From positions 868,001 to 932,000 of the forward strand of contig NZ_CP013074.1 of NCBI RefSeq assembly GCF_001889305.1: 64,000 nt of DNA. Direction: 5' to 3'. The notes under the pieces were generated by a model, which saw nothing but the letters and a program-made list of their open reading frames with translations, was not told the origin of the DNA and searched no databases. Each line of letters starts with the position of its first letter. Within the stretch, counting starts at the first letter, position 1. Position numbers and translations under genes: made by a program. Source of the DNA: Dehalococcoides mccartyi (GTDB lineage: Bacteria; Chloroflexota; Dehalococcoidia; Dehalococcoidales; Dehalococcoidaceae). Positions 1-64,000 of the stretch are shown piece after piece.

Positions 1-181
1 CAAGGCTAATCCCAAAATGTCTTCGGTAATGGATATCTGGCGCGGAGCAGAGTTGCAGGAACGTGAAATTTATGACCTGTTCGGGGTGATTTTTGAAAAC
101 CACATAGGCCTGAAACGCATTTTCCTGTGGGAAGGCTTTGAAGGTTATCCTTTGCGCAAGGACTTTGCAAATGGCCATTAA
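1..181 (+). CDS. nuoC: NADH-quinone oxidoreductase subunit C, 3' end only
   Basis: This is the C-terminal part of NuoC, a hydrophilic connecting-arm subunit of complex I; the 5' end lies outside the window. The frame starts at base 2 and ends at TAA 179-181. The visible residues include the family's [15 protein letters not shown] segment and a C-terminal [12 protein letters not shown] segment, both typical of the 30-kDa subunit. The stop overlaps the start of nuoD by 11 bases, as in a co-translated operon. I am confident of the family because of these motifs and because nuoD follows. Confidence 0.9.
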
Positions 182-1274
182 AACTGAAAACTTTATCTTG
201 AATATAGGTCCTCAGCATCCGAGCACCCATGGTGTGTTCCGCCTGCGTATTGTTCTGGATGGTGAGGTAATTACCGACCTTGAGCCGGTTTTCGGCTATC
301 TACACCGGGGTATTGAAAAACTGGCTGAGGGACGTACCTACCTGCAGGACATACCTTTTACAGACCGTCTGGATTATCTGGGCTCTATAACCAACAACCA
401 CGCTTATGTTATGGCAGTGGAAAAGCTGGCCGGCATAGCAGTGCCGGAACGGGCTGAATATATAAGGGTGATACTGGATGAACTTCAGCGGCTGGCCAGT
501 CATCTGGCGGGATTGGGCTTTTTCCTGAATGACTTGGGTGCCCTTCAAACCCCTTTGCTGTATATGTTCCGCGAGCGTGAAAAGATTGTGGAACTGTTTG
601 ATATGTGCAGCGGCCAGCGCTTAAATTACAATTATTACCGTTTCGGCGGCTTTGTTCAGGATTTGCCGGAAGAATTCCTTCCTGCCCTAAAAAAACTGCT
701 GGATACCTTGCCCGGTTTCATAGACGAATACGAACAGCTTATTTCCACCAATGAAATTGTGCTTATCCGCACCAAAGGTGTCGGCGTGCTAAAGCGTGAG
801 CTGGCAATAAACTCCAGTGCTGCCGGGCCGGTTCTTAGGGCAAGCGGGGTAAATTGGGACATCCGCCGGAATGACCCGTATTCCATATATGACCGCTTTG
901 AGTTTGACATACCCACCGCCCAAAACGGTGATACCTATGACCGCTATCTAGTGCGTATTCAAGAAATGCGCCAAAGCGTGCGGATACTCCGCCAGGCAAC
1001 CAAAGACCTGCCCGAAGGTGAAATAATGGGTAAAGCCCCCAAACTCCTTAAGCCACCTGCGGGTGAAGTTTACAGCCGCATAGAAGGACCTAAAGGCGAA
1101 CTGGGCTTTTACCTGGTTTCAGACGGCACGGATAAGCCTTACCGCTGGCGGGTGCGTCCGCCCTGCCTGTTAAATTTATCAGCTTTGAAGGATATGGTGG
1201 TAGGTTGGAAAGTGGCTGACCTTATGGCTATATTTGGCAGTATAGACATTGTAATGGGTGAGGTGGACAGATAA
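171..1274 (+). CDS. nuoD: NADH-quinone oxidoreductase subunit D (49 kDa)
   Basis: NuoD is the complex I arm subunit that helps form the quinone-binding pocket. I chose the ATG at 171 (367 aa, MAIKTENF...) over an in-frame ATG at 138 because it has an AAGGA 8 bases upstream and begins where the family begins. The N-terminus has the conserved [13 protein letters not shown] segment and [12 protein letters not shown]. The C-terminal [16 protein letters not shown] and DIVMGEVDR are also family hallmarks. It overlaps nuoC by 11 bases, and its stop shares a base with the nuoH start. In most bacteria nuoE, F and G come between D and H, but here nuoH follows directly. Confidence 0.97.
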
Positions 1275-2335
1275 TGTCTGACTTTTGGGTTCACCTGCTC
1301 GTTTATCTGGTGATACTTTTTGGTTTTGTGATTGTGAGTGTACTCATATTCATCTGGCTGGAGCGCCGTCTCATCGGCCGTTTCCAGCTTCGTCCCGGTC
1401 CTAACAGAGCCGGCCCTTTCGGCTTGCTGCAGCCTATTGCAGATGCTATAAAAGTACTTATTAAAGAAGATATTATTCCTTCAGAGGCAGATAAGGGAGT
1501 ATTCTGGTTAGCCCCGCTGGTGGCTTTTGTACCGGTAATGCTGATGTTTGCCGCTATCCCCTTTGCAGATGGGGCTATGCTGGTTGACCTTAATATAGGC
1601 ATACTTTATATCTTGGCTGTCAGTTCGGTAACTGTAATAGGTATATTTATGGCCGGCTGGAGCAGCAACAGCAAGTATTCCCTGCTGGGTGCCATGCGTA
1701 CCATAGCTCAGGAAGTAAGCTATGAAATACCGCTGGTACTTTCCATACTCGGTGTTGTTATGTTAACCGGTTCGCTTTCTATGAATGAGATAGTTAAAGC
1801 TCAGAGTGTCCCGTTTATTCTTTTGCAGCCTCTGGGTTTCTTTGTATACCTGTCCGCCGCCATGGCAGAAATTAACCGCACCCCGTTTGATTTGCTGGAA
1901 GCGGAGTCGGAGATTATTGCCGGTTTCCATACCGAATATTCCGGCATGAAATTCGGTCTTTTTTACCTTATGGAATATGCCGAAGTGCTGGCAGTTTCAG
2001 CCATAGCCACCACCCTGTTTCTGGGTGGCTGGCAAGGGCCACTGCTGCACCCTGTTATATGGTTTATCACTAAAGTCCTTATAGTCTTTATGTTTATAAT
2101 CTGGGTGCGCGCCACCATACCCCGTCTTCGCATAGACCAGGTAATGGCTTTTGGCTGGAAATTCCTTTTACCCTTGTCCCTTGCCAATCTGGTCATTACT
2201 GCTTTTGAAATACTGATTGCACCGGATATTAATACAGCTGTGCTTGTGGGTGTAAATATAGCGGTAATGTTCGGGCTTATCCTCCTGTTCAGTAAATTTT
2301 ACAAGCTGGGAGGCGGACATGTCAGTATTAAATAA
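1274..2335 (+). CDS. nuoH: NADH-quinone oxidoreductase subunit H
   Basis: NuoH is the membrane subunit that links the quinone site to the proton-pumping arm of complex I. The 353-residue protein is hydrophobic with about eight membrane segments. It carries the diagnostic ERRLIGRFQLRPGPNRAGP loop near residue 30 and EINRTPFDLLEAESEI followed by FHTEYSGMKF near residue 200; these loops line the quinone channel in the family. The ATG at 1274 overlaps the nuoD stop (TAATG), so translation is probably coupled. Confidence 0.97.
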   Translation: MSDFWVHLLVYLVILFGFVIVSVLIFIWLERRLIGRFQLRPGPNRAGPFGLLQPIADAIKVLIKEDIIPSEADKGVFWLAPLVAFVPVMLMFAAIPFADGAMLVDLNIGILYILAVSSVTVIGIFMAGWSSNSKYSLLGAMRTIAQEVSYEIPLVLSILGVVMLTGSLSMNEIVKAQSVPFILLQPLGFFVYLSAAMAEINRTPFDLLEAESEIIAGFHTEYSGMKFGLFYLMEYAEVLAVSAIATTLFLGGWQGPLLHPVIWFITKVLIVFMFIIWVRATIPRLRIDQVMAFGWKFLLPLSLANLVITAFEILIAPDINTAVLVGVNIAVMFGLILLFSKFYKLGGGHVSIK

Positions 2336-2870
2336 TACCGGAGGCGGTATCATTAAAGGAATGCGCCTTACCTTTAAACACCTTTTTCGCCCATGGATAA
2401 CTGCACAGTATCCGGAAGAAAAGCTGACTATGTCAAAAAGGATACGGGGAACTCAGGTTATCTGGGTGAAGGAGACTTGTATTGCTTGCCTTGCCTGTGC
2501 CAGAGCCTGTCCAGTGAAGGCTATTAATATGGAGGTTTCCCGCGGCGAAGACCGCAAGCTTAAGGTAGACCATATGTCTATAGATTTCGGGCTGTGCGTC
2601 TTTTGCGGTCTGTGTGTTGAATCCTGCCCTACTAAAAATGCTATATATATGGGTTACGGCTATGAAACTACCACCTACCGCTGCACTAATATTGCAAAAG
2701 CGGAAGGGCAAAGCCGTTCCGAGTGCCGCTGCCATGAACTGATACTTACCGGGGATGAACTTGCCCCCTCGGCAACCCGGGTACTCAGCGGGTATGACCG
2801 CCCGGATGCCGCAGAAAAACTGGCTGAACAAACCCTGCTTATAAATAAGAAAGGCTATTTTGAAAGGTAA
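2319..2870 (+). CDS. nuoI: NADH-quinone oxidoreductase subunit I (2x[4Fe-4S])
   Basis: NuoI carries the last iron-sulfur clusters (N6a/N6b) before quinone in complex I. The 183-residue protein has two ferredoxin motifs, CIACLACARACP and CVFCGLCVESCP, each able to bind a [4Fe-4S] cluster. It overlaps the end of nuoH by 17 bases. With no NuoEFG genes beside it, this subunit may be close to the point of electron entry, so its exposed face is of interest for docking a ferredoxin or another donor. Confidence 0.96.
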   Translation: MSVLNNTGGGIIKGMRLTFKHLFRPWITAQYPEEKLTMSKRIRGTQVIWVKETCIACLACARACPVKAINMEVSRGEDRKLKVDHMSIDFGLCVFCGLCVESCPTKNAIYMGYGYETTTYRCTNIAKAEGQSRSECRCHELILTGDELAPSATRVLSGYDRPDAAEKLAEQTLLINKKGYFER

Positions 2871-2876
2871 ACCGGG

Positions 2877-3359
2877 GTGGAAATAGCGTTCTGGATTATA
2901 GCCATAACCTGTATAGTCTCCGCCTTGCTGGTGGTGGGAGTGAAAAATATTTTCCACTCATCCCTCTGGCTGATACTCTGTTTCCTTTCGGTTGCCGGCG
3001 TGTTTTTGCTGCTTTCGGCAGACTTTCTGGCAGCGGTGCAGATACTTATTTATATCGGTGCTATATCGGTACTGATAATACTGGCAATCATGCTTACCCG
3101 TGAGGTTCAGCGGGGCAACCTTACCAACAAGCTGAAAATACCGGCTCTGGTTGTTGTTACCGCTTTGGGCGGTGTTATGACCTATATGCTTATCAGCTCA
3201 AACTGGACCTCAAGTGACGCACCAGCCCCCTCTACCACCACCGCCGGCCTGGCCGAAATGCTTTTCGGTTCAGACGGGTTCGGGCTGGGGGTACTGATTA
3301 CGGGTGTAATATTACTGGTGGCCATTATCGGGGCTATAGTACTGGTGAGGGACAAATAA
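2877..3359 (+). CDS. nuoJ: NADH-quinone oxidoreductase subunit J
   Basis: NuoJ is a small membrane subunit of complex I. The 160-residue protein has about five hydrophobic segments and the family segment FLAAVQILIYIGAISVLIILAIML near residues 55-80, which contains the pi-bulge helix region. The start is a GTG at 2877, six bases after the nuoI stop; no strong ribosome binding site is seen, so coupling is likely. Its own stop lies one base before the nuoK ATG. Confidence 0.94.
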   Translation: MEIAFWIIAITCIVSALLVVGVKNIFHSSLWLILCFLSVAGVFLLLSADFLAAVQILIYIGAISVLIILAIMLTREVQRGNLTNKLKIPALVVVTALGGVMTYMLISSNWTSSDAPAPSTTTAGLAEMLFGSDGFGLGVLITGVILLVAIIGAIVLVRDK

Positions 3360-3360
3360 T

Positions 3361-3666
3361 ATGGGACTGACTCACTTTTTGGTACTGGCGGTAATACTGT
3401 TCTGTATCGGTCTTTACGGGGCGCTGGTTAAAAAGAGCGCCGTAGTGATACTGATGTGCATAGAAATAATGCTGAACGCAGTTACCATTGCGGCGGTGGC
3501 CTTTAACCGTTTTTCTGCCGCCGAATTTTTTACCGGGCAGATATTTACTCTGTTTATTATCGCGGTGGCGGCCTCCGAGGCAACTATTGGTCTGGCCATA
3601 ATAATATCCATTTACAAAAACCGGGATACTATTGATGCCACCAAGATAGATTTGATGAAGTGGTAA
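3361..3666 (+). CDS. nuoK: NADH-quinone oxidoreductase subunit K
   Basis: NuoK is a three-helix membrane subunit related to MrpC. The length of 101 aa is exactly typical. Membrane helices 2 and 3 contain the conserved glutamates, seen as CIEIMLNAV near residue 36 and ASEATIGLAI near residue 70. Both are implicated in proton transfer in this family. It sits between nuoJ and nuoL with a gap of one base upstream. Confidence 0.96.
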   Translation: MGLTHFLVLAVILFCIGLYGALVKKSAVVILMCIEIMLNAVTIAAVAFNRFSAAEFFTGQIFTLFIIAVAASEATIGLAIIISIYKNRDTIDATKIDLMKW

Positions 3667-3682
3667 AGAGGAAGAATAAGCG

Positions 3683-5647
3683 ATGACCCAAACCGGACTC
3701 TGGCTCATAATGCTGCTCCCCCTTATCTGCGGAGCTTTGATAGCCATGGGATATGCCTTTTTCTGCAAAAAACCGGCTTTAAGCGGATACCTAGGCATAG
3801 CCGGCGTAGGCGGTTCGCTGCTACTTTCTATCTGGGGGCTGACAAGCCTGCTGGGTAAGGAAGGGGTTTCTCACTATGCTTCAGGATTCAGCTGGTTTTC
3901 CATTGGGAATTCGGTTGATATCAGCCTTAACCTAAACTTTGACCCGCTGGCCGGCATAATGTGCTTTGTAATCCTTTTTGTCAGCCTGATGGTACACATA
4001 TATTCACAAGGCTATATGCACGGTGATAAAGGGTATCCCCGTTATTACGCCTTTTTGTCTTTCTTTACCGCCTCTATGCTGGGGCTGGTGCTCTCTGACA
4101 ACCTGCTTTTTACCTTCTTCTTTTGGGAGTTGGTGGGTCTGGCATCATATCTTCTTATCGGCTTCTGGTTTACCCGCCCGGCCGCCGCCAATGCCGCTAA
4201 AAAGGCTTTTATTGTAACCCGCATAGGTGATGTGGGCTTTTTAGCCGCTATACTCATTTTGTTTGCGAATACCGGTACGCTGGATATAAATAGCCTGAAC
4301 GGCATGGCCGAAATGGGGCTTATAGGTGCCGGCGCAGTAACTGTGGCCGCTCTGGGCATATTTGCCGGTGCGGTGGGTAAATCAGCCCAGTTCCCCCTGC
4401 ATGTATGGCTGCCGGATGCTATGGAAGGCCCTACCCCCGTTTCCGCCCTTATCCATGCCGCCACCATGGTTGCTGCCGGTGTATTTCTGGTTGCCCGCAC
4501 CTACCCTATATTTGAAAGCTCGGCAACAGCCATGCTTTGGGTATCTATAATCGGCGCGGTTACCGCTATATTTGCCGCTACCATGGCGCTGGTTATGAAC
4601 GATATGAAGCGTATACTGGCCTATTCCACAGTCAGCCAGCTGGGTTATATGATGCTGGGGCTGGGTACAGGCGGCATTGCTATCGGTATATTCCACCTGT
4701 TTAACCATGCTTTTTTCAAGAGTTTGCTCTTTTTAGGTTCGGGCAGCGTAAATCACGCTACCGGCACATTTGATATCCGCGAAATGGGCGGCCTATCCAA
4801 ACCCATGCCGGTTACCAGCAAGACCTTCCTGATTGCCTCACTCAGTCTGGCAGGCATCTGGCCGCTTTCAGGTTTTTTCAGCAAGGACGAGATACTTGCC
4901 AGGGCTATGGACGGGCAATTTATCCTGTTCATTCTGGCACTCATAACCGTATTCCTGACCGCCTTTTATATGTTCCGTCTGTACTTCGTGGCTTTCGGCG
5001 GCACTTACCGCGGCAAGGGGCATCCCCACGAATCCCCCAAGGTCATGTCTTGGCCGCTTCTGATACTGGTTGTGCCTTCGGTAATCAGTGGTTTGCTGAA
5101 TGCCGGTGGCAGTTTCAGCAGCTTTTTGGGCGAAGAAGTGCATACCGGCTTTTTTGAGGGATTATTCGGCATTTTGCTGCACCCGCTGGCCCTGGTTTCA
5201 CTGGCCGTAGCCGGCGGCGGTATATATCTGGCCTTCCTGATGTATAAAAAGAAGAGCCTTTCACCCGCTGTATTCTCAGAGCGTTTTAAATGGCTTTATA
5301 TGATATTTTCCAAGAAATACTGGATGGATGAGCTGTACGAAGGGGTTATATCCCGCACGCTGCTTATGAAGGGACTGTTCGCTTTTGCGGCCTTCTTTGA
5401 CAAAAAAGTAGTAGACGGGGGCTTAAACGGCTTCTTCATTCAAAAAGTATTATTTTCCCGTCTTTTCAGCCGCTTCCGCACCGCTGATGAACGCATAGTG
5501 GACGGGGCGGTAAACGGGGTTGCCGCTATAACCGTAGAGGGCGGCAAGGTGGGACGCAAAGCCCAGACCGGTCAGCTCCAATCATACGGAATTTATCTTG
5601 CCGCCGGGGTGGTTGTACTGGTGATGGCGGCTCTTATTATCTGGTAA
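3683..5647 (+). CDS. nuoL: NADH-quinone oxidoreductase subunit L
   Basis: NuoL is the distal antiporter-like proton pump of complex I. The 654-residue protein has the Proton_antipo_N and Proton_antipo_M regions. Visible landmarks are FFWELVGLASYLLIGFW near residue 145, with the key Glu, and KSAQFPLHVWLPDAMEGPTPVSALIHAATMV near residue 230, with the Lys and His residues of the channel. A long C-terminal part after residue 500 should hold the lateral helix. An AGAGGAAG ribosome binding site precedes the ATG at 3683. Confidence 0.97.
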   Translation: MTQTGLWLIMLLPLICGALIAMGYAFFCKKPALSGYLGIAGVGGSLLLSIWGLTSLLGKEGVSHYASGFSWFSIGNSVDISLNLNFDPLAGIMCFVILFVSLMVHIYSQGYMHGDKGYPRYYAFLSFFTASMLGLVLSDNLLFTFFFWELVGLASYLLIGFWFTRPAAANAAKKAFIVTRIGDVGFLAAILILFANTGTLDINSLNGMAEMGLIGAGAVTVAALGIFAGAVGKSAQFPLHVWLPDAMEGPTPVSALIHAATMVAAGVFLVARTYPIFESSATAMLWVSIIGAVTAIFAATMALVMNDMKRILAYSTVSQLGYMMLGLGTGGIAIGIFHLFNHAFFKSLLFLGSGSVNHATGTFDIREMGGLSKPMPVTSKTFLIASLSLAGIWPLSGFFSKDEILARAMDGQFILFILALITVFLTAFYMFRLYFVAFGGTYRGKGHPHESPKVMSWPLLILVVPSVISGLLNAGGSFSSFLGEEVHTGFFEGLFGILLHPLALVSLAVAGGGIYLAFLMYKKKSLSPAVFSERFKWLYMIFSKKYWMDELYEGVISRTLLMKGLFAFAAFFDKKVVDGGLNGFFIQKVLFSRLFSRFRTADERIVDGAVNGVAAITVEGGKVGRKAQTGQLQSYGIYLAAGVVVLVMAALIIW

Positions 5648-5656
5648 GGGGGGAGT

Positions 5657-7150
5657 ATGAGCATACCATACTTAACACTAATAACTTTCCTGCCCGCAGC
5701 GGGAGCTATCTTGATGGCTCTGTGGCCGCGTTTGTCCGGGCGGGCAATAAAAATCAGCTCACTGCTGCTCACTCTTGTGCCGCTGGTGCTCTCACTAGTG
5801 GTCTTTGCCGGATTTGACCGGAGTAGTTCCATGGCCGGGGTTATACAGTTTGAAGAAAATCTCCCCTGGATATCCCTTTTAAACGCTAACTACCACCTTG
5901 GCGTTGACGGTTTAAGTTTGCCTTTCCTGGTTCTGACTACTTTACTGGGTGTTCTGGCGGTACTCATCAGCTGGAAAGTAGACCTCAGGGTAAAAGAGTT
6001 TTTTGTCTGGCTGCTTATACTCCAAACCAGCATTACAGGCGTATTTGTCTCTCTTGATTTGCTGCTCTTCTTTATCTTCTGGGAGCTGGAACTGATACCC
6101 ATGTATTTCCTGATTTCAATCTGGGGTGCCGGGCGTAAAGAGTATTCAGCTCTTAAATACGTCCTTTACACCCTGTTTGGCGGTGCGTTTATACTGGCCG
6201 GTATCCTGATACTTTTCTTTGCCACCGGCAGTCTGGATATAGCGTCTCTGGCATCTACGGACCTTAATAATTTCCTGCGTCCGGCCATGATGGTGCTTAC
6301 TTTCTTTATGTTCTTTATCGGTTTTGCCATCAAGCTTCCGGCTTTCCCCTTCCACACCTGGCTGCCGGATGCCCATACAGACGCACCTACCGCCGCCAGT
6401 GTTATTCTGGCAGGCACTTTGCTTAAAATGGGCGGCTATGCCATGCTCAGGTTAAACGTGGCCATGTTCCCTGATGTCTGCCGTGACTGGGCGCCTTTGA
6501 TACTGACTATTGCGGTCATAAACGTAATTTACGGTGCCGCTATCACCCTTAAACAAACAGATATCAAAAGGCTTATTGCCTACAGTTCGGTAAGCCACAT
6601 GGGTTTTGTACTGCTGGGTATATTTACCCTAGGTGAAATCTCCATGAATGGTGCGGTTCTGCAAATGTTCAGCCACGGCATAATCACCGGCCTGCTCTTT
6701 GCCATAACCGGTGTGGTCATGCACAATACCCACGAACGGGATATTAACAAACTTGGCGGTCTGGCAAAACAAATGCCCCGCACAGCTATCATATTTATAC
6801 TGGCCGGTCTGGGGGCAATGGCAGTGCCTGCCACCAGCGGATTTATCGCCGAAGTCAGCGTATTTTTGGGTTCATTCCAGAGTTCGGTAGTCCCCGGCGG
6901 GCAGGTCTTTACCATGCTCTGCCTTTTGGGTTTGGTACTGGCGGCTGCCTATATACTCTGGACAGTCCAGAGGGTATTTTTAGGCCCCGGACTGGAAAAA
7001 TTCCAGATGGTAAAAGATGCCGATAAAACCGAAATAGTTTTTTCACTGGTATTTTTAGTGGTAATGTTCGGGGTTGGTCTTTATCCCCAAATTGTTGTAG
7101 ATGTAATTCAAACCGGAGTGGCCCCGCTGGCGGCCCTTTTCGGCGGATAG
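5657..7150 (+). CDS. nuoM: NADH-quinone oxidoreductase subunit M
   Basis: NuoM is the second antiporter-like proton pump of complex I. The 497-residue protein carries FFIFWELELIPMYFLISIWG near residue 138, with the key Glu, and KLPAFPFHTWLPDAHTDAPTAASVILAG near residue 225. GGGGAG lies 6 bases before the ATG at 5657. The spacing to nuoL is nine bases, which fits a single transcript. Confidence 0.97.
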   Translation: MSIPYLTLITFLPAAGAILMALWPRLSGRAIKISSLLLTLVPLVLSLVVFAGFDRSSSMAGVIQFEENLPWISLLNANYHLGVDGLSLPFLVLTTLLGVLAVLISWKVDLRVKEFFVWLLILQTSITGVFVSLDLLLFFIFWELELIPMYFLISIWGAGRKEYSALKYVLYTLFGGAFILAGILILFFATGSLDIASLASTDLNNFLRPAMMVLTFFMFFIGFAIKLPAFPFHTWLPDAHTDAPTAASVILAGTLLKMGGYAMLRLNVAMFPDVCRDWAPLILTIAVINVIYGAAITLKQTDIKRLIAYSSVSHMGFVLLGIFTLGEISMNGAVLQMFSHGIITGLLFAITGVVMHNTHERDINKLGGLAKQMPRTAIIFILAGLGAMAVPATSGFIAEVSVFLGSFQSSVVPGGQVFTMLCLLGLVLAAAYILWTVQRVFLGPGLEKFQMVKDADKTEIVFSLVFLVVMFGVGLYPQIVVDVIQTGVAPLAALFGG

Positions 7151-7156
7151 AGGCAG

Positions 7157-8614
7157 ATGGATTTGTTTATGCCTGAAATAATAATACTGATAACAGCCGT
7201 TCTGGTAATAATAGCTGACCTCTTTTTAATCAAGAACAAGAGGTATCTGGCTTATCTGTCTTTGCTGGGTTTAGCTGCAGCGGCTGTTGCTGCTGTGCTT
7301 AACTGGAATAACCCTCCCGAAATGGCTTTTGGCGGTATGCTGGCACTAGATGGCTACTCCAGTTTCTTCCGGATTCTTTTTATCTGCCTTTCAGGTTTGG
7401 TTATAATGGCTTCAATAGATTATGTAAATAAGTTCAGACGTTTTCAAGGCGAGTATTATGCACTGGTTCTGCTTGCCCTGCTGGGCATGATAATGATGGC
7501 TTCCACAGCCAACCTGATTACTATGTATCTTTCTCTCGAACTGGCCGGACTGGCTTTTTATGTGCTGGTAGGATTCTTGAAAGACCAGCACTCCACCGAA
7601 TCTGCTCTTAAATACCTGCTTCTGGGCGGGGTGGCTTCGGCTATGCTGGTATTCGGTATGGTACTTATTTACGGTTTTAGCGGTGAAACCAATTTGGGAG
7701 GTATTCTTAACTATATACAGACACTACCATCTGGTATGGATATAACTGCCCATGCGGGATTTATGCTTGGCATTATTCTTACTATTACCGGGCTGGGTTT
7801 TAAAGTAGCGGCAGTCCCGTTCCAATTTTGGGCACCTGATGTTTATCAGGGTTCACCCACCCCTATCACCTTGTATCTTTCAATAGCCAGCAAAGCGGCC
7901 GGGTTTGCCCTTTTCCTTCGTCTTTTCTACACCGTTTTTACAGATCCGATGGCGCTCAGCCATGAATGGGCTTTAATAATTGCAGTACTGGCAACCGCTG
8001 GTATGACACTGGGCAACGTACTGGCTATACCTCAAAAGAATATCAAGAGAATGCTGGGTTATTCCAGTATAGCCCACGCCGGTTACATACTGGTAGCTTT
8101 GGCGGCAATAGGCAATGCACCAGAACTTGCAGACGGGCGGATAAGCCTGCTCTTTTATTTGGTAGCTTTTGCCGTATCAGACATGGTCGCCTTTATTTCA
8201 ATTATCGCTATCAGCCGTTCTACCGGCAATGATGAAATTTCATCTTATGAAGGACTGGCTAAAACAAACCCGGTGTATGCTTCTGCTCTGACACTGGCAC
8301 TGCTGTCTCTCACCGGCTTTCCGCCTCTGGCAGGTTTTCTTGCCAAGTACTACATATTTAGTGCGTCCGTCCAGGCAGATTTACTGTGGCTGATGATTGT
8401 GGCTGCGGTAAACACTGTAATTTCAGCTGTTTTCTACTTTAACGTGATACGGGTAATGTGGCTTAGACAACCCCGCCAGGATGTACGGGTACTGGCTTCA
8501 TGGCCACTTAAACTGGCACTTGGTATTTCGGGGCTGGCTGTGTTAATATTCGGCATTATACCTGAAACGCTCCTGAACCTTATAGAAAAGGCTACCGAGC
8601 TAATAATTCACTAG
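7157..8614 (+). CDS. nuoN: NADH-quinone oxidoreductase subunit N
   Basis: NuoN is the third antiporter-like subunit of complex I. The 485-residue membrane protein contains LITMYLSLELAGLAFYVLVGF near residue 120 and KVAAVPFQFWAPDVYQGSPTPITLYLS near residue 220, the typical NuoN version of the channel motif. It begins six bases after nuoM and is the last nuo gene of the cluster. The tatD-family gene follows after ten bases and is probably on the same transcript. Confidence 0.97.
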   Translation: MDLFMPEIIILITAVLVIIADLFLIKNKRYLAYLSLLGLAAAAVAAVLNWNNPPEMAFGGMLALDGYSSFFRILFICLSGLVIMASIDYVNKFRRFQGEYYALVLLALLGMIMMASTANLITMYLSLELAGLAFYVLVGFLKDQHSTESALKYLLLGGVASAMLVFGMVLIYGFSGETNLGGILNYIQTLPSGMDITAHAGFMLGIILTITGLGFKVAAVPFQFWAPDVYQGSPTPITLYLSIASKAAGFALFLRLFYTVFTDPMALSHEWALIIAVLATAGMTLGNVLAIPQKNIKRMLGYSSIAHAGYILVALAAIGNAPELADGRISLLFYLVAFAVSDMVAFISIIAISRSTGNDEISSYEGLAKTNPVYASALTLALLSLTGFPPLAGFLAKYYIFSASVQADLLWLMIVAAVNTVISAVFYFNVIRVMWLRQPRQDVRVLASWPLKLALGISGLAVLIFGIIPETLLNLIEKATELIIH

Positions 8615-8624
8615 GACATTTGCC

Positions 8625-9419
8625 TTGCCGATTTTAGAATATATTGACACTCATGCCCATCTGGATATGCCTGAATTTGATACTGACCGTCAGGAAATAT
8701 TTAGACGGGCTTTTGAAAATGGCGTAAAGACTATAATAACTACCGGCATAGATATACTTTCCAGCCAAAAAGCTATTGATATGGCCGCCGCAAATGCTTC
8801 CATATATGCTGCCGTTGGTATCCACCCTCAGGAATGTAACGGGGCAACTGAAGCAGATTTTGCACGTCTGGATATACTAGCCGATGCTGATAAAGTTGTG
8901 GCTATCGGCGAATGCGGGCTGGATTATTACTGTGATTACTCACCCCGCCATACCCAGTTGGAAACCTTTTATAATCACCTTGATTTAGCTGATAAAAGCG
9001 GCCTTCCCTTGATTATTCATTGCCGCCAAGCCGAAGAGGATATGCTGAATATACTTTCAAATTGGTCTGCCCAGAGTCCCGCTTCTGAAGGAAAAGGTGT
9101 AATTCACTGCTTCAGCGGTTCCGCTGAAACTGCACTTAAATATATTAATATGGGTTTTTATATCGGGCTGGGCGCTTATATAGGTTATCCGTCCTCCAAA
9201 AAGTACCGGGTAGATTTTGCCGCTATACCGCTTGAATGTATTGTACTGGAAACAGACTGTCCGTTTTTGCCTCCTCAATCACACCGCGGGGAGAGAAATG
9301 AACCGGCCTATATACCGCTGATAGCTGCTATTCTGGCAGAGATAAAAAATCTTGAACCTGCTGAAATAGCATCTGTCACCACTGCTAATGCCCGCCGGTT
9401 ATTTCACCTTGATAAATAA
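8625..9419 (+). CDS. tatD: TatD-family metal-dependent hydrolase (DNase)
   Basis: TatD proteins are two-metal TIM-barrel nucleases with 3'-5' exonuclease activity. The 264-residue product has all metal-binding landmarks in order: DTHAHLD near residue 8, GECGLDYY near 92, IHCR near 128, HCFSG near 160 and ETDCPFLPP near 208. The start is a TTG at 8625 with an AGGA 8 bases upstream. It lies ten bases after nuoN and its last 21 bases overlap the convergent nth gene. The exact substrate cannot be told from sequence. Confidence 0.9.
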   Translation: MPILEYIDTHAHLDMPEFDTDRQEIFRRAFENGVKTIITTGIDILSSQKAIDMAAANASIYAAVGIHPQECNGATEADFARLDILADADKVVAIGECGLDYYCDYSPRHTQLETFYNHLDLADKSGLPLIIHCRQAEEDMLNILSNWSAQSPASEGKGVIHCFSGSAETALKYINMGFYIGLGAYIGYPSSKKYRVDFAAIPLECIVLETDCPFLPPQSHRGERNEPAYIPLIAAILAEIKNLEPAEIASVTTANARRLFHLDK

Positions 9420-10055
9420 ATAAGCCGAAGGGCAGATATCTTTCAAAACACATTCCTCACAGCGCGGTTTTTTGGCATCACAGACTGCCCGGCCATGGTC
9501 TATCAGGTAATACGAAAAATTCCCCCATTCATTACGGGGAATAAATTCCATCAAATCCTGCTCTATTTTTACCGGATCAGTATTATTGGTAAGACCCAAC
9601 CGTTCACTAAGGCGTTTCACATGGGTATCTACCGCTATTCCTTCAACCAACCCGAAAGCATTATGCAGTACTACATTTGCCGTTTTACGTCCAACACCGG
9701 GCAGAGTAAGCATATCCGCCATATTAGATGGTACAACCCCGCCAAAACGGCTTACAACCCCTCTGGCAGCACCCATAATATTCAGTGCCTTGTTGTGAAA
9801 AAAACCGGAAGACTTTATATCCTGCTCAAGTTTATCTAAAGAAGCCTCGGCAAAAGCTTTGGCATCTGGATACTTTTTAAACAAAGCAGGGGTAATTTTA
9901 TTTATCATCTTGTCAGTGGACTGTGCCGATAAAATAGTAGCTACCAGCATTTCAAACGGAGTAGTAAAGTTGAGCGCCGTTTTGGCATCTGGATATATTA
10001 TCGAAAGGCGTTTAATTATTTCAGATGCCTGTTTTTCAGGGTTCTCAACCAGCAT
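9399..10055 (-). CDS. nth: Endonuclease III (base-excision repair)
   Basis: Nth removes oxidised pyrimidines from DNA and cuts the abasic site. I chose the ATG at 10055 (218 aa, MLVENPEK) because a GGAGG lies 7 bases upstream; longer starts lack one. The helix-hairpin-helix LPGVGRKTANVVL contains the catalytic Lys, and GIAVDTHVKRLSERLGL contains the catalytic Asp. The C-terminus has CDAKKPRCEECVLKDIC, the exact C-x6-C-x2-C-x5-C [4Fe-4S] pattern. A TATAAT-like -10 box (10084-10089) lies upstream without a clear -35. The gene is convergent with tatD. Confidence 0.95.
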   Translation of the reverse strand: MLVENPEKQASEIIKRLSIIYPDAKTALNFTTPFEMLVATILSAQSTDKMINKITPALFKKYPDAKAFAEASLDKLEQDIKSSGFFHNKALNIMGAARGVVSRFGGVVPSNMADMLTLPGVGRKTANVVLHNAFGLVEGIAVDTHVKRLSERLGLTNNTDPVKIEQDLMEFIPRNEWGNFSYYLIDHGRAVCDAKKPRCEECVLKDICPSAYLFIKVK

Positions 10056-10164
10056 TTTTATCCTCCAGATTTTCATTTCTGATATTATACCCCAGAATTT
10101 TTCGAGTTGGCATATCAAATAATCAAAGCTAGTTGTTATTTCTCTATTAGGCTTAATAAAAAAC

Positions 10165-10173
10165 TGCTATAAT
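10165..10173 (+). promoter_or_regulatory. Extended -10 promoter of cobQ (leaderless)
   Basis: TGCTATAAT is a perfect extended -10 element. The ATG of cobQ begins 8 bases after the last base of the hexamer, so the expected start of transcription falls at or next to the A of the start codon. There is no good -35 and no Shine-Dalgarno sequence. I infer a leaderless transcript. Confidence 0.65.
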
Positions 10174-10180
10174 AAACGCC

Positions 10181-11692
10181 ATGGCGAAAACAATAATGAT
10201 TCAGGGTACTTCCTCAAACGTAGGCAAGAGTATACTCGTAACTGCTCTTTGCCGGATATTCAAACAGGACGGCTACAAAGTAGCCCCATTCAAATCCCAG
10301 AACATGGCACTGAATGCCTTCGTTACCAAAGAGGGCGGCGAAATCGGACGGGCACAGGCTGTTCAGGCAGAAGCCTGCGGAATTGATCCCAGCGTAGATA
10401 TGAACCCTATTCTTATGAAGCCTGAAGCAGATTCCCGAAGCCAGATTGTGGTTAACGGCAAAGTAGATCGTACCATTTCCGCCCGTGAGTATTATGAATA
10501 TGCACCGCTCCTGCTAAATACCGCACTGGCGGCACTTAACCGCCTGCGTGAGAAAAATGACATCGTAGTTATAGAGGGTGCCGGCAGCCCTGCCGAAATA
10601 AACCTTAAACAGCGGGAAATTGTGAATATGAGGATTGCCAAGGCGGCAGGTGCACCCGTACTCCTAGCTGGAGATATAGACCGGGGCGGGGTTTTTGCTT
10701 CTCTTATCGGTACAATAGACCTTTTAGAGCCTGATGAACGTTATTATATCAAAGGTTATCTGATAAACAAGTTCCGGGGGGATGCCAGTTTACTGAAGCC
10801 GGCTATAGATGTAATAGAAGAACGCACTTCCATACCGGTGTTGGGCATTATTCCCTACCTGCGGAATATGGCTATTGCTCAGGAAGATTCGGTTTACCTT
10901 GACGAATGTAAAGGCAGTCTGGGCGAAACTGACCTGGATATTGCGGTAATCCGTTTGCCGCGCATATCAAATTACGATGATTTTGATGCTTTAGCTACAG
11001 ACGGGGCTTCAGTCAGGTTTGTAGCTAAGACTGCCGAAATCGGCAACCCTGATTTGATAATAATCCCAGGTACGAAATCTACCATACCTGACATGGAGTA
11101 CCTGTGGCAGAATGGTCTCGCTGAAACTATTATTAAAAAGGCCCGAAAGGGAACTCACGTATTAGGTGTTTGCGGCGGTTATCAGATTTTAGGGAAAATG
11201 ATATATGACCCCCATAAGACCGAGTCCGAAAATACAGAAATGAAAGGACTAGGTTTGTTAGATACCGAAACAACCTTTGAAAAAGAAAAATCCACCACTC
11301 AGGTAAACGGTCAGGTCAGGTTTAATAACGGGTTGCTTTCAGATATGGCAGGTTATGAAGTGGGAGGTTATGAAATCCACATGGGGCGCACCCGGTTATT
11401 TTCTGCCCAAGCTGCATTCCACATCACAAATACTCCAAAAGGTTCGGCAGATTATCTGGATGGGGCATCCAATGCGGAGGGTACAGTACTGGGTACTTAC
11501 ATACATGGCATATTTGAAAGTGCAGCTTTTCGCCGCGGTTTCTTAAACGCAATCCGCCGCTACAAGGGTATTCCTGAACGCCAGACTGACTATTTTGACC
11601 GTGACAAAGAGTACGATAAGCTGGCGGAAATAGTTAGAGCAAGTATAGATATGGAAAAGATTTATGACATTTTGAACGAGGGTATAAAATGA
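10181..11692 (+). CDS. cobQ: Cobyric acid synthase
   Basis: CobQ (CbiP) amidates adenosylcobyrinic acid a,c-diamide at four positions using glutamine and ATP. The 503-residue protein has an N-terminal P-loop domain (MIQGTSSNVGKSILVTALC), a central dethiobiotin-synthetase-like region, and a C-terminal glutamine amidotransferase domain with nucleophile GVCGGYQILG near residue 330 and a late YIHGIF His. Corrinoid salvage and remodelling matter greatly to organohalide-respiring Dehalococcoides. The start lies directly after an extended -10 box with no ribosome binding site. Its stop overlaps the next ATG (ATGA). Confidence 0.95.
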   Translation: MAKTIMIQGTSSNVGKSILVTALCRIFKQDGYKVAPFKSQNMALNAFVTKEGGEIGRAQAVQAEACGIDPSVDMNPILMKPEADSRSQIVVNGKVDRTISAREYYEYAPLLLNTALAALNRLREKNDIVVIEGAGSPAEINLKQREIVNMRIAKAAGAPVLLAGDIDRGGVFASLIGTIDLLEPDERYYIKGYLINKFRGDASLLKPAIDVIEERTSIPVLGIIPYLRNMAIAQEDSVYLDECKGSLGETDLDIAVIRLPRISNYDDFDALATDGASVRFVAKTAEIGNPDLIIIPGTKSTIPDMEYLWQNGLAETIIKKARKGTHVLGVCGGYQILGKMIYDPHKTESENTEMKGLGLLDTETTFEKEKSTTQVNGQVRFNNGLLSDMAGYEVGGYEIHMGRTRLFSAQAAFHITNTPKGSADYLDGASNAEGTVLGTYIHGIFESAAFRRGFLNAIRRYKGIPERQTDYFDRDKEYDKLAEIVRASIDMEKIYDILNEGIK

Positions 11693-12099
11693 CTCATGCT
11701 GAAGCTGAAGATAATATAAAACTGCTTTTGGAAAAAAGCAAGACCGAACCTGCACTTAATTTTCTGGGCATAAAAATACTGGAACTGAAACCTGGTTATT
11801 CCAAACTTAGTATCAAACTTAAACCCGAATTTATAAATGCTTACGGAATAATTTTCGGCGGAATTACCATGTCTTTAGCAGATGAAGCATTCGGCTATGC
11901 TGTAAACAGTCTGAAACTCCCTACAGTGGCAGCCCAGTTCAATATCCACTTTTTGCTTGCCCCAGACAACTACGATGAACTTATAGCGGAAGCCAAAGTA
12001 ATCAAATCCGGCCGTCGCCTTGCCGTTGCTGAAGTAGAAGTGACCAGCACCAAAGGTAAACTGATAGCCAAAGTCAGTGCCAGCGGTGTTCCGCTGTAA
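11689..12099 (+). CDS. PaaI-type hotdog thioesterase
   Basis: This 136-residue protein has the hotdog-fold pattern of PaaI/YdiI acyl-CoA thioesterases: INAYGIIFGGITMSLADEAFGYAVNS in the centre, where the family has HGG..LAD, then VAAQFNIHFLLA and ASGVPL at the end. The usual His of HGG appears as F in IIFGGI, so catalysis may rest on the Asp/Glu of LADEA. It overlaps cobQ by four bases. It may act on aryl- or acyl-CoA esters, and it sits tail to tail with the acyl-CoA ligase and transporter unit, but no direct link is shown. Confidence 0.75.
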   Translation: MTHAEAEDNIKLLLEKSKTEPALNFLGIKILELKPGYSKLSIKLKPEFINAYGIIFGGITMSLADEAFGYAVNSLKLPTVAAQFNIHFLLAPDNYDELIAEAKVIKSGRRLAVAEVEVTSTKGKLIAKVSASGVPL

Positions 12100-12105
12100 T
12101 TTTAG

Positions 12106-12936
12106 CTAAGCTGGGGCAGGGGTCTCATCATCACCCAGATAAGCAGCTATCACATGGCTATCGTTCTTGATTTCTTCAGGCTTACCCTCGGCAATTTTAC
12201 GCCCGAAATCCAGTACCGCAATACGGTCAGCCAAGTCCATAACCACACCCATATCATGCTCAATAAGCACAATACACTTTACCCCGTCACGCAGTATGGG
12301 TGTATCAGGATAAGTCTCGCCCTGACCTTCAAATATATCTACAATAAAACGGGCAATATCTTCTTTTTCTTCAAGGTTCATGCCCGCCATAGGTTCATCC
12401 AGTAAAAGCACTTGGGGTTCCAAAGCCAATGCCCTGCCCAGTTCCACTCGTTTTCTCATACCGTACGGCAGCATACTGACTACTTTTTTACGTACAGGCT
12501 CTATTTCCAGAAAATCTATAATATCTTCAACTATCTTGCGGTGTTTTATTTCTTCCTTATGAGCCGGCCCGAAATACGCCCCGCCAGTCAGAAAATTCTG
12601 TTTCATAAATATATGCCGGGCAGCCATCAGATTTTCAAGGGTGGTTAAACCTGAATAAAGTTCAATATTTTGAAAAGTACGGGCAATACCCATTTTAGCC
12701 ACCCGGTCAGGGCGGATACGGGCAATATTCTGCCCGTTATAAATAATACTGCCGGACTGTGGCTTGTAAAATCCGTTAATACAGTTTAAGAGACTGGTCT
12801 TGCCGGCTCCATTCGGACCGATTATAGCTGTAATCTGGTTATCGTAAATATCAAGACTAACTTCTTTGAGTGCCTTGATACCGCCGAATGAAAGGGAGAG
12901 GTTATCTACTTTTATCTTGGTATCAGGCTGATTCAT
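12106..12936 (-). CDS. livG: Liv-type ABC transporter ATPase (LivG-like)
   Basis: This is one of two ATPases of a branched-chain/aromatic acid type ABC importer. The 276-residue protein has Walker A GPNGAGKTS near residue 40, a signature region LPYGMRKRVELGRAL, Walker B VLLLDEP and a switch His (IEHDM). The LivG-specific insertion between Walker A and signature (RTFQNIELYSGLTTLENLMAARH) is present. It is the last gene of the operon that begins at 22025, separated from its partner LivF by a ligase gene and a small Cys-rich gene. Its first 14 bases overlap the upstream small gene. Confidence 0.92.
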   Translation of the reverse strand: MNQPDTKIKVDNLSLSFGGIKALKEVSLDIYDNQITAIIGPNGAGKTSLLNCINGFYKPQSGSIIYNGQNIARIRPDRVAKMGIARTFQNIELYSGLTTLENLMAARHIFMKQNFLTGGAYFGPAHKEEIKHRKIVEDIIDFLEIEPVRKKVVSMLPYGMRKRVELGRALALEPQVLLLDEPMAGMNLEEKEDIARFIVDIFEGQGETYPDTPILRDGVKCIVLIEHDMGVVMDLADRIAVLDFGRKIAEGKPEEIKNDSHVIAAYLGDDETPAPA

Positions 12937-13189
12937 TGTGCTGCCTCTCCTCGTTCATAATCTTATCCCGATAGTTGATAACCCTGTGGCACAAAGGCCC
13001 TTCGCATTTTAAGCTGTGCCCGCATTTCTTGGCCTTTTTAACCATCTCTTTCTGGGTATCACGGGAGGGCGAGCCGTACGTGTCAAAAGCGGTACAACGT
13101 ACAAAACCATCGTTTTTTACTATTATGGTTACCTCGTCACACACTGCTTCGCAGAGTATGGTACAGGCGGTAATCTGCCAATCAACCAT
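12923..13189 (-). CDS. Small Cys-rich protein of unknown function
   Basis: I do not recognise this 88-residue protein. It has seven cysteines: three close to the N-terminus (positions 9, 13 and 17), one in the middle near 32, and three in KKCGHSLKCEGPLCH near residues 56-67, together with His residues that could form a metal site. The ATG at 13189 is preceded by AGGGGA at good spacing. It begins nine bases after the ligase stop and overlaps the LivG-like gene, so it is a real operon member. A role as an accessory protein for the ligase or transporter is only a guess. Confidence 0.75.
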   Translation of the reverse strand: MVDWQITACTILCEAVCDEVTIIVKNDGFVRCTAFDTYGSPSRDTQKEMVKKAKKCGHSLKCEGPLCHRVINYRDKIMNEERQHNESA

Positions 13190-13198
13190 ATATTTCCC

Positions 13199-14488
13199 CT
13201 AATCCCACTTGCGTTCATCCAGCATAAGTTTGGTTTCCTCTGCCAGAGCACTCGCGGGTACAAATTCTATGCGGTCAGCCTTTAAGAGACACCTGTCTTG
13301 AAACTTCTTATTCAGTTCTTCAGACAGTTTTTTAGCATCAAATTCCTTTTCATTATGGACACAAATAAAAGTCATCTCATCACGGTTGGCAGGACGGTTT
13401 ATTCGTATCTGGTAACGGACTATCTCGGGGAAAAGCTTGAAAACATCTTCGGCTTGTTTGCCGACTACAAACATCCCACGTACTTTGACAGCATCGCCTA
13501 CCCGCCCTATTATGCCACTGAGTTTATAGGCAGTACGCCCGCAGCTGCACTTCTCTTTTTTAAGGCAGGATAAATCACCTGTCCCAAAACGCATAAGTCC
13601 CCATGTTTTATTATTTACCGGGGTAACTACTATTTCACCGACTTCCCCTTCGGGCAGCTGTTTGCCGGTCTTTGGGTCTACTATCTCCACTGCATATTCG
13701 TCAGACATAAGGTGCAGGCCATTTTTCTCTTCGCACTCGTAAGCCAGACAGCCGCCTGTTTCAGTCACGCCGTATGCCTGAAAAGTTTCTATGCCATAAT
13801 CTTTTTCAAGTGTCTTGCGAATAGATAATGTCAGCATTTCGCCGGTAAACCATGCGCGTTTCAGGTTTAAATCTTTTTTAATATCCAAACCCATCTCTTC
13901 TGCCTTACTCAGAAGGCTCAGAAGATAGCTTGGTGTACCCACAAAAGCGGTTACTTTCAGCTCCTGAATTGTTTTAATCTGCATTTCGGTATGGCCGGTA
14001 CCGGAAGCAATAGGTGTAGCCCCGCAGTCACGCAGACCTTCGTGAAAAAGTATGCCGGCTGGGGAAAGGTGATATGTAAAGGTATTTATAACTACATCAG
14101 CCTTACGGAAACCAGCCGCCCAAAAAGAACGCCCAAACCAGCGAATAGTACTGGTGTGCAGGGGTTCATAAACCGGACCGGGCGAAATAAATATTCGTTC
14201 TATATTATCTTCGGGTATCATCAAAAAACCGCCCCAAGGCAAGTCTTGTTTTTGCATTTCAATAAGGTCTGCTTTACGAATGATAGGTAGCCTCTCCAGA
14301 TCTTCCATTTTGCGTATCAGTTCCGGTTTCAGTCCGGCTTTTTGGAAAATGGTTCGGGTTGCCGCCGAATGTTCGTAAGCATAAGCAGCGGTTTCCTTAA
14401 GCCTGTTATTTAGAAATTCAACCCTCTCATCAAGCCCCATAGCTTCCAGCTTGTCAAAGTGGTTGTTTTTGCCGTTCTCTAAAGCCAT
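13199..14488 (-). CDS. paaK: Phenylacetate-CoA ligase-like AMP-forming enzyme
   Basis: The 429-residue protein belongs to the PaaK branch of adenylate-forming enzymes, which convert aryl acids to CoA thioesters with ATP. Family marks are AYGVTETGG near residue 240, RFGTGDL, the short CSCG loop and KVRGMFV near 340, with the small C-terminal lid after it. The usual Ser/Thr-Gly P-loop is replaced by FISPGPVYEPLHTS near residue 100. The start overlaps the livF stop by ten bases, with AGAGGCG before it. Its place inside an ABC importer operon, with iorAB divergent, suggests activation of imported aryl acids. Confidence 0.85.
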   Translation of the reverse strand: MALENGKNNHFDKLEAMGLDERVEFLNNRLKETAAYAYEHSAATRTIFQKAGLKPELIRKMEDLERLPIIRKADLIEMQKQDLPWGGFLMIPEDNIERIFISPGPVYEPLHTSTIRWFGRSFWAAGFRKADVVINTFTYHLSPAGILFHEGLRDCGATPIASGTGHTEMQIKTIQELKVTAFVGTPSYLLSLLSKAEEMGLDIKKDLNLKRAWFTGEMLTLSIRKTLEKDYGIETFQAYGVTETGGCLAYECEEKNGLHLMSDEYAVEIVDPKTGKQLPEGEVGEIVVTPVNNKTWGLMRFGTGDLSCLKKEKCSCGRTAYKLSGIIGRVGDAVKVRGMFVVGKQAEDVFKLFPEIVRYQIRINRPANRDEMTFICVHNEKEFDAKKLSEELNKKFQDRCLLKADRIEFVPASALAEETKLMLDERKWD

Positions 14489-15270
14489 CTTTTACGCCTC
14501 TTGTAATGTTTGACCTCACGATAGCTTTTCTTAGAGCCCACCGTGGAAAGCCCCATATAAAATTCTTTAACATCTTCATTATTGGTTAGAAATGAAGTGT
14601 CTCCATCAAGTACTATCCGTCCGTTCTCCAGTACATAACCGTAATGAGCAATCGATAACGCTACCTTAACATTTTGTTCAACCAGCAGTACTGATGTACC
14701 CTGTTCTTCATTAAATCTTTTGATAATGCCGAATATTTCTTTGACCATCATCGGTGCCAAGCCAAGTGAAGGCTCATCCAGCATCATCAGCTTTGGGCGT
14801 GCCATCATGGCACGCCCTATTACCAGCATTTGTTGTTCCCCGCCTGAAAGATATCCGGCAGTATTGTGCTGAACATGCCTCAGGCGGGGGAAATATTCAT
14901 ATACCATAGATAAATCAGATTTGATATTCTGACGGTCTTTACGGTTAAAAGCCCCTACAATCAGGTTTTCTTCAGTGGTAAGATGCTCAAAGACATGGCG
15001 GCCTTCCAAAGCCTGAACTATGCCCAGCTTGCCGATAGCTTCCGGATTTTTCTTGTCAATGCGGTCGCCGTTCCACTCAATATTGCCGTCTGTTACCAGC
15101 CCTTCCTCAATATGCAGCAAGCCTGAAATAGCTTTGAGAGTAGTGGTTTTACCAGCGCCATTGCCACCCAGCAATGCCACTATAGACCTCTCCGGTACTT
15201 CCAGTGATACACCGTGAAGCACCTTTATAACGTTCAGGTAGGTAACCTCTATGTTATTTACTTTGAGCAT
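14479..15270 (-). CDS. livF: Liv-type ABC transporter ATPase (LivF-like)
   Basis: Second ATPase of the ABC importer. From the ATG at 15270 it is 263 aa and begins MLKVNNIEV as LivF proteins do; a TTG at 15306 would add 12 residues and overlap the upstream gene. It has Walker A GGNGAGKTT, LivF-type RHVFEHLTTEENLIVGA, signature YLSGGEQQMLVIGRAM, Walker B LMMLDEPSLGLAP and switch VEQNV. A tail of basic residues (HYKRRKRW) ends the protein. It follows the binding protein gene by 20 bases. Confidence 0.9.
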   Translation of the reverse strand: MLKVNNIEVTYLNVIKVLHGVSLEVPERSIVALLGGNGAGKTTTLKAISGLLHIEEGLVTDGNIEWNGDRIDKKNPEAIGKLGIVQALEGRHVFEHLTTEENLIVGAFNRKDRQNIKSDLSMVYEYFPRLRHVQHNTAGYLSGGEQQMLVIGRAMMARPKLMMLDEPSLGLAPMMVKEIFGIIKRFNEEQGTSVLLVEQNVKVALSIAHYGYVLENGRIVLDGDTSFLTNNEDVKEFYMGLSTVGSKKSYREVKHYKRRKRWL

Positions 15271-15290
15271 AGATAAAATATTACCTTTCG

Positions 15291-16577
15291 CTATTTGCCA
15301 AACCAATCAAAATTTTCATAAGCAATGCTGGGCGTTTCTATCCAGCCGCTTATAACCTTAAGCTGTCCATCTTCAATCCTGAAAACTCTGACAGATTTTA
15401 CCAGACGGTTATCGCCGATTGAGTATGAAACCGGGCCATGCAAACCGCCCACATCGTACCCATTCAGCCGTTTTATGCCGAATTCTTCAATAATCTGAGG
15501 GGTTAACGAATCCACACCACCGGGTGAGTTTTCAATAGCCAGCCGCAATATTTCAGCTATAATCAAACCCTCTGCCCATGAGACGATATAATCCATATTG
15601 CCGTAATTTTCAGGGTGATATTTCAGACAGTATTCTTTCATCTTTGCCATGGCGGGGACATTTTCATCCCAGCTTACAGTAGGATACACACCCAATATCC
15701 CTTCGGCCTTGTCTGCACCGACAAGCTCCACCAGTGACTGGGTAAACCCACCGTGGCCGCAGCCTATCTGGACACCGGGGTATATACCCAGCTCAATCAT
15801 TTGCTTCACAATAACAGATGTAGGCTGAGGAGTACTGGATATGTAAACTACATCCGGATTTTGGTTTTTCATATTTAAAAGGTTTGCAGTGTCATCATTG
15901 ATAGTAGTGGAATGTTCGTAAATACCCACTATTTCCACGCCCAATTCCGCAGCCATAGCTGTTGCGGCATCACGCGCACCATAACCGGTAGGATTTTGAA
16001 GTATCATCAGGGCAACTTTGGGTTTACCCTCACCCTGCCATATATTCTCCATGTAATACTGCATGAAGGCTACCCAGTCATCACCATAATCCGGCAACTG
16101 GGAATATATATGCTGAGGCGGATGAGTCAGTGAAGGTGAACTAAAAGTGGTAAACCCCGGGAAACTTACTCTATTGGCTATTTCCATAGATGCCTGCATA
16201 TCTTTTGAGGAATTTGTGGTAAAGAAAAGGCATTCTGAAGAAATAAACTCATTTATCACGGTAACTGCTATTGCAGTGTCATATTTGGTATCCCGGAATA
16301 TAGGTTCAATCTTATATCCGTTTACTCCGCCCAGTTCATCATTTATGTACTTGATTGCATCCAATTTGGCATTACCCTGAGGAGTTCCTTTTTCGGCGGC
16401 TGGTCCGGTATAACATACGCTAAGACCAACTTTCAGAGTTTTATTGGTCACCAGCGGATTATTATTGTTATTACCGGTGATATTATCCAGATTGCATCCG
16501 CTTAAGGCAATGGGTACAAGGGTCAGCACCAGAGCCATAAAGATTCTAAAGCCAATTTCAGATTTTCCTAGTCTCAT
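15291..16577 (-). CDS. ABC transporter substrate-binding lipoprotein, copy 2
   Basis: The 428-residue protein is a Peripla_BP_6 (LivK-like) binding protein. A signal peptide ends in the lipobox LSGC near residue 28, so it is probably a lipid-anchored external receptor. After a short Asn-rich linker come the conserved LKVGLSVCYTGPAAEKG and later blocks. It is a close paralogue of the gene just upstream (16666-17958): both share TGPAAEKG, KLDAIKYINDELGGVNGY and MKEYCLKYHPENYGNMDYI. A GGAGG precedes the ATG. A separate weak promoter may lie at 16595-16623. Confidence 0.92.
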   Translation of the reverse strand: MRLGKSEIGFRIFMALVLTLVPIALSGCNLDNITGNNNNNPLVTNKTLKVGLSVCYTGPAAEKGTPQGNAKLDAIKYINDELGGVNGYKIEPIFRDTKYDTAIAVTVINEFISSECLFFTTNSSKDMQASMEIANRVSFPGFTTFSSPSLTHPPQHIYSQLPDYGDDWVAFMQYYMENIWQGEGKPKVALMILQNPTGYGARDAATAMAAELGVEIVGIYEHSTTINDDTANLLNMKNQNPDVVYISSTPQPTSVIVKQMIELGIYPGVQIGCGHGGFTQSLVELVGADKAEGILGVYPTVSWDENVPAMAKMKEYCLKYHPENYGNMDYIVSWAEGLIIAEILRLAIENSPGGVDSLTPQIIEEFGIKRLNGYDVGGLHGPVSYSIGDNRLVKSVRVFRIEDGQLKVISGWIETPSIAYENFDWFGK

Positions 16578-16594
16578 CAGATCCCTCCTTTGAG

Positions 16595-16623
16595 GCTATA
16601 TTATCTATTATTAAGCTTCTCAA
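16595..16623 (-). promoter_or_regulatory. Possible internal promoter of the second binding protein
   Basis: TTGAGA and TATAGC are spaced by 17 bases in the 88-base gap between the two binding-protein genes. This could raise expression of the second receptor relative to the rest of the operon. Hexamer matches are moderate only. Confidence 0.35.
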
Positions 16624-16665
16624 CACAACTCTCCGCAGATCCCCTTGTACCCATTTACAGCCTAT

Positions 16666-17958
16666 TTAGCTGCCAAACCAGCTAAAATCCTCGTACCTGA
16701 TAAGCGGTGCTTCTACCCAATCACTCAAGACCTGCATTACACCACCGGATATTTGGAACACTCTGACCGCTTTGGCCAGACGGTTATCGCCGCTGATATA
16801 TGAAACCGGCCCTTGCAAACTACCCACAGTATAACCATTGAGCTTCTTTATTCCGTATTCCTCAATAGCTTGCGGAGTCAGATTATCTATACCCCCAGGG
16901 GTATTTATCAACGCAAGGCGAAGTATCTCCGCGACAATCAAACCCTCTGACCATGAAGCAATATAATCCATATTGCCGTAGTTTTCAGGGTGATATTTCA
17001 GGCAGTATTCTTTCATTTTTGCCATTCCCGGTACATCTTCGTCCCAGTTTACGGTAGGATATACGCCATATATACCTTCGGTATTAGTCACACCAGCTAA
17101 ATCTATAAGAGCTTTGGTAAATCCGGCATGGCCGCAACCGACAGTTACTCCGGGATAGATATCCATCTGATTCATCTGCTTGATGATGACAGACGTAGGC
17201 TGGGGAGTGCTGGAGATAAAGACCACATCCGGGTTTTGACTTTTAAGGTTTATAAGATTCGCCGTGTCATCTGTGATAGTGGCAGAGTGTTCGTAAATAC
17301 CCACTATCTCTATACCCAAATCAGCCGCCAAGGCATTAGCCGCATCACGCGCACCATAACCGGTGGGATTCTGGAGTATCATGAGGGCCATTTTAGGAGT
17401 ACCCTCACCCTGCCAGATATTTTCCATGTAATATTTTGCAAATGATGCCCAGCTGTCACCGTAATCCGGAAGCTGTGCATATATATGCTTTGCCGGGTGG
17501 GTGCAGACCGGTGAACTGAATACGGTAAATCCGGGGAAATTTGCCCGGTTGGCAATTTCCATAGAAGCTTGCATTTCCTTAGAGGCACAGGTAGTGAATA
17601 ACAGACAATCTTTATCCATCATCTCCTGTACAATAGTTGCCGCTAGTGCGGAATCATACTTGGTGTCACGCCAGATGACTTCTATCTGGTATCCGTTTAC
17701 GCCGCCCAATTCCTCATTTATGTACTTGATTGCATCCAGTTTGGCATTCCCCATTACAGAGCCTTTTTCAGCTGCCGGGCCGGTATATGGTATTGAAAAA
17801 CCAACCTTCAAAGTAGGCTTTTCCGTTCCGTCAGGATTATTGGCATCAGTATCACTTGAACCGCATCCCCCCGCCGCCACTGAAAAAAGCAAAAGGAGCA
17901 TGCTAAAAAAGGACAAAGCTCCCCTCTTTATCAATTGTTTACGGTTTTGCCCTAACAT
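16666..17958 (-). CDS. ABC transporter substrate-binding lipoprotein, copy 1
   Basis: The 430-residue LivK-like binding protein has a signal peptide with lipobox AAGGC near residue 32, a Ser/Asp-rich linker, and the Peripla_BP_6 fold blocks LKVGFSIPYTGPAAEKG, FSSPVCTHP and LMILQNPTGYGARDAA. It is strongly similar along its full length to the next gene downstream, so the pair arose by tandem duplication. Small differences around the ligand pocket (SIPYTGP here, SVCYTGP there) may give different specificity. AGGAGG precedes the ATG at 17958. Confidence 0.92.
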   Translation of the reverse strand: MLGQNRKQLIKRGALSFFSMLLLLFSVAAGGCGSSDTDANNPDGTEKPTLKVGFSIPYTGPAAEKGSVMGNAKLDAIKYINEELGGVNGYQIEVIWRDTKYDSALAATIVQEMMDKDCLLFTTCASKEMQASMEIANRANFPGFTVFSSPVCTHPAKHIYAQLPDYGDSWASFAKYYMENIWQGEGTPKMALMILQNPTGYGARDAANALAADLGIEIVGIYEHSATITDDTANLINLKSQNPDVVFISSTPQPTSVIIKQMNQMDIYPGVTVGCGHAGFTKALIDLAGVTNTEGIYGVYPTVNWDEDVPGMAKMKEYCLKYHPENYGNMDYIASWSEGLIVAEILRLALINTPGGIDNLTPQAIEEYGIKKLNGYTVGSLQGPVSYISGDNRLAKAVRVFQISGGVMQVLSDWVEAPLIRYEDFSWFGS

Positions 17959-18000
17959 GACTTGTGCTCCTCCTTTTTTCAGAATTCCCTATTTTTTCGC

Positions 18001-19053
18001 CTAATACGAGAAAGGCCAATACCGGTAAGAGGACTTGAACAGTTGCCAGCGGTGGGCGAGGCCTCTTGGTTCAAGCACTAAAAACAAGACAATTGCCAGG
18101 CCGAATACCATCGGCCCAAGCCCGGCTGCAAAGCCTGACGGCAACTGCGGGAAAGCAGAGCCCATAAGAGGGGATACATACTGGACACCCTGCTGCAGCA
18201 GACGGATAAAGAGCGCCCCGAATATAGGGCCAACCCCTGTACCCAAACCGCCTATAATCACAATACCAACGTATAAAATTGAATCAGACAAGGTGAAATT
18301 TTCAGCCGTCAAATAACCTATCCAGTGAGCCATAAGCGAACCGGCCACACCGGCCAGAAAACAGCCGATGAAAAAAGCCAGCAGCTTATACTTGAAGACG
18401 TTTATACCCATGACCTCAGCCGCCAAATCATTATCCCGTATGGCCACAAATGCCCGCCCTATGCGGGTGCGGGCTATATTTTTCATGAAGAAAATAGCCA
18501 AAACAGCCACCAGCATAATAATGAAGTACTGGCTGCCCTGAGTGGTAAAGTCAAAATTAAAAAGATTAATCGGGGGTATCACAATCCCGTTAAAACCGCC
18601 GGTAAGGCTGGACCAGTGGTTTATCACCCAGATTATGATAAACTGGGCGGCAATAGTGGAAATAGCCAGATAAAACCCCTTTACCCGAAGGGAGGGCAAC
18701 CCGAACAGCACACCCACCAGACCGGCCATAATGCCGGACGCTATCATGTCAAAGGGGAAAGGCACTCCCAGTTTGCTGGCCAAAATAGCGGTAGTATATG
18801 CACCCACAGCAATAAAGCCGGCATGGCCTACCGAAAGCTGGCCGCAGTAACCCATAAGTATGTTTAAACCGGCCGCAGCCACAACCGTAATACCTATAAG
18901 GTTCATAATACCCAGCCAGTAACTGCTGATATTGAACGGCAGGCTGAATAAAAGAATCAGAAAACCAATCAGCATAGCCCAATGGGTTTTGGTACGGAAG
19001 ATAGCCATATCCGTCTTGTAGCTGAAATTACGCGTTCCGCAAGGTAGATCCAT
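18001..19053 (-). CDS. livM: Liv-type ABC transporter permease (LivM-like)
   Basis: Second permease of the importer. The 350-residue protein has about nine hydrophobic helices and the LivM hallmarks LNILMGYCGQLSVGHAGFIAVGAYTTAIL near residue 60 and RTRIGRAFVAIRDNDLAAEVMGINVFKYKLLAF near residue 205, the coupling loop that meets the ATPase. It starts two bases after the livH stop, with AGAGGAT upstream. The charged N-terminal 15 residues before the first helix are a little longer than usual. Confidence 0.92.
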   Translation of the reverse strand: MDLPCGTRNFSYKTDMAIFRTKTHWAMLIGFLILLFSLPFNISSYWLGIMNLIGITVVAAAGLNILMGYCGQLSVGHAGFIAVGAYTTAILASKLGVPFPFDMIASGIMAGLVGVLFGLPSLRVKGFYLAISTIAAQFIIIWVINHWSSLTGGFNGIVIPPINLFNFDFTTQGSQYFIIMLVAVLAIFFMKNIARTRIGRAFVAIRDNDLAAEVMGINVFKYKLLAFFIGCFLAGVAGSLMAHWIGYLTAENFTLSDSILYVGIVIIGGLGTGVGPIFGALFIRLLQQGVQYVSPLMGSAFPQLPSGFAAGLGPMVFGLAIVLFLVLEPRGLAHRWQLFKSSYRYWPFSY

Positions 19054-19055
19054 AG

Positions 19056-19940
19056 CTATATCCTCTCGATGCGTTCCTGCCCAAACAGGCCGTAAGGCTT
19101 GATGAACATTACGATGATAATAATGATAAAGGGTATTACCTCTTTAACGCCCGGCCAGGTGAGGGAGGTAAGGTACCCGCCTCCCAGATTTTCCGCCAGA
19201 CCGATAATAGGCCCGGCTATCATAGCCCCTAAAAACGAATCCAGCCCGCCCAGTATCACCACTGAAAAGGCTTTGATACCGGTTTCCACCAAGCCCAGAG
19301 TGATACCGCCTATGCTGGACATCAATACCCCGCCCACAGCCGCCAGGACTATGGCCAGCATCCAGGACAGTGAAAATATACGGGTTACGGGTATACCGCA
19401 AGCCTGAACAGCCTGCTGGTCATCAGCGGTAGCCCGCATGGCCACCCCCATTTTGTGATATTTAAAAAAGAGGGTCAGCATGGCAAACAGAAGCAAAGAT
19501 ATGCCGGCCGCCCAAACATATTCCTGTGAAATAACCGCCGAACCTATGTGGATAGGTGTTTCAGGGAAAATCTTGGGCAGGGCGGCCACACTTTGCGGCC
19601 AGATAAAGCTGACCACACCCTCAAGGAAAAACCCCACCCCCAGCGTCACCGTAACCAGCGAAAGGATAGGCTGGCCGATAAGCGGCCTCAGGATAATCCT
19701 TTCCATCAGCCAGCCCAGAGCCAGAGCAAATAAAACCACGCAGATAAACCCCAGCCAGAAGGGCATGCCAACCTGTGCCAGCATACTGTAGGTAAACCAC
19801 GAACAGATGAGCACCATCTGCCCCAAAGCTAGATTAGCCACCGAAGAAGATTTCCAGATGAGGGTAAAACCAAGTGCAATAAGAGAGTACACCAGACCAA
19901 CCGTAATACCGGTTATTACATATTGCAATAAATCTGCCAT
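19056..19940 (-). CDS. livH: Liv-type ABC transporter permease (LivH-like)
   Basis: First permease of the importer, 294 aa and strongly hydrophobic. Typical LivH features are GLVYSLIALGFTLIWKSSSVANLALGQMVLI near residue 14 and the coupling loop TKYHKMGVAMRATADDQQAVQACGI (read here as FKYHKMGVAMRATADD) near residue 175. The C-terminal helices include GGLDSFLGAMIAGPIIGLAE. It lies nine bases after the acyl-CoA synthetase stop. Confidence 0.92.
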   Translation of the reverse strand: MADLLQYVITGITVGLVYSLIALGFTLIWKSSSVANLALGQMVLICSWFTYSMLAQVGMPFWLGFICVVLFALALGWLMERIILRPLIGQPILSLVTVTLGVGFFLEGVVSFIWPQSVAALPKIFPETPIHIGSAVISQEYVWAAGISLLLFAMLTLFFKYHKMGVAMRATADDQQAVQACGIPVTRIFSLSWMLAIVLAAVGGVLMSSIGGITLGLVETGIKAFSVVILGGLDSFLGAMIAGPIIGLAENLGGGYLTSLTWPGVKEVIPFIIIIIVMFIKPYGLFGQERIERI

Positions 19941-19949
19941 AATCTCCGC

Positions 19950-21842
19950 CTACAAAGACCTTACTTTTATACTGGTAGTCACCACGCCCTTGCGCCCGTC
20001 CCGATAGGTTACCGCCGCTTCCACCTTTACTTCCTTATCCAGATGGTACATGGCATCTATCAGGTCTTTATACCGTTCAGATACAAAACCCCGCCGAAGT
20101 TTACGGGTACGGGTAAGTTCAGCTTCGTCAGGGTCAAACTCTTTATGCAGCAAAACAAACTTTTTTACCCGTGAGCCTTCCGGCAGATAGCTGTTTACCC
20201 TTATAAGGTCTTTGGCAACTAAATCCGCAACCTCTTTTTTCTGGGAAAGGTCTACAAAAGTAGTGAAATTCAAGCGGTTTTTCTGTGCCCATTTGCTTAC
20301 CATAGTAAAATCAATATTTATAATGGCGGTTACATATTCCTTGTCTTCACCGCCAACCACCATGGCATCTTTTATATACGGGCTGAAACGGAGGCGCCCT
20401 TCAATATACTGAGGGGCATACTTTATCCCGCTTGCCAGCACGCCCAAATCTTTCAGGCGGTCAAGGAATATCAGGTGACCCTTTTCGTTTATATTTACGG
20501 CATCACCGGTAGCAAACCAGCCATTTTTAAAGCTCTGGGCAGTCTTTTCAGGGTCTTTGTAATAACCGCTGAACATACAGTCACTGCGGATAAGAAGCTC
20601 ACCTTCATTAGTCAGGCGCACTTCCGTGCCTAGTGCCGGCCGCCCCACACTTTCAAAGCTGATATCCCCCTTGCCGTGAGAGGAAATAAACCCGGCTTCA
20701 GTTGAAGCATAATTCTGCCTTAGCTCAATACCCAGGGAATGTATCATCTTGAATGTATCCAGCGAAAGCACAGAACTCCCGGTAACCCCAAACCTGACTT
20801 TGCTGACCCCGAGTTTGTCTTTGAGAGGGTGAAACAATAGCCCGTCAGCTATCTTATGGCTTATCTTCAAGGGGAGACCGGGCTTGCTCCCGGCCAGAGT
20901 TTTTTCGGCCATTTTATACCCCAAAGGTGAAAGTGCCTTATAGGCCAAACGCTTCAAGGGATGAGCATCTATTATTTTTACCTGTATCTCACTTACCAGG
21001 CTTTCCCATTGGCGCGGGCCGTAGATAACAAAATTAGGCCCTATTTCACGAGTATCTTCAGCAACCGTTTCCGGCTCTTCAGAAAAGTTCAGGCGTGCGC
21101 CGGAAAGAATATGGGGTATGGTAGCGAAAAAACTGTCACCTACCCACGAGGCAGGGAAATTTGAAATAAGGTCGTCTTTATAGTTCAGCGGGTAACGAGC
21201 AACAAAACCCTTGGCGGTAGTGATAAGGGAACGGTGGCTGAGCATAGCTCCCTTCTGAAGTCCGGTAGTACCGGAGGTGTAGTAAATGAAGGCAATATCA
21301 TCAGGCTTGGTATCACTTAGCAGTTGTTCAAATAATCCGGGATGGCTTCTTTCGTATTCCTGCCCCAGCTTCATCACATCTTTAAAACTTACAAGCATGG
21401 GGTCATCGTAGTTTTTAAGCCCTTTGGGGTCCCAGTAAATAATCTTTGACAGGTTTGGCAGTTCGGGCAGCAGTTCCAAAAATTTGTCAGCCTGTTCCTG
21501 GTCATTTACTACTGCTATTCTCACTTCGGCATGACGGGCAATATACTTAACCTCGTCAGGGATAGAGTCCACATATATACCGGTGGGGATTGCACCTATG
21601 GCCTGGGCGGCAAATTCCGCCCAGAACCATTCGGGTTCGTTATCACCGATAATAGCCACCCGGTCAGCGGGTTTAGTCCCCAAACTGAGCAGCCCCAAAC
21701 CGAAATACTTAACCGTACCGTAGTAATCACTCCAGGTATATTTCTGCCATATACCCAGATTTTTCATACACATGGCAGGCTTATCGCCCCATTGTTCGGC
21801 ATTATGTTTTACCAGTTTGGGTATTGTGTCTACTTCAGCCAT
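19950..21842 (-). CDS. Long-chain-type acyl-CoA synthetase (AMP-forming)
   Basis: The 630-residue adenylate-forming enzyme resembles long-chain acyl-CoA synthetases (FadD15 type). The P-loop is YYTSGTTGLQKGAMLSHRSL near residue 190, the second motif NYASTEAG near 380, and the ATP ribose site ATGDAVNINEKGHLIFLDRLKD near 465. GAGGG lies six bases before the ATG at 21842. It is the first structural gene after a leader peptide and terminator, so its expression is probably set by attenuation. The true acid could be a fatty, branched or aryl acid; the context favours an aromatic one, but this is inference. Confidence 0.85.
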   Translation of the reverse strand: MAEVDTIPKLVKHNAEQWGDKPAMCMKNLGIWQKYTWSDYYGTVKYFGLGLLSLGTKPADRVAIIGDNEPEWFWAEFAAQAIGAIPTGIYVDSIPDEVKYIARHAEVRIAVVNDQEQADKFLELLPELPNLSKIIYWDPKGLKNYDDPMLVSFKDVMKLGQEYERSHPGLFEQLLSDTKPDDIAFIYYTSGTTGLQKGAMLSHRSLITTAKGFVARYPLNYKDDLISNFPASWVGDSFFATIPHILSGARLNFSEEPETVAEDTREIGPNFVIYGPRQWESLVSEIQVKIIDAHPLKRLAYKALSPLGYKMAEKTLAGSKPGLPLKISHKIADGLLFHPLKDKLGVSKVRFGVTGSSVLSLDTFKMIHSLGIELRQNYASTEAGFISSHGKGDISFESVGRPALGTEVRLTNEGELLIRSDCMFSGYYKDPEKTAQSFKNGWFATGDAVNINEKGHLIFLDRLKDLGVLASGIKYAPQYIEGRLRFSPYIKDAMVVGGEDKEYVTAIINIDFTMVSKWAQKNRLNFTTFVDLSQKKEVADLVAKDLIRVNSYLPEGSRVKKFVLLHKEFDPDEAELTRTRKLRRGFVSERYKDLIDAMYHLDKEVKVEAAVTYRDGRKGVVTTSIKVRSL

Positions 21843-21868
21843 AACAAACCCTCTTTTTTTATCTGCCT

Positions 21869-21900
21869 AAAAAACTTCACCTCCCGTTTGGGGGAGGTGA
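21869..21900 (-). terminator. Leader terminator (attenuator) before the acyl-CoA synthetase operon
   Basis: On the minus strand a perfect 9-bp stem (21877-21885 with 21892-21900, loop of six bases) is followed by two bases and then six T (21874-21869). It lies in the 5' leader, 27 bases before the structural gene, so it can only act as a conditional terminator. A competing pairing that would melt it is given under the leader peptide entry. Confidence 0.75.
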
Positions 21901-21941
21901 GTCTGTAAAACACTGTTACTTATAAATCGGTTTACCTATTT

Positions 21942-22025
21942 TTACTCATCAGCTGCCCCCGAAAGCGCACACAGGGTGCGCCCGGTAAACATGAAGTAAA
22001 AATAAGTGTAGCCTGCGTATTTCAT
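21942..22025 (-). CDS. Tyr/Phe-rich leader peptide of an attenuator
   Basis: This 27-codon frame starts at an ATG whose A is seven bases after the -10 box, exactly where transcription should start, so it would be translated from a leaderless end. Tyr occupies positions 3, 6, 8 and 10 and Phe 9, 11 and 13, with a YTYFYFMF core. Downstream, 21984-21990 can pair with 21930-21936 (7 bp). Bases 21956-21960 and 21944-21948 can pair with 21890-21894 and 21898-21902 on the terminator's 5' arm, forming an antiterminator. A ribosome stalled at codons 8-13 would leave the antiterminator free; one at the stop codon would cover it. This matches the logic of the pheA and trp leaders. Confidence 0.72.
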   Translation of the reverse strand: MKYAGYTYFYFMFTGRTLCALSGAADE

Positions 22026-22031
22026 TGGCGT

Positions 22032-22060
22032 AGTGTAACACAGGCATAAATATGTGTCAA
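22032..22060 (-). promoter_or_regulatory. Sigma-70 promoter of the acyl-CoA synthetase/ABC transporter operon
   Basis: TTGACA (22055-22060) and TACACT (22032-22037) are separated by exactly 17 bases, and a TG precedes the -10 in extended position. Predicted start of transcription is base 22025, the A of the leader peptide ATG. It is back to back with the iorA promoter, 57 bases away. Confidence 0.75.
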
Positions 22061-22117
22061 ACAGTATTATTTTTTGTGTGTGAAAATACCTGCCTTGGGC
22101 GCATAAATCCTGCCTAA

Positions 22118-22146
22118 TTGACAAGCCGAAAGCTATTCATTATTCT
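22118..22146 (+). promoter_or_regulatory. Sigma-70 promoter of iorAB
   Basis: TTGACA (22118-22123) and TATTCT (22141-22146) are spaced by 17 bases. The start of transcription should be near 22153, giving a leader of about 24 bases with GGGAG (22163-22167) before the TTG start codon of iorA. Confidence 0.7.
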
Positions 22147-22176
22147 AGAACTATTACCCAACGGGAGAACAAGGTC

Positions 22177-23973
22177 TTGAAAAAGCTATTATCCGGCAAT
22201 GAAGCTTTAGCCTTAGGTGCGTATCACGCAGGTCTTAAACTGGCCGCTGCCTATCCAGGCACTCCCAGTACCGAAATAATGGAAAATCTGGCCAAACTGC
22301 CCGATATACATACCCAATGGTCATCCAATGAAGCTGTAGCCGTAGAAGTAGCCACCGGTGCATGCTATACGGGTGTGCGGGCTTTGGCCGCCATGAAACA
22401 TGTGGGGTTAAATGTAGCCGCTGATGCATTTATGGCTGTTGCAACTACCGGAGTAAAAGGCGGCCTTGTTATAGTAGTGGCAGATGACCCCGGTATACAC
22501 TCCTCCCAGAACGAACAGGATACCCGGCACTATGCCCGTCTTTCAAAAATGCCGGTACTAGAGCCGTCAAACAGTCAGGAAGCCTACGATTTCATGGCTT
22601 TGGCATTTGAATTGAGCGAAAGTTTTGACACACCAGTAATTCTGCGCAGCACCACCCGTGTTTCCCATTCCAGCTCTCTGGTGGAAACTTCTGCTGAAAA
22701 ACAGCCTGCAGCCCAGGCTGCGTTTAAACATGATACTGCCAAACTGGTTATGGTACCCACCGCTGCCCGGGTACGCTGGCCAAAGGTACTTAAAAGAGAA
22801 GACCTGATAGGCGAATATGCGGAAAACTGCTTTTTTAATAAATACATACCTGGAAATGCCAAACTGGGTATCATAAGCAGCGGCATTGCCTTTCAATATG
22901 CTAAAGAGGTTTTCCCGGAAGCTTCATTCTTAAAGCTGGGCATGACCTACCCTTTACCTAAAAACCTTATCAAAGAATTCAGCCAGAGTGTTGAAACCAT
23001 ACTTGTAGTAGAAGAGCTGGATTCAGTTCTTGAAGATTCGCTCTGCCGCATGGGCATATCCGTAATAGGCAAAAAATATATACCCCGCAACGGTGAACTC
23101 AATCCTGATATTCTGCGTGAGTCTGCCATCAAAGCAGGCATACTGCCTGAGATTAAAGACACTCTGCCAAAAATAAATACCCCGGACTTTCCCAAGCGGC
23201 CGCCGCTTTTGTGTGCGGGCTGTCCGCATACTGGCATATTTTTTACCCTCAGTACTCTAGGGCAGCGTTCGGCTCTGCCCGGAAAACCCAAACGTGAACC
23301 CAAGCTGGTACTTTCGGGTGACATAGGCTGTTACACTTTGGGAGCTTACCCGCCGCTTTCGGCTATGGACACCTGCGGCTGTATGGGCGGAAGCATCAGT
23401 CAGGCAGTGGGTATGGAAAAAGCCGGTCTTACCGAACCTGTTATAGCCATTATCGGTGATTCTACCTTTATGCATTCCGGTATAAACGGCCTTATTAATG
23501 CAGTTTACAACCAGTCAAAGATAACCATACTTATACTGGATAACCGCACTACCGCCATGACAGGGCATCAGGGAAACCCCGGCTGCGGTATTGCCGCAAG
23601 CGGCCAAACTGTTACCGAGGTAAATCTGGAAGAGCTGATAAAGGGTACGGGAGTGAAAAACCTTCAGGTACTGCCTGCGTTTGACCTTAAAGCCCTGAGA
23701 GCCGGGCTGAAGAATGCAATATCCAGCGGCGAGCTGAACGTGATAATTGTACGCGGAGAGTGTAATGTCATCTGCCGGAAACGCTCCCTGCCAAACACTA
23801 TTGATACCAGCCTGTGCAACCGCTGTGATGCCTGTCTTCTTTTAGGCTGTCCGGCTATCCAACGTGACGGTGACAAACTCTTGATAGACCCAAGCCTTTG
23901 CACCGGCAACAATTGTAATCTTTGTTCTCAGGTCTGTCCTCAAAAAGCTATTAAAACCAACGAGGCGGCGTAA
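22177..23973 (+). CDS. iorA: Indolepyruvate:ferredoxin oxidoreductase, alpha subunit
   Basis: IorA binds thiamine diphosphate and interconverts aryl-pyruvates with aryl-acetyl-CoA plus CO2 and reduced ferredoxin. The 598-residue protein has the N-terminal pyrimidine-binding part (LLSGNEALALGAYHAGLKLAAAYPGTPSTE), the diphosphate site GDSTFMHSGINGLINAVYN near 430, and a C-terminal two-cluster ferredoxin domain (CNRCDACLLLGCP, CTGNNCNLCSQVCP). The start is TTG with GGGAG nine bases upstream. It pairs with iorB four bases on. In an organism fixing carbon through ferredoxin the reverse, carboxylating direction is plausible. Confidence 0.94.
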   Translation: MKKLLSGNEALALGAYHAGLKLAAAYPGTPSTEIMENLAKLPDIHTQWSSNEAVAVEVATGACYTGVRALAAMKHVGLNVAADAFMAVATTGVKGGLVIVVADDPGIHSSQNEQDTRHYARLSKMPVLEPSNSQEAYDFMALAFELSESFDTPVILRSTTRVSHSSSLVETSAEKQPAAQAAFKHDTAKLVMVPTAARVRWPKVLKREDLIGEYAENCFFNKYIPGNAKLGIISSGIAFQYAKEVFPEASFLKLGMTYPLPKNLIKEFSQSVETILVVEELDSVLEDSLCRMGISVIGKKYIPRNGELNPDILRESAIKAGILPEIKDTLPKINTPDFPKRPPLLCAGCPHTGIFFTLSTLGQRSALPGKPKREPKLVLSGDIGCYTLGAYPPLSAMDTCGCMGGSISQAVGMEKAGLTEPVIAIIGDSTFMHSGINGLINAVYNQSKITILILDNRTTAMTGHQGNPGCGIAASGQTVTEVNLEELIKGTGVKNLQVLPAFDLKALRAGLKNAISSGELNVIIVRGECNVICRKRSLPNTIDTSLCNRCDACLLLGCPAIQRDGDKLLIDPSLCTGNNCNLCSQVCPQKAIKTNEAA

Positions 23974-23977
23974 GCTT

Positions 23978-24571
23978 ATGAAAAAGTTCGATATACTGAT
24001 AGTGGGTGTGGGGGGGCAAGGAGTCATACTGGCCAGCAACGTGCTTTGTGATGCGGCTATGGCTGCCGGCTATGATGTTAAAAAGACCGATACCCTTGGC
24101 ATGGCTCAACGCGGCGGGAGTGTAGTAAGTCACCTTCGTTTTGATAAAGAAGTTTGTTCTCCCCTTATCCCCAAAGGGCAGACCGATTTGATAATCGCCT
24201 TTGAAAAACTGGAATCTGCCCGATATATGGATTATCTGGGTTCGCAGACCAAGGCTGTAATAAACGATATGGCTATGCCGCCGGCTTCGATAAGTCTCGG
24301 CCTTTCAAAATACCCTGCGGATTCCGAAATACTAAATGGTTATACAAAGCTGGGCATTGAGGCAGATTTCATAGCCGCAAATGATGCTGTTAAAGAGTTG
24401 GGTAATACCAAGATGCTGAACATTTACCTTCTGGGATATGCTGCCCGTTATCTGCCGTTTGGTTTCGACATATTGGCCGATGCCATCAAAAAACGCCTGC
24501 CGTCTAAATTACTTGAGGGGAACTTAAAGGCACTTGAAGCCGGATATGCAGCCTCAGTAAGTCAAGCTTAG
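23978..24571 (+). CDS. iorB: Indolepyruvate:ferredoxin oxidoreductase, beta subunit
   Basis: IorB is the gamma-type domain partner of IorA. The 197-residue protein starts with FDILIVGVGGQGVILASNVLCDAA and continues with the family's KTDTLGMAQRGGSVVSHLRF. It follows iorA by four bases with no own promoter. Its 3' end overlaps the stop of the convergent CBS-domain gene by four bases. Confidence 0.94.
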   Translation: MKKFDILIVGVGGQGVILASNVLCDAAMAAGYDVKKTDTLGMAQRGGSVVSHLRFDKEVCSPLIPKGQTDLIIAFEKLESARYMDYLGSQTKAVINDMAMPPASISLGLSKYPADSEILNGYTKLGIEADFIAANDAVKELGNTKMLNIYLLGYAARYLPFGFDILADAIKKRLPSKLLEGNLKALEAGYAASVSQA

Positions 24572-25056
24572 CTGAGCGAACAGGTATTATCTGATTCGGT
24601 GGATGCTATATCCCCAAGCAGTTTGGAAAGCAAGTCCGAAATCCTCAGTTCACCTGCCAGTTTGCCAGCCTCATCAATTACCGGCATTTCCACCATTTCT
24701 TTGTCTGCCATCAGGTTTATGGCATGGGCAATAGTGTCCGTTTGCTTTACGCTTACAACTCCGGAAGTTATTTCTTTAATAGTACATGACTGGCTGAGCC
24801 GCAGTACTTCAAAAGCATCTGAACGGGTAACCATATGTTTTTCAGAAACTATATTCAGCTTTACCTTTACCCACTCAAGCAGCTGCTTGAGTTTGACAAT
24901 ACCTGTTAAAACACCTTCTTTGTTTACAACAAACAGAACATGTGTATGTGAGTGAAAAGCAAAAGCCTTTATGGCATGCTCAATACCCATATCGTCTCTG
25001 ACCATTCGTTTTTCAGATATTTTTTCACATAGTTCACTGACAATAATATTTTCCAA
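24568..25056 (-). CDS. Tandem CBS-domain protein
   Basis: The 162-residue protein consists of two CBS repeats and little else. Repeat 1 runs from about 12 to 62 (VRDDMGIEHAIKAFAFHSHTHVLFVVNKEGVLTGIVKLKQLLEW) and repeat 2 from about 95 to 150 (SGVVSVKQTDTIAHAINLMADKEMVEMPVIDEAGKLAGELRISDLL). Such modules bind adenine nucleotides and act as energy sensors. No catalytic domain is attached, so the target is unknown. It follows a zinc-ribbon gene on the same strand. Confidence 0.85.
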   Translation of the reverse strand: MENIIVSELCEKISEKRMVRDDMGIEHAIKAFAFHSHTHVLFVVNKEGVLTGIVKLKQLLEWVKVKLNIVSEKHMVTRSDAFEVLRLSQSCTIKEITSGVVSVKQTDTIAHAINLMADKEMVEMPVIDEAGKLAGELRISDLLSKLLGDIASTESDNTCSLS

Positions 25057-25070
25057 AATCTCTCACCCGT

Positions 25071-25271
25071 CTACTTTTCTTTTTGTCCGCATATCTCGGC
25101 CTGGCAATGGGGACAGCAAGGTTCTCCCCGCCCGACTAATCCCCCGCAAGCAGGGCAATAAAACAGTGACAATTTGCAAGCCTTGCAAAAAGGCATGCGC
25201 ACATCAGCCTCGGTATTAATATTACAATATGGGCAAGCTGTCGGGTGTTTACCGGAATTTGAGTTTGTCAT
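25071..25271 (-). CDS. Small double zinc-ribbon protein
   Basis: The ATG at 25271 gives 66 aa and has AGAGG five bases upstream; it lies two bases after the stop of the scaffold gene. The protein holds four CxxC pairs: CPYC, CKAC, CPAC and CPHC, enough for two zinc ribbons. There is no other domain. It may be a partner of the Fe-S scaffold protein encoded just upstream, but the function is unknown. Confidence 0.75.
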   Translation of the reverse strand: MTNSNSGKHPTACPYCNINTEADVRMPFCKACKLSLFYCPACGGLVGRGEPCCPHCQAEICGQKEK

Positions 25272-25272
25272 A

Positions 25273-25656
25273 TTAACCTCTGGACTGAACTTTACTTTTA
25301 TAATCGGCGATAGCACTGTGCAAGGCCTGCGGCCCCATTTGGGAACAGTGGTTACGGTTTTGTGGTAATCCTTTTATTTCAGCCTCTACCGCCTTGTTAT
25401 CAATCTTCAGGGCTTCTTCAATTGTCTTATCAGTAGCCATCAGGCTTACCAGACTGGATATAGCCACGGCCGCACCGCAGCCATAAGTCTTGAACTTCAC
25501 TTCTACCAAATGGTTATCTTTGACTCTTATGTAAAATTCGGTAACATCACCGCAAATATCGTTGCCGGCTCTGCCTATACCGTCAGGATTTTCCATTTCA
25601 CCGGAATTAAGAGGATTAACAAAGTATTCCATAACCTTTTCAAAGTACAAAGTCAT
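25273..25656 (-). CDS. IscU/NifU-type iron-sulfur cluster scaffold
   Basis: The 127-residue protein matches the NifU N-terminal/IscU family, on which Fe-S clusters are built. The three cluster Cys are visible: C35 in DICGDV, C60 in KTYGCGAAVA, and C104 in NHCSQMG. The N-terminal VMEYFVNPLNSGEMENPDGIGRAGN is typical of the bacterial anaerobic group. No cysteine desulfurase gene adjoins; a two-gene unit with the zinc ribbon and perhaps the CBS gene is likely. Confidence 0.9.
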   Translation of the reverse strand: MTLYFEKVMEYFVNPLNSGEMENPDGIGRAGNDICGDVTEFYIRVKDNHLVEVKFKTYGCGAAVAISSLVSLMATDKTIEEALKIDNKAVEAEIKGLPQNRNHCSQMGPQALHSAIADYKSKVQSRG

Positions 25657-25786
25657 ATTACATCCCCTTTTCCCCAGATACTATTAGGATAACAATTGAA
25701 AAGATAAAAATCAAAGGCCAACCATTTATATAATTTTAACACATACTTTTTAAGCTTAACAGTCAAACCGTAAACCATATCTTGTG

Positions 25787-25795
25787 TGTTATAAT
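25787..25795 (+). promoter_or_regulatory. Extended -10 promoter of the SHOCT/copper ATPase unit
   Basis: TGTTATAAT is a perfect extended -10 box. Transcription would start near 25802, leaving a 24-base leader containing GAGGAGG before the ATG at 25826. No -35 is evident. Confidence 0.55.
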
Positions 25796-25825
25796 ATTTG
25801 TAAATATGCCGAGGAGGCCAAAACT

Positions 25826-26080
25826 ATGATGTTTGATTGGTCAAGTGCTGGCTGGGGCTGGATGATTTTTGGCGGTATTTTCATGCTGATTTTCTGGTGT
25901 GCTATCATCGGCGTTATTATCTGGGGGATTATACACCTTACCAAAAAAGGACAAAATCCATCTTCAGGTTCAACGGCAACCGAAAAAACTCATTATATGG
26001 ATGTATTGAAAGAGCGCTACGCAAAAGGTGAAATAACCAAAGCGGAATTTGATCAGATGAAAAAGGATCTCCTGTCCTAG
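25826..26080 (+). CDS. Small membrane protein with SHOCT domain
   Basis: From the ATG at 25826 (GAGGAGG eight bases upstream) the product is 84 aa. Residues 10-38 form one long hydrophobic helix with several Trp and Gly. The C-terminal MDVLKERYAKGEITKAEFDQMKKDLL is a textbook SHOCT domain, a short oligomerisation motif. It ends ten bases before the copper ATPase gene, so an accessory role in copper export is plausible but not shown. Confidence 0.8.
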   Translation: MMFDWSSAGWGWMIFGGIFMLIFWCAIIGVIIWGIIHLTKKGQNPSSGSTATEKTHYMDVLKERYAKGEITKAEFDQMKKDLLS

Positions 26081-26089
26081 ACCGAAGTA

Positions 26090-28576
26090 ATGTCTGAAAA
26101 TAAGCGGCCGGATGCTCTGCCCAAGATAATTATAGGTATAAGCGGCATGTCATGTACCAGATGTGCCGCCAGCATCGAAGCGCGTTTATCAAAAACGGCT
26201 GGTGTAATAAACCCTAAACTTAATTTTGCCTCCGGTAAGCTCATTTTTAGTTATGATCCGTCTGTTATCAATCTGTCAGATATAAAGGCCATTATTACCG
26301 ATTTAGGTTACGGTATTATCAGTAATAAATCTATTTTCCCCATAAAAGGCCTTCATTGTACGTCCTGTGCAGCCAGAGCCGAAAAGGCTCTGATAAATAC
26401 AAGCGGTGTAATTAATGCAGGTGTTAATCTGGCCAACCAGACTGCCAGCATAGAATATCTGGATTATATTTCTTTCCGCGAACTCAGCCAGTCCATAAGC
26501 AATATCGGCTATGAACTATTGCCCGAAGAAACACCTCGGGATGAAATTTCTCACTCAGAAGCTACTGAAACCCGGCAATTAAAACGGGAACTTTCAGTAG
26601 CTTTGGTGCTGGGAATAAGCCTTATGATTATAGGATTCTTGCCAGCTTTTGGCGGCAAGGAATTTATTATGTTTTTGCTGGCTACGCCAGTGCAATTCTG
26701 GGCGGGACTGCGTTTTTACCGCGGGGCATTTGCCGCCTTGAAAAACCGCACCACAGATATGAATACCCTTATAGCGCTGGGTACTTCCGCTGCCTACTTG
26801 TATAGTATGATAGCTTTGGTGTTCCCGCCTTTATTTGATTCACCTTTGCTGGAAAAACACTTGTATTTTGATACATCCGCTATGATTATCGCCCTTATCC
26901 TGACCGGACGTTTTCTGGAATCCCGTGCTAGAGGCCGTACTTCTGATGCCATTCGCCGTTTGATTGGTCTTCAGCCAAGTACAGCCTCAATTATAAAAGA
27001 CGGCAAAGAAATTTTGGTAAGTATAAACGAAGTAATGGCAGGCGACAAAATTATTATTCGCCCGGGTGAAAGACTACCCGTGGACGGGCTGATACTGGAA
27101 GGTTATTCCAGCCTGGACGAATCTATGGTAACCGGCGAAAGTATTCCGGCTGAAAAAAAAGCGGGGGATAATGTTATCGGCGGTACGTTTAACCAAACAG
27201 GTGCGTTCACTTACGAAGCTCAAAAGGTGGGAGCGGATACCGCACTTGCCCGTATAATACGGCTGGTTGAGGAAGCTCAGGGAAGCAAAGCTCCCATTCA
27301 GCGTTTGGCGGATAAAATAGCCTCGGTATTTGTGCCTGTAGTTATAGGAATCTCCGTTTTAACTTTTATTTTCTGGCTTTTTTTCGGGCCGGAACCTGCC
27401 TTCACTTATGCTTTTTTAAACCTTATTACAGTATTGATTATAGCCTGCCCGTGCGCATTAGGTTTGGCCACACCTACAGCCCTTATTGTCGGTATGGGCA
27501 AAGGAGCTGAGAACGGCATACTTATCCGCAGCGCAGTAGCTCTGGAGAAAATACACAAACTGGATACTATAGTACTGGATAAAACAGGCACACTGACACG
27601 CGGCAAACCGGTGTTGAGCAATCTGGTAAGCCACCGTTTTGATAAAGATGCCTTTTTAACTCTGGTTGCCTCTGCCGAACAGTTTTCCGAACACCCTTTA
27701 GCCAAAGCTGTTTTAAAAGAGGCCGGGCGTAAAAAACTTGCACTTACAAATCCTGCGGAATTTTCAGCTTTGCCCGGTGCAGGGTTAAAAGCTACAGTTA
27801 ACAGCGAGCAGATACTCATAGGAAACACAACCCTGATGCAGTCTCATAATATATCTCTGGCCGAATACCAATCTGAAGCTGACAAACTTTGGGAAGCGGG
27901 TGAAAGCCTGATTTTTGTGGCGGCAAACGGGAAACTCGAGGGTATTGTAGCCGTAAGGGATATATTGAAACGGGAATCAGCTGCCGTTATTTCCGAACTA
28001 AAAGCACATAAACTTAATACAATCATGCTAACAGGTGATAATCACCGGGCAGCCAAGCGCATTGCAGATGAACTGGGTATAGACCAATACGTAGCTGAAA
28101 TAAAACCCGAAGACAAATCCAAACTTATACAAGATCTGCAAAACAAAGGCCGTTTAGTAGCTATGGTGGGAGACGGCATAAATGATGCTCCGGCACTTGC
28201 CAAGGCTGATGTGGGTATCGCCATTGGCACAGGCACCGATATAGCCATGGAAACCGGTGATATTACCCTTATTTCCGGTGACCTTTTTGGCATCACCAAA
28301 GCCATCCTGCTCAGCAAGGCGACTTTTAATACCATACGCCAAAACCTCTTCTGGGCATTTTTCTACAATATTATCCTTATACCCGTAGCTGCAGGTGTAC
28401 TTTATCTGTTTTTCAGCCAGAACGGTGTTCCTCAATCACTGCATTTCTTTCTGGGTGAATACGGTTTTCTAAACCCTATACTGGCAGCTCTAGCTATGGC
28501 TATAAGTTCTCTGACTGTAGTTGGCAATTCCCTCCGTCTGCGCGGTATAAAACTAAGTACCTATCTAAAGCATTAA
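26090..28576 (+). CDS. copA: Copper-exporting P1B-type ATPase
   Basis: The 828-residue protein has two N-terminal heavy-metal-associated domains (C22-TR-C25 and C90-TS-C93), about eight membrane helices, the transport motif [14 protein letters not shown], phosphorylation site [13 protein letters not shown] (nucleotide-binding HP motif) and [16 protein letters not shown]. This layout is that of CopA, exporting Cu(I) from the cytoplasm. It follows the SHOCT gene, and oxidative and protein-stress genes lie downstream. No CsoR or CueR regulator gene adjoins. Confidence 0.95.
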
Positions 28577-28603
28577 CACAACCGTTATAAGTATTGATAC
28601 GTA

Positions 28604-28632
28604 TTGAGACAGTTTTACCCGCGTGGCATACT
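28604..28632 (+). promoter_or_regulatory. Possible promoter of the Hsp20 gene
   Basis: TTGAGA and CATACT are 17 bases apart. Transcription would start near 28639, about 35 bases before the ATG. No CIRCE or HAIR-type repeat is seen. The -10 match is only moderate. Confidence 0.35.
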
Positions 28633-28673
28633 TTTTATATGAGGAGAGAGCGGGCACAAAAGGAGGTAGGATT

Positions 28674-29162
28674 ATGACTCTGGAAAGATGGCAACCCGGT
28701 TGGTCACTCCGTCCCTGGCGTCCTTTCCGAGAAGTACTCAGTCCAGGCCTCTGGAATATGCTGACCAATGAGCGTGACTGGCTGCCGGCCACTGAAATGT
28801 TAGAGCTTAAAGACAAATATCTAATAAAAGCCGAGATGCCCGGAATAAATGAAGAAGATATTGAAGTCTCTGTATCTGACAATGTCCTCACTATAAAAGG
28901 TGAAAAAAAATGCACCAGCGAAATATCAGAGGAAAACTATTACTTCAGTGAGAGAAGCTATGGCAGTTTCTCACGCTCCATGACTTTACCCAACAACACC
29001 AGCCTCCAGAATATTGCCGCCACTCTGGATAACGGCATTCTGGAAATCAGCATCCCCAAAATATCCGAGGCCAAAGCCAAAAAGGTTTCGGTAACCAAAA
29101 CTGCCAAATCCAAAAAAGCGGATATAAATACCAAGCCCGCAAAACCTAAAACAAAATCCTGA
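28674..29162 (+). CDS. Hsp20-type small heat shock protein
   Basis: An ATP-independent chaperone that binds unfolding proteins. I chose the ATG at 28674 (162 aa), seven bases after AGGAGG, over an upstream ATG lacking one. The alpha-crystallin domain spans about 38-135: DWLPATEMLELKDKYLIKAEMPGINEEDIEVSVSDNVLTIKG and the hallmark LDNGILEISIPK. The C-terminal 25 residues are Lys/Ala/Pro-rich, a longer and more basic tail than usual. Neighbours are metal and oxygen stress genes. Confidence 0.92.
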   Translation: MTLERWQPGWSLRPWRPFREVLSPGLWNMLTNERDWLPATEMLELKDKYLIKAEMPGINEEDIEVSVSDNVLTIKGEKKCTSEISEENYYFSERSYGSFSRSMTLPNNTSLQNIAATLDNGILEISIPKISEAKAKKVSVTKTAKSKKADINTKPAKPKTKS

Positions 29163-29217
29163 ACATATCGCTTTAAACTGCCCGCTCTAAATATCACAAA
29201 TATAGAAAGGACTCCAA

Positions 29218-30045
29218 ATGGAAAAACCCCGAATAATAGAGCTGTTAAAAAGAGACATGGAGGATGAACACGGAGCCATTATCCAGTATTTAGGTCACGC
29301 ATATGCTATAGGCGAAGGCGAAGTAGCGTGCGAAATAGAAGCCATTGCCCGTGAGGAAATGCGTCATCTGGACTGGCTTGCAGAAGCCATCACAGACTTG
29401 GGGGGAGAATTAAGTTTCAAACGCGGCATGATGGATATGACAGGCAAAACTGTATCCGAGTGGATGCAGGCTAATGTGGGGCTTGAAAACGGTGCTATTG
29501 CCCAATACCGCGAACATATAAAGCTTATTGATAACCTCAAGATTAAACGTTTGCTTGAGCGTATACTTTCGGACGAAGAGTCTCATCAGGGTGACTTCAA
29601 GCATTTTGTTGAGAAGACTCTGCGCGAAAAAATGACAGATAAGCGCGGAAACACCACCGATACTAACACTGAAAATTTGAGCTGGGGCATAAAACACGAA
29701 TATACGGTTATTATCCAATACCTTCTTCAGTCATATGCGGCTAAAAACGAAAAAACCCGAAAAGAGTTGCAAGATCAAGCTGTAAATGAAATGCAGCATA
29801 TGGGCTGGCTGTCCGAAAAGATGATAGATAAAAAAGGCCGTCCTCACCTGGAGCATGATAAATTTGAAAAGACTCTTGAACACAATACAATGCTCAAGGC
29901 AGATATAGAGTTGGAACACAAGGTGGCTGATAAATATGAACAATCTGCTGCCCAGTCAACAGAGGGGGATGTTAAAGAACTTTTCCGAAAACTGGCTGCC
30001 CACGAACGCTACCATGCAGAAATATTTAAGGACCTTTTAGAATAA
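29218..30045 (+). CDS. Double ferritin-like (rubrerythrin/bacterioferritin superfamily) protein
   Basis: The 275-residue protein is two four-helix ferritin-like domains in tandem. Domain 1 has E17 in MEDEHGAIIQYLGHAY, E46-E47-x-x-H50, a second pair ENGAIAQYREH and DEESHQGDF. Domain 2 repeats this pattern: KHEYTVIIQYLLQSYAA, NEMQHMGWL, ELEHKVADKYEQSAA and AHERYHAEIF. Each domain thus keeps ExxH ligands for a di-iron site. Iron storage or peroxide removal is likely. It sits between Hsp20 and superoxide dismutase genes, and a poor GAAAGGA precedes the ATG. Confidence 0.85.
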   Translation: MEKPRIIELLKRDMEDEHGAIIQYLGHAYAIGEGEVACEIEAIAREEMRHLDWLAEAITDLGGELSFKRGMMDMTGKTVSEWMQANVGLENGAIAQYREHIKLIDNLKIKRLLERILSDEESHQGDFKHFVEKTLREKMTDKRGNTTDTNTENLSWGIKHEYTVIIQYLLQSYAAKNEKTRKELQDQAVNEMQHMGWLSEKMIDKKGRPHLEHDKFEKTLEHNTMLKADIELEHKVADKYEQSAAQSTEGDVKELFRKLAAHERYHAEIFKDLLE

Positions 30046-30074
30046 AATATATTGCTATTTTGGAGGAACTGGTT

Positions 30075-30653
30075 ATGTATACAGCCCGTGATTATTCGTC
30101 CCTGATAGGTCTCGAAGGATTTTCTGATACACTCCTTAGAAATCACTTTACCTTATATCAGGGTTATGTAAACAACACTAATAAACTTTCAGATACCTTA
30201 AAAACTATGCTCACCGAGGGTAAAACAGCTACTCCAGAATATGCCGAACTCAAACGCCGATTTGGGTTTGAGTATAACGGTATGCGTCTGCACGAGTATT
30301 ACTTTTCTAATCTGGGTACTTCTGCACCCCTATCCGAATCAAACAAACTTTACCAGGCAATATCAGCAGAGTTTGGCAGCTACCAGCTCTGGGAAGCAGA
30401 CTTTAAGGCTACTGCCGCAATGCGGGGAATAGGCTGGGTAGTACTCTATAAAGATTCCCAGACAGGGCGGCTTTTTAACCAATGGATAAACGAACATGAG
30501 ACCGGGCATCTGGCAGGTTTGTCTCCGATATTGGTCATAGACGTATTTGAACATGCCTTTATTACAGATTACGGTTTGAAACGGGCGGATTATATTTCCG
30601 CCTTCATTAAGAACACAAACTGGGCTGAAGCGGAAAAACGCTTTAAGGCATAA
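30075..30653 (+). CDS. sod: Fe/Mn superoxide dismutase family protein
   Basis: The ATG at 30075 (192 aa) follows TTGGAGGAAC; earlier in-frame starts overlap that site. The four metal ligands appear in order: H24 (LLRNHFTLYQGYVNN), His of LHEYYFSNLG, and Asp/His of DVFEHAFITDYGLKRADYISAF. The sequence departs from classical SODs at several second-sphere positions (for instance DVFEH for DVWEH and a shortened N-terminal hairpin), so activity or metal choice may differ. A strong terminator follows. Confidence 0.88.
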   Translation: MYTARDYSSLIGLEGFSDTLLRNHFTLYQGYVNNTNKLSDTLKTMLTEGKTATPEYAELKRRFGFEYNGMRLHEYYFSNLGTSAPLSESNKLYQAISAEFGSYQLWEADFKATAAMRGIGWVVLYKDSQTGRLFNQWINEHETGHLAGLSPILVIDVFEHAFITDYGLKRADYISAFIKNTNWAEAEKRFKA

Positions 30654-30663
30654 AATCCCGCGT

Positions 30664-30710
30664 ATAAAGATGAGGGGCAGTTTTTAACTGCCCCTCATCT
30701 TTATTTTTAT
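30664..30710 (+). terminator. Intrinsic terminator after sod
   Basis: A perfect 19-bp stem (30664-30682 with 30686-30704) with a TTT loop is followed by a T-rich run. It ends the hsp20-ferritin-sod unit and also separates it from the convergent zinc-ribbon gene. Confidence 0.9.
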
Positions 30711-30730
30711 ATAATTATTATTAGTAAAAT

Positions 30731-31495
30731 TTAATCAACCGGTATATCTGCCATATATATTTTTACTATGCCATCCTGAGGGAACCAATAATAAACAGTT
30801 GTACCCACCATGGCTTCACAAATCACATAAGAGTACCCTGTTGCATGTCCCCAAGATATACAGGCAGAGACCAGATACCCGTCTTCCATTGCCGCCTGTT
30901 GAATTGCCAAAGCAGTAGCATATTGGTCATCAGCATAATTATAATCAGTCTGCTTATGGCTGCTGGCCCAAAGCTGAAGCTTGTTAAGTGACTCAAAGTT
31001 TCTCAGCGGGTATTTTGCCTGAATAGCGGCTAGATCTTCTTCGGCAGTTGCCAGTTGTGATTGGGTTGAGCTAAGCTGCCCATTCACGTCTTGAATAGTG
31101 GATTGAGCGGCAGATAAATCTGACTGCAAACTTGATTTGTCTGCATTTAGCCCTGAAATTGTCTCCTGCTGGGTATTAATGGTATTGCTGTCATCTATAT
31201 ATTTATAGCCCAAAAATCCGGCAGCAATTACCGCCACTGCCAAAAATACAGAAAGTATGGTAACCGGCATATTGGGATTTTTTTTCGGGGACATCCGGGG
31301 CTCTGGGGCACTGACTGATGAAAAAGTAACGGGAGTTACATCAGGAAGTTTTTCAATGGTCTGCTCATTTGTTGCTGGCGTGACATAAATTTCACTATTC
31401 TTAGCTGTAGTTGAAATATCCTGCTTTGCACCGCAAGCCTTACAAAATAAGTCATCACCGGATATTTCATTTCCACACTTAGTACAATACGACAT
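30731..31495 (-). CDS. Zinc-ribbon, membrane-anchored coiled-coil protein
   Basis: The 254-residue protein starts with a zinc ribbon (CTKCG...CKACG, residues 4-22), then a low-complexity linker, one membrane helix (VTILSVFLAVAVIAAGFLGYKYI near 78-100), a coiled coil of about 55 residues rich in Gln/Ser/Ala (SGLNADKSSLQSDLSAAQST) and a C-terminal globular part with conserved-looking Cys and Trp. The ribbon would be cytoplasmic and the coiled coil external. Function is unknown. It has its own promoter at 31530-31560. Confidence 0.8.
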   Translation of the reverse strand: MSYCTKCGNEISGDDLFCKACGAKQDISTTAKNSEIYVTPATNEQTIEKLPDVTPVTFSSVSAPEPRMSPKKNPNMPVTILSVFLAVAVIAAGFLGYKYIDDSNTINTQQETISGLNADKSSLQSDLSAAQSTIQDVNGQLSSTQSQLATAEEDLAAIQAKYPLRNFESLNKLQLWASSHKQTDYNYADDQYATALAIQQAAMEDGYLVSACISWGHATGYSYVICEAMVGTTVYYWFPQDGIVKIYMADIPVD

Positions 31496-31529
31496 ACGCT
31501 ACCTCTCAATATTTTTAAGTACAATGAGC

Positions 31530-31560
31530 ATTATAGTCTTACGTTAGCTATAGCTGTCAA
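31530..31560 (-). promoter_or_regulatory. Promoter of the zinc-ribbon membrane protein
   Basis: TTGACA (31555-31560) and TATAAT (31530-31535) both match consensus perfectly but are 19 bases apart. The start codon at 31495 follows with GAGAGG upstream. Confidence 0.6.
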
Positions 31561-31590
31561 CACTTTTACAACAAATATTATCCATATAAC

Positions 31591-31622
31591 AAAAAAGCCC
31601 CAGGCTTCTTACTGCCAGGGGC
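31591..31622 (-). terminator. Intrinsic terminator of the tRNA unit
   Basis: On the minus strand a GC-rich stem (31597-31605 with 31614-31622, one mismatch) is followed by six T (31596-31591). It lies 20 bases beyond the end of tRNA-Arg. Confidence 0.75.
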
Positions 31623-31641
31623 ATATATTTAGCTTCAAATA

Positions 31642-31717
31642 TGGCGCGCCTAGAGGGATTCGAACCCACGACCCTCGGTTCCGAAGACCGATGCTCTATC
31701 CACTGAGCTATAGGCGC
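31642..31717 (-). tRNA. tRNA-Arg(TCG)
   Basis: A complete cloverleaf can be read on the minus strand: acceptor arm GCGCCTA/TAGGCGC, D arm, anticodon stem TCGGT/ACCGA with loop CTTCGGA and anticodon TCG, T arm with GGTTCGAATCC. The CCA end is encoded (31642-31644). It reads codon CGA and, by wobble, CGG. Confidence 0.95.
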
Positions 31718-31732
31718 AGGCCGTTTTAAAAA

Positions 31733-31809
31733 TGGGGTGAGTGATGGGACTTGAACCCACGATCTCCAGGGCCACAACCTGGTGCCTTAACCGCTAGGCC
31801 ACACTCACC
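31733..31809 (-). tRNA. tRNA-His(GTG)
   Basis: Cloverleaf on the minus strand with acceptor GTGAGTG/CACTCAC, anticodon stem CCAGG/CCTGG, loop TTGTGGC and anticodon GTG. The extra G at -1, diagnostic for tRNA-His, is encoded (31809) opposite C73, and CCA is encoded. It is 15 bases upstream of tRNA-Arg and probably co-transcribed. Confidence 0.95.
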
Positions 31810-31821
31810 AAAACCACCCGT

Positions 31822-31851
31822 ATTATAGCCAATACCTGCCTATCATTTCAA
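31822..31851 (-). promoter_or_regulatory. Promoter of the tRNA-His/tRNA-Arg unit
   Basis: TTGAAA (31846-31851) and TATAAT (31822-31827) are separated by 18 bases. The start should fall close to 31815, only a few bases before the tRNA-His 5' end. Confidence 0.65.
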
Positions 31852-31879
31852 TTTATTATTAAAACTGGTTATTCCAGCT

Positions 31880-32212
31880 TTAACGCCGCTCCAGATAAGC
31901 AATTGTCACACCCGAACCACCCTCGCCGTATTCTCCCAAGCGATAAGACTGTACAAGAGAATGCCCTTTCAGCTCTTCCCAGACCAGCCCGCGTATCACT
32001 CCGCCGCTTTTGCCGTGTATAATTTTTATAACCATATGCCCAGCCATAAACGCATCATTCAAGTATTGTTTAAACGCCGGCAGAGCTTCATCAACAGTCA
32101 GATGACGAAGGCTTATTTCATTGGGCACGTTGTCCGGGCGGCTTCGCTTCAAGTTGTACGGCACAAGATATCTTAGCATCATGCCCATATGCGGGCAATA
32201 TTGCGGTAACAT
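31880..32212 (-). CDS. Stand-alone Smr-domain protein
   Basis: The 110-residue protein is almost entirely an Smr domain, a nicking-endonuclease or RNA-binding fold found at the C-terminus of MutS2. Visible blocks are EISLRHLTVDEALPAFKQYLNDAF (where the family has DLHG.....EA), VIKIIHGKSGGVIRGLVWEEL (the HGKG.G loop) and GEGGSGVTIAYL. The start is uncertain, because no good ribosome binding site precedes any of the four nearby Met codons. Confidence 0.8.
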   Translation of the reverse strand: MLPQYCPHMGMMLRYLVPYNLKRSRPDNVPNEISLRHLTVDEALPAFKQYLNDAFMAGHMVIKIIHGKSGGVIRGLVWEELKGHSLVQSYRLGEYGEGGSGVTIAYLERR

Positions 32213-32319
32213 TGCCGTATACTGTTTACCTTACAGACTTTACTTCTAACCTCCAAATAGAATACTATTCCCTTGCAGGTTAAAATATCTGACTGTAATT
32301 AAACAATATCGGCGGTGCG

Positions 32320-33096
32320 GTGAAACCCGTAAAGATTATTCCTTGTTTAGACGTTAAAGATAACCGCATAGTTAAGGAAATAAAATTTGCCGATATGGCA
32401 GACGCTTATGACCCGGCTGAAGCGGCTTTTATTTATTCCACTCAATGGGCAGATGAGCTGGCGTTTCTGGATTTGACGGCCACGCTTGAAAATAGGCCTA
32501 TTCATACGGACTGGATAAAAAATATACTATCTAAAAGCGGCTTGCCCTTGATTGCAGGCGGCGGTATCAGTAAATTAAGTGATATTGAAAGTTTACTGGC
32601 AATAGGTGTAAGTAAAATAGCTCTAAATACTGTTACTCCTCAAACCAAATCATTTGTCAGTGATGCTGCAGCCAGATTTGGTAATGAACAGATAATAGTA
32701 GCTATAGACGGCATTAAAAACCCGCCAGGGTATGGACGCCCAAGACTTGAAACTGTTATGCCAAATGGAGATGTCAAACCTAAACTGGAATTGGTAAGTT
32801 GGGCAAAGCAAATGGAAGCGCAAGGGGCAGGTGCCATCTTGCTTACCAGCAAGGATGCTGACGGCACTAAAGACGGCTATGATTTAGAAATGACCAGAGC
32901 TGTTGCCCAGTCTGTCAAAATACCGGTAATTGCCTCCGGTGGTGCAGGCAAACTTGAGGATATGTATACTGCGGTGACCGAAGGCGAAGCTCAGGCGGTG
33001 CTGGCAGCTTCAGTTTTTCATTCCGGTATCATAAAAATACCTGAACTAAAAAAATATTTGCATTCAAAGGGTATTCCAGTAAATATGCCGCATTAA
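32320..33096 (+). CDS. hisF: HisF-like TIM-barrel (imidazole glycerol phosphate synthase cyclase type)
   Basis: HisF makes imidazole glycerol phosphate and AICAR from PRFAR and ammonia. The 258-residue protein keeps the catalytic Asp in PCLDVKDNRIVK (near 11) and in VAIDGIK (near 130), and ends with ILLTSKDADGTKDGYDLEMTRAV and PVIASGGAG. Several normally fixed positions differ (VKEIKF for VKGVNF, GGGISKLSD for GGGIRSVED). No hisH or other his gene is nearby. It could be a true HisF encoded alone or a paralogue with another role. The start is GTG without a clear ribosome binding site. Confidence 0.75.
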   Translation: MKPVKIIPCLDVKDNRIVKEIKFADMADAYDPAEAAFIYSTQWADELAFLDLTATLENRPIHTDWIKNILSKSGLPLIAGGGISKLSDIESLLAIGVSKIALNTVTPQTKSFVSDAAARFGNEQIIVAIDGIKNPPGYGRPRLETVMPNGDVKPKLELVSWAKQMEAQGAGAILLTSKDADGTKDGYDLEMTRAVAQSVKIPVIASGGAGKLEDMYTAVTEGEAQAVLAASVFHSGIIKIPELKKYLHSKGIPVNMPH

Positions 33097-33173
33097 ATAT
33101 ATTTCCCTCAGAACCGCCACCCCTTTTTCTCTAACAGCTTCGTAGATTTCTCGTCAGATATACGGCAAACTAT

Positions 33174-33192
33174 TGCCTTATATGCAAAGGCA
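33174..33192. promoter_or_regulatory. Inverted repeat just upstream of the NrpR-like gene
   Basis: TGCCTT and AAGGCA flank a 7-base spacer and end eight bases before the ATG at 33201. The spacing and position fit an autoregulatory operator. It differs from the archaeal NrpR operator GGAA-N6-TTCC, so the link is a hypothesis. Confidence 0.35.
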
Positions 33193-33200
33193 CTGTTACA

Positions 33201-34253
33201 ATGAATAAAAACCTTACACAGAGGATGAACTTGATAAAACAAGACGGGCGCGAAGTAGAACGTGAGAAATTAGCCATTTTACGGGTTTTGGCCAGCTGCC
33301 AGACACCAGTTGGCAGTAAAATCATTGCCCGCCGCCTGAAAAATGAATACGGGGTTGACCTTTCGGAACGGGCAGTCCGTTATCATCTGATACTGCTTGA
33401 CGAAAGGAAGATGACCTGCAAGATTAGCCGCCGTGATGGCAGAAGCATTACCCAACTGGGTCTTGAAGAGCTGGAAAATGCCATGGTCACCGACAAAGTG
33501 GGCTTTGTCATTGACAAAATTGAACGGCTGGCCTACATGACCGATTTTGATCTGGATACCCTAAGCGGCATGGTGCCGGTAAATATTTCTTTTTTTGCCA
33601 AAGACCAGTTTAAACCCGCTCTCAGGTCCATGGCACAGGCCTACAAAGCCAATTTATGCGTAAGTGATTTAGTGTGTATTGTTCATGAGGGAGACAAGAT
33701 TTCGGATATCACCGTTCCTGCCGGTCAGGTAGCTTTCGCTACTGTCTGCTCTATCGTGATAAACGGCACTCTTCTCAAGGCCGGTATCCCCATGGATTCC
33801 CGCTTTGGAGGTACTCTGCAGTTTCACCAGCATAAACCGTGGCGATTTACAGACATGATTTACTATACAGGATCTTCACTTGACCCGTCTGAAATATTTA
33901 TTGCCAGCCGAATGACCAGTGTTTCAGAGGTAGCCCGAAGGGGTGAGGGGAAAGTTCTCTGCAATTTCCGTGAAATACCTGCTGTAAGCCTGCCGCTGGC
34001 TGAAAAAATAATAGCAAAGCTGAAGAATGCCGGAATAAACGGAGTACTTATGATGGGAGAAGCCGGCAAATCAGTTTGTGAAATGCCGGTAGGTTTGAAC
34101 AAAGTCGGCATGATAATGATGGGCGGGCTTAATCCAGTAGCCGCAGCGGTTGAGAGCAACATACCGGCTGCCAGCCATGCTATGAGCGGTTTAGTACCTT
34201 ACAGCAGTTTTACAAGCTACTGGGAAGCAGCAGGGATTAAGAAACCTGTTTAA
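33201..34253 (+). CDS. NrpR-like regulator (winged helix plus one NrpR domain)
   Basis: The 350-residue protein has an N-terminal winged helix of the RNase R/NrpR type (residues about 20-85: EREKLAILRVLASCQTPVGSKIIARRL...ERAVRYHLILLDERKMT) and a single NrpR regulatory domain (DUF128) from about 100 to 345, with FGGTLQFHQHKPWRFTDMIYYTGSSLDP and PVGLNKVGMIMMGGLNPVAAA. In methanogens NrpR represses nitrogen fixation and assimilation genes in response to 2-oxoglutarate. Bacterial members are rare. No nitrogen gene lies in this window, so its targets are elsewhere. Confidence 0.87.
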   Translation: MNKNLTQRMNLIKQDGREVEREKLAILRVLASCQTPVGSKIIARRLKNEYGVDLSERAVRYHLILLDERKMTCKISRRDGRSITQLGLEELENAMVTDKVGFVIDKIERLAYMTDFDLDTLSGMVPVNISFFAKDQFKPALRSMAQAYKANLCVSDLVCIVHEGDKISDITVPAGQVAFATVCSIVINGTLLKAGIPMDSRFGGTLQFHQHKPWRFTDMIYYTGSSLDPSEIFIASRMTSVSEVARRGEGKVLCNFREIPAVSLPLAEKIIAKLKNAGINGVLMMGEAGKSVCEMPVGLNKVGMIMMGGLNPVAAAVESNIPAASHAMSGLVPYSSFTSYWEAAGIKKPV

Positions 34254-34293
34254 CCAGGCACTATCCGTCCTTATATATGCCTTTGGCATAAAG

Positions 34294-35544
34294 TTAAGCC
34301 TGCGGGTATATTTCGGTTGCCAATATCCCATCCGTATGTATCTTTCCCAGTTTCACTCTTGAGATGGTATTAACCGGTTTTTGGTTGAATTTGCCGTATA
34401 CCCTTATATAATCAGGGGTATATCCAAACCAAAGTCCGCCTCGCGTCTTATTCTCCCAGAGTACATCTCTTTCCATGCCAATTTTTTGTCTGCGATGCTG
34501 CAGACTCGCATTTTTTGCCACAAACATCATCTGTAAAAGACGTGTTTTTATAACCGCAGGGTCTAATTTTCCACTCATAGTTGATGCAAGAGTACCAGGA
34601 CGCTCGGAATATGGGAAAGGATGCACCCTTGCAAAACCTGCTTTCTCCACATATCTCAAGCTTAGTAAAAAATCTTCATCAGTTTCACCCGGAAACCCAA
34701 TTATTACATCTGTAGTAACAGCCGTATCCGGAAGACAAGCACGTATACTCTCTAGTGTGCGGGTATAATCAGTCAAAACGTATGGGCGTTGCATAAAACT
34801 TAATATGCGGTCACTGCCGCTTTGCAAAGCTATGTGAAAATGGTTACACAACCGCGGATTTTGCCATAGGGCTAAAAGCTGTGGTGTGATTTCATTCGGT
34901 TGTAATGACGATAACCGCAAACGGGGTATGTAAGTACATTCCAGTATAGATTTAATCAAGCCTGCCAGATTAAACCCACTAGATGCGTACTCGCCTATCT
35001 CCGTACCTGTAAGCACAATCTCCTGATACCCTTCAGCTTGCCTTAGGTTTATTTCGCTGATTATTTCGTCAATCCCACGGCAGCTCTTATTCCGCCTGAC
35101 AAACGGTACAATGCAATATGAACAAAAGTTATCACATCCGTCCTGTATTTTTATAAAACTGCGTGTCCGCCCATGCTCATATAAAGCCTTAGCAGAAACT
35201 TCCAGCGGGAAAAGGCGAACAATTTCAGCAACAATATCTGCTTTCCGCTCGTTATCCAGTATCAGGTTGGCATCCGGGCAAGTTATTCCATCTCCCCCGT
35301 TTTCGGCATAACACCCGGTCAGGCAAATGAACCCGTTTGGATTGTGACGGCGGGCAATACGTACCTGATAACGGGCTTTGCGGTCTGCCACATGGGTAAC
35401 TGTGCAGGTATTCAGAATATAAATATCCCAGTTATCCTGCGGGCTGACCAGGCGGTAGCCTGCCTCCGCAAATTCACGCCCAATAGCCTCTGTCTCAGCC
35501 TGATTCAGCTTGCACCCCAGTGTATCTAAAGCTATATTAAACAT
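34294..35544 (-). CDS. mtaB: tRNA methylthiotransferase MtaB-like (radical SAM)
   Basis: MtaB adds a methylthio group to t6A37 in tRNAs reading ANN codons. The 416-residue protein has the N-terminal UPF0004 domain with its three Cys (LGCKLNQAE, LNTCTVTHVADRKAR, LTGCYAE), the radical SAM motif CDNFCSYC near residue 136, and a C-terminal TRAM-like part. LGCKLNQ fits MtaB better than MiaB. The ATG at 35544 is eight bases after an extended -10 box, so the transcript is probably leaderless. It is divergent from fabF. Confidence 0.88.
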   Translation of the reverse strand: MFNIALDTLGCKLNQAETEAIGREFAEAGYRLVSPQDNWDIYILNTCTVTHVADRKARYQVRIARRHNPNGFICLTGCYAENGGDGITCPDANLILDNERKADIVAEIVRLFPLEVSAKALYEHGRTRSFIKIQDGCDNFCSYCIVPFVRRNKSCRGIDEIISEINLRQAEGYQEIVLTGTEIGEYASSGFNLAGLIKSILECTYIPRLRLSSLQPNEITPQLLALWQNPRLCNHFHIALQSGSDRILSFMQRPYVLTDYTRTLESIRACLPDTAVTTDVIIGFPGETDEDFLLSLRYVEKAGFARVHPFPYSERPGTLASTMSGKLDPAVIKTRLLQMMFVAKNASLQHRRQKIGMERDVLWENKTRGGLWFGYTPDYIRVYGKFNQKPVNTISRVKLGKIHTDGILATEIYPQA

Positions 35545-35552
35545 TAAGTCAG

Positions 35553-35561
35553 ATTATACCA
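35553..35561 (-). promoter_or_regulatory. Extended -10 promoter of mtaB (nearly leaderless)
   Basis: On the minus strand TGGTATAAT is a perfect extended -10. The predicted start of transcription is one to two bases before the ATG of mtaB. It is back to back with the fabF promoter. Confidence 0.6.
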
Positions 35562-35575
35562 AAGCCTCCCCAAAC

Positions 35576-35604
35576 TTGCAGTTAAAATATGCCTGTGTTA
35601 TAAA
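35576..35604 (+). promoter_or_regulatory. Sigma-70 promoter of fabF-recJ-plsY
   Basis: TTGCAG (35576-35581) and TATAAA (35599-35604) are 17 bases apart, with a TG at the extended -10 position. Transcription should start near 35611, and a TGAGGTGA ribosome binding site precedes the ATG at 35633. Confidence 0.65.
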
Positions 35605-35632
35605 TAGCCAATTTAACAACTGAGGTGAACAG

Positions 35633-36901
35633 ATGACTGATAACCAGCCCCAAAACAGGGTTGTCATAACCGGTATCGGTATTGTCAGCCCTCTTGGACT
35701 TGATACCCAGACCACCTGGGAAGGCCTGATAAACGGCCGTTCAGGTATAGACCATATCAGCCTCTTTGACGCATCAAATCTGGCAGTCCGCTTCGGCGGA
35801 GAAGTTAAAGATTTTGACCCTGCAAATTATATATCCCGCAAGGATATCCGCCGTATGGATCGTTTTGCCCAGCTGGCAGTAGCTGCCGGCAAACAGGCAC
35901 TTGAAAATTCAGGTCTAAGTATAAATGAATGCACCAGTCAGGATATCGGGGTAATTGTAGGCAGCGGTATAGGCGGACTTTCGGTTCTTTTTGAACAAAT
36001 CAAAGTTTTCCTGGAACAGGGGCCGGACAGAGTCAGTCCCTTTTTAGTACCCATGATGATTGCAGACATGGCCGGGGCCCAGGTATCTATCCAACTGGAT
36101 CTTAAAGGGCCTAATTTCTGTACTACTTCGGCCTGTTCTTCGGGGTCAGACGCCATAGGCACAGCTTTTGAAAAAATACGTTTCGGTTCTGCTAAAATCA
36201 TATTGGCGGGCGGTGCCGAATCCATTATGAACCCGGTAGGTTTTGCCGGTTTTTCAGCCCTAAAAGCCCTGTCTACCCGCAATGAAGACCCCCAGACAGC
36301 TTCACGCCCGTTTGACGCCAACCGGGACGGCTTTGTTATTGCAGAGGGTGCGGCGATTATGGTACTCGAAGAACTGCAAGCCGCCAAGGCCCGCGGGGCG
36401 AATATTATTGCCGAGATAATTGGTTACGGCGGTTCTTCAGACGCTTTCCATATCACCCAGCCGGTGGAATCCGGAGTTGAGGCCGCACGTGCCATAAACA
36501 TAGCCCTTAATAGCGCCGGCATCAAACCGGAAGCAGTAGATTATATAAATGCCCATGGCACTTCTACTCCGCTCAATGACAAAATGGAAACCAACGCTAT
36601 AAAAGTTGCATTCGGAGAACATGCCCGAAAACTGGCTATCAGTTCCACCAAATCTATGCTGGGGCATCTCATAGGCGGGGCTGGGGCTATTGAAGCATCT
36701 ATATGCGCGCTGACTATTAAAAACGGAATTATACCTCCAACCATAAACTACACAACGCCTGATCCAGATTGTGATCTGGATTACACACCCAACACAGCCC
36801 GCAAAGCCAAAGTAAAGGTGGCACTCAATAATTCGTTTGGGTTCGGCGGGCATAATTCGGTGCTTATCCTCAGGGAAATGGGCAGTGAAAATATTGGCTA
36901 A
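35633..36901 (+). CDS. fabF: Beta-ketoacyl-ACP synthase II
   Basis: FabF elongates acyl-ACP with malonyl-ACP in fatty acid synthesis. The 422-residue protein has the active-site Cys in TTSACSSGSDAIG near 165, and the two His in NAHGTSTPLND (near 305) and SMLGHLIGGAG (near 343). The usual ACATS around the nucleophile is ACSSG here. It ends 17 bases inside recJ, and plsY follows, so a lipid-linked operon with a DNA repair gene in the middle is seen. Confidence 0.94.
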   Translation: MTDNQPQNRVVITGIGIVSPLGLDTQTTWEGLINGRSGIDHISLFDASNLAVRFGGEVKDFDPANYISRKDIRRMDRFAQLAVAAGKQALENSGLSINECTSQDIGVIVGSGIGGLSVLFEQIKVFLEQGPDRVSPFLVPMMIADMAGAQVSIQLDLKGPNFCTTSACSSGSDAIGTAFEKIRFGSAKIILAGGAESIMNPVGFAGFSALKALSTRNEDPQTASRPFDANRDGFVIAEGAAIMVLEELQAAKARGANIIAEIIGYGGSSDAFHITQPVESGVEAARAINIALNSAGIKPEAVDYINAHGTSTPLNDKMETNAIKVAFGEHARKLAISSTKSMLGHLIGGAGAIEASICALTIKNGIIPPTINYTTPDPDCDLDYTPNTARKAKVKVALNNSFGFGGHNSVLILREMGSENIG

Positions 36902-38585
36902 TTGCCTCTGGAAACTAAAACCGGCACCTCCGGAAAAGACTAGCCAGAATTTTCCTTATCCGCCCTTGATTAGCCGTTTGCTTCATAACAGGGGTATTGA
37001 AACCGTTGAAGAAGCTGAGTTATTCCTGTCATCAGACAGGCGTCTAAATCATAACCCATTCTTATTTCCTGATATGGAAAAAGCGGTCAGCCGTATCTAC
37101 AAAGCCTTGCTGACAGGTGAAAAAATAGTAGTATACGGGGATTTTGATGCTGACGGGCTGACGGCTACAGCAGTTTTAACCACCGGCATTGCCCGTTTGG
37201 GAGGGAATGTAATCCCTTACATTCCTCACCGCGTTACTGAAGGGTATGGTTTAAAAATATCCGCCCTTGAAAAACACCGAACAGAGGGTGTTTCACTTAT
37301 CATCAGCACAGACTGTGGCATCACCGCTATACCTGAAATAAAGCGGGCAAATAAAATCGGGCTGGATGTGATAGTCACAGACCACCATACCCCGCTAGAT
37401 GAACTGCCGCCTGCATATGCCATTATAAACCCCAAAGTACCCGGCGAAACCTACCCTTTTAAGGAACTGGCAGGAGTTGGGGTAGCGTACAAACTTATAC
37501 AGGCTTTATACCGCAACTTGGGGCGGGAAGATGAAACCAGAGATTTACTGGACTTGGTAGCTATAGGCACAATTGCTGATATAGTACCCATTCTGAATGA
37601 AAACCGTTATCTGGTAAAAGAGGGCATCAAATTCCTCAATGCCGAACCTCGTCCCGGCATTATTGAAATGGCACAGCTTAGCCGTCTGCATCTAGGGGAA
37701 ATAGAACCGGAGAGCATTTCGTGGATAATGGCACCCCGCCTGAACGCAGCCGGAAGGCTGGAACATGCTCTGGCAGGATATAAACTGCTTACCGCCACCA
37801 CCATAAGTGATTCTCAAGAACTGGCACTCTGGCTTGAAAACAAAAACACCGAACGCCAGCAGCTGACCGTTCATTTTGTAGAAAAAGCCAGAGCTAGGCT
37901 GGATACACAGTTTCTGCCTGCATTACTTATATTCATTGATGCCGAATGTCCGCAAGGTATCAGCGGGCTTGTGGCAGGCAGACTGTCCGATGAATATTAC
38001 CGTCCGTCTATTGTTATAAAGACCAACGCAGATTCGGCTACAGGCAGTTGCCGCAGCATACCGGATTTCAATATCATTCAGGCCCTCAGCCGCTTTGCAC
38101 ATCTGTTCAGCCACTTCGGCGGGCATGCCCAGGCAGCCGGTTTCACCCTGCCCATAGAAAATTTGGATGCATTTGTCCAAGGCATATCCGCTTATGCCGA
38201 AGAAACCCTAAGCGGTGTAGAACTGAAGCCGTTTATAGATATAGATATAGACACAGATCTAAGTGAACTCTGCCCGGCCACCCTGCGTGAACTTGAGAGG
38301 CTGGCTCCATTCGGAGAGGCAAACCCGAAACCTGTGTTCCTAAGCCGGGGGCTGAATATTACTGATTACCGCTCCATGGGCAGCAACAACGAACACCTGA
38401 AATTGCGTATTAAACATAAAGGCCGCTTCTGGGATGGAGTGGCCTTTCGCCAGGCAAAAGAACTGAATGGTTTTCTCCAATCCCCGGTGGATATAGTGTA
38501 TAATCTTGAACAGGATAAATGGTGCGGAACAGATACACTCCGCCTGAAGATAATTGATATGTCACCCGCAGGTACCAAGATTTAA
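36885..38585 (+). CDS. recJ: Single-stranded-DNA-specific exonuclease RecJ
   Basis: RecJ degrades single-stranded DNA 5' to 3' in repair and recombination. I chose GTG at 36885 (566 aa), eight bases after AGGGA. It has the DHH-family motifs VVYGDFDADGLTATAVL (near 84), STDCGIT and VTDHHTP (near 163), and the DHHA1-type GGHAQAAGFTLP near 412, followed by the OB-fold. It overlaps fabF by 17 bases and precedes plsY by 15 bases. Confidence 0.94.
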   Translation: MKILANCLWKLKPAPPEKTSQNFPYPPLISRLLHNRGIETVEEAELFLSSDRRLNHNPFLFPDMEKAVSRIYKALLTGEKIVVYGDFDADGLTATAVLTTGIARLGGNVIPYIPHRVTEGYGLKISALEKHRTEGVSLIISTDCGITAIPEIKRANKIGLDVIVTDHHTPLDELPPAYAIINPKVPGETYPFKELAGVGVAYKLIQALYRNLGREDETRDLLDLVAIGTIADIVPILNENRYLVKEGIKFLNAEPRPGIIEMAQLSRLHLGEIEPESISWIMAPRLNAAGRLEHALAGYKLLTATTISDSQELALWLENKNTERQQLTVHFVEKARARLDTQFLPALLIFIDAECPQGISGLVAGRLSDEYYRPSIVIKTNADSATGSCRSIPDFNIIQALSRFAHLFSHFGGHAQAAGFTLPIENLDAFVQGISAYAEETLSGVELKPFIDIDIDTDLSELCPATLRELERLAPFGEANPKPVFLSRGLNITDYRSMGSNNEHLKLRIKHKGRFWDGVAFRQAKELNGFLQSPVDIVYNLEQDKWCGTDTLRLKIIDMSPAGTKI

Positions 38586-38600
38586 TAAAAAGGTGAGCAA

Positions 38601-39233
38601 ATGAATAGTTTGATAATGGTTATAATTGCCCTCATTGCCGCATATTTTATCGGCTCTACCCCTGCCCCTTATCTGGCAGGGCGGATTTTTAAAGGCATAG
38701 ATATCCGTACGGTAGGCTCTAAAAATATGGGGTCTATGAATGTTTTTTACAATGTGGGTTTCTGGCCGGGTATTCTGGTACTGGCGGTAGATATAGGCAA
38801 AGGTGCTCTGGCTATGGCAGTTGCCAACTGGCTAGGTGAAGGGCTGGGTATCCAGATGCTGTGCGCCCTAATGGCCATTGCCGGGCATAATTACCCGGTA
38901 TGGCTAAGATTTAAGGGCGGCAAGGGCGGAGCAACTGCCATAGGTATTCTGGCCTATATGATGCCAGAGGGCATTCCTATATATATCGCTTCTTTTCTTA
39001 TCCTTATGGCTATTACCCGTTTCCCCACCTTGAGTTACGGCATTTCATTTATCAGCTTCATACTGGTGGCATGGCTTGGACAGCATGATTTGGGGAAAGT
39101 GCTATTTTCCCTTTTGGTAGTTATGATACCCATACTTATGTACATACCCCGAATGAAAGAGATAAAAAATAAGGCCGGCTCCGGCAATGCCAAACGGGCT
39201 ATCTTCCGTAAAAACCTTAAAGAACGGCTTTAA
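38601..39233 (+). CDS. plsY: Glycerol-3-phosphate acyltransferase PlsY
   Basis: PlsY moves an acyl group from acyl-phosphate to glycerol-3-phosphate, the first step of phospholipid synthesis. The 210-residue protein has about five membrane helices. Motif 1 is GSKNMGSMNVFYNVG, where the family has GSGNxGATN; motif 2 is GHNYPVWLRFKGGKGGATAIG. The small changes in motif 1 are worth noting. AAAGGTGAG precedes the ATG, and a terminator follows the gene. Confidence 0.9.
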   Translation: MNSLIMVIIALIAAYFIGSTPAPYLAGRIFKGIDIRTVGSKNMGSMNVFYNVGFWPGILVLAVDIGKGALAMAVANWLGEGLGIQMLCALMAIAGHNYPVWLRFKGGKGGATAIGILAYMMPEGIPIYIASFLILMAITRFPTLSYGISFISFILVAWLGQHDLGKVLFSLLVVMIPILMYIPRMKEIKNKAGSGNAKRAIFRKNLKERL

Positions 39234-39264
39234 TCTTATTTTCCCAGAGCAGACAGAATAATTA

Positions 39265-39309
39265 AAGACTTGCAGATTTACTTTAAATACATTTGCAAGT
39301 CTTATTTTT
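39265..39309 (+). terminator. Intrinsic terminator after plsY
   Basis: A 10-bp stem (39265-39274 with 39294-39303) with an AT-rich loop is followed by TTATTTTTA. It ends the fabF-recJ-plsY unit. Confidence 0.75.
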
Positions 39310-39349
39310 AATGCTAATAATCCTAAAGTTTAACCTAAGCGTTTCGCGC

Positions 39350-40132
39350 TTAAGTTATCTTGTCCGCTGCCTTTTGGTTCCGTAAACGGTATATAAAGAG
39401 CGGAACAGCTATGGCAATAAGTATCAGTCCCACTACCTGAGCCTGTTCCAGCCCCAAAGCAAAATCATCATTTACCCGCACAAAACCAATGGCGACTCTC
39501 CAGGCGGCATAGAGGCTTATGTAAAGCAGGAAAAGCTGTCCGTCAGGTCGCAGCTTTTTGGCAATAAATAAGCTAAAGGCAAAAAGACACAGTAAAAAAA
39601 TAATTTCGTAAGCCTGGGTAGGTGCTACCGCTATACCATGCGGAGCAGCTGTGGCAGGGTTTGTATAAATCACACTGCAGCCGCTGCCGCCGTATTCACC
39701 GTAACAACAGCCATTCAGCAGACACCCCACCCGGCCTATCGCCTGCCCCAGCAGTATGCCCGGAACAGCCACATCCAGCAAGTAACCCAGATTGAAGTGG
39801 GAATAACGGCTGTAAATCCACAAGCCTATAGTTGCACCGATAATAGCCCCGAATATGGTTAAACCTTCACCGCTCAAAATAGCTCCGGGGTTAAGGCTGT
39901 AATATTCCCAGGCATCTATAACATGCAGAAGCTTTGAAAAAATAATGCCGGAAGGAATAGCAATAATAGCCGCAGTCAGCACCGTATCATAAGAAATATC
40001 GGCCCCGCGTTTAATCCGCCAGAATATCCAGGAAATCAGTGCCACCACACCCAGAGCCATCATGATTCCGTACCATTTGATCACCAGCGAACCGATGCTG
40101 AAGGCTACCGGGTCTACATTTATTTCAAACAT
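39350..40132 (-). CDS. lgt: Prolipoprotein diacylglyceryl transferase
   Basis: Lgt attaches diacylglycerol to the lipobox Cys of exported lipoproteins. The 260-residue membrane protein has about seven helices and the signature GQAIGRVGCLLNGCCYGEYGG near residue 128. Substrates in this window would be the two ABC binding lipoproteins. A small stem overlaps the stop, but no T run follows, so the terminator is unclear. Confidence 0.93.
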   Translation of the reverse strand: MFEINVDPVAFSIGSLVIKWYGIMMALGVVALISWIFWRIKRGADISYDTVLTAAIIAIPSGIIFSKLLHVIDAWEYYSLNPGAILSGEGLTIFGAIIGATIGLWIYSRYSHFNLGYLLDVAVPGILLGQAIGRVGCLLNGCCYGEYGGSGCSVIYTNPATAAPHGIAVAPTQAYEIIFLLCLFAFSLFIAKKLRPDGQLFLLYISLYAAWRVAIGFVRVNDDFALGLEQAQVVGLILIAIAVPLFIYRLRNQKAADKIT

Positions 40133-40175
40133 AAATACCAGTCCTGTTTCAATTTTTAAAAAGTACTATATTAAA

Positions 40176-40204
40176 ATTATACCCGAACAAATTCAGCATC
40201 ACAA
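40176..40204 (-). promoter_or_regulatory. Promoter of lgt
   Basis: TTGTGA (40199-40204) and TATAAT (40176-40181) are 17 bases apart on the minus strand. The -35 overlaps the 3' end of the helicase gene. The leader to the ATG at 40132 is about 37 bases. Confidence 0.5.
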
Positions 40205-42493
40205 ACAGGCTTTGCCCAGGCATCTTTCAAGTACGGCTTTAGCCCCGTTTTTATCCAGTGGTTTGTTATTATTGCCGCACTTGGGTGACTGAACGCAACT
40301 GGGACAGCCGTCTATGCAGGTGCATTTTCCAATAACGTTTCTGGCGGCTTCCCAAAGGTCGTTGATGACTTCATATCCCTTTTCGGCAATACCTACCCCG
40401 CCGGGGTGTCCGTCATATATAAATATGGCCGGGGTACCGGTATCCGGGTGGAGCGGGGTAGAAACACCGCCGATATCTCCCCGGTCACACAGGGCAAATA
40501 AAGGCAGCAGCCCGATAAGGGCGTGTTCGGCGGCGTGGATAGCCCCGTGAAAATCCATTTTAGTTTTTTCCATAGCGGAGACTATATCAGAAGGCAGTTT
40601 AAACCAGACAGCTATAGTGGGAAAAGTCTGCGGCGGCAAATCCAGCTGCTCCTCGCTCAATACCTGCTCTGTGAACTGGGCTTTACGCCTGTAGCCGGTT
40701 ACAGTTAAAGTAACATCCACTTTGCCCAGATATACGCTGATATCCCCCACCAGTTTGTTTTTGAGCACTTCAATTATGCTTATTTCGGTAAGGTCACGGG
40801 TAACCGTATAGTAGTCCAGTTTTTTCTTTTCCAGCAGGGCTATCTGGGAATTAAGGTCAAAACGGCTTACCAGATAGCTTTCACCCTGATGCAAGTAAAC
40901 CGCCCCGGGATAAGCTTGCAAAAAGGCGGTTTGAAAGTCCAGCGTTTCAATAATCTGTCCGCTTTCGGCATCTATTAGACAGAAATCCTTGCCCGAAGCC
41001 GAACGGATACTGATATCTCCGGCAGGGTAAGAAATATCGGCTGACAGATAATAATTGTCCCGCCGCTTATTAAGCACTCTTTCCTGAGCAAGTGTATCCA
41101 GCTCCTCAATCAGGTTTTCACCGAACATATCCGTTTCACTTGCGTTTACCGGCATCTCCCAGGCGGCACATAAAAGATGAACCCTGTAGATATATGAATT
41201 TTCCGGATTGATAAAAGTGCCTTCAAAACCGCTGTTAAACAGTTTTTCGGGGTTATTCATATAATACTGGTCAAGGGGGTTATCCAGCCCCAGCAAAAAG
41301 GAAAGTGAGTGGCCGCACCTTCGGCCGCTTCGTCCTGCCTGCTGAAAAGTGCTGGAGATACTGCCCGGAAAGCCGGTCAGTATGGTAGCCCCCAGGTCAC
41401 CTATATCTATTCCCAGCTCAAGTGCATTGGTGGAAACCGCCCCAAGCAATCTGCCTGAGAAAAGCTCTTTTTCTATCTTGCGGCGGTCTTCGGCGGTATA
41501 CCCACCCCGGTAAGGCTTGATGAGGTCTGCAAACTCCGGCTTTATGGCTATCAGGCGGTCACGCGAATATTTATAAATAAGTTCGGTCAGCCGTTTGGTA
41601 CGGGTAAAGTCCAGGGTACGGATTTCGTGGCTGACCAGTTCGCTTAAAAGAAACGAAGATTCCGAGTTAGCGCTATGGCGTATGCCGTTAGCCGGGTCAA
41701 TAATGGGCGGATTCCAAAAAACAAAATCTTTTTCTGACCTGGGAGAGCCGTCATTATCTACCACTGAAAAAGGCAGCCCGGTCAGACTTTGGGCATGAAC
41801 GCCGGGGCTGGCTATAGTAGCCGAACTGAGAATAAACTGCGGGGAACTGCCGTAGTAACGGCAAAGACGCCTAAGCCTGCGGATAATATTTGCCAGATGC
41901 GAACCAAACACCCCCCGGTAAATATGGGCTTCGTCTATCACCACATATTCCAGGTGGCGTAAAAACCGCCCCCACTTCTGGTGAAAAGGCAGTATGGAAA
42001 CATGGAGCATATCCGGGTTTGAAAGTATAATCCGGGCTTTCAGGCGTATATTCGCACGGCTGTTGCCGGGGGTATCGCCGTCATATACAGCTATTTCCTC
42101 ATCTGCCAGGAGTGAAGGCACTGCTAGGGATTTCAGGCTCCGCAGCTGGTCCTGTGCCAAAGCCTTAGCCGGGTAAAGGTATAAAGCTCTGGCATTCGGG
42201 TCTGAGAGCAGTTTTTCCAGCACCGGCAGGTTATAGCACAAGCTCTTACCGCTGGCCGCCGGGGTGGCCACTATGATATTCTTCCCCTGCCGGCTAAGGT
42301 TTACAGCATTTGCCTGATGGGTGTACAAGGGCAAAATCCGTTTTTTTCTGAGGCGTGCATCTATCCGGGGCAACAGCGGGGCGTCAGTTCTGGCATATTC
42401 CGCCGGACGGTAAGGCAGGCGTTCAATATGGGCTATCTGCTTCTGATAATCAGGCAGTGATGCAATATAGGCTAAAAATTCGGTAGTTTCCAA
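40199..42493 (-). CDS. DEAD/DEAH-box helicase with DUF1998 (MrfA-like)
   Basis: The 764-residue superfamily 2 helicase has motif I ATPAASGKSLCYNLP near residue 75, motif II VIDEAH near 186, motif III SSATIASP, and the motif VI region QQAGRSGRRCGHSLS near 395. The C-terminal DUF1998 region ends with four Cys in CTCIDGCPSCVQSPKCG, the cluster typical of MrfA/YprA proteins, which act in DNA crosslink repair. Serine replaces the usual Gly-Lys-Thr threonine in GKS. It is followed by lgt and preceded by the DUF503 gene, probably in one unit. Confidence 0.9.
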   Translation of the reverse strand: METTEFLAYIASLPDYQKQIAHIERLPYRPAEYARTDAPLLPRIDARLRKKRILPLYTHQANAVNLSRQGKNIIVATPAASGKSLCYNLPVLEKLLSDPNARALYLYPAKALAQDQLRSLKSLAVPSLLADEEIAVYDGDTPGNSRANIRLKARIILSNPDMLHVSILPFHQKWGRFLRHLEYVVIDEAHIYRGVFGSHLANIIRRLRRLCRYYGSSPQFILSSATIASPGVHAQSLTGLPFSVVDNDGSPRSEKDFVFWNPPIIDPANGIRHSANSESSFLLSELVSHEIRTLDFTRTKRLTELIYKYSRDRLIAIKPEFADLIKPYRGGYTAEDRRKIEKELFSGRLLGAVSTNALELGIDIGDLGATILTGFPGSISSTFQQAGRSGRRCGHSLSFLLGLDNPLDQYYMNNPEKLFNSGFEGTFINPENSYIYRVHLLCAAWEMPVNASETDMFGENLIEELDTLAQERVLNKRRDNYYLSADISYPAGDISIRSASGKDFCLIDAESGQIIETLDFQTAFLQAYPGAVYLHQGESYLVSRFDLNSQIALLEKKKLDYYTVTRDLTEISIIEVLKNKLVGDISVYLGKVDVTLTVTGYRRKAQFTEQVLSEEQLDLPPQTFPTIAVWFKLPSDIVSAMEKTKMDFHGAIHAAEHALIGLLPLFALCDRGDIGGVSTPLHPDTGTPAIFIYDGHPGGVGIAEKGYEVINDLWEAARNVIGKCTCIDGCPSCVQSPKCGNNNKPLDKNGAKAVLERCLGKACL

Positions 42494-42504
42494 AAGCCTT
42501 TATC

Positions 42505-42801
42505 CTAAACCGCCATTATTTCAATCTGAAAATCACGTATAACCAAATCAAACCCGCCGTCAGTCACAAAAGCCAGTACTTTATTCAGTAACTGGTCAGC
42601 CACCGCGGCACTGTTGCTGATACAGCTTATACCAATAACCGCCGTCTTCCATCTGTCCATTTCTTCGGCTTCGGCTACCGAAAGATTGAAACGGTTTTGC
42701 AGTTGCCTGATTAGCGGCTGAATAAGCTGGCGCTTGCCCTTCAGCGAGGTATTTTCAGGCAAGTCCAGCCACAGTTTTAATATACCGGCGTGCAAACTCA
42801 C
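42505..42801 (-). CDS. DUF503 family protein (YlxP-like)
   Basis: The 98-residue protein matches DUF503/YlxP: an LPENTSLKGKRQLIQPLIRQLQNRFNLSVAE block near 15-45 and DRWKTAVIGISCISNSAAVADQLL in the middle. In many Firmicutes this gene sits between infB and rbfA; here it does not, lying instead before the helicase gene. The start is GTG at 42801 with GAGGTG upstream and a consensus-like promoter at 42831-42859. Function remains unclear. Confidence 0.88.
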   Translation of the reverse strand: MSLHAGILKLWLDLPENTSLKGKRQLIQPLIRQLQNRFNLSVAEAEEMDRWKTAVIGISCISNSAAVADQLLNKVLAFVTDGGFDLVIRDFQIEIMAV

Positions 42802-42830
42802 ACAAACACCTCTTTTAAAGCCCTTAAATG

Positions 42831-42859
42831 AATATAGCGTTACCCATATATTACGTCAA
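42831..42859 (-). promoter_or_regulatory. Promoter of DUF503-helicase unit
   Basis: TTGACG (42854-42859) and TATATT (42831-42836) are spaced by 17 bases on the minus strand, about 23 bases before the likely start of transcription needed for the GTG at 42801. Confidence 0.65.
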
Positions 42860-42910
42860 GTAAACACTTGCCGGAATATGGTATATTATACCTAAATATA
42901 ACGCATTTGT

Positions 42911-42939
42911 TTTACAACACAGGTACAGTGTGATATAAT
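42911..42939 (+). promoter_or_regulatory. Sigma-70 promoter of rpsO-pnp
   Basis: TTTACA (42911-42916) and TATAAT (42934-42939) are 17 bases apart and TGA precedes the -10 as an extended element. This is a very strong promoter, as expected for a ribosomal protein gene. Confidence 0.75.
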
Positions 42940-42980
42940 TTTGACTTTAAATTGAGTAGAATAACATAAGGGGAATAAGT

Positions 42981-43244
42981 TTGGACAAACAGGAAAAATC
43001 TCTGATTATTAACGAATTCAAAAAGAGCGAAAACGATACCGGCTCTACTGAAGTGCAGGTAGCCTTGCTCACTGCCCGTATTCACCAGTTAACCACCCAC
43101 ATGATTGCCAATAAACATGACTTTCATACCAAGAGAAGCCTGCTTACTTTGGTTGGCCGCCGCCGCCGCTTGCTCTCATACATGCGCAACAATAACGGGG
43201 CCGGTTATCAGGAGCTTATTGCCAATCTTGGCCTTAGAAAATAA
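42981..43244 (+). CDS. rpsO: 30S ribosomal protein S15
   Basis: S15 is a primary 16S rRNA-binding protein of the small subunit. The 87-residue protein has the full family pattern: NDTGSTEVQVALLTARIHQLTTH, then HSKDHHSRR-type residues read here as NKHDFHTKRSLLTLVGRRRRLLSYM. The start is TTG with AAGGGGAA upstream. pnp follows after 40 bases, the usual pairing. Confidence 0.97.
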   Translation: MDKQEKSLIINEFKKSENDTGSTEVQVALLTARIHQLTTHMIANKHDFHTKRSLLTLVGRRRRLLSYMRNNNGAGYQELIANLGLRK

Positions 43245-43284
43245 ATATTGCCAAGGCAAATAACCCTGTAAGGAGATTACGTTA

Positions 43285-45447
43285 TTGATAACTGCCAACT
43301 CATTTGAACGAACTATTGGCGGCAGAAAACTTATTATAGAGAGCGGGAAAATGGCCCGCCTTGCAGATGCCGCAGTAACTATCCGCTATGCGGATACCGA
43401 ATTACTGGTAACACTTTGTGCTGCCAAAAAACCGCGCGAAGGGGTGGATTTCCTCCCCCTGACTATAGACTATGAAGAGCGGATGTATGCCGCAGGCAAA
43501 ATCCCCGGCGGGTTTATCCGCCGCGAAGGACGCCCCAGTGAACAGGCTATTTTGGCTGGACGTCTAACAGACAGACCTCTTCGCCCCCTTCTCCCCAAGG
43601 AGTGGCGGAATGAACTTCAGATTATTATCACCGTAATTGCCTCAGATAAGGAAAATGACGCCGATATCTGGGGTGTAGTGGGTGCTTCCACTGTTCTTGC
43701 CATGTCTGAAATACCCTACGAAGGTCCGGTTGGAGCCAGCCGCGTAGGTTATATAAACGGTGAATTCGTGCTTAACCCCACCTTTGCCCAGCTGGAACAA
43801 AGCCAGATGGATTTGGTGGTAGTCAGCACCCGCAAAGCCGTGGTTATGATTGAAGCCGGGTCTAAGGAAATTCCCGAAGACCTTATGATTAAAGCGATTG
43901 AGTTTGCCCACCAGGCAAATCAGGAGCTGATTGACCTTCAGGATGAAATCCGCGCCAAGCTGGGCAAGGAAAAACTGCCGGTGCCGGTGCTGGAAATACC
44001 TGAAGAAGTCAAAGCAGCGGTAGCCGCCTTTGTAAAGGGGCGGGTAAACGAAGCTCTGAGCCATCAGGACAAAACCCTCCGTGAAAATGCGGTTGAAGCC
44101 CTTCAGAGCGAACTGGTTGAAGCTTTGGCAGAAACGTACGCCGAGGGCGATATTCTGGCTGCTTATGATAAAGAAATCAAAAAGGCTATCCGCTCAACTA
44201 TACTTGAAAAAGATATCAGGGTAAACGGACGGGGCATTAAACAGCTTCGCCAGCTGGACGCTGAAACAGGTATTCTGCCCCGCGTTCACGGCTCAGCTTT
44301 GTTCACCCGGGGTGATACCCAGGTTATGGCCGTTACCACTCTGGGTTCTTTACAGGAATCCCAGCAGCTGGATGGCTTGAGTGCCGAAGATACCAAGCGT
44401 TTTATGCTTCACTACAATTTTGCCCCCTTCTCTACCGGTGAAGTTAAGCGTTCCGGCTCCCCCGGACGGCGTGAAATCGGCCATGGTGCTTTAGCCGAAA
44501 GGGCTTTGGTGCCTGTCCTGCCCACTCCCGAAGAATTTCCCTATACCATTCGTATGGTAGCTGACGTAGTCGGTTCATCAGGCTCTACTTCTATGGGCAG
44601 TGTCTGTTCGTCCAGTTTGTCACTTATGGATGCAGGTGTACCCGTTAAAAAAGCTGTTGCCGGTATCTCCATCGGCCTTATTACCGGTGAAAATGATACC
44701 TACTGCACCATTACTGATATTGAAGGTATTGAAGATAACTACGGCGATATGGATTTCAAAGTTGCCGGTACCCGTGACGGCATAACCGCCATACAGGTGG
44801 ACATGAAGGTCAAGGGTATCAGCTTTGACGTTATCCGTGACGCTATATATCAGGCCAAAGAAGCCCGCTATACCATACTGGAAGTAATGGACAAGGCTCT
44901 TGCCCAGCCCAAGACCGAGCTTAGCCCTTACGCCCCCAGAATGTACAAGATAAGCATTGACCCCTCCAAGATTGGCAGTGTTATCGGCAGCGGCGGCAAG
45001 ACTATCCGCTCTATTATTGAGCAGACCAATACTACCGTTGATATTGAAAATGACGGCACAGTGGTCATCGGTGCTACTGACGAAGCTTCGGCCCAAAAGG
45101 CTATCAAGATAATTGAAGACCTGACTAAAGATATTGAAGCCGGCAGTGTTTACACCGGTAAAGTTACCCGGATAATGACCTTCGGCGCTTTCGTTGAAAT
45201 CCTGCCCGGCAAGGAGGGCATGGTACACATAAGCGAACTGGCTGACCACAGAGTAGAAAAAGTGGAAGATATAGTCAAGGTTGGTGATGAAATAACGGTA
45301 AAAGTTACCGAGATTGATTCCCAAGGCAGAGTAAATTTGTCACGGCGGGTCATTCTCAACCCCAACGCCGTACCCATTTCACGTAACCGTGATTCCCAGC
45401 CGCGTCGTTCCGGGCCTTTCCGCCCTCAAGACCGGTCCAACTCATAA
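43285..45447 (+). CDS. pnp: Polyribonucleotide nucleotidyltransferase (PNPase)
   Basis: PNPase degrades RNA 3' to 5' using phosphate. The 720-residue protein contains two RNase PH domains (first at 5-145, second about 320-550 with GTRDGITAIQVDMKVKGI and FSTGEVKRSGSPGRREIGHGALAERAL), a KH domain with IGSGGKTIRSI near 570, and an S1 domain (GSVYTGKVTRIMTFGAFVEILPGKEGMVHISEL) near 620. The start is TTG at 43285 with AAGGAG at nine bases. dapB begins 16 bases after the stop. Confidence 0.97.
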   Translation: MITANSFERTIGGRKLIIESGKMARLADAAVTIRYADTELLVTLCAAKKPREGVDFLPLTIDYEERMYAAGKIPGGFIRREGRPSEQAILAGRLTDRPLRPLLPKEWRNELQIIITVIASDKENDADIWGVVGASTVLAMSEIPYEGPVGASRVGYINGEFVLNPTFAQLEQSQMDLVVVSTRKAVVMIEAGSKEIPEDLMIKAIEFAHQANQELIDLQDEIRAKLGKEKLPVPVLEIPEEVKAAVAAFVKGRVNEALSHQDKTLRENAVEALQSELVEALAETYAEGDILAAYDKEIKKAIRSTILEKDIRVNGRGIKQLRQLDAETGILPRVHGSALFTRGDTQVMAVTTLGSLQESQQLDGLSAEDTKRFMLHYNFAPFSTGEVKRSGSPGRREIGHGALAERALVPVLPTPEEFPYTIRMVADVVGSSGSTSMGSVCSSSLSLMDAGVPVKKAVAGISIGLITGENDTYCTITDIEGIEDNYGDMDFKVAGTRDGITAIQVDMKVKGISFDVIRDAIYQAKEARYTILEVMDKALAQPKTELSPYAPRMYKISIDPSKIGSVIGSGGKTIRSIIEQTNTTVDIENDGTVVIGATDEASAQKAIKIIEDLTKDIEAGSVYTGKVTRIMTFGAFVEILPGKEGMVHISELADHRVEKVEDIVKVGDEITVKVTEIDSQGRVNLSRRVILNPNAVPISRNRDSQPRRSGPFRPQDRSNS

Positions 45448-45463
45448 TATATTAGGAGGCGCT

Positions 45464-46255
45464 ATGACACCTATAAAGGTTGTAGTTCACGGTGCCTCAG
45501 GCAAAATGGGCCAGGAGGTCTTAAAGACCCTGTGCCAGGAAAATAACCTTCTTCCGGTGGGAGCAGTGGATATACGGGCTGAAAGCCCATCCCTGACCCT
45601 GCCGGACGGAAGCGGCTCTATCCCCTACTCGGCAGACCTTTCATTTATCCTCTCGCAGACCAAGCCGGATGTAATGGTAGATTTTACTATTGCCAAGGCT
45701 TCCATGCCTGCCATCCGCATTGCCGCCGCCCACAAGGTTAATCTGGTTATAGGCACTACCGGCTTTTCGCCTGAAGAAATATCAGAAATTGAACTGCTGG
45801 CTAAAACCAATGACATCGGGATTATAGTTGCACCCAACTTTGCCCTTGGTGCTATAATAATGGTTCATTTGGCACAGGTTGCTTCACGTTTTCTTTCCAG
45901 CGCCGAGGTGATAGAACTTCACCATGATAAAAAACTTGACTCACCCTCAGGTACAGCTTTGGCCACAATAACAGCCATGCTGAGAGCCCGTGGTGAGGCT
46001 TTTAACAAACCGACCAAGGAAAATCTGACTGATGCCCGCGGGCAGGAACATGATGGTATAAGGGTGCACAGCGTACGCCTGCCGGGTCTGCTGGCACATC
46101 AGGAAGTGATTTTCGGAGCGGCCGGTCAAACGCTGACTATACGGCATGATGCCTTTAGCCGCGAATGTTATATGCCGGGTGTTACACTGGCAATAAAAGA
46201 AATAGTCCAAACCAAAGGTTTTGTTTTCGGTCTGGACAAACTGCTTAAGCTTTAG
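45464..46255 (+). CDS. dapB: 4-hydroxy-tetrahydrodipicolinate reductase
   Basis: DapB reduces the dihydrodipicolinate precursor in lysine synthesis. The ATG at 45464 (263 aa) follows AGGAGG; a longer frame upstream overlaps pnp. NAD(P)-binding GASGKMGQ is near residue 10, VIGTTGFS near 97, and the catalytic HHDKKLDSPSGTA near 150. asd and dapA follow at once, giving three adjacent steps of the aspartate/lysine pathway. Confidence 0.95.
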   Translation: MTPIKVVVHGASGKMGQEVLKTLCQENNLLPVGAVDIRAESPSLTLPDGSGSIPYSADLSFILSQTKPDVMVDFTIAKASMPAIRIAAAHKVNLVIGTTGFSPEEISEIELLAKTNDIGIIVAPNFALGAIIMVHLAQVASRFLSSAEVIELHHDKKLDSPSGTALATITAMLRARGEAFNKPTKENLTDARGQEHDGIRVHSVRLPGLLAHQEVIFGAAGQTLTIRHDAFSRECYMPGVTLAIKEIVQTKGFVFGLDKLLKL

Positions 46256-46265
46256 GAGGCAGTCC

Positions 46266-47282
46266 ATGGGTTACAGAGTGGCCATAGTAGGTGCTACCGG
46301 TATGGTAGGTCAGGAATTTATAAAAGTACTGGAGAAACGGGATTTTCCGATGGATACCGTTTCACTCCTGGCGTCAGACCGCTCTGCGGGCAAGAAAATG
46401 ATGGTCAAAGGCGAGGAAATAGAGGTCAGGGAGACCGCCTATGATTCGTTTAATGATGTGGATATCGCCTTGTTTTCAGCCGGTGCGGATATCTCCCGCC
46501 ATTTTGCGCCTATCGCCGCCCAGCATAAAGCCATAGTGGTGGACAACAGCGCCGCATTCCGTATGGATCCGAAAGTACCGCTGGTAGTGCCTGAGGTAAA
46601 TATTGAAGACATTACCAAGCATAAAGGGATTATTGCCAACCCGAATTGCTCTACAATTCAAATGGTAGTTGCCCTGTACCCTTTGCATCAGGTAAATCCG
46701 ATTAAACGCATTGTAGTAACCACTTTTCAGGCTGTATCCGGTACAGGTATAAATGCAGTTGACGAGTTGCGTGCTCAAACACGCCAGTTGCTTGACGGAC
46801 AGAAGGCTGTTGCCCATGTATATTCGCATCAGATTGCTTTTAATGTACTGCCGGAAATTGATGTCTTTTTTGACAGCGGCTATACCAAGGAAGAATGGAA
46901 AATGCTGGAAGAAACCCGCAAGATTATGCATGCTGATAACATACAGGTTTCAGCTACCTGCGTCAGGGTGCCGGTATTTACCGGCCACTCTGAAGCAGTA
47001 ACTGTAGAATTTGAACGTCCCATGGAACCGGAGCAGGCACGTGATATACTTCTCCGCTCACCCGGCGTCAAAGTACTGGATGAGCCGGCTGTAAAGCTCT
47101 ACCCGCACCCCTGGCTGGCCACCGGCACCGACGAGGTATTTGTGGGACGGATACGCAAAGACATTTCCAACCCCAATGGTTTGGTTATGTGGGTTGTGGC
47201 TGACAATGTCAGAAAAGGCGCTGCCTTAAATGCAGTCCAGATTGCCGAAGAACTGGTAAACCGCGGCATGATAGGAGGTTAG
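46266..47282 (+). CDS. asd: Aspartate-semialdehyde dehydrogenase
   Basis: Asd makes aspartate semialdehyde, the branch point for lysine, threonine and methionine. The ATG at 46266 (338 aa) has AGGAGG in front. It has GATGMVGQEF at the N-terminus, the active-site Cys in IANPNCSTIQM near 128, and a His-containing C-terminal part. It lies ten bases after dapB and its stop is two bases before dapA. Confidence 0.95.
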   Translation: MGYRVAIVGATGMVGQEFIKVLEKRDFPMDTVSLLASDRSAGKKMMVKGEEIEVRETAYDSFNDVDIALFSAGADISRHFAPIAAQHKAIVVDNSAAFRMDPKVPLVVPEVNIEDITKHKGIIANPNCSTIQMVVALYPLHQVNPIKRIVVTTFQAVSGTGINAVDELRAQTRQLLDGQKAVAHVYSHQIAFNVLPEIDVFFDSGYTKEEWKMLEETRKIMHADNIQVSATCVRVPVFTGHSEAVTVEFERPMEPEQARDILLRSPGVKVLDEPAVKLYPHPWLATGTDEVFVGRIRKDISNPNGLVMWVVADNVRKGAALNAVQIAEELVNRGMIGG

Positions 47283-47284
47283 AA

Positions 47285-48178
47285 ATGAAAGACTTAGGCA
47301 GACTTATTACCGCTATGGTAACCCCGTTTAAAAAAGATGGGACAGTAGACTATGTTCAGGCTCAGAAACTGGCTCTGGGGCTGCTTGATTCAGGCAGTGA
47401 TGGTCTGGTGGTAGTTGGCACTACCGGTGAATCCCCTACCGTTACCTGGGAAGAAGAACACGCCCTGTTTGCGGCTGTAAAATCTGCTGTCGGCAACAGG
47501 GGAAAGGTTATTGCCGGCACAGGTGCCAACAGCACTCAGGAAGCACTGGAAAATACTTTGAAGGCTGAAAAAATCGGGGTAGATGCCTGTTTGCTGGTAG
47601 TACCCTATTATAATAAACCCACTCAAGAGGGTCTATATCTTCATTTCAAGACGATTGCTGAAGCCACCAAGCTTCCCTGCATACTTTATAATGTACCCTC
47701 CCGCACCATCACCCACATGAGCCCGGAAACAGTAATCCGCCTGAGCCATATACCTAATATTGTAGGTATCAAAGAAGCCAGCGGCAAACTGGACGATATC
47801 GCTCAGATAATAAACAATGTCCGCCCTGATTTTACTGTCTGGAGCGGAAATGACAGCGATACTCTACCCATGCTTGCAATGGGGGCTTACGGTGTTATCT
47901 CGGTAGCTTCACATTTGGTGGGTAACCAGATAAAAGACATGATAACCAGCTTTGTGTCAGGCAATACGGATAACGCAGCCGCTATTCACCGCCACCTGAC
48001 CCCGCTGATACGCTCACTTTTTGTTGTATCAAACCCCATACCCATAAAGTATGCCCTGAATTACCTGGGGTTTAATGTAGGCGGGCTGAGACTGCCCATG
48101 ACCGAAGCAGATGAAAAGACCGCCGCCCTTATACGTGAAAGCCTTAAGGGCTATACTATCGACCTGCCTATAAAATAA
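47285..48178 (+). CDS. dapA: 4-hydroxy-tetrahydrodipicolinate synthase
   Basis: DapA condenses pyruvate with aspartate semialdehyde. The 297-residue TIM barrel has GTTGESPTVTWEEE near 43, the catalytic Tyr in CILYNVPSRT near 135 and the Schiff-base Lys in VGIKEASGK near 163. It overlaps the AGGAGG-containing end of asd and completes the dapB-asd-dapA group. Confidence 0.96.
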   Translation: MKDLGRLITAMVTPFKKDGTVDYVQAQKLALGLLDSGSDGLVVVGTTGESPTVTWEEEHALFAAVKSAVGNRGKVIAGTGANSTQEALENTLKAEKIGVDACLLVVPYYNKPTQEGLYLHFKTIAEATKLPCILYNVPSRTITHMSPETVIRLSHIPNIVGIKEASGKLDDIAQIINNVRPDFTVWSGNDSDTLPMLAMGAYGVISVASHLVGNQIKDMITSFVSGNTDNAAAIHRHLTPLIRSLFVVSNPIPIKYALNYLGFNVGGLRLPMTEADEKTAALIRESLKGYTIDLPIK

Positions 48179-48180
48179 AA

Positions 48181-48846
48181 ATGATACAGTCTGACAATGG
48201 TCTCTACCGTTTGGAAAAAACGGATATAAAGCATCTTGCCCAAGCAGCAGCCGAAGCATTCAAGGATGACCCGCTCACTTTGTATCTCCTACAGGGGAAT
48301 ACTCAGAAAGCCCGGCGGCTGCCGATGGTTTTTGAGTACTATGCAGCACTTGGTATAAAATACGGACAGGCTTATGCCTCTTCTCCAAATATGGAGGCGG
48401 TTTCAGTTTGGTTTGATGCCCCGGTGCGTATTTCCCTCTTGCAACTTATCAGCTGCGGTTTCCCTGTAAAAAACCTCTGGTGCGGGTTTAATTACTTTCA
48501 GCGGGATATGCAGTTAAACAATCTGTGTGACAAAATGAGAGACCAGCTATACCCTTTTAGTAACAAATACCTTGCTTTGCTGGCTGTAGCCCCCAAACAC
48601 CGTTCAAAAGGGCTTGCCAGTAAAGTCGTCCGTCCTATTCTGGCGGAACTTGACCGGAATAATATAACGTCTTATCTTGAAACCCAAAATTTGCAGAATG
48701 TAAATATGTACCGCCACTGGGGTTATGAAGAAATAGGCTCTTTCAGTATACCCCTAGGCAATATTTCACTGCATGCCATGCTCAGGAAAAACAGAAAGGA
48801 CCAATATGGAGGAAATTCCTCTTCAATATCTCTACAAACTGAATAA
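48181..48846 (+). CDS. GNAT acetyltransferase, first of a tandem pair
   Basis: The 221-residue protein has a GNAT fold at its C-terminal half: LALLAVAPKHRSKGLASKVVRPILAELDRN is the acetyl-CoA-binding A motif, and SYLETQNLQNVNMYRHWGYEEIG is motif B. It starts two bases after dapA. The N-terminal half (LAQAAAEAFKDDPLTLYLL) resembles the same family. Substrate unknown. It shares its whole layout with the next gene. Confidence 0.85.
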   Translation: MIQSDNGLYRLEKTDIKHLAQAAAEAFKDDPLTLYLLQGNTQKARRLPMVFEYYAALGIKYGQAYASSPNMEAVSVWFDAPVRISLLQLISCGFPVKNLWCGFNYFQRDMQLNNLCDKMRDQLYPFSNKYLALLAVAPKHRSKGLASKVVRPILAELDRNNITSYLETQNLQNVNMYRHWGYEEIGSFSIPLGNISLHAMLRKNRKDQYGGNSSSISLQTE

Positions 48847-49435
48847 ATCAGATATACCCAGAGCAGCTGAAGTCTGTGCCCGTGCTTTTCAGAATGACCC
48901 TATAATGAAGGAGATTTCAAATGGGAAAGCGGGTATAGATGCTCTTTACCGGATTTTTGAATATATTTTAAAAACCGGGATGGATATCGGGCAGTCATAT
49001 GCTAGTTCCGCTAACCTGGAAGGAATAGCCCTTTGGGAACCGAATAATGTCCATAAAACATTTCGTCAGCGTATCAGGCACTTGTCCTACCTTTTTCAGG
49101 CAAGGAACCAGCTGCCACTTTTAACTGAAATGTCCAGAGTAGATAAAATTAGCCAAAGCCTGCGAACCAAACATGCTCCGGCTATATATTTTCACCTTGC
49201 TCTTCTGGCCGTTAACCCTGAATATCAGGGCCACGGGATAGCCGGGCATTTGATACGCCCCATGCTGGACTTTATGAATCAAACAGGCATACCGTGTTAT
49301 CTGGAAACACAAAGCCCTGAAAATGTGTCTATGTATGAGCATCTGGGTTTCAAAACACTGGCCAGTCAGAGGATTTCAGGTACCAGCCAAACCATATATG
49401 GTATGTTGAAAAACCCTGACGGCAAGGTGTCTTAG
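48806..49435 (+). CDS. GNAT acetyltransferase, second of a tandem pair
   Basis: From the ATG at 48806 (AAAGGA upstream) this is 209 aa and overlaps the first gene by 41 bases in another frame. The A motif is LALLAVNPEYQGHGIAGHLIRPML and the B motif CYLETQSPENVSMYEHLGF, close to those of the first copy, so the pair is a tandem duplication that has diverged in its N-terminal substrate half. Confidence 0.85.
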   Translation: MEEIPLQYLYKLNKSDIPRAAEVCARAFQNDPIMKEISNGKAGIDALYRIFEYILKTGMDIGQSYASSANLEGIALWEPNNVHKTFRQRIRHLSYLFQARNQLPLLTEMSRVDKISQSLRTKHAPAIYFHLALLAVNPEYQGHGIAGHLIRPMLDFMNQTGIPCYLETQSPENVSMYEHLGFKTLASQRISGTSQTIYGMLKNPDGKVS

Positions 49436-49500
49436 TTTTTACAGCTAGAATGTAAATATAAAATCCGTCTTGGCAACTATTTGAATTGCAAAAATGGAAT

Positions 49501-49526
49501 AAAAAAGGGGGCTTTTAAGCCCCCTT
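49501..49526 (-). terminator. Intrinsic terminator of purA
   Basis: On the minus strand a 10-bp stem (AAGGGGGCTT with its complement, 49505-49526) is followed by a run of T (plus-strand A at 49501-49506). It also stands between the convergent acetyltransferase and purA genes. Confidence 0.85.
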
Positions 49527-49549
49527 CGGTATTTAGAGAAATATTAGGT

Positions 49550-50848
49550 TTATTTGTAGATAGTCTGTTCGCGTGAAGGGCCAATACAAACTGCACTCAT
49601 CCGGCAGCCTATAAGCTCCTCAATGCGGCATATATAGTCTTTTGCTTCATTCGGCAGATCTTCATAATTTCTGACTTCTTTAGTAGAACAAAGCCAGCCA
49701 GGCATCTCCTCATAAACAGGCTTGCACTTAGCAAGTTCCCCTGAGTTTGCTGGAAAATATTTGATTATCTTGCCGTTAAGCTCATACGCAGTACAAATTG
49801 ATATGGTAGGTAAAATATCCATAATATCCAAGCGGGTCATTATGGCAGTGGTCATACCATTTATCTGGCAGCTGAACTTTCCGGCCACCGCATCAAACCA
49901 ACCTATCCGTCTGGGACGGCCAGTAGTTGTACCGTACTCGTGGGCTTCATCACGTATGGTATCCCCTGTTTCATCTAAAAGCTCGGTAGGCATTGGCCCG
50001 CCGCCAACTCTGGTACTGTAAGCCTTGAAAACACCCAGTGTAGCACTTACTGAAGCCGGTCCTATTCCTATCCCCAGACAACCGCCGGCTGCCAGAGGCG
50101 AACTGGAAGTGCCATAAGGATAAGTGCCAAAATCAGGGTCAAGCAAAGCCCCCTGTGCACCTTCCATTATTATCTTTTTGTCCTGGCTGATAGCCTCTTC
50201 AATAATATGAGTGGTTTCTTTGATATTGGGTGCCAACTCTTTTCCCCATTTGAGGCAGGTTTCATAAATTTCATCCAAAGAAATAGGCGCTGCGTCATAC
50301 ACTTTGGTAAGCAGCTGGTTTTTACATTCCAGTACATACTCCAGCCGCTCACGCAGATATTCGGGCAGAAGCAAATCACCTACCCGTATGCCCATACGGG
50401 CATATTTATCCACAAATGCAGGCCCTATCCCCCTTCGGGTAGTACCCAGTGATTTATTTCCTCTGGCCTCTTCTTCAAGCCCGTCCAGCAGTATATGATA
50501 TGGCAAAACCAGATGAGCCCGGTCACTTATAAAAACATTGCTAACATTCACGCCGCGGCTGATAAGTTCATTGCGTTCACGTATGAAAACATCAGGATTT
50601 ATAACCACCCCATTGCCGATAATGCATTTCACACCGGGATAAAAAACCCCTGAAGGAATAATATGAAGTTTAAACTCACCCATAGGGTTGATAACAGTAT
50701 GACCCGCATTATCACCGCCGGAGAAACGTACTACGTAATCAGCCTCCTGGGCCAGCATATCTACAACTTTGCCCTTGCCTTCATCCCCCCACTGTCCACC
50801 GACTATTGCTGTAACAGGCATAACTCCCCCAATTTTGGCTTTAAACAT
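49550..50848 (-). CDS. purA: Adenylosuccinate synthetase
   Basis: PurA joins IMP and aspartate with GTP on the way to AMP. The 432-residue protein has the GTP-binding GGQWGDEGKGK near residue 18, the base-site GYGTTTGRPRRIGWFDAV (read here as EYGTTTGRPRRIGWFD) near 300, and a normal length. A second ATG at 50821 begins at MPVTAIVGG and would also fit, but the first has GAGGGG at better distance. That ribosome binding site is inside a hairpin (50856-50885). Confidence 0.95.
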   Translation of the reverse strand: MFKAKIGGVMPVTAIVGGQWGDEGKGKVVDMLAQEADYVVRFSGGDNAGHTVINPMGEFKLHIIPSGVFYPGVKCIIGNGVVINPDVFIRERNELISRGVNVSNVFISDRAHLVLPYHILLDGLEEEARGNKSLGTTRRGIGPAFVDKYARMGIRVGDLLLPEYLRERLEYVLECKNQLLTKVYDAAPISLDEIYETCLKWGKELAPNIKETTHIIEEAISQDKKIIMEGAQGALLDPDFGTYPYGTSSSPLAAGGCLGIGIGPASVSATLGVFKAYSTRVGGGPMPTELLDETGDTIRDEAHEYGTTTGRPRRIGWFDAVAGKFSCQINGMTTAIMTRLDIMDILPTISICTAYELNGKIIKYFPANSGELAKCKPVYEEMPGWLCSTKEVRNYEDLPNEAKDYICRIEELIGCRMSAVCIGPSREQTIYK

Positions 50849-50855
50849 ATTTTAT

Positions 50856-50885
50856 CCCCTCACCCAACTACCAGTTGCCGAGGGG
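50856..50885 (-). promoter_or_regulatory. Hairpin that covers the purA ribosome binding site
   Basis: On the minus strand CCCCTC (50880-50885) pairs with GAGGGG (50856-50861), the likely ribosome binding site of purA, with an inner 5-bp stem (50865-50869 with 50873-50877). This could repress translation unless melted by a ligand, a protein or an upstream ribosome. Confidence 0.45.
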
Positions 50886-50926
50886 AAACCGATAAAGTTT
50901 AACAGATTAGGCTGATAAAGTCACTA

Positions 50927-51508
50927 TCATTTGGTCTGGCGGTAAACATTTACAAGCCGCTGAATGACAGTTATCAAACTTAACACGCTTACCAGCACCA
51001 ACACCGGCACAAGTATGTTAAACATCATGCCTATAGCCAGGGCAACCACCCGTTCAGGTCTGGTAAAAAACCCTTCCTTGCCTTCAAGCCCCATGGCTTC
51101 AGCTCTGGCACGTATATAGCTGACCATCAGGGATAAGGTAAGGGTAACTACCGCAAGCACTACTTCAGGTGTTTGCCCATTTTGAGAATAAAGAGCGCAT
51201 ATACCTATAAGTATTGCCGCTTCCGAAATCCTGTCCAAAGTAGAATCAAGTACTGCCCCGAAGCGGGTAACCTTGCCGGTACGTCTGGCCAGTGCTCCGT
51301 CCAGCATGTCAAATACACCTGCCAGCAGCATAACAATCCCTGCAAGCAACAGATTTCCATTCACTATAATCCCGGCTGCTACCAGGGTAATAATAAAACC
51401 GGTTACCGTAACCATATTGGGGGTAAGACCGGTTTTAGCTAAAAGGTTTATAATGGGATTGGTGACTTTTAGGGCTATTTCCTTACGTAAGCTTGCCATA
51501 CCAGACAT
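50927..51508 (-). CDS. CDP-alcohol phosphatidyltransferase (PgsA/PIP synthase-like)
   Basis: The 193-residue membrane protein has the family motif DGx2ARx8Gx3Dx3D in DMLDGALARRTGKVTRFG followed by AVLDSTLD, near residues 65-91, and about five helices. Members make phosphatidylglycerol phosphate or, with inositol phosphate, phosphatidylinositol phosphate. The adjacent PimA-like and inositol-phosphate synthase genes favour the inositol role. Archaetidylglycerol-type use is less likely. Confidence 0.85.
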   Translation of the reverse strand: MSGMASLRKEIALKVTNPIINLLAKTGLTPNMVTVTGFIITLVAAGIIVNGNLLLAGIVMLLAGVFDMLDGALARRTGKVTRFGAVLDSTLDRISEAAILIGICALYSQNGQTPEVVLAVVTLTLSLMVSYIRARAEAMGLEGKEGFFTRPERVVALAIGMMFNILVPVLVLVSVLSLITVIQRLVNVYRQTK

Positions 51509-51553
51509 TATATTCAGACTCTTTTCTGCCCTGAGTTGAAGGCAACAGCCAAA

Positions 51554-52702
51554 CTATTTACCTTCCGGACCGTGGTGATTTTTGCTTAACACCAAATGGT
51601 AGTACTCTTCAACTTTTTTAGCAACCTTTTTCCAGCTATACTGCTGAACTGTTTTTAAGCCTTCGGCACTAAGCTCAGAACGCATATCGGGATGGGCTAC
51701 AAGTTTCATCAGGGCTTTGGCCAATTCATCTGCATTTTTAGGCGGCACTAACAGCCCTTCTTTATTATTCGTGAGGACACATTGATATCCTTCTATTTGA
51801 GAAGCCACAATCGGCACACCCAAAGCCATAGCTTCCAGAAGTACAATACCAAAACTTTCCTGGCCGGTAGCCGGTGAACAATAAATATGGGCTGTTTTAT
51901 AATAACGCGGCAGCTCAGTGCAGGAAACCCCGCCCGTAAATACCACATCTGAAAGTTCGTGCCGTTTTACTATATCGCGGTAATGTTTAATTTGCCCGGG
52001 TGTACCCGGGCCTACTATCAGAAGCCTTGTCTGAGGGCATAGGGGCTTAATCTGGGCGTACGCATCAATAAGATAACCCAATCCCTTTCGATTCTCCATC
52101 CGGCCCACAAAAAGGATATTAAGTTTGTCATCCATATACTCGGGCACAGGCTGAACTTCGGTATTAAATAAATCCAGGTCTATCCCATTGGGCACAATAG
52201 TATAGTCACCGGGGATATATTTGGAGGCAAAACGCAAAGCTGCTTTGGAAACCGCCATATGCCCATGGAGGTTGCGCCTGCGCCTTCTCAGGAATATGCG
52301 GGTAAAAGGCCAGCCCAAATTATAACCGGGCTTGCCCTGACTGGCATGGAAAGTAGCCACATTACAGGTTTTGGAAAACCGGAGCATAGCACTGCAAAGC
52401 ATTATCATAAATGGTTCATGCAGATGGATAACATCAAACTTTTCGGTTTCTAGAACCTGTTTTATGCGATTTTTCAGATTCACCGAAAGGCTGATGCGAA
52501 CTACTGTTCCGGAAGTAGCCAGAGGACGGGGTTTACCGACCCGAATAAAATCAACACCGTATTCGGCCGGAGACTTTGATGCTGGAGCAATGATGCGAAC
52601 ATCATGCCCCAGCATTTTAAGTTCTTTATAAAGCGAGCTAACGTGGTTAACCACGCCACCCGGGTAGGCAAAATCATAAGGACAGACTAAAGCTATTTTC
52701 AC
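51554..52702 (-). CDS. GT4 glycosyltransferase, PimA-like
   Basis: The 382-residue protein belongs to glycosyltransferase family 4 with two Rossmann domains. N-terminal VCPYDFAYPGGVVNHVSSLYKELKMLGHDVRIIAP resembles mycobacterial PimA. The donor site shows NILFVGRMENRKGLGYLIDAY near 200 and the E-x7-E motif ESFGIVLLEAMALG near 288. PimA mannosylates phosphatidylinositol on the inner membrane face. A run of basic residues, RIFLRRRRRNLHGHM near 140, may bind membrane lipid. Neighbour genes for inositol lipids support this reading. Confidence 0.8.
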   Translation of the reverse strand: MKIALVCPYDFAYPGGVVNHVSSLYKELKMLGHDVRIIAPASKSPAEYGVDFIRVGKPRPLATSGTVVRISLSVNLKNRIKQVLETEKFDVIHLHEPFMIMLCSAMLRFSKTCNVATFHASQGKPGYNLGWPFTRIFLRRRRRNLHGHMAVSKAALRFASKYIPGDYTIVPNGIDLDLFNTEVQPVPEYMDDKLNILFVGRMENRKGLGYLIDAYAQIKPLCPQTRLLIVGPGTPGQIKHYRDIVKRHELSDVVFTGGVSCTELPRYYKTAHIYCSPATGQESFGIVLLEAMALGVPIVASQIEGYQCVLTNNKEGLLVPPKNADELAKALMKLVAHPDMRSELSAEGLKTVQQYSWKKVAKKVEEYYHLVLSKNHHGPEGK

Positions 52703-52746
52703 TGTTAACCGCCAACTAACCTACAGTATCACTAAGGAAGTTCGGG

Positions 52747-53859
52747 TTATTTTTCTGCCTTCTTTTCAGCCCCAGCCACTTTCTTGGCAGAGGTCTTTTT
52801 AATGAACTCTGCAGTCATAAGATGAGCAGCGTCGTCAGTATACTGAACGGGAGGTGACTTCATAAAATATGAAGAGGGTTCGTTCAGTGAACCGGACATG
52901 CCGTTATCCATAGCTAATTTGCAGCAACGGATGGCATCAATGACTACACCGGCGGAGTTGGGGCTGTCCCAAACTTCCAGCTTCATCTCCAAATTCAAGG
53001 GGACATCACCGAAAGTCCGGCCTTCCATCCGGATATGGCAGAACTTGCGGTCTTCAAGCCACGGCACATAGTCACTGGGGCCTACATGAACACAATCAGG
53101 GTCAAGCTTGTAATCAAGCTGAGAGGTAACTGCATTGGTCTTGGAGATTTTCTTTGATTCCAGCCGTTCGCGTTCAAGCATATTCAGGAAGTCAGTGTTA
53201 CCGCCGAAATTCAGCTGATAAGTTTTTTCAAGCTTTACACCGCGGTCACAGAACAGTCTGGTAAGTACGCGATGGGTAATGGTAGCACCCACCTGTGACT
53301 TGATATCATCACCGATAATAGGTACACCGGCAGTTACAAAACGCTGCTGCCAATACTTTTCACGGGCGATGAATACCGGTATGCAGTTAATCATACCGCA
53401 TCCGGCTTCCAGAATCTGCTCCACATACCACTTGGTGGCTTCCTCAGAACCCACCGGCAGATAGTTGATAACAACATCCGTCTTGGTTTCTTTGAGGATT
53501 TTCACAATGTCAGCGGTAGAGCCGGGAGCTTTCTGGATAATCTGGGAAAGATATTTGCCCAGACCGTCATGGGTCATGCCGCGCTCAACTTTGACGCCGG
53601 TTTCAGGAACATCAGTGAATTTAAAAGTATTATTTGGTTTAGTAAAAATAGCTTCACTAAGGTCCTTGCCGACCTTATTTTTATCAACATCAAAGGCAGC
53701 AGTGAAGTTAATGTCGCTAATGTGATAACCGCCAAGATTGACATGCATCAGACCTGGAACGAATTCAGTGTCCTTTGCTTTCCGGTAATAGTGAACACCC
53801 TGTACTAAGGACGAAGCACAGTTACCAACACCGATAATGGCAACGTTGATTTTACCCAA
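52747..53859 (-). CDS. ino1: Inositol-3-phosphate synthase (mycobacterial type)
   Basis: This enzyme isomerises glucose 6-phosphate to inositol 3-phosphate with NAD. The 370-residue protein has [17 protein letters not shown] at the N-terminus, [21 protein letters not shown] near 130, [12 protein letters not shown] and the very conserved [17 protein letters not shown] near 200, then [11 protein letters not shown]. The shorter actinobacterial/archaeal form is seen rather than the eukaryotic one. The Lys/Ala-rich C-terminus ([17 protein letters not shown]) is an unusual tail. It begins a unit with the PimA-like and PgsA-like genes. Confidence 0.93.
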
Positions 53860-53886
53860 TTTTTTCCGTTCTCTCCTTCCAACAGA

Positions 53887-53931
53887 AGAGGCTATCCTGA
53901 AACGTCACTAACCCTTCAGAAGATAACCTCT
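53887..53931 (-). promoter_or_regulatory. Long hairpin in the leader of inositol-3-phosphate synthase
   Basis: On the minus strand 53922-53931 pairs with 53887-53896 (10 bp, one G-U) and 53915-53919 with 53897-53901 (5 bp), with a two-base bulge and a 13-base loop. It ends about 20 bases before the start codon region with its AAGGAGAG ribosome binding site. No T run follows, so it is not a terminator. Confidence 0.45.
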
Positions 53932-54001
53932 GAATAATTTGATACCTCTTTAAGCCCACACGGGCATTTTTAAAGCCGTTTGTAAAGATAAACTAAGTAA
54001 C

Positions 54002-54139
54002 TTAGCCTATCCTGAAAACCTTCCCGCCGCAAACAGGGCAGGTACCTTGCCAGGCTCCGCGACCATTTTTCAGAGTAACTCTCCTGGCATCTTTGACGTC
54101 AATCTTCTTGCGATCCTTGACACAATAAGCCTGTACCAT
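54002..54139 (-). CDS. DUF5679 small protein with zinc-binding Cys
   Basis: A 45-residue protein read from the ATG at 54139, with AAAGGAG in front. It begins MVQAYCVKDRKKIDVKDARR and ends TCPVCGGKVFRIG. The family usually has CVKCR at the N-terminus, giving two Cys pairs; here the second Cys of the first pair is Asp (CVKDR), leaving C6, C34 and C37. Function unknown. It sits alone between truB and the inositol cluster. Confidence 0.8.
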   Translation of the reverse strand: MVQAYCVKDRKKIDVKDARRVTLKNGRGAWQGTCPVCGGKVFRIG

Positions 54140-54221
54140 GGCCGGTCTCCTTTCGGGTATTTTGGAATATATCATCTACTATTATAGGCGCATTGTCAAG
54201 CATTATAAGTATAATTTTAAG

Positions 54222-55124
54222 CTAATCCGCATTCTCTTTCAGGCATTGGTTTACGAATACTTTTGCCGGATGCCAACTGCCGTCACTCTCCGGCTGGATT
54301 ATAGCCGCAAATCTGTTTTTCGTGTTATATACGGCAATTACCTCAGGCCTGTCATTTTGCTCCAGTGTTATCTCCAAACCATTTACCAAGCGTGTTATAT
54401 TCTTTTCATCAAGGGTCACTCTAGGCAAATGCCCTATGGCTATTTCGGGTGGAAGCAAAATATCCTGGAGTTTTCCTTCATTCTTGGCTGCTTCAAGGTC
54501 AGTAAATGAAAGAGATTTTGCCAGATTAAATTGCCCGTAAGCTTCTCTGACCAGTGATTTCAGATATGCCCCGCAGCCCAGTTTTCTGCCCAAGTCAAAA
54601 GCGATAGACCGTATATATGTACCATGTCCACATTCTATCCGTAAACGCAGTACAGGCAAATTGCAGTCAAGCAGTTTTATGCTATAAATCATGGCTGTCC
54701 GGGGATTTCTTTCTACCTCTAAACCCTGACGAGCCAGATTATAAAGCCGCATTCCGCGATGTTTTACGGCACTATACATAGGAGGTATTTGAGTAATCTC
54801 ACCCTGAAAATCCAGCAGTGCTGTTTGTATCATTTCACGTGTAATCCGGTCAAAGGGTTTTCGGGAAGTGACCTCGCCTTCACTATCATAACTATCTGTT
54901 TCTGTCCCCAGCTCTATTTCAGCCAGATATGTCTTGCTGACAGAAGAAAGGTACTCTATGAGACGCGTAGATCTGCCTAAAAAAACGGGGATAACTCCGG
55001 TGGCATACGGGTCAAGCGTACCTCCATGCCCTACTCGTTTCTGAGAGTAAATACGTCTGATTTTTAAAACCACATCAAAGGAGGTTATCCCGAAGGGCTT
55101 GTTGATATTCAAGATGCCATCCAT
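54222..55124 (-). CDS. truB: tRNA pseudouridine(55) synthase
   Basis: TruB makes pseudouridine 55 in the T loop of tRNAs. The 300-residue protein has KPFGITSFDVV near residue 8, the catalytic Asp in GHGGTLDPYATGVIPV near 38, and GTYIRSIAFDLG near 170, with a C-terminal PUA-like region. It starts two bases after the rbfA stop, so it ends the nusA-infB operon. Confidence 0.95.
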   Translation of the reverse strand: MDGILNINKPFGITSFDVVLKIRRIYSQKRVGHGGTLDPYATGVIPVFLGRSTRLIEYLSSVSKTYLAEIELGTETDSYDSEGEVTSRKPFDRITREMIQTALLDFQGEITQIPPMYSAVKHRGMRLYNLARQGLEVERNPRTAMIYSIKLLDCNLPVLRLRIECGHGTYIRSIAFDLGRKLGCGAYLKSLVREAYGQFNLAKSLSFTDLEAAKNEGKLQDILLPPEIAIGHLPRVTLDEKNITRLVNGLEITLEQNDRPEVIAVYNTKNRFAAIIQPESDGSWHPAKVFVNQCLKENAD

Positions 55125-55126
55125 GG

Positions 55127-55483
55127 CTAGTCTTCAGGCTGGTGTTGAGTAACCCGGTCAATAAGGGTATTCAGGCGAACACCCCTCTCTATTGTATCAT
55201 CCCACACGAAATGGAAAACCGGCATATAGCGGATATCAGTCTTCTTGGCTATTTCGGTACGGAAAAAACCGGCAGCTGTATTCAAAGCAGCCAGAATTTC
55301 ATCTTTGTGCTCGTTGCCGGATAAATGACTGACATACACGTTAGCATGCCGCATATCTTCAGATATATCTACTTCATTTACAGATAATAACGTATCCAGA
55401 CGCGGATCACGAACCTCTTTTTGAAGGAGGGCACTTATATCCGCCCTGAAAAGCTGATTCAGTTTCTTTATCCGCCGTGACAT
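55127..55483 (-). CDS. rbfA: Ribosome-binding factor A
   Basis: RbfA helps late 16S rRNA maturation. The 118-residue KH-like protein has LNQLFRADISALLQKEVRDPRLDTLLSVNEVDISEDMRHANVYVS, the typical family N-terminal half, and ends at about the usual length. Its ATG shares a base with the infB stop. Confidence 0.93.
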   Translation of the reverse strand: MSRRIKKLNQLFRADISALLQKEVRDPRLDTLLSVNEVDISEDMRHANVYVSHLSGNEHKDEILAALNTAAGFFRTEIAKKTDIRYMPVFHFVWDDTIERGVRLNTLIDRVTQHQPED

Positions 55484-57264
55484 CAGCGTGATTTTTCCTT
55501 ATGATAAAACTCTAAAATATCACTCTTCTGAAATTCATTAAAATCTTTAAGTCCCACGCCGCATTCGTAACCGGCTACTACTTCTTTTACATCATCTTTG
55601 AAACGGCGGAGACTGTTGCTGGGTGCATCTACAATCACCTCACCGCCCCGCAGAAGCCTCACCTGAGAGTTCTTTATCAGTTTACCTTCCAATACCATAC
55701 AACCGGCTATGCTTAGCTTCTTGGTGCTTTCAAAGACTGCCCTAACTTCGGCCCGGCCGTCAATCACCTCTTTGATAGTAGGTTCAAGCAAACCTTGCAG
55801 GGCTTTTTCCACATCTTCTACCAGTTTATAGATAATGTCATAATGACGGATATCAATATCTTCGGCATCAGCCAGACGCTGAGCATTGGTTTCGATGCCG
55901 GTGCTGAACCCGATAATCAAACCGCCTGACGCCATAGCCAGCATAACGTCACTCTCGGTTATGTTGCCAACACCGCTGCGGTTTATATTTATCTTTATCT
56001 TATCCGTACCCAGTTTTTCCAATGAATCTTTGATAGGCTCCAGACTGCCTTGAACATCGGTTTTAAGTATTATGTTAAGCTCTTTTATATTACCCTTGCT
56101 CACCTGGTCATAAACATTGGTAAGGCTGACTGCGTTGGTTTTACGGATAACCTGGCTATTTTCATTAACCATATCCCGAGCCTGTTTTTCGGTGGCGACA
56201 GCTATAATCTTGTCACCCACTTGGGGTACATTTTCCATACCAAGCAGAGCAACCGGAGTGGAAGGTTCAGCTTTTTTAATACGTTTGCCCACATCATTAA
56301 ACATAGCCTTTACGCGTCCCCAAGTATTACCTGCAACCACGGTATCACCCAGTTTCAAGGTGCCGCTCTGTACGAGTACGGTAGCCATAGGACCTTTGGT
56401 TTTATCCATTTCGGCCTCAATAACCACGCCATTTGCGGGCTGGTTGGGATCGGCTCTTAAATCTTCCAGTTCAGCAATAAGCAAGACTGCTTCCAGCAGT
56501 TCGTTTATACCCTTCTTTTCGCGAGCAGATGTCGGGATTGCCAGAGTGTCACCGCCCCATTCTTCAACCACCAGCCCGGCTTCGGCCAGCTGCTGTTTAA
56601 CTCTATCGGGGTTAGCTTCAGGTTTGTCCATTTTGTTTATAGCCAATATAATCGGCACACCGGCCGCCTTGGCATGATCCAAAGCCTCCAAAGTCTGAGG
56701 CATAACGCCGTCATCAGCAGCAACGACCAAAATCGTAATATCGGTAGCCTGGGCACCTCTGGCGCGCATGGCAGTAAATGCTTCATGACCGGGGGTATCC
56801 AGAAAAGTTATCTTCTGGCCTTTGATTTCCACCTGATATGCCCCGATATGCTGGGTAATACCGCCGGCTTCTTTTTCCATAACATTAGTGGAACGTATAG
56901 CATCAAGCAAGCGGGTTTTACCATGGTCTACATGTCCCATAATGGTTACAACCGGCGGGCGGAGGGGGAAGTTGCTCAGCTTTTCCTTGGCGGGAGAAAC
57001 TTTTTTAGCGGCACTCTTTTTCAGAATCTTAAGCTTGGCCTCAAAACCAGCCGCTTCTACAATCCCTTTGGCCACCTCAAAATCTATAACCTGATTTATA
57101 TTAGCCATGATGCCTTTGCGCATAAGGGCTTTAATAACTTCAACAGGGTTTGTATCCAGACTATCAGCCAGTTCTTTTACCGATACCGCTGCCCCAAGTT
57201 CAATAACCTTGACCGGCGGAGCAATTTCAGTTTTGGCGCTTGGTTTACTTGTCTTCTCTGCCAT
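55483..57264 (-). CDS. infB: Translation initiation factor IF-2
   Basis: IF-2 brings initiator tRNA to the ribosome. The 593-residue protein has one short N-terminal IF2_N domain ([36 protein letters not shown]) and then the G domain with GHVDHGKT near 112, DTPGH near 157 and NKMDKP near 211, followed by domains II-IV. It lacks the long N-terminal extension of E. coli IF-2. It overlaps the rnpM gene by 20 bases. Confidence 0.96.
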
Positions 57265-57559
57265 TTTCTTTCACCTCACACACTTCGCGCCCATATTTTA
57301 ACAATTCCTCACGGTTTTCCGTTGTTATGGCAATTTTTAGAGCATGAGTAATATAACTGCCCTTTAGCCCGGATTCCCAGCAGGCTATGTCTTTGCACAA
57401 ATAGGCGCCACGTCCTTCTAGACGCCCGCTATGGTCTACCCTTACGTCATTATCTTCTGTTCTTACCAGCCGAACAAGCTCCATTTTAGCTTTTTCGGTA
57501 CGGCAGGCAATACAAGTCCGCATGGGCACAAATTTAGAAGTCGATTTCCTCTGATTCAT
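57245..57559 (-). CDS. rnpM: YlxR/RnpM family protein (DUF448)
   Basis: The 104-residue protein has the family signature [23 protein letters not shown] and [19 protein letters not shown]. YlxR has been reported as an RNase P modulator in Firmicutes. It starts inside the end of nusA (26-base overlap) and ends inside infB, exactly the conserved nusA-ylxR-infB order. There is no own ribosome binding site, so translation is coupled. Confidence 0.9.
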
Positions 57560-59009
57560 AATCTGTTACATTCCGCCGTTTTTTGCCCTTCAGCTTGATA
57601 CCATCTTCAGCGGTATCCTTGCCTTTAACGGTCTTTTTCTTGTTTTTGCTTTTATTTTTGTCATCAATGATAACTTCGCGCCTGGGCAGCAAATCTTCCG
57701 CAAAACGCAGTTTGACCGAATCCCCTTCGGATACTTTATCAAGCACATTCAAAGGGACTACCACACCTTGCTCTTCGGGAACAGCTTCTGCCTTTGCCGG
57801 TGTTTCTTTAACCGCAGGTTCTATTATTAGTTCCGCAGGCGGCAATTTTCCAACAGATTCCTCTTCAATCTTTGAAACAGGTACCGCCGCAGGTTGTTTC
57901 TCAACAGTTTTCTCAACAGCTTCAGGTTTGATGTGCTCAGCCTGCTTGCGGGCAGCTTCTTCTGCGCGTTCAACTTCTTCGTCAGAGGCACTCTTTATAT
58001 CAATACGCCAGCCTGTCAGTTTAACTGCTAGACGCACATTCTGTCCTTCTTTACCAATGCCCAAACTGAGCTGACGGTCAGGTATAACTACAATGGCAGA
58101 TTTTTCCGCCTCATTCAATATAACTTTGGTAACTTGAGCAGGGCTGAGTGAATTCGCAATAAAAGTGGCTATTTCATTATCCCAAGCCACCACATCTATT
58201 TTTTCTCCGTTCAGCTCGCTGACAATGTTTTGGATACGTATACCCCGCAAACCCACGCAGCAACCTACCGGGTCAATTCCCGGCTGCAAAGCGCCTACCG
58301 CTACCTTAGAGCGTGAGCCTGCTTCACGGGCAACAGCCTTTATCTCTACCAGTTGGTTAAAAACCTCAGGTACTTCCATTTCAAACAAACGCCGTACCAG
58401 ACCAGGGTGTGAACGGGAAACAATGACAGCAGGACCTTTAGCTGTTTTAGCCACGTCCACCACATAAACCTTTATCCGCTGTCCGGCACGATACCTCTCA
58501 CCATAAGCCTGTTCACTGGCAGGCATTATAGCTTCTACCCGGCCGATATCAACCGTAATCTGTTTGGGCTCTATTCGCTGAACTACACCCACCAGAGTAT
58601 CTCCAGCCTTGGAGGCATATTCGTCAAATATAGCCGTATTTTCTGCCTCATGCAGACGCTGCAAAATAACCTGCTTGGCAGTCTGAGCAGCAATACGCCC
58701 GGCATCAGCCGGAGTATCTTCAACCATCATCAGGTCGCCTATTTTTGCATCTGCTTTTTGCCGTTTAGCCTCAAGCAAACGCATTTCTTGGCGGCTGTCA
58801 ATCACTTTTTCAACTACCTGCTTTTCGGCCATGACTTTTACCTTACCGGTAAGCGGGTCTATTTTCACCGTGATATTCTGGTTTGGAGCAAAGCTCTCTT
58901 TACGATAAGCCGATACCAATGCCGACTCAACGGTAGCAAGTACTACTTCTTTTGGCAGATTCTTCTCTGCCGAGAGCTGGGTGATAGCGAGCAAAAAGTC
59001 GCTTTTCAT
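57534..59009 (-). CDS. nusA: Transcription termination/antitermination factor NusA
   Basis: NusA binds RNA polymerase and regulates pausing and termination. The 491-residue protein has the N-terminal polymerase-binding domain, an S1 domain (GDTLVGVVQRIEPKQITVDIGRVEAIMPASEQ) near 130, and KH domains with DPVGCCVGLRGIRIQNIVSEL and IGKEGQNVRLAVKLTGWRIDI. The C-terminal 130 residues are acidic and low-complexity rather than the E. coli repeats. rimP, usually just before nusA, is absent. A hairpin with T run lies in its leader. Confidence 0.95.
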   Translation of the reverse strand: MKSDFLLAITQLSAEKNLPKEVVLATVESALVSAYRKESFAPNQNITVKIDPLTGKVKVMAEKQVVEKVIDSRQEMRLLEAKRQKADAKIGDLMMVEDTPADAGRIAAQTAKQVILQRLHEAENTAIFDEYASKAGDTLVGVVQRIEPKQITVDIGRVEAIMPASEQAYGERYRAGQRIKVYVVDVAKTAKGPAVIVSRSHPGLVRRLFEMEVPEVFNQLVEIKAVAREAGSRSKVAVGALQPGIDPVGCCVGLRGIRIQNIVSELNGEKIDVVAWDNEIATFIANSLSPAQVTKVILNEAEKSAIVVIPDRQLSLGIGKEGQNVRLAVKLTGWRIDIKSASDEEVERAEEAARKQAEHIKPEAVEKTVEKQPAAVPVSKIEEESVGKLPPAELIIEPAVKETPAKAEAVPEEQGVVVPLNVLDKVSEGDSVKLRFAEDLLPRREVIIDDKNKSKNKKKTVKGKDTAEDGIKLKGKKRRNVTDYESEEIDF

Positions 59010-59047
59010 CTCGGTTCTGTATCCTCCTCAGTTTATCCCGATACAAC

Positions 59048-59069
59048 AAAAAAGTGGGTTTGAACCCAC
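59048..59069 (-). terminator. Conditional terminator in the nusA leader
   Basis: On the minus strand a 6-bp stem with TCAA loop (59054-59069) is followed directly by six T (59053-59048). It lies about 20 bases after the predicted start of transcription and 39 bases before nusA. The position suggests autoregulation by NusA itself. Confidence 0.55.
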
Positions 59070-59097
59070 CTCAACAACGTGATTTAGCTTTTACGGT

Positions 59098-59127
59098 AGT
59101 ATAACACAAAGCCTTGTATATTGGCAA
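59098..59127 (-). promoter_or_regulatory. Promoter of the nusA-infB operon
   Basis: TTGCCA (59122-59127) and TATACT (59098-59103) are 18 bases apart on the minus strand. The -35 lies across the centre of a perfect 15-bp inverted repeat (59108-59140). Confidence 0.6.
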
Positions 59128-59140
59128 TATACAAGGCTTT
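59108..59140. repeat. Perfect 15-bp inverted repeat between nusA and comM
   Basis: 59108-59122 and 59126-59140 are exact complements around a GGC centre. It overlaps the -35 and spacer of the nusA promoter and lies 22 bases upstream of the comM -35. Being between divergent genes it cannot be an ordinary gene-end terminator; an operator or a cruciform is possible. Confidence 0.7.
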
Positions 59141-59162
59141 AAAGTCCTGCGAATATATCCCG

Positions 59163-59191
59163 TTGACACCCATCAAGCTTAACTGTAACAT
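59163..59191 (+). promoter_or_regulatory. Promoter of comM (leaderless)
   Basis: TTGACA (59163-59168) and TAACAT (59186-59191) are 17 bases apart. The ATG at 59200 is eight bases after the -10, at or within two bases of the expected start, and there is no Shine-Dalgarno sequence. Confidence 0.6.
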
Positions 59192-59199
59192 TAACTGTT

Positions 59200-60720
59200 A
59201 TGCTTGCAAAAGTATCAAGTTGTGCCCTTATTGGACTGGAAGGCACTATTGTTGAGGTGGAAACCGACATATCTGCCGGGTTGCCGTCATTTACCATTGT
59301 AGGACTGCCGGACGCCGCTGTTCAGGAAGCCCGTGAGCGGGTAAGAGCAGCAATCCGTAACTCCGGTTTTACTTTCCCTGTCAAACGCATAGTTGCCAAT
59401 CTGGCACCGGCTGATTTCAAAAAAGCCGGCCCTGCATATGATCTTTCAATAGCTTTGGCTATTCTTATAAGTTCCGAACAGTTAAAAGCAGACATATCTC
59501 AAATAGTGTTCCTGGGGGAACTCTCGCTTGACGGTAGTCTTCGTCATACCAGCGGCATATTGCCTATGGTTGCGCTTGCCTACCAAAACGGTTATCGCGA
59601 TATCATTGTGCCCGCCTGCGATGCCCGCGAAGCCTCACTGGTTGAGGGTGCCAATATACTTCCATTTAACGCGCTAAAAGAAATCACTGAATACCTGCAG
59701 GGAGACCGACCTGCACCCAAGGTATGTGAAATAAAGGAAGATTTTAAAAATATTACCCAAACTAATTATGTTGATTTGTCTTTCATAAAAGGGCAGGAAA
59801 ATGTAAAACGGGCGTTGGAAGTAGCTGCCGCAGGCGGGCACAATATGATAATGACCGGTCCGCCCGGCAGCGGTAAAACCATGCTGGCAAGGGCGTTAGT
59901 TTCCATACTCCCGCCGATGACCAGCGCTGAAGCTCTGGAAGTTACCAAGATATACAGTATTGCCGGTCTGCTGCCTCCAAATACCCCGCTTATAAACAAC
60001 CGCCCTCTTCGGTCTCCTCACTATACTATTTCTTCCGCCGGGCTGGTCGGCGGAGGCACTTTCCCCAAACCAGGGGAAATCAGCTTAAGCCACCGTGGGG
60101 TTCTTTTTCTGGATGAACTGCCGGAATTCGGACACAGCCTGCTTGAGCTTCTCCGCCAGCCTTTAGAAGACAAAACCGTGACCATAAGCCGGGCGCAGGG
60201 GAGTGTCAGTTTTCCGGCCAATTTTATGCTGGTAGGTGCTATGAATCCCTGCCCTTGCGGCTTTTTTGGTGATAATTATAAACATTGTACATGCCCGCCG
60301 GGGTTGGTAACACGCTATCAAAGGCGAATCAGTGGCCCGTTTTTAGATAGAGTGGACATAGTTATAGATGTACCCCGCATAGAATATGAAAAACTTTCCA
60401 GTGACCGCCTTGGCGAATCATCAGAGGCAGTCAGCCGGAGGGTGGGGAAATGCCGGGATATTCAGCTAAGGCGTTTTGCCACAAGTAAAATACTTTCCAA
60501 CGCGGAAATGACCCCGGCAGAAATACGCCAGTTTTGCATGCTTGAAGATGCCGCCCAGAACTTGCTGCGTACCGCTACCAAACAACTGTTTTTGTCCGCC
60601 AGAGCTTATCACCGTATATTGAAATTAGCCCGCACCATTGCTGACCTTGAAAATAATGATATAATCAAATCACATCACTTGGCCGAAGCGATACAATACA
60701 GGCCACGCTGGCAGGTATAA
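59200..60720 (+). CDS. comM: ComM/YifB-family magnesium-chelatase-like ATPase
   Basis: The 506-residue AAA+ protein has the N-terminal ChlI domain (GLEGTIVEVETDISAGLPSFTIVGLPDAAVQEARERVRAAI), Walker A GPPGSGKTMLARAL near 225, Walker B LFLDELPEF near 303, the Cys block NPCPCGFFGDNYKHCTCPPG near 348 and the C-terminal Mg-chelatase part. ComM drives branch migration during natural transformation. The gene starts at a leaderless-type promoter and is followed by an acetyltransferase after one base. Confidence 0.93.
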   Translation: MLAKVSSCALIGLEGTIVEVETDISAGLPSFTIVGLPDAAVQEARERVRAAIRNSGFTFPVKRIVANLAPADFKKAGPAYDLSIALAILISSEQLKADISQIVFLGELSLDGSLRHTSGILPMVALAYQNGYRDIIVPACDAREASLVEGANILPFNALKEITEYLQGDRPAPKVCEIKEDFKNITQTNYVDLSFIKGQENVKRALEVAAAGGHNMIMTGPPGSGKTMLARALVSILPPMTSAEALEVTKIYSIAGLLPPNTPLINNRPLRSPHYTISSAGLVGGGTFPKPGEISLSHRGVLFLDELPEFGHSLLELLRQPLEDKTVTISRAQGSVSFPANFMLVGAMNPCPCGFFGDNYKHCTCPPGLVTRYQRRISGPFLDRVDIVIDVPRIEYEKLSSDRLGESSEAVSRRVGKCRDIQLRRFATSKILSNAEMTPAEIRQFCMLEDAAQNLLRTATKQLFLSARAYHRILKLARTIADLENNDIIKSHHLAEAIQYRPRWQV

Positions 60721-60721
60721 A

Positions 60722-61597
60722 ATGAAGGACCAACTTACTCTTCAAACACCCCGCCTGGAATTGATACCGGCAAACGCCGACATGCTTAATTGCGAAATTC
60801 AAGAACAAAAGCAATTGGGGCAATTGCTGGAAGCTGAAATTCCAGCTAACTGGCCGCCGGAAGGTTACGGTTGTGAAACCCTTAAACGCTTGCTGACAAA
60901 ATATGAAGCAAGTAAATTTAAAACCGGTTATCTAAACTGGTATATAATTCTGAATCAATCCGGCACTCACCGCCAGCTTATCGGGGAGGCAGGTTTTAAA
61001 GGTGAACCTACCGCTGAAGGCCGTATGGAAATTGATTATTCTATACTTGCCCACTACCAGCACCACGGATATGCCATGGAAGCCGTCCACAGCTTGATAG
61101 GCTGGATACTCCAAGACCAAGATGTCAAAGAGATTATAGCCCAGACTTATCCCGAATCTATAGCCGCCCAAAAACTTCTAGTAAAAATAGGTTTCAGCGC
61201 TTCCGGTAAAGGCATGGAACAGGGCACCATACTCTTTGTTCTTCCCCGCGAAGACTATAAAACCGAATTACCTGTGATGACTGAAGGAGAAAAAAACGTG
61301 AAAGAAGACCTCAAAGCTAATTCCCGTAAAGCCGCTGAAAGCTTTGGTGATATGCTGGCCGCTTTTGGCAGCGCCGTCAGTGAAATATTTAATGACCCTT
61401 CTTTAAAAGAAAAGGCCAAGGAATTCGGCAAGAGTGTTTCAAGTTCGGCAGAAGCGGTAACCAACCGCTTTAAAGACGAGGAAATAAAGGTAAAGTTTAA
61501 AGAAGTGGGTGACGCCGCCCAAATTTTCGGCAAAAATGTAAGCAATATCTTCAAAGATGATAAAAAAGAATCTAAAACAACCGATGCCGAGGATTAG
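60722..61597 (+). CDS. GNAT acetyltransferase fused to a helical tail
   Basis: The 291-residue protein has two parts. Residues 1-180 are a RimJ/RimL-type GNAT domain (LQTPRLELIPAN, EIDYSILAHYQHHGYAMEAVHSLIGWIL, AQKLLVKIGFSASG). After PVMTEGEKN near 190 follows a Lys/Glu/Ala/Phe-rich stretch of about 100 residues with repeated patterns such as AAESFGDMLAAFGSAVSEIFND and EVGDAAQIFGKNVSNIFKDD that looks amphipathic and helical. The fusion is unusual. It begins one base after comM. Confidence 0.8.
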   Translation: MKDQLTLQTPRLELIPANADMLNCEIQEQKQLGQLLEAEIPANWPPEGYGCETLKRLLTKYEASKFKTGYLNWYIILNQSGTHRQLIGEAGFKGEPTAEGRMEIDYSILAHYQHHGYAMEAVHSLIGWILQDQDVKEIIAQTYPESIAAQKLLVKIGFSASGKGMEQGTILFVLPREDYKTELPVMTEGEKNVKEDLKANSRKAAESFGDMLAAFGSAVSEIFNDPSLKEKAKEFGKSVSSSAEAVTNRFKDEEIKVKFKEVGDAAQIFGKNVSNIFKDDKKESKTTDAED

Positions 61598-61640
61598 TTT
61601 ATATTCCGCATACTGCAATGCATATATTTAGCAGATGTAT

Positions 61641-62069
61641 TTACAGGTGCATCTGCATTTTGACGTGCTCTATCCCATCCTCCACAAAGGACTCTCCGTC
61701 AGGAGCATAACCCAAGCTGGTATAGAAACCTAATGCACTGGTCTGAGCATGAACTACTACTCTATCTACATTTTCTGTTTTTAACATGCTTACAGCGTAG
61801 TTCATCATCTTCCTTCCCAAACCAAACTTGCGGTGGTCAATATCTACAGCCACTCTTTCAATCTTAGCAAGGCTTTTATCCAGCATTCTTATACGGCAAC
61901 AGGCTAAAGCCCGTTCTCCGTTATGTATAACCAGATGACGGGCAGTTTTATCGTACAAATCATATTCGGTATCTGGGTCAATCCCCTGCTCGGTTACAAA
62001 TACTCTGTACCGAAGGGCAAAAACCATTTGCAAAATATTTTCGTTTTCAACTAAGCATACCTGATACAT
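61641..62069 (-). CDS. ElaA-like GNAT acetyltransferase
   Basis: The protein resembles small GNAT enzymes of the ElaA type: FALRYRVFVTEQGIDPDTEYDLYD near 20, then VAVDIDHRKFGLGRKMMNYAV (acetyl-CoA site) and ALGFYTSLGYAPDGESFVEDGIEHVKM. I prefer the third Met as start (142 aa, MYQVCLV), nine bases after a consensus -10 box, over the first at 62075, only three bases from it. No ribosome binding site is present. Confidence 0.85.
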   Translation of the reverse strand: MYQVCLVENENILQMVFALRYRVFVTEQGIDPDTEYDLYDKTARHLVIHNGERALACCRIRMLDKSLAKIERVAVDIDHRKFGLGRKMMNYAVSMLKTENVDRVVVHAQTSALGFYTSLGYAPDGESFVEDGIEHVKMQMHL

Positions 62070-62078
62070 AATCATGGT

Positions 62079-62107
62079 ATTATATTTAAACTATAACGCA
62101 CATTCAA
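62079..62107 (-). promoter_or_regulatory. Promoter of the ElaA-like gene (leaderless)
   Basis: TTGAAT (62102-62107) and TATAAT (62079-62084) are 17 bases apart on the minus strand. The start of transcription is expected near 62072, about three bases before the chosen ATG. Confidence 0.6.
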
Positions 62108-62176
62108 ACACCACCTATATGCAAAGTGTTTTTACTGCTAAACTATAATAAAACCGAATTTTTCCGGAGGCTAAAT

Positions 62177-62821
62177 ATGTCACCACCCAATAATAAGGCC
62201 CTAAAAATAATCCGTAATCGTTTTTTTACCGGTCTTGCCTTTGTTTTGCCCATCGGGGCGGCACTGGGACTGCTTATTTGGGTATTTAATATAGTAGACG
62301 GTATGCTAAAGCCTGTCATAGAGTTTTTCTTCGATTGGTATTTCCCGGGATTGGGCCTTTTAGTAACATTGCTCCTTATATATCTGGTAGGATTGGTGCT
62401 AAGTAACTATTTCGGCAAGCAAATATTGGGGTGGATAGATAAGTTACTGACAAAAGTACCTATATTTAATCAGGTATACAACAGCGCCAAACAGGTCATA
62501 GAAACACTGGGGGTGAGTAATAAAGTCTCCTTCAAAGAGGCTGTAATGGTAGAATTTCCCCGGGCAGGTATGCATAGTCTGGCATTCATTGCTAATGAAA
62601 CCACCAATTCCAGCGGTGAAAAATTGTATCTGGTTTATGTACCCGGCTCCCCCAACCCGACCAGCGGCTTTTTAGAGCTCCTCAGGGAAAATCAGATTGA
62701 GAGGGTAAATATATCGGTTGAAGATGCCATGAAAACCCTCCTTTCGTGTGGTTTGGTGTTTCCTGAAACGGTTCAGAGTATTGAGATTGGCAAGGGGGAT
62801 TTACGCCCCGGCAAAATCTAG
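62177..62821 (+). CDS. DUF502 family membrane protein
   Basis: From the ATG at 62177 (CGGAGG seven bases upstream) the product is 214 aa. It has two membrane helices (FFTGLAFVLPIGAALGLLIWVFNIV and FPGLGLLVTLLLIYLVGLVLSNYFG) and the DUF502 core KVPIFNQVYNSAKQVIETLG, VEFPRAGMHSLAFIANET and VYVPGSPNPTSGFLELL. The function of the family is unknown. Confidence 0.88.
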   Translation: MSPPNNKALKIIRNRFFTGLAFVLPIGAALGLLIWVFNIVDGMLKPVIEFFFDWYFPGLGLLVTLLLIYLVGLVLSNYFGKQILGWIDKLLTKVPIFNQVYNSAKQVIETLGVSNKVSFKEAVMVEFPRAGMHSLAFIANETTNSSGEKLYLVYVPGSPNPTSGFLELLRENQIERVNISVEDAMKTLLSCGLVFPETVQSIEIGKGDLRPGKI

Positions 62822-62839
62822 GGCATCAGTTTTTTAATA

Positions 62840-62886
62840 AAACAAAGGGGCAGAGACCTGAAAGTCCCCGCCCCTTTGTTTTTACT
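62840..62886 (+). terminator. Intrinsic terminator between DUF502 gene and rplL
   Basis: A 12-bp stem (62840-62851 with 62870-62881) with an 18-base loop is followed by a T-rich stretch. It ends the DUF502 transcript; read on the other strand it could also serve rplJL, although the T run there is weak. Confidence 0.75.
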
Positions 62887-62902
62887 TTTATCTGGCTAAA
62901 GG

Positions 62903-63277
62903 TTATTTAATTTCTACGGTAGCGCCGGCAGCTTCAAGAGCCTTCTTGGCGGCATCAGCTTCTTCTTTGCTGACATTCTCTTTAACAGCCTTGGGAGCGG
63001 CTTCAACCATATCCTTGGCTTCTTTAAGACCCAGGCTGGTAAGTTCGCGGACAGCCTTGATTACGTTAATCTTGTTGGCACCGACATCCTTCAGGATTAC
63101 GTTAAATTCGGTCTTTTCTTCTTCAGCAGCAGCAACAGCGGCACCGCCACCGGCAGCGGGGGCAGCTACGGCAACAGCAGCACTTACACCAAATTCCTTT
63201 TCGAGGGCCTTTACCAATTCGGACAGTTCAATAACGGTCATGCCCTTAATGGCACTCATCATTTCGTCAATAGTCAT
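62903..63277 (-). CDS. rplL: 50S ribosomal protein L7/L12
   Basis: L7/L12 forms the stalk that recruits translation factors. The 124-residue protein has the N-terminal dimer helices ([28 protein letters not shown]), an Ala-rich hinge and the C-terminal domain with [33 protein letters not shown] precedes the ATG. It follows rplJ by 33 bases, as in most bacteria. Confidence 0.97.
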
Positions 63278-63310
63278 GAAAATACTCCTTATAATATTTT
63301 ATTACTTTAT

Positions 63311-63841
63311 TTAGCCTTCAAGCTGTTTCATACGGGCTTGAAGTACAATGGCCAAACCACGGGCAGGACCATTGAGTACCATCGCCAAACCGGCAACAGG
63401 ACTCTGCATACCAGCCAAAACCTTGCTGATAAGCACTTCGCGAGACGGTAACTTGGCAAGCTCTGCTACTTCGTCAACGGAAATAAGCTTGTTGCTGAGA
63501 TAACCGCCGGTTACTTTTAAAGTGGACTTGGAGCTGGCCAGATAGTCCATCAAGACTCTAGCCGGAGCAACCACGTCACTCGAAGAGTAAGCCATAGCCA
63601 CCGGGCCTTCAAATGCACTCTTGATATTTGTGTGGTGAGTGTTGTCAGCGGCACGCCGAGCCAGGGTATTTTTAAGCACCCGGTAACCCACACCAGCTTC
63701 ACGCAGTTTTACACGTATAGTGGTCAACTCTGATGTACTGATACCGCGGTAATCAGTAAAAACCGCAGACTGGGCAACAGCTAAAGCGTCAGTTAACTCA
63801 TCAACTGCTATCTTTTTCTTTTCACGTATCTTCTTTACCAA
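63311..63841 (-). CDS. rplJ: 50S ribosomal protein L10
   Basis: L10 anchors L7/L12 to the ribosome. The 176-residue protein starts at TTG (63841) with GGAGG upstream, and shows [38 protein letters not shown] and the C-terminal helix that binds the L7/L12 dimers. Its leader contains an L10-binding RNA and a terminator hairpin. Confidence 0.96.
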
Positions 63842-63858
63842 ACCGCACCTCCTTTTCT

Positions 63859-63894
63859 AAAAAATAAAGTCCTTATGCCAAAGCACAAGGACTT
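63859..63894 (-). terminator. Attenuator hairpin in the rplJ leader
   Basis: On the minus strand a 12-bp stem with TTTG loop (63867-63894, one G-U pair) is followed by TATTTTTT. It lies between the L10 leader motif and the rplJ ribosome binding site, so it is a regulated terminator. Confidence 0.75.
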
Positions 63895-63914
63895 ATAAAA
63901 CCCTTAATAAAAAG

Positions 63915-63985
63915 TCTTGTATCCTCGGCAGGCAATGTATTAAGCCAATAGGCACCCACGTCTCAGGAAATATTCAGTTATAAAT
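63915..63985 (-). ncRNA. Ribosomal protein L10 leader
   Basis: On the minus strand the leader has the conserved GAGACGTGGGTGCC block (about 63951-63964) and TTAATAC...GCCTGCCGAGGAT (about 63921-63943), as in L10 leaders of many bacteria. L10 binding here feeds back on rplJL expression through the attenuator hairpin downstream. The boundaries are approximate. Confidence 0.75.
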
Positions 63986-64000
63986 ACGGCTGACTTATGC

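Follow-up and report, generated by a model that had tools for sequence, protein, structure and literature searches.

A predicted Phe/Tyr leader-peptide attenuator before an acyl-CoA ligase and Liv-type transport operon of Dehalococcoides mccartyi and its relatives in the Dehalococcoidia

Why should a short reading frame crowded with Tyr and Phe codons, followed by a terminator, stand before an operon for transport and acid activation? The question is raised by a locus in the window, i.e., the whole 64,000-nt stretch of Dehalococcoides mccartyi DNA analysed here, in which an earlier reading of the letters alone (the sequence-only reading) had proposed control by attenuation. Our analysis largely supports that interpretation. 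The element is very probably a classical ribosome-mediated attenuator, predicted to sense the charging of tRNA-Phe and tRNA-Tyr, and the operon behind it would belong to an aromatic regulon of the Dehalococcoidia, the presumed purpose of the operon being to supply Phe and Tyr from aryl acids.

Promoter, leader frame and terminator at the window locus

On the minus strand, a −35 hexamer TTGACA (22055–22060) and a −10 hexamer TACACT (22032–22037) are separated by a 17-nt spacer, and the seventh base past the −10 hexamer, the predicted +1, is the A of an ATG at 22025. The frame that opens there (minus strand, 21942–22025) encodes the 27-codon leader peptide MKYAGYTYFYFMFTGRTLCALSGAADE before a stop codon, is predicted to be leaderless, and has Tyr at codons 3, 6, 8, and 10 and Phe at codons 9, 11, and 13. 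At least seven aromatics per 11 residues were found in only 2 of the 559 ATG frames of 15–45 codons in the window, the leader frame included. In Dehalococcoidaceae leaders (L004, L005, L007, L008, L010, L011, L013, and L014), the predicted transcription start lies 0–5 nt from the leader ATG, which makes a leaderless mRNA probable for this family; longer 5′ ends occur in most of the other families.

The RNA downstream of this start is predicted to form several paired elements, all on the minus strand. In the predicted fold, an outer anti-antiterminator stem (21930–21990) pairs GUUUACC (21990–21984) with GGUAAAC (21936–21930) and is lengthened where the Tyr/Phe codons pair with the bases surrounding the stop codon. 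The hairpin GCGCAC-CCUGU-GUGCGC (21965–21981), which the sequence-only reading had not listed, lies 5′ of the antiterminator strand, and five of its pairs are invariant in 44 aligned leaders. The antiterminator 5′ strand (21944–21964), which comprises GGGGG (21960–21956) and UGAGU (21948–21944), is supported by the stalled-ribosome fold and by a swap test across the family. Its 3′ strand (21890–21902), which overlaps the terminator 5′ arm, is supported by the swap test, covariation, and the fold. The intrinsic terminator (21869–21900) consists of a 9-bp stem (21900–21877) and a run of six T (21874–21869), is backed by covariation over the 44 sequences, and ends 27 bases before the ligase ATG at 21842. 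The RNA fold is more stable than expected (z = −3.4), with none of 200 dinucleotide shuffles equally stable. The elements that the sequence-only reading had described were thus recovered where it had placed them: the TTGACA-17-TACACT promoter with its expected start at the A of the ATG and the Tyr/Phe-rich 27-codon frame in the minus-strand sequence, and the 7-bp stem, the candidate antiterminator strands, and the 9-bp stem with its six-T terminator in the sequence and the folds.

Conservation of the leader and its alternative pairings

Ligase homologues were searched in the class Dehalococcoidia and in GTDB contigs, and their upstream regions were read for leaders. Most of these homologues have a recognisable leader upstream, and such leaders stand before the same acyl-CoA ligase/Liv/PaaK-like operon throughout the Dehalococcoidia. 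In the two other species of the genus, the leader region aligns at 91 and 84% identity and the frame, hairpins, and terminator are kept, and all three members retain at least six of the seven aromatic codons (Tyr10 is replaced by Cys in one). Among 60 non-redundant leaders, most of which have a TTGACA-type promoter upstream, a start within 75 nt together with a stop ahead of the terminator is found for the Phe frame in 60 of 60 and for the other two frames in 15 and 9; the start is ATG in 57, as against 2 and 2. This conservation points to translation of the leader frame. When a profile was built from other families only, with the window's own family left out, it gave one significant match in the window, and this was at the leader (E = 5.3e−15).

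The core of most leaders reads F-x-F-T-x-R-T, coded TTC-NNN-TTT-ACC and followed by GCGCAC..GUGCGC-UUGGGAGG, and the terminator 5′ arm and loop read CCUCCC-AAGC in most of them. Most relatives carry only two Phe codons, and TTC-NNN-TTT is invariant in the 44 aligned leaders while the middle codon varies. Within this motif, TTC is used without exception for the first Phe and TTT for the second (44 of 44 leaders; alignment A2, columns 7–9 and 13–15), synonymous codons notwithstanding, a fixed choice that suggests some constraint on the Phe codons at the RNA level. In a distant subgroup without the GCGCAC hairpin, runs of Phe codons are found instead, as in MHTQVRSFNFFFFFFFSMPAGEPGRTLA, which ends at a stop codon. 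The Phe-run leaders L016, L023, L044, L056, L058, L070, and L098 stand before the same operon, with the antiterminator and terminator kept and the 5′ half rebuilt.

The invariance of the hairpin core and of the Phe-codon wobble positions means that part of the conservation lies at the RNA level, as would be expected if another RNA switch, such as a T-box, a riboswitch, or a protein-binding leader, overlapped the aromatic frame by chance. Against this stand the absence of any match at the leader to the T-box model or to a riboswitch in Rfam, the Phe-run subgroup, which lacks the GCGCAC hairpin and yet keeps in-frame Phe codons and the antiterminator/terminator pair, and the agreement of the codon sets of different targets with their pathways (described below). 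We consider such a switch improbable.

The alternative pairings were evaluated over the same family. The antiterminator duplex was more stable with its own terminator (−19.07 kcal/mol) than with partners permuted among species (−17.02 kcal/mol, sd 0.27; 0 of 20,000 permutations), in a test made without correction for relatedness. In the 44 leaders, the hairpin and terminator together had 37 double-change cells compared with 9.9 in shuffles (0 of 500), and no shuffle of 500 reached the covariation score observed for the antiterminator, in which both sides change at only two pairs of the alignment. Joint changes of antiterminator and terminator include UUGGG/CCCAA to UUAGA/UCUAA in L021 and L026, GCCG/CGGC in L027 and L077–L079, and GCUG/CAGC in L048.

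A further explanation is a constitutive terminator or transcript boundary lying beside a chance aromatic frame, with no regulation at all. It would agree with promoter and terminator scans of the leader region alone, which gave results near shuffle expectation, but it does not account for the conservation of the frame, codons, alternative pairings, and position across the order, or for the homologous elements before aro and pheS genes, and we regard it as barely credible.

To model the effect of a translating ribosome, the RNA was truncated directly ahead of the terminator 3′ arm and folded with the nucleotides under the ribosome masked. For the window leader, the antiterminator probability was 0.76–0.87 with the A-site at codons 4–18 and 0.69 at codon 19; it was 0 at codons 1–2, at codons 23 to the stop, and without a ribosome. 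The Tyr/Phe codons from 6 to 13 all fall inside the permitting range, and codon 3 falls outside it. Across the family, 59 of 60 leaders had an antiterminator probability above 0.5 when the ribosome was placed at the first Phe of F-x-F, compared with 2 of 60 when it was placed at the stop codon. The same position-dependent on/off pattern appeared in 10 of 400 shuffled controls (about 2.5%). When the terminator arm was left free to pair anywhere upstream, the contrast between stalled and stop positions was seen in only 27 of 60 leaders; we took the antiterminator-specific count (59 of 60 versus 2 of 60) as the relevant one over this looser count. In 27 of 60 leaders, the RNA without translation likewise prefers the antiterminator as long as the terminator is still incomplete. 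In full-length equilibrium folds, the terminator is the stabler form in most leaders, and this holds with a stalled ribosome too; antitermination must therefore be kinetic and decided during transcription. On its own, the full-length equilibrium fold does not demonstrate antitermination.

The locus thus has the layout of an attenuator: a translated-type frame with regulatory codons lies between the promoter and the first gene, a terminator follows the leader, the antiterminator and terminator are mutually exclusive according to the swap test, covariation, and fold, and, in silico, the stem that covers the regulatory codons keeps the antiterminator from forming except when a ribosome is stalled on them. 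These analyses bear out the main expectations of the sequence-only reading. In mask folding, a stall at codons 8–13 would free the antiterminator and a ribosome at the stop codon would prevent it, as had been proposed; covariation and swap tests in relatives uphold the alternative pairings; and the loss of the frame or of the aromatic codons in close relatives, which would speak against attenuation, was seen in none of the three members of the genus, the Phe codons of the frame being conserved far beyond it in the 60 leaders.

We propose that transcription would start at or near 22025 and that translation of the leader would follow immediately. When Tyr- or Phe-tRNA is in short supply, the ribosome would stall at codons 6–13 and open the stem between the coding strand and the stop-codon stretch; the freed GGGGG..UGAGU strand would capture the terminator 5′ arm, and RNA polymerase would read into the ligase/Liv/PaaK-like operon. 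If both charged tRNAs are plentiful, the ribosome would reach the stop codon and cover the antiterminator strand, allowing the terminator to form. Without translation, a long rod would form, and the terminator would form as well.

The controlled operon and the aromatic regulon

The first gene of the controlled operon encodes an AMP-forming acyl-CoA ligase (19950–21842) and is followed, likewise on the minus strand, by genes for a LivH-type permease (19056–19940), a LivM-type permease (18001–19053), two LivK-type binding proteins (16666–17958, PF13458; and 15291–16577, similar to the first in sequence), a LivF-type ATPase (14479–15264), a PaaK-like (phenylacetate-CoA ligase-like) AMP-binding enzyme (13199–14488), and, from its translation, a LivG-type ATPase (12106–12936). 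The best equivalog matches of the PaaK-like protein are PaaK models, with scores below the NCBIfam thresholds (195 bits versus a cut-off of 646 for TIGR02155, and 243 versus 700). A PaaI-like hotdog thioesterase gene (plus strand, 11689–12099; TIGR02286, 88 bits, cut-off 118.9) is syntenic in relatives. Divergently from the leader, iorA (plus strand, 22177–23973; TIGR03336, 692 bits versus a cut-off of 651) and iorB (plus strand, 23978–24571; NF005322, 290 bits versus 237) encode the alpha subunit of indolepyruvate ferredoxin oxidoreductase and the beta subunit of indolepyruvate oxidoreductase, and both pass their NCBIfam equivalog cut-offs. The iorA gene has its own promoter-like site (22118–22146). 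A search upstream of iorA at 25 loci, including relatives whose ligase gene has no leader, revealed no attenuator, so iorAB is seemingly not attenuated. Two other features were seen in the window: a small frame beginning MVDWQITACTILCEAVCDEVTIIVKNDGFVRC between the PaaK-like and LivG genes (minus strand, 12936–13199) and a ribosomal protein L10 leader (minus strand, 63854–63985; RF00557, 81 bits).

When a covariance model built from the ligase-operon leaders was run on whole genomes, a second match was obtained in the same genome (477706–477823, minus strand; L147/L169). It contains the leader MLNVKSFKNYYYFTKASLLGR, closed by a stop codon and with the same terminator layout, and heads nine adjacent genes running from DAHP synthase to prephenate dehydrogenase, named from their sequences as aroF-B-D-E-K-A-C-pheA-tyrA, of which the prephenate dehydratase was confirmed by Pfam. 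This leader is also present in the other two species of the genus. The model matched in 108 of 156 Dehalococcoidales genomes, a count that includes sequences used for the model, and nowhere outside the class Dehalococcoidia in a 251-genome sample of the phylum. A further 59 places were read. At 41 of them the leader stands before DAHP synthase, MLVNTSPRKYYYYFAFTWRWKCAWGALS being an example of its frames; among the remainder, some lie ahead of HisC-like aminotransferase genes and some, in two genera, ahead of pheS, where the frames are MKVSLRFKTNFMFTER and MKMIYNTYFRFNFNFMFTGR (all three frames end in a stop codon). Control of pheS is limited, since among the 30 best pheS loci the model matched at a single one. 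The terminator register differs among the aro-type leaders. These paralogous leaders are rich in Tyr, Phe, or Trp codons, and the codons follow the pathway, being Phe at pheS and Tyr combined with Phe or Trp at DAHP synthase; at the ligase operon, they are Phe in most relatives and mixed in the genus Dehalococcoides. Aromatic leaders of the same family were also seen before genes named from their sequences as opine-dehydrogenase-like (L247 and L251), MBL-fold-like (L237 and L242), aldolase-like (L198 and L202), CaiB-like (L160), molybdopterin oxidoreductase-like (L149), and TRAP-type binding protein (L156) genes. None of these has an evident part in supplying aromatic amino acids, and they may have new functions in the metabolism of Phe and Tyr.

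The occurrence of the same type of switch before genes of the aromatic pathway ties the uptake cluster to aromatic amino acid synthesis. The ligase/Liv operon would be one branch of the regulon and the aroF–tyrA shikimate operon another, joined in some relatives by aminotransferase genes and pheS. The claim of the sequence-only reading that the operon serves Phe/Tyr supply gained independent support from the leaders before aroF–tyrA, DAHP synthase, aminotransferases, and pheS and from the adjoining iorAB; for the ligase operon itself, the support consists of synteny and regulon membership.

The gene set can plausibly be read as aryl-acid import, CoA activation, carboxylation to arylpyruvate, and transamination. 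Aryl acids such as phenylacetate would be imported, activated to CoA esters, and passed to IorAB, which, if run in the carboxylating direction, would lead to Phe and Tyr; we infer both this direction and the imported substrate. The sub-threshold scores of the PaaK-like and PaaI-like proteins and the lack of an attenuator before iorA at the 25 loci make this step less secure. Another possibility is that the attenuator is real but the operon imports Phe, Tyr, or other amino acids directly, with the CoA ligases and IorAB belonging to a catabolic or otherwise separate pathway. Two points suit this alternative: the transporter belongs to the branched-chain amino acid (Liv) type, and decarboxylation is the direction for which IorAB is best known. 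However, two AMP-forming CoA ligases sit in the operon, and in relatives, iorA, iorB, an aminotransferase gene, and the PaaI-like gene lie just upstream in the same orientation, giving the order iorA-iorB-aminotransferase-PaaI-like-leader-ligase-LivHMKF-PaaK-like. Catabolism of Phe fits poorly with a switch activated by a shortage of Phe-tRNA; because the operon would be on in that state, supply is favoured over catabolism. We consider direct amino acid import unlikely, though far from negligible. Our own reading, in which a clade-wide Phe/Tyr regulon couples de novo aromatic synthesis with aryl-acid salvage, arylacetates being imported, activated, and carboxylated by IorAB to arylpyruvates for Phe and Tyr, has in our estimate about an even chance of being correct. 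Prephenate dehydratase is present twice in the genome, so such salvage would add to de novo synthesis. The reading would give a likely function to a widespread Liv/CoA-ligase operon of the Dehalococcoidia, a class that includes organohalide respirers, and suggests that these bacteria obtain aromatic acids from other members of the communities they rely on. Because the switch would activate the operon when Phe or Tyr is short, the direction of IorAB in the Dehalococcoidia is directly testable.

Comparison with known attenuators and the aryl-acid route

Ribosome-mediated attenuators are known as the trp, his, and pheA/pheST types in Proteobacteria and as trp leaders in Actinobacteria (PMC1262725). 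The window leader shares with the trp/his/pheA type a promoter, a short frame rich in regulatory codons, an anti-antiterminator over those codons, an antiterminator overlapping the terminator 5′ arm, and an intrinsic terminator just before the first gene. In contrast to these systems, the Dehalococcoidia leaders belong to another phylum and a separate RNA family, with a predicted leaderless start in the genus Dehalococcoides, and the window leader mixes Tyr and Phe codons and would control an importer and acid-CoA ligases, not a biosynthetic operon of the classical kind. The Rfam family Phe_leader (RF01859) likewise stands before Phe-related genes and has weak sub-threshold matches in some relatives; it gave no match at the window leader and stayed below the gathering threshold everywhere tested (best relative, L140, 33 bits versus 55). 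The leader family is an RNA family below the Rfam thresholds. A literature search, outside which one comparative survey of attenuation lay, found no description of a Phe/Tyr attenuator for the Dehalococcoidia or of such a family for the phylum, suggesting a new lineage-wide family of amino-acid attenuators.

Within Dehalococcoides, T-box leaders have been described before trpE, a trpB-like gene, and ileS (PMC2494555). Both kinds of leader control a terminator according to aminoacyl-tRNA in the same genus, but T-boxes bind the tRNA directly and have no leader peptide, whereas the codons of the window leader are predicted to be read by the ribosome. Control of Trp by T-boxes and of Phe/Tyr by leader peptides would be a division of labour.

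For the proposed metabolic role, the closest counterpart is Methanococcus maripaludis, in which aromatic amino acids are reported to be made from aryl acids through IorAB (Porat et al., as cited in PMC4162585). This route shares with the window the combination of iorAB and acid activation supplying aromatic amino acids; it is archaeal, and the counterpart in the window is deduced from gene content and regulation alone. We know of no attenuator for the M. maripaludis route. If our reading is true, the Dehalococcoidia operon would correspond, in bacteria and under genetic regulation, to the aryl-acid route of methanogens, and the leader codons would reveal the direction of IorAB.
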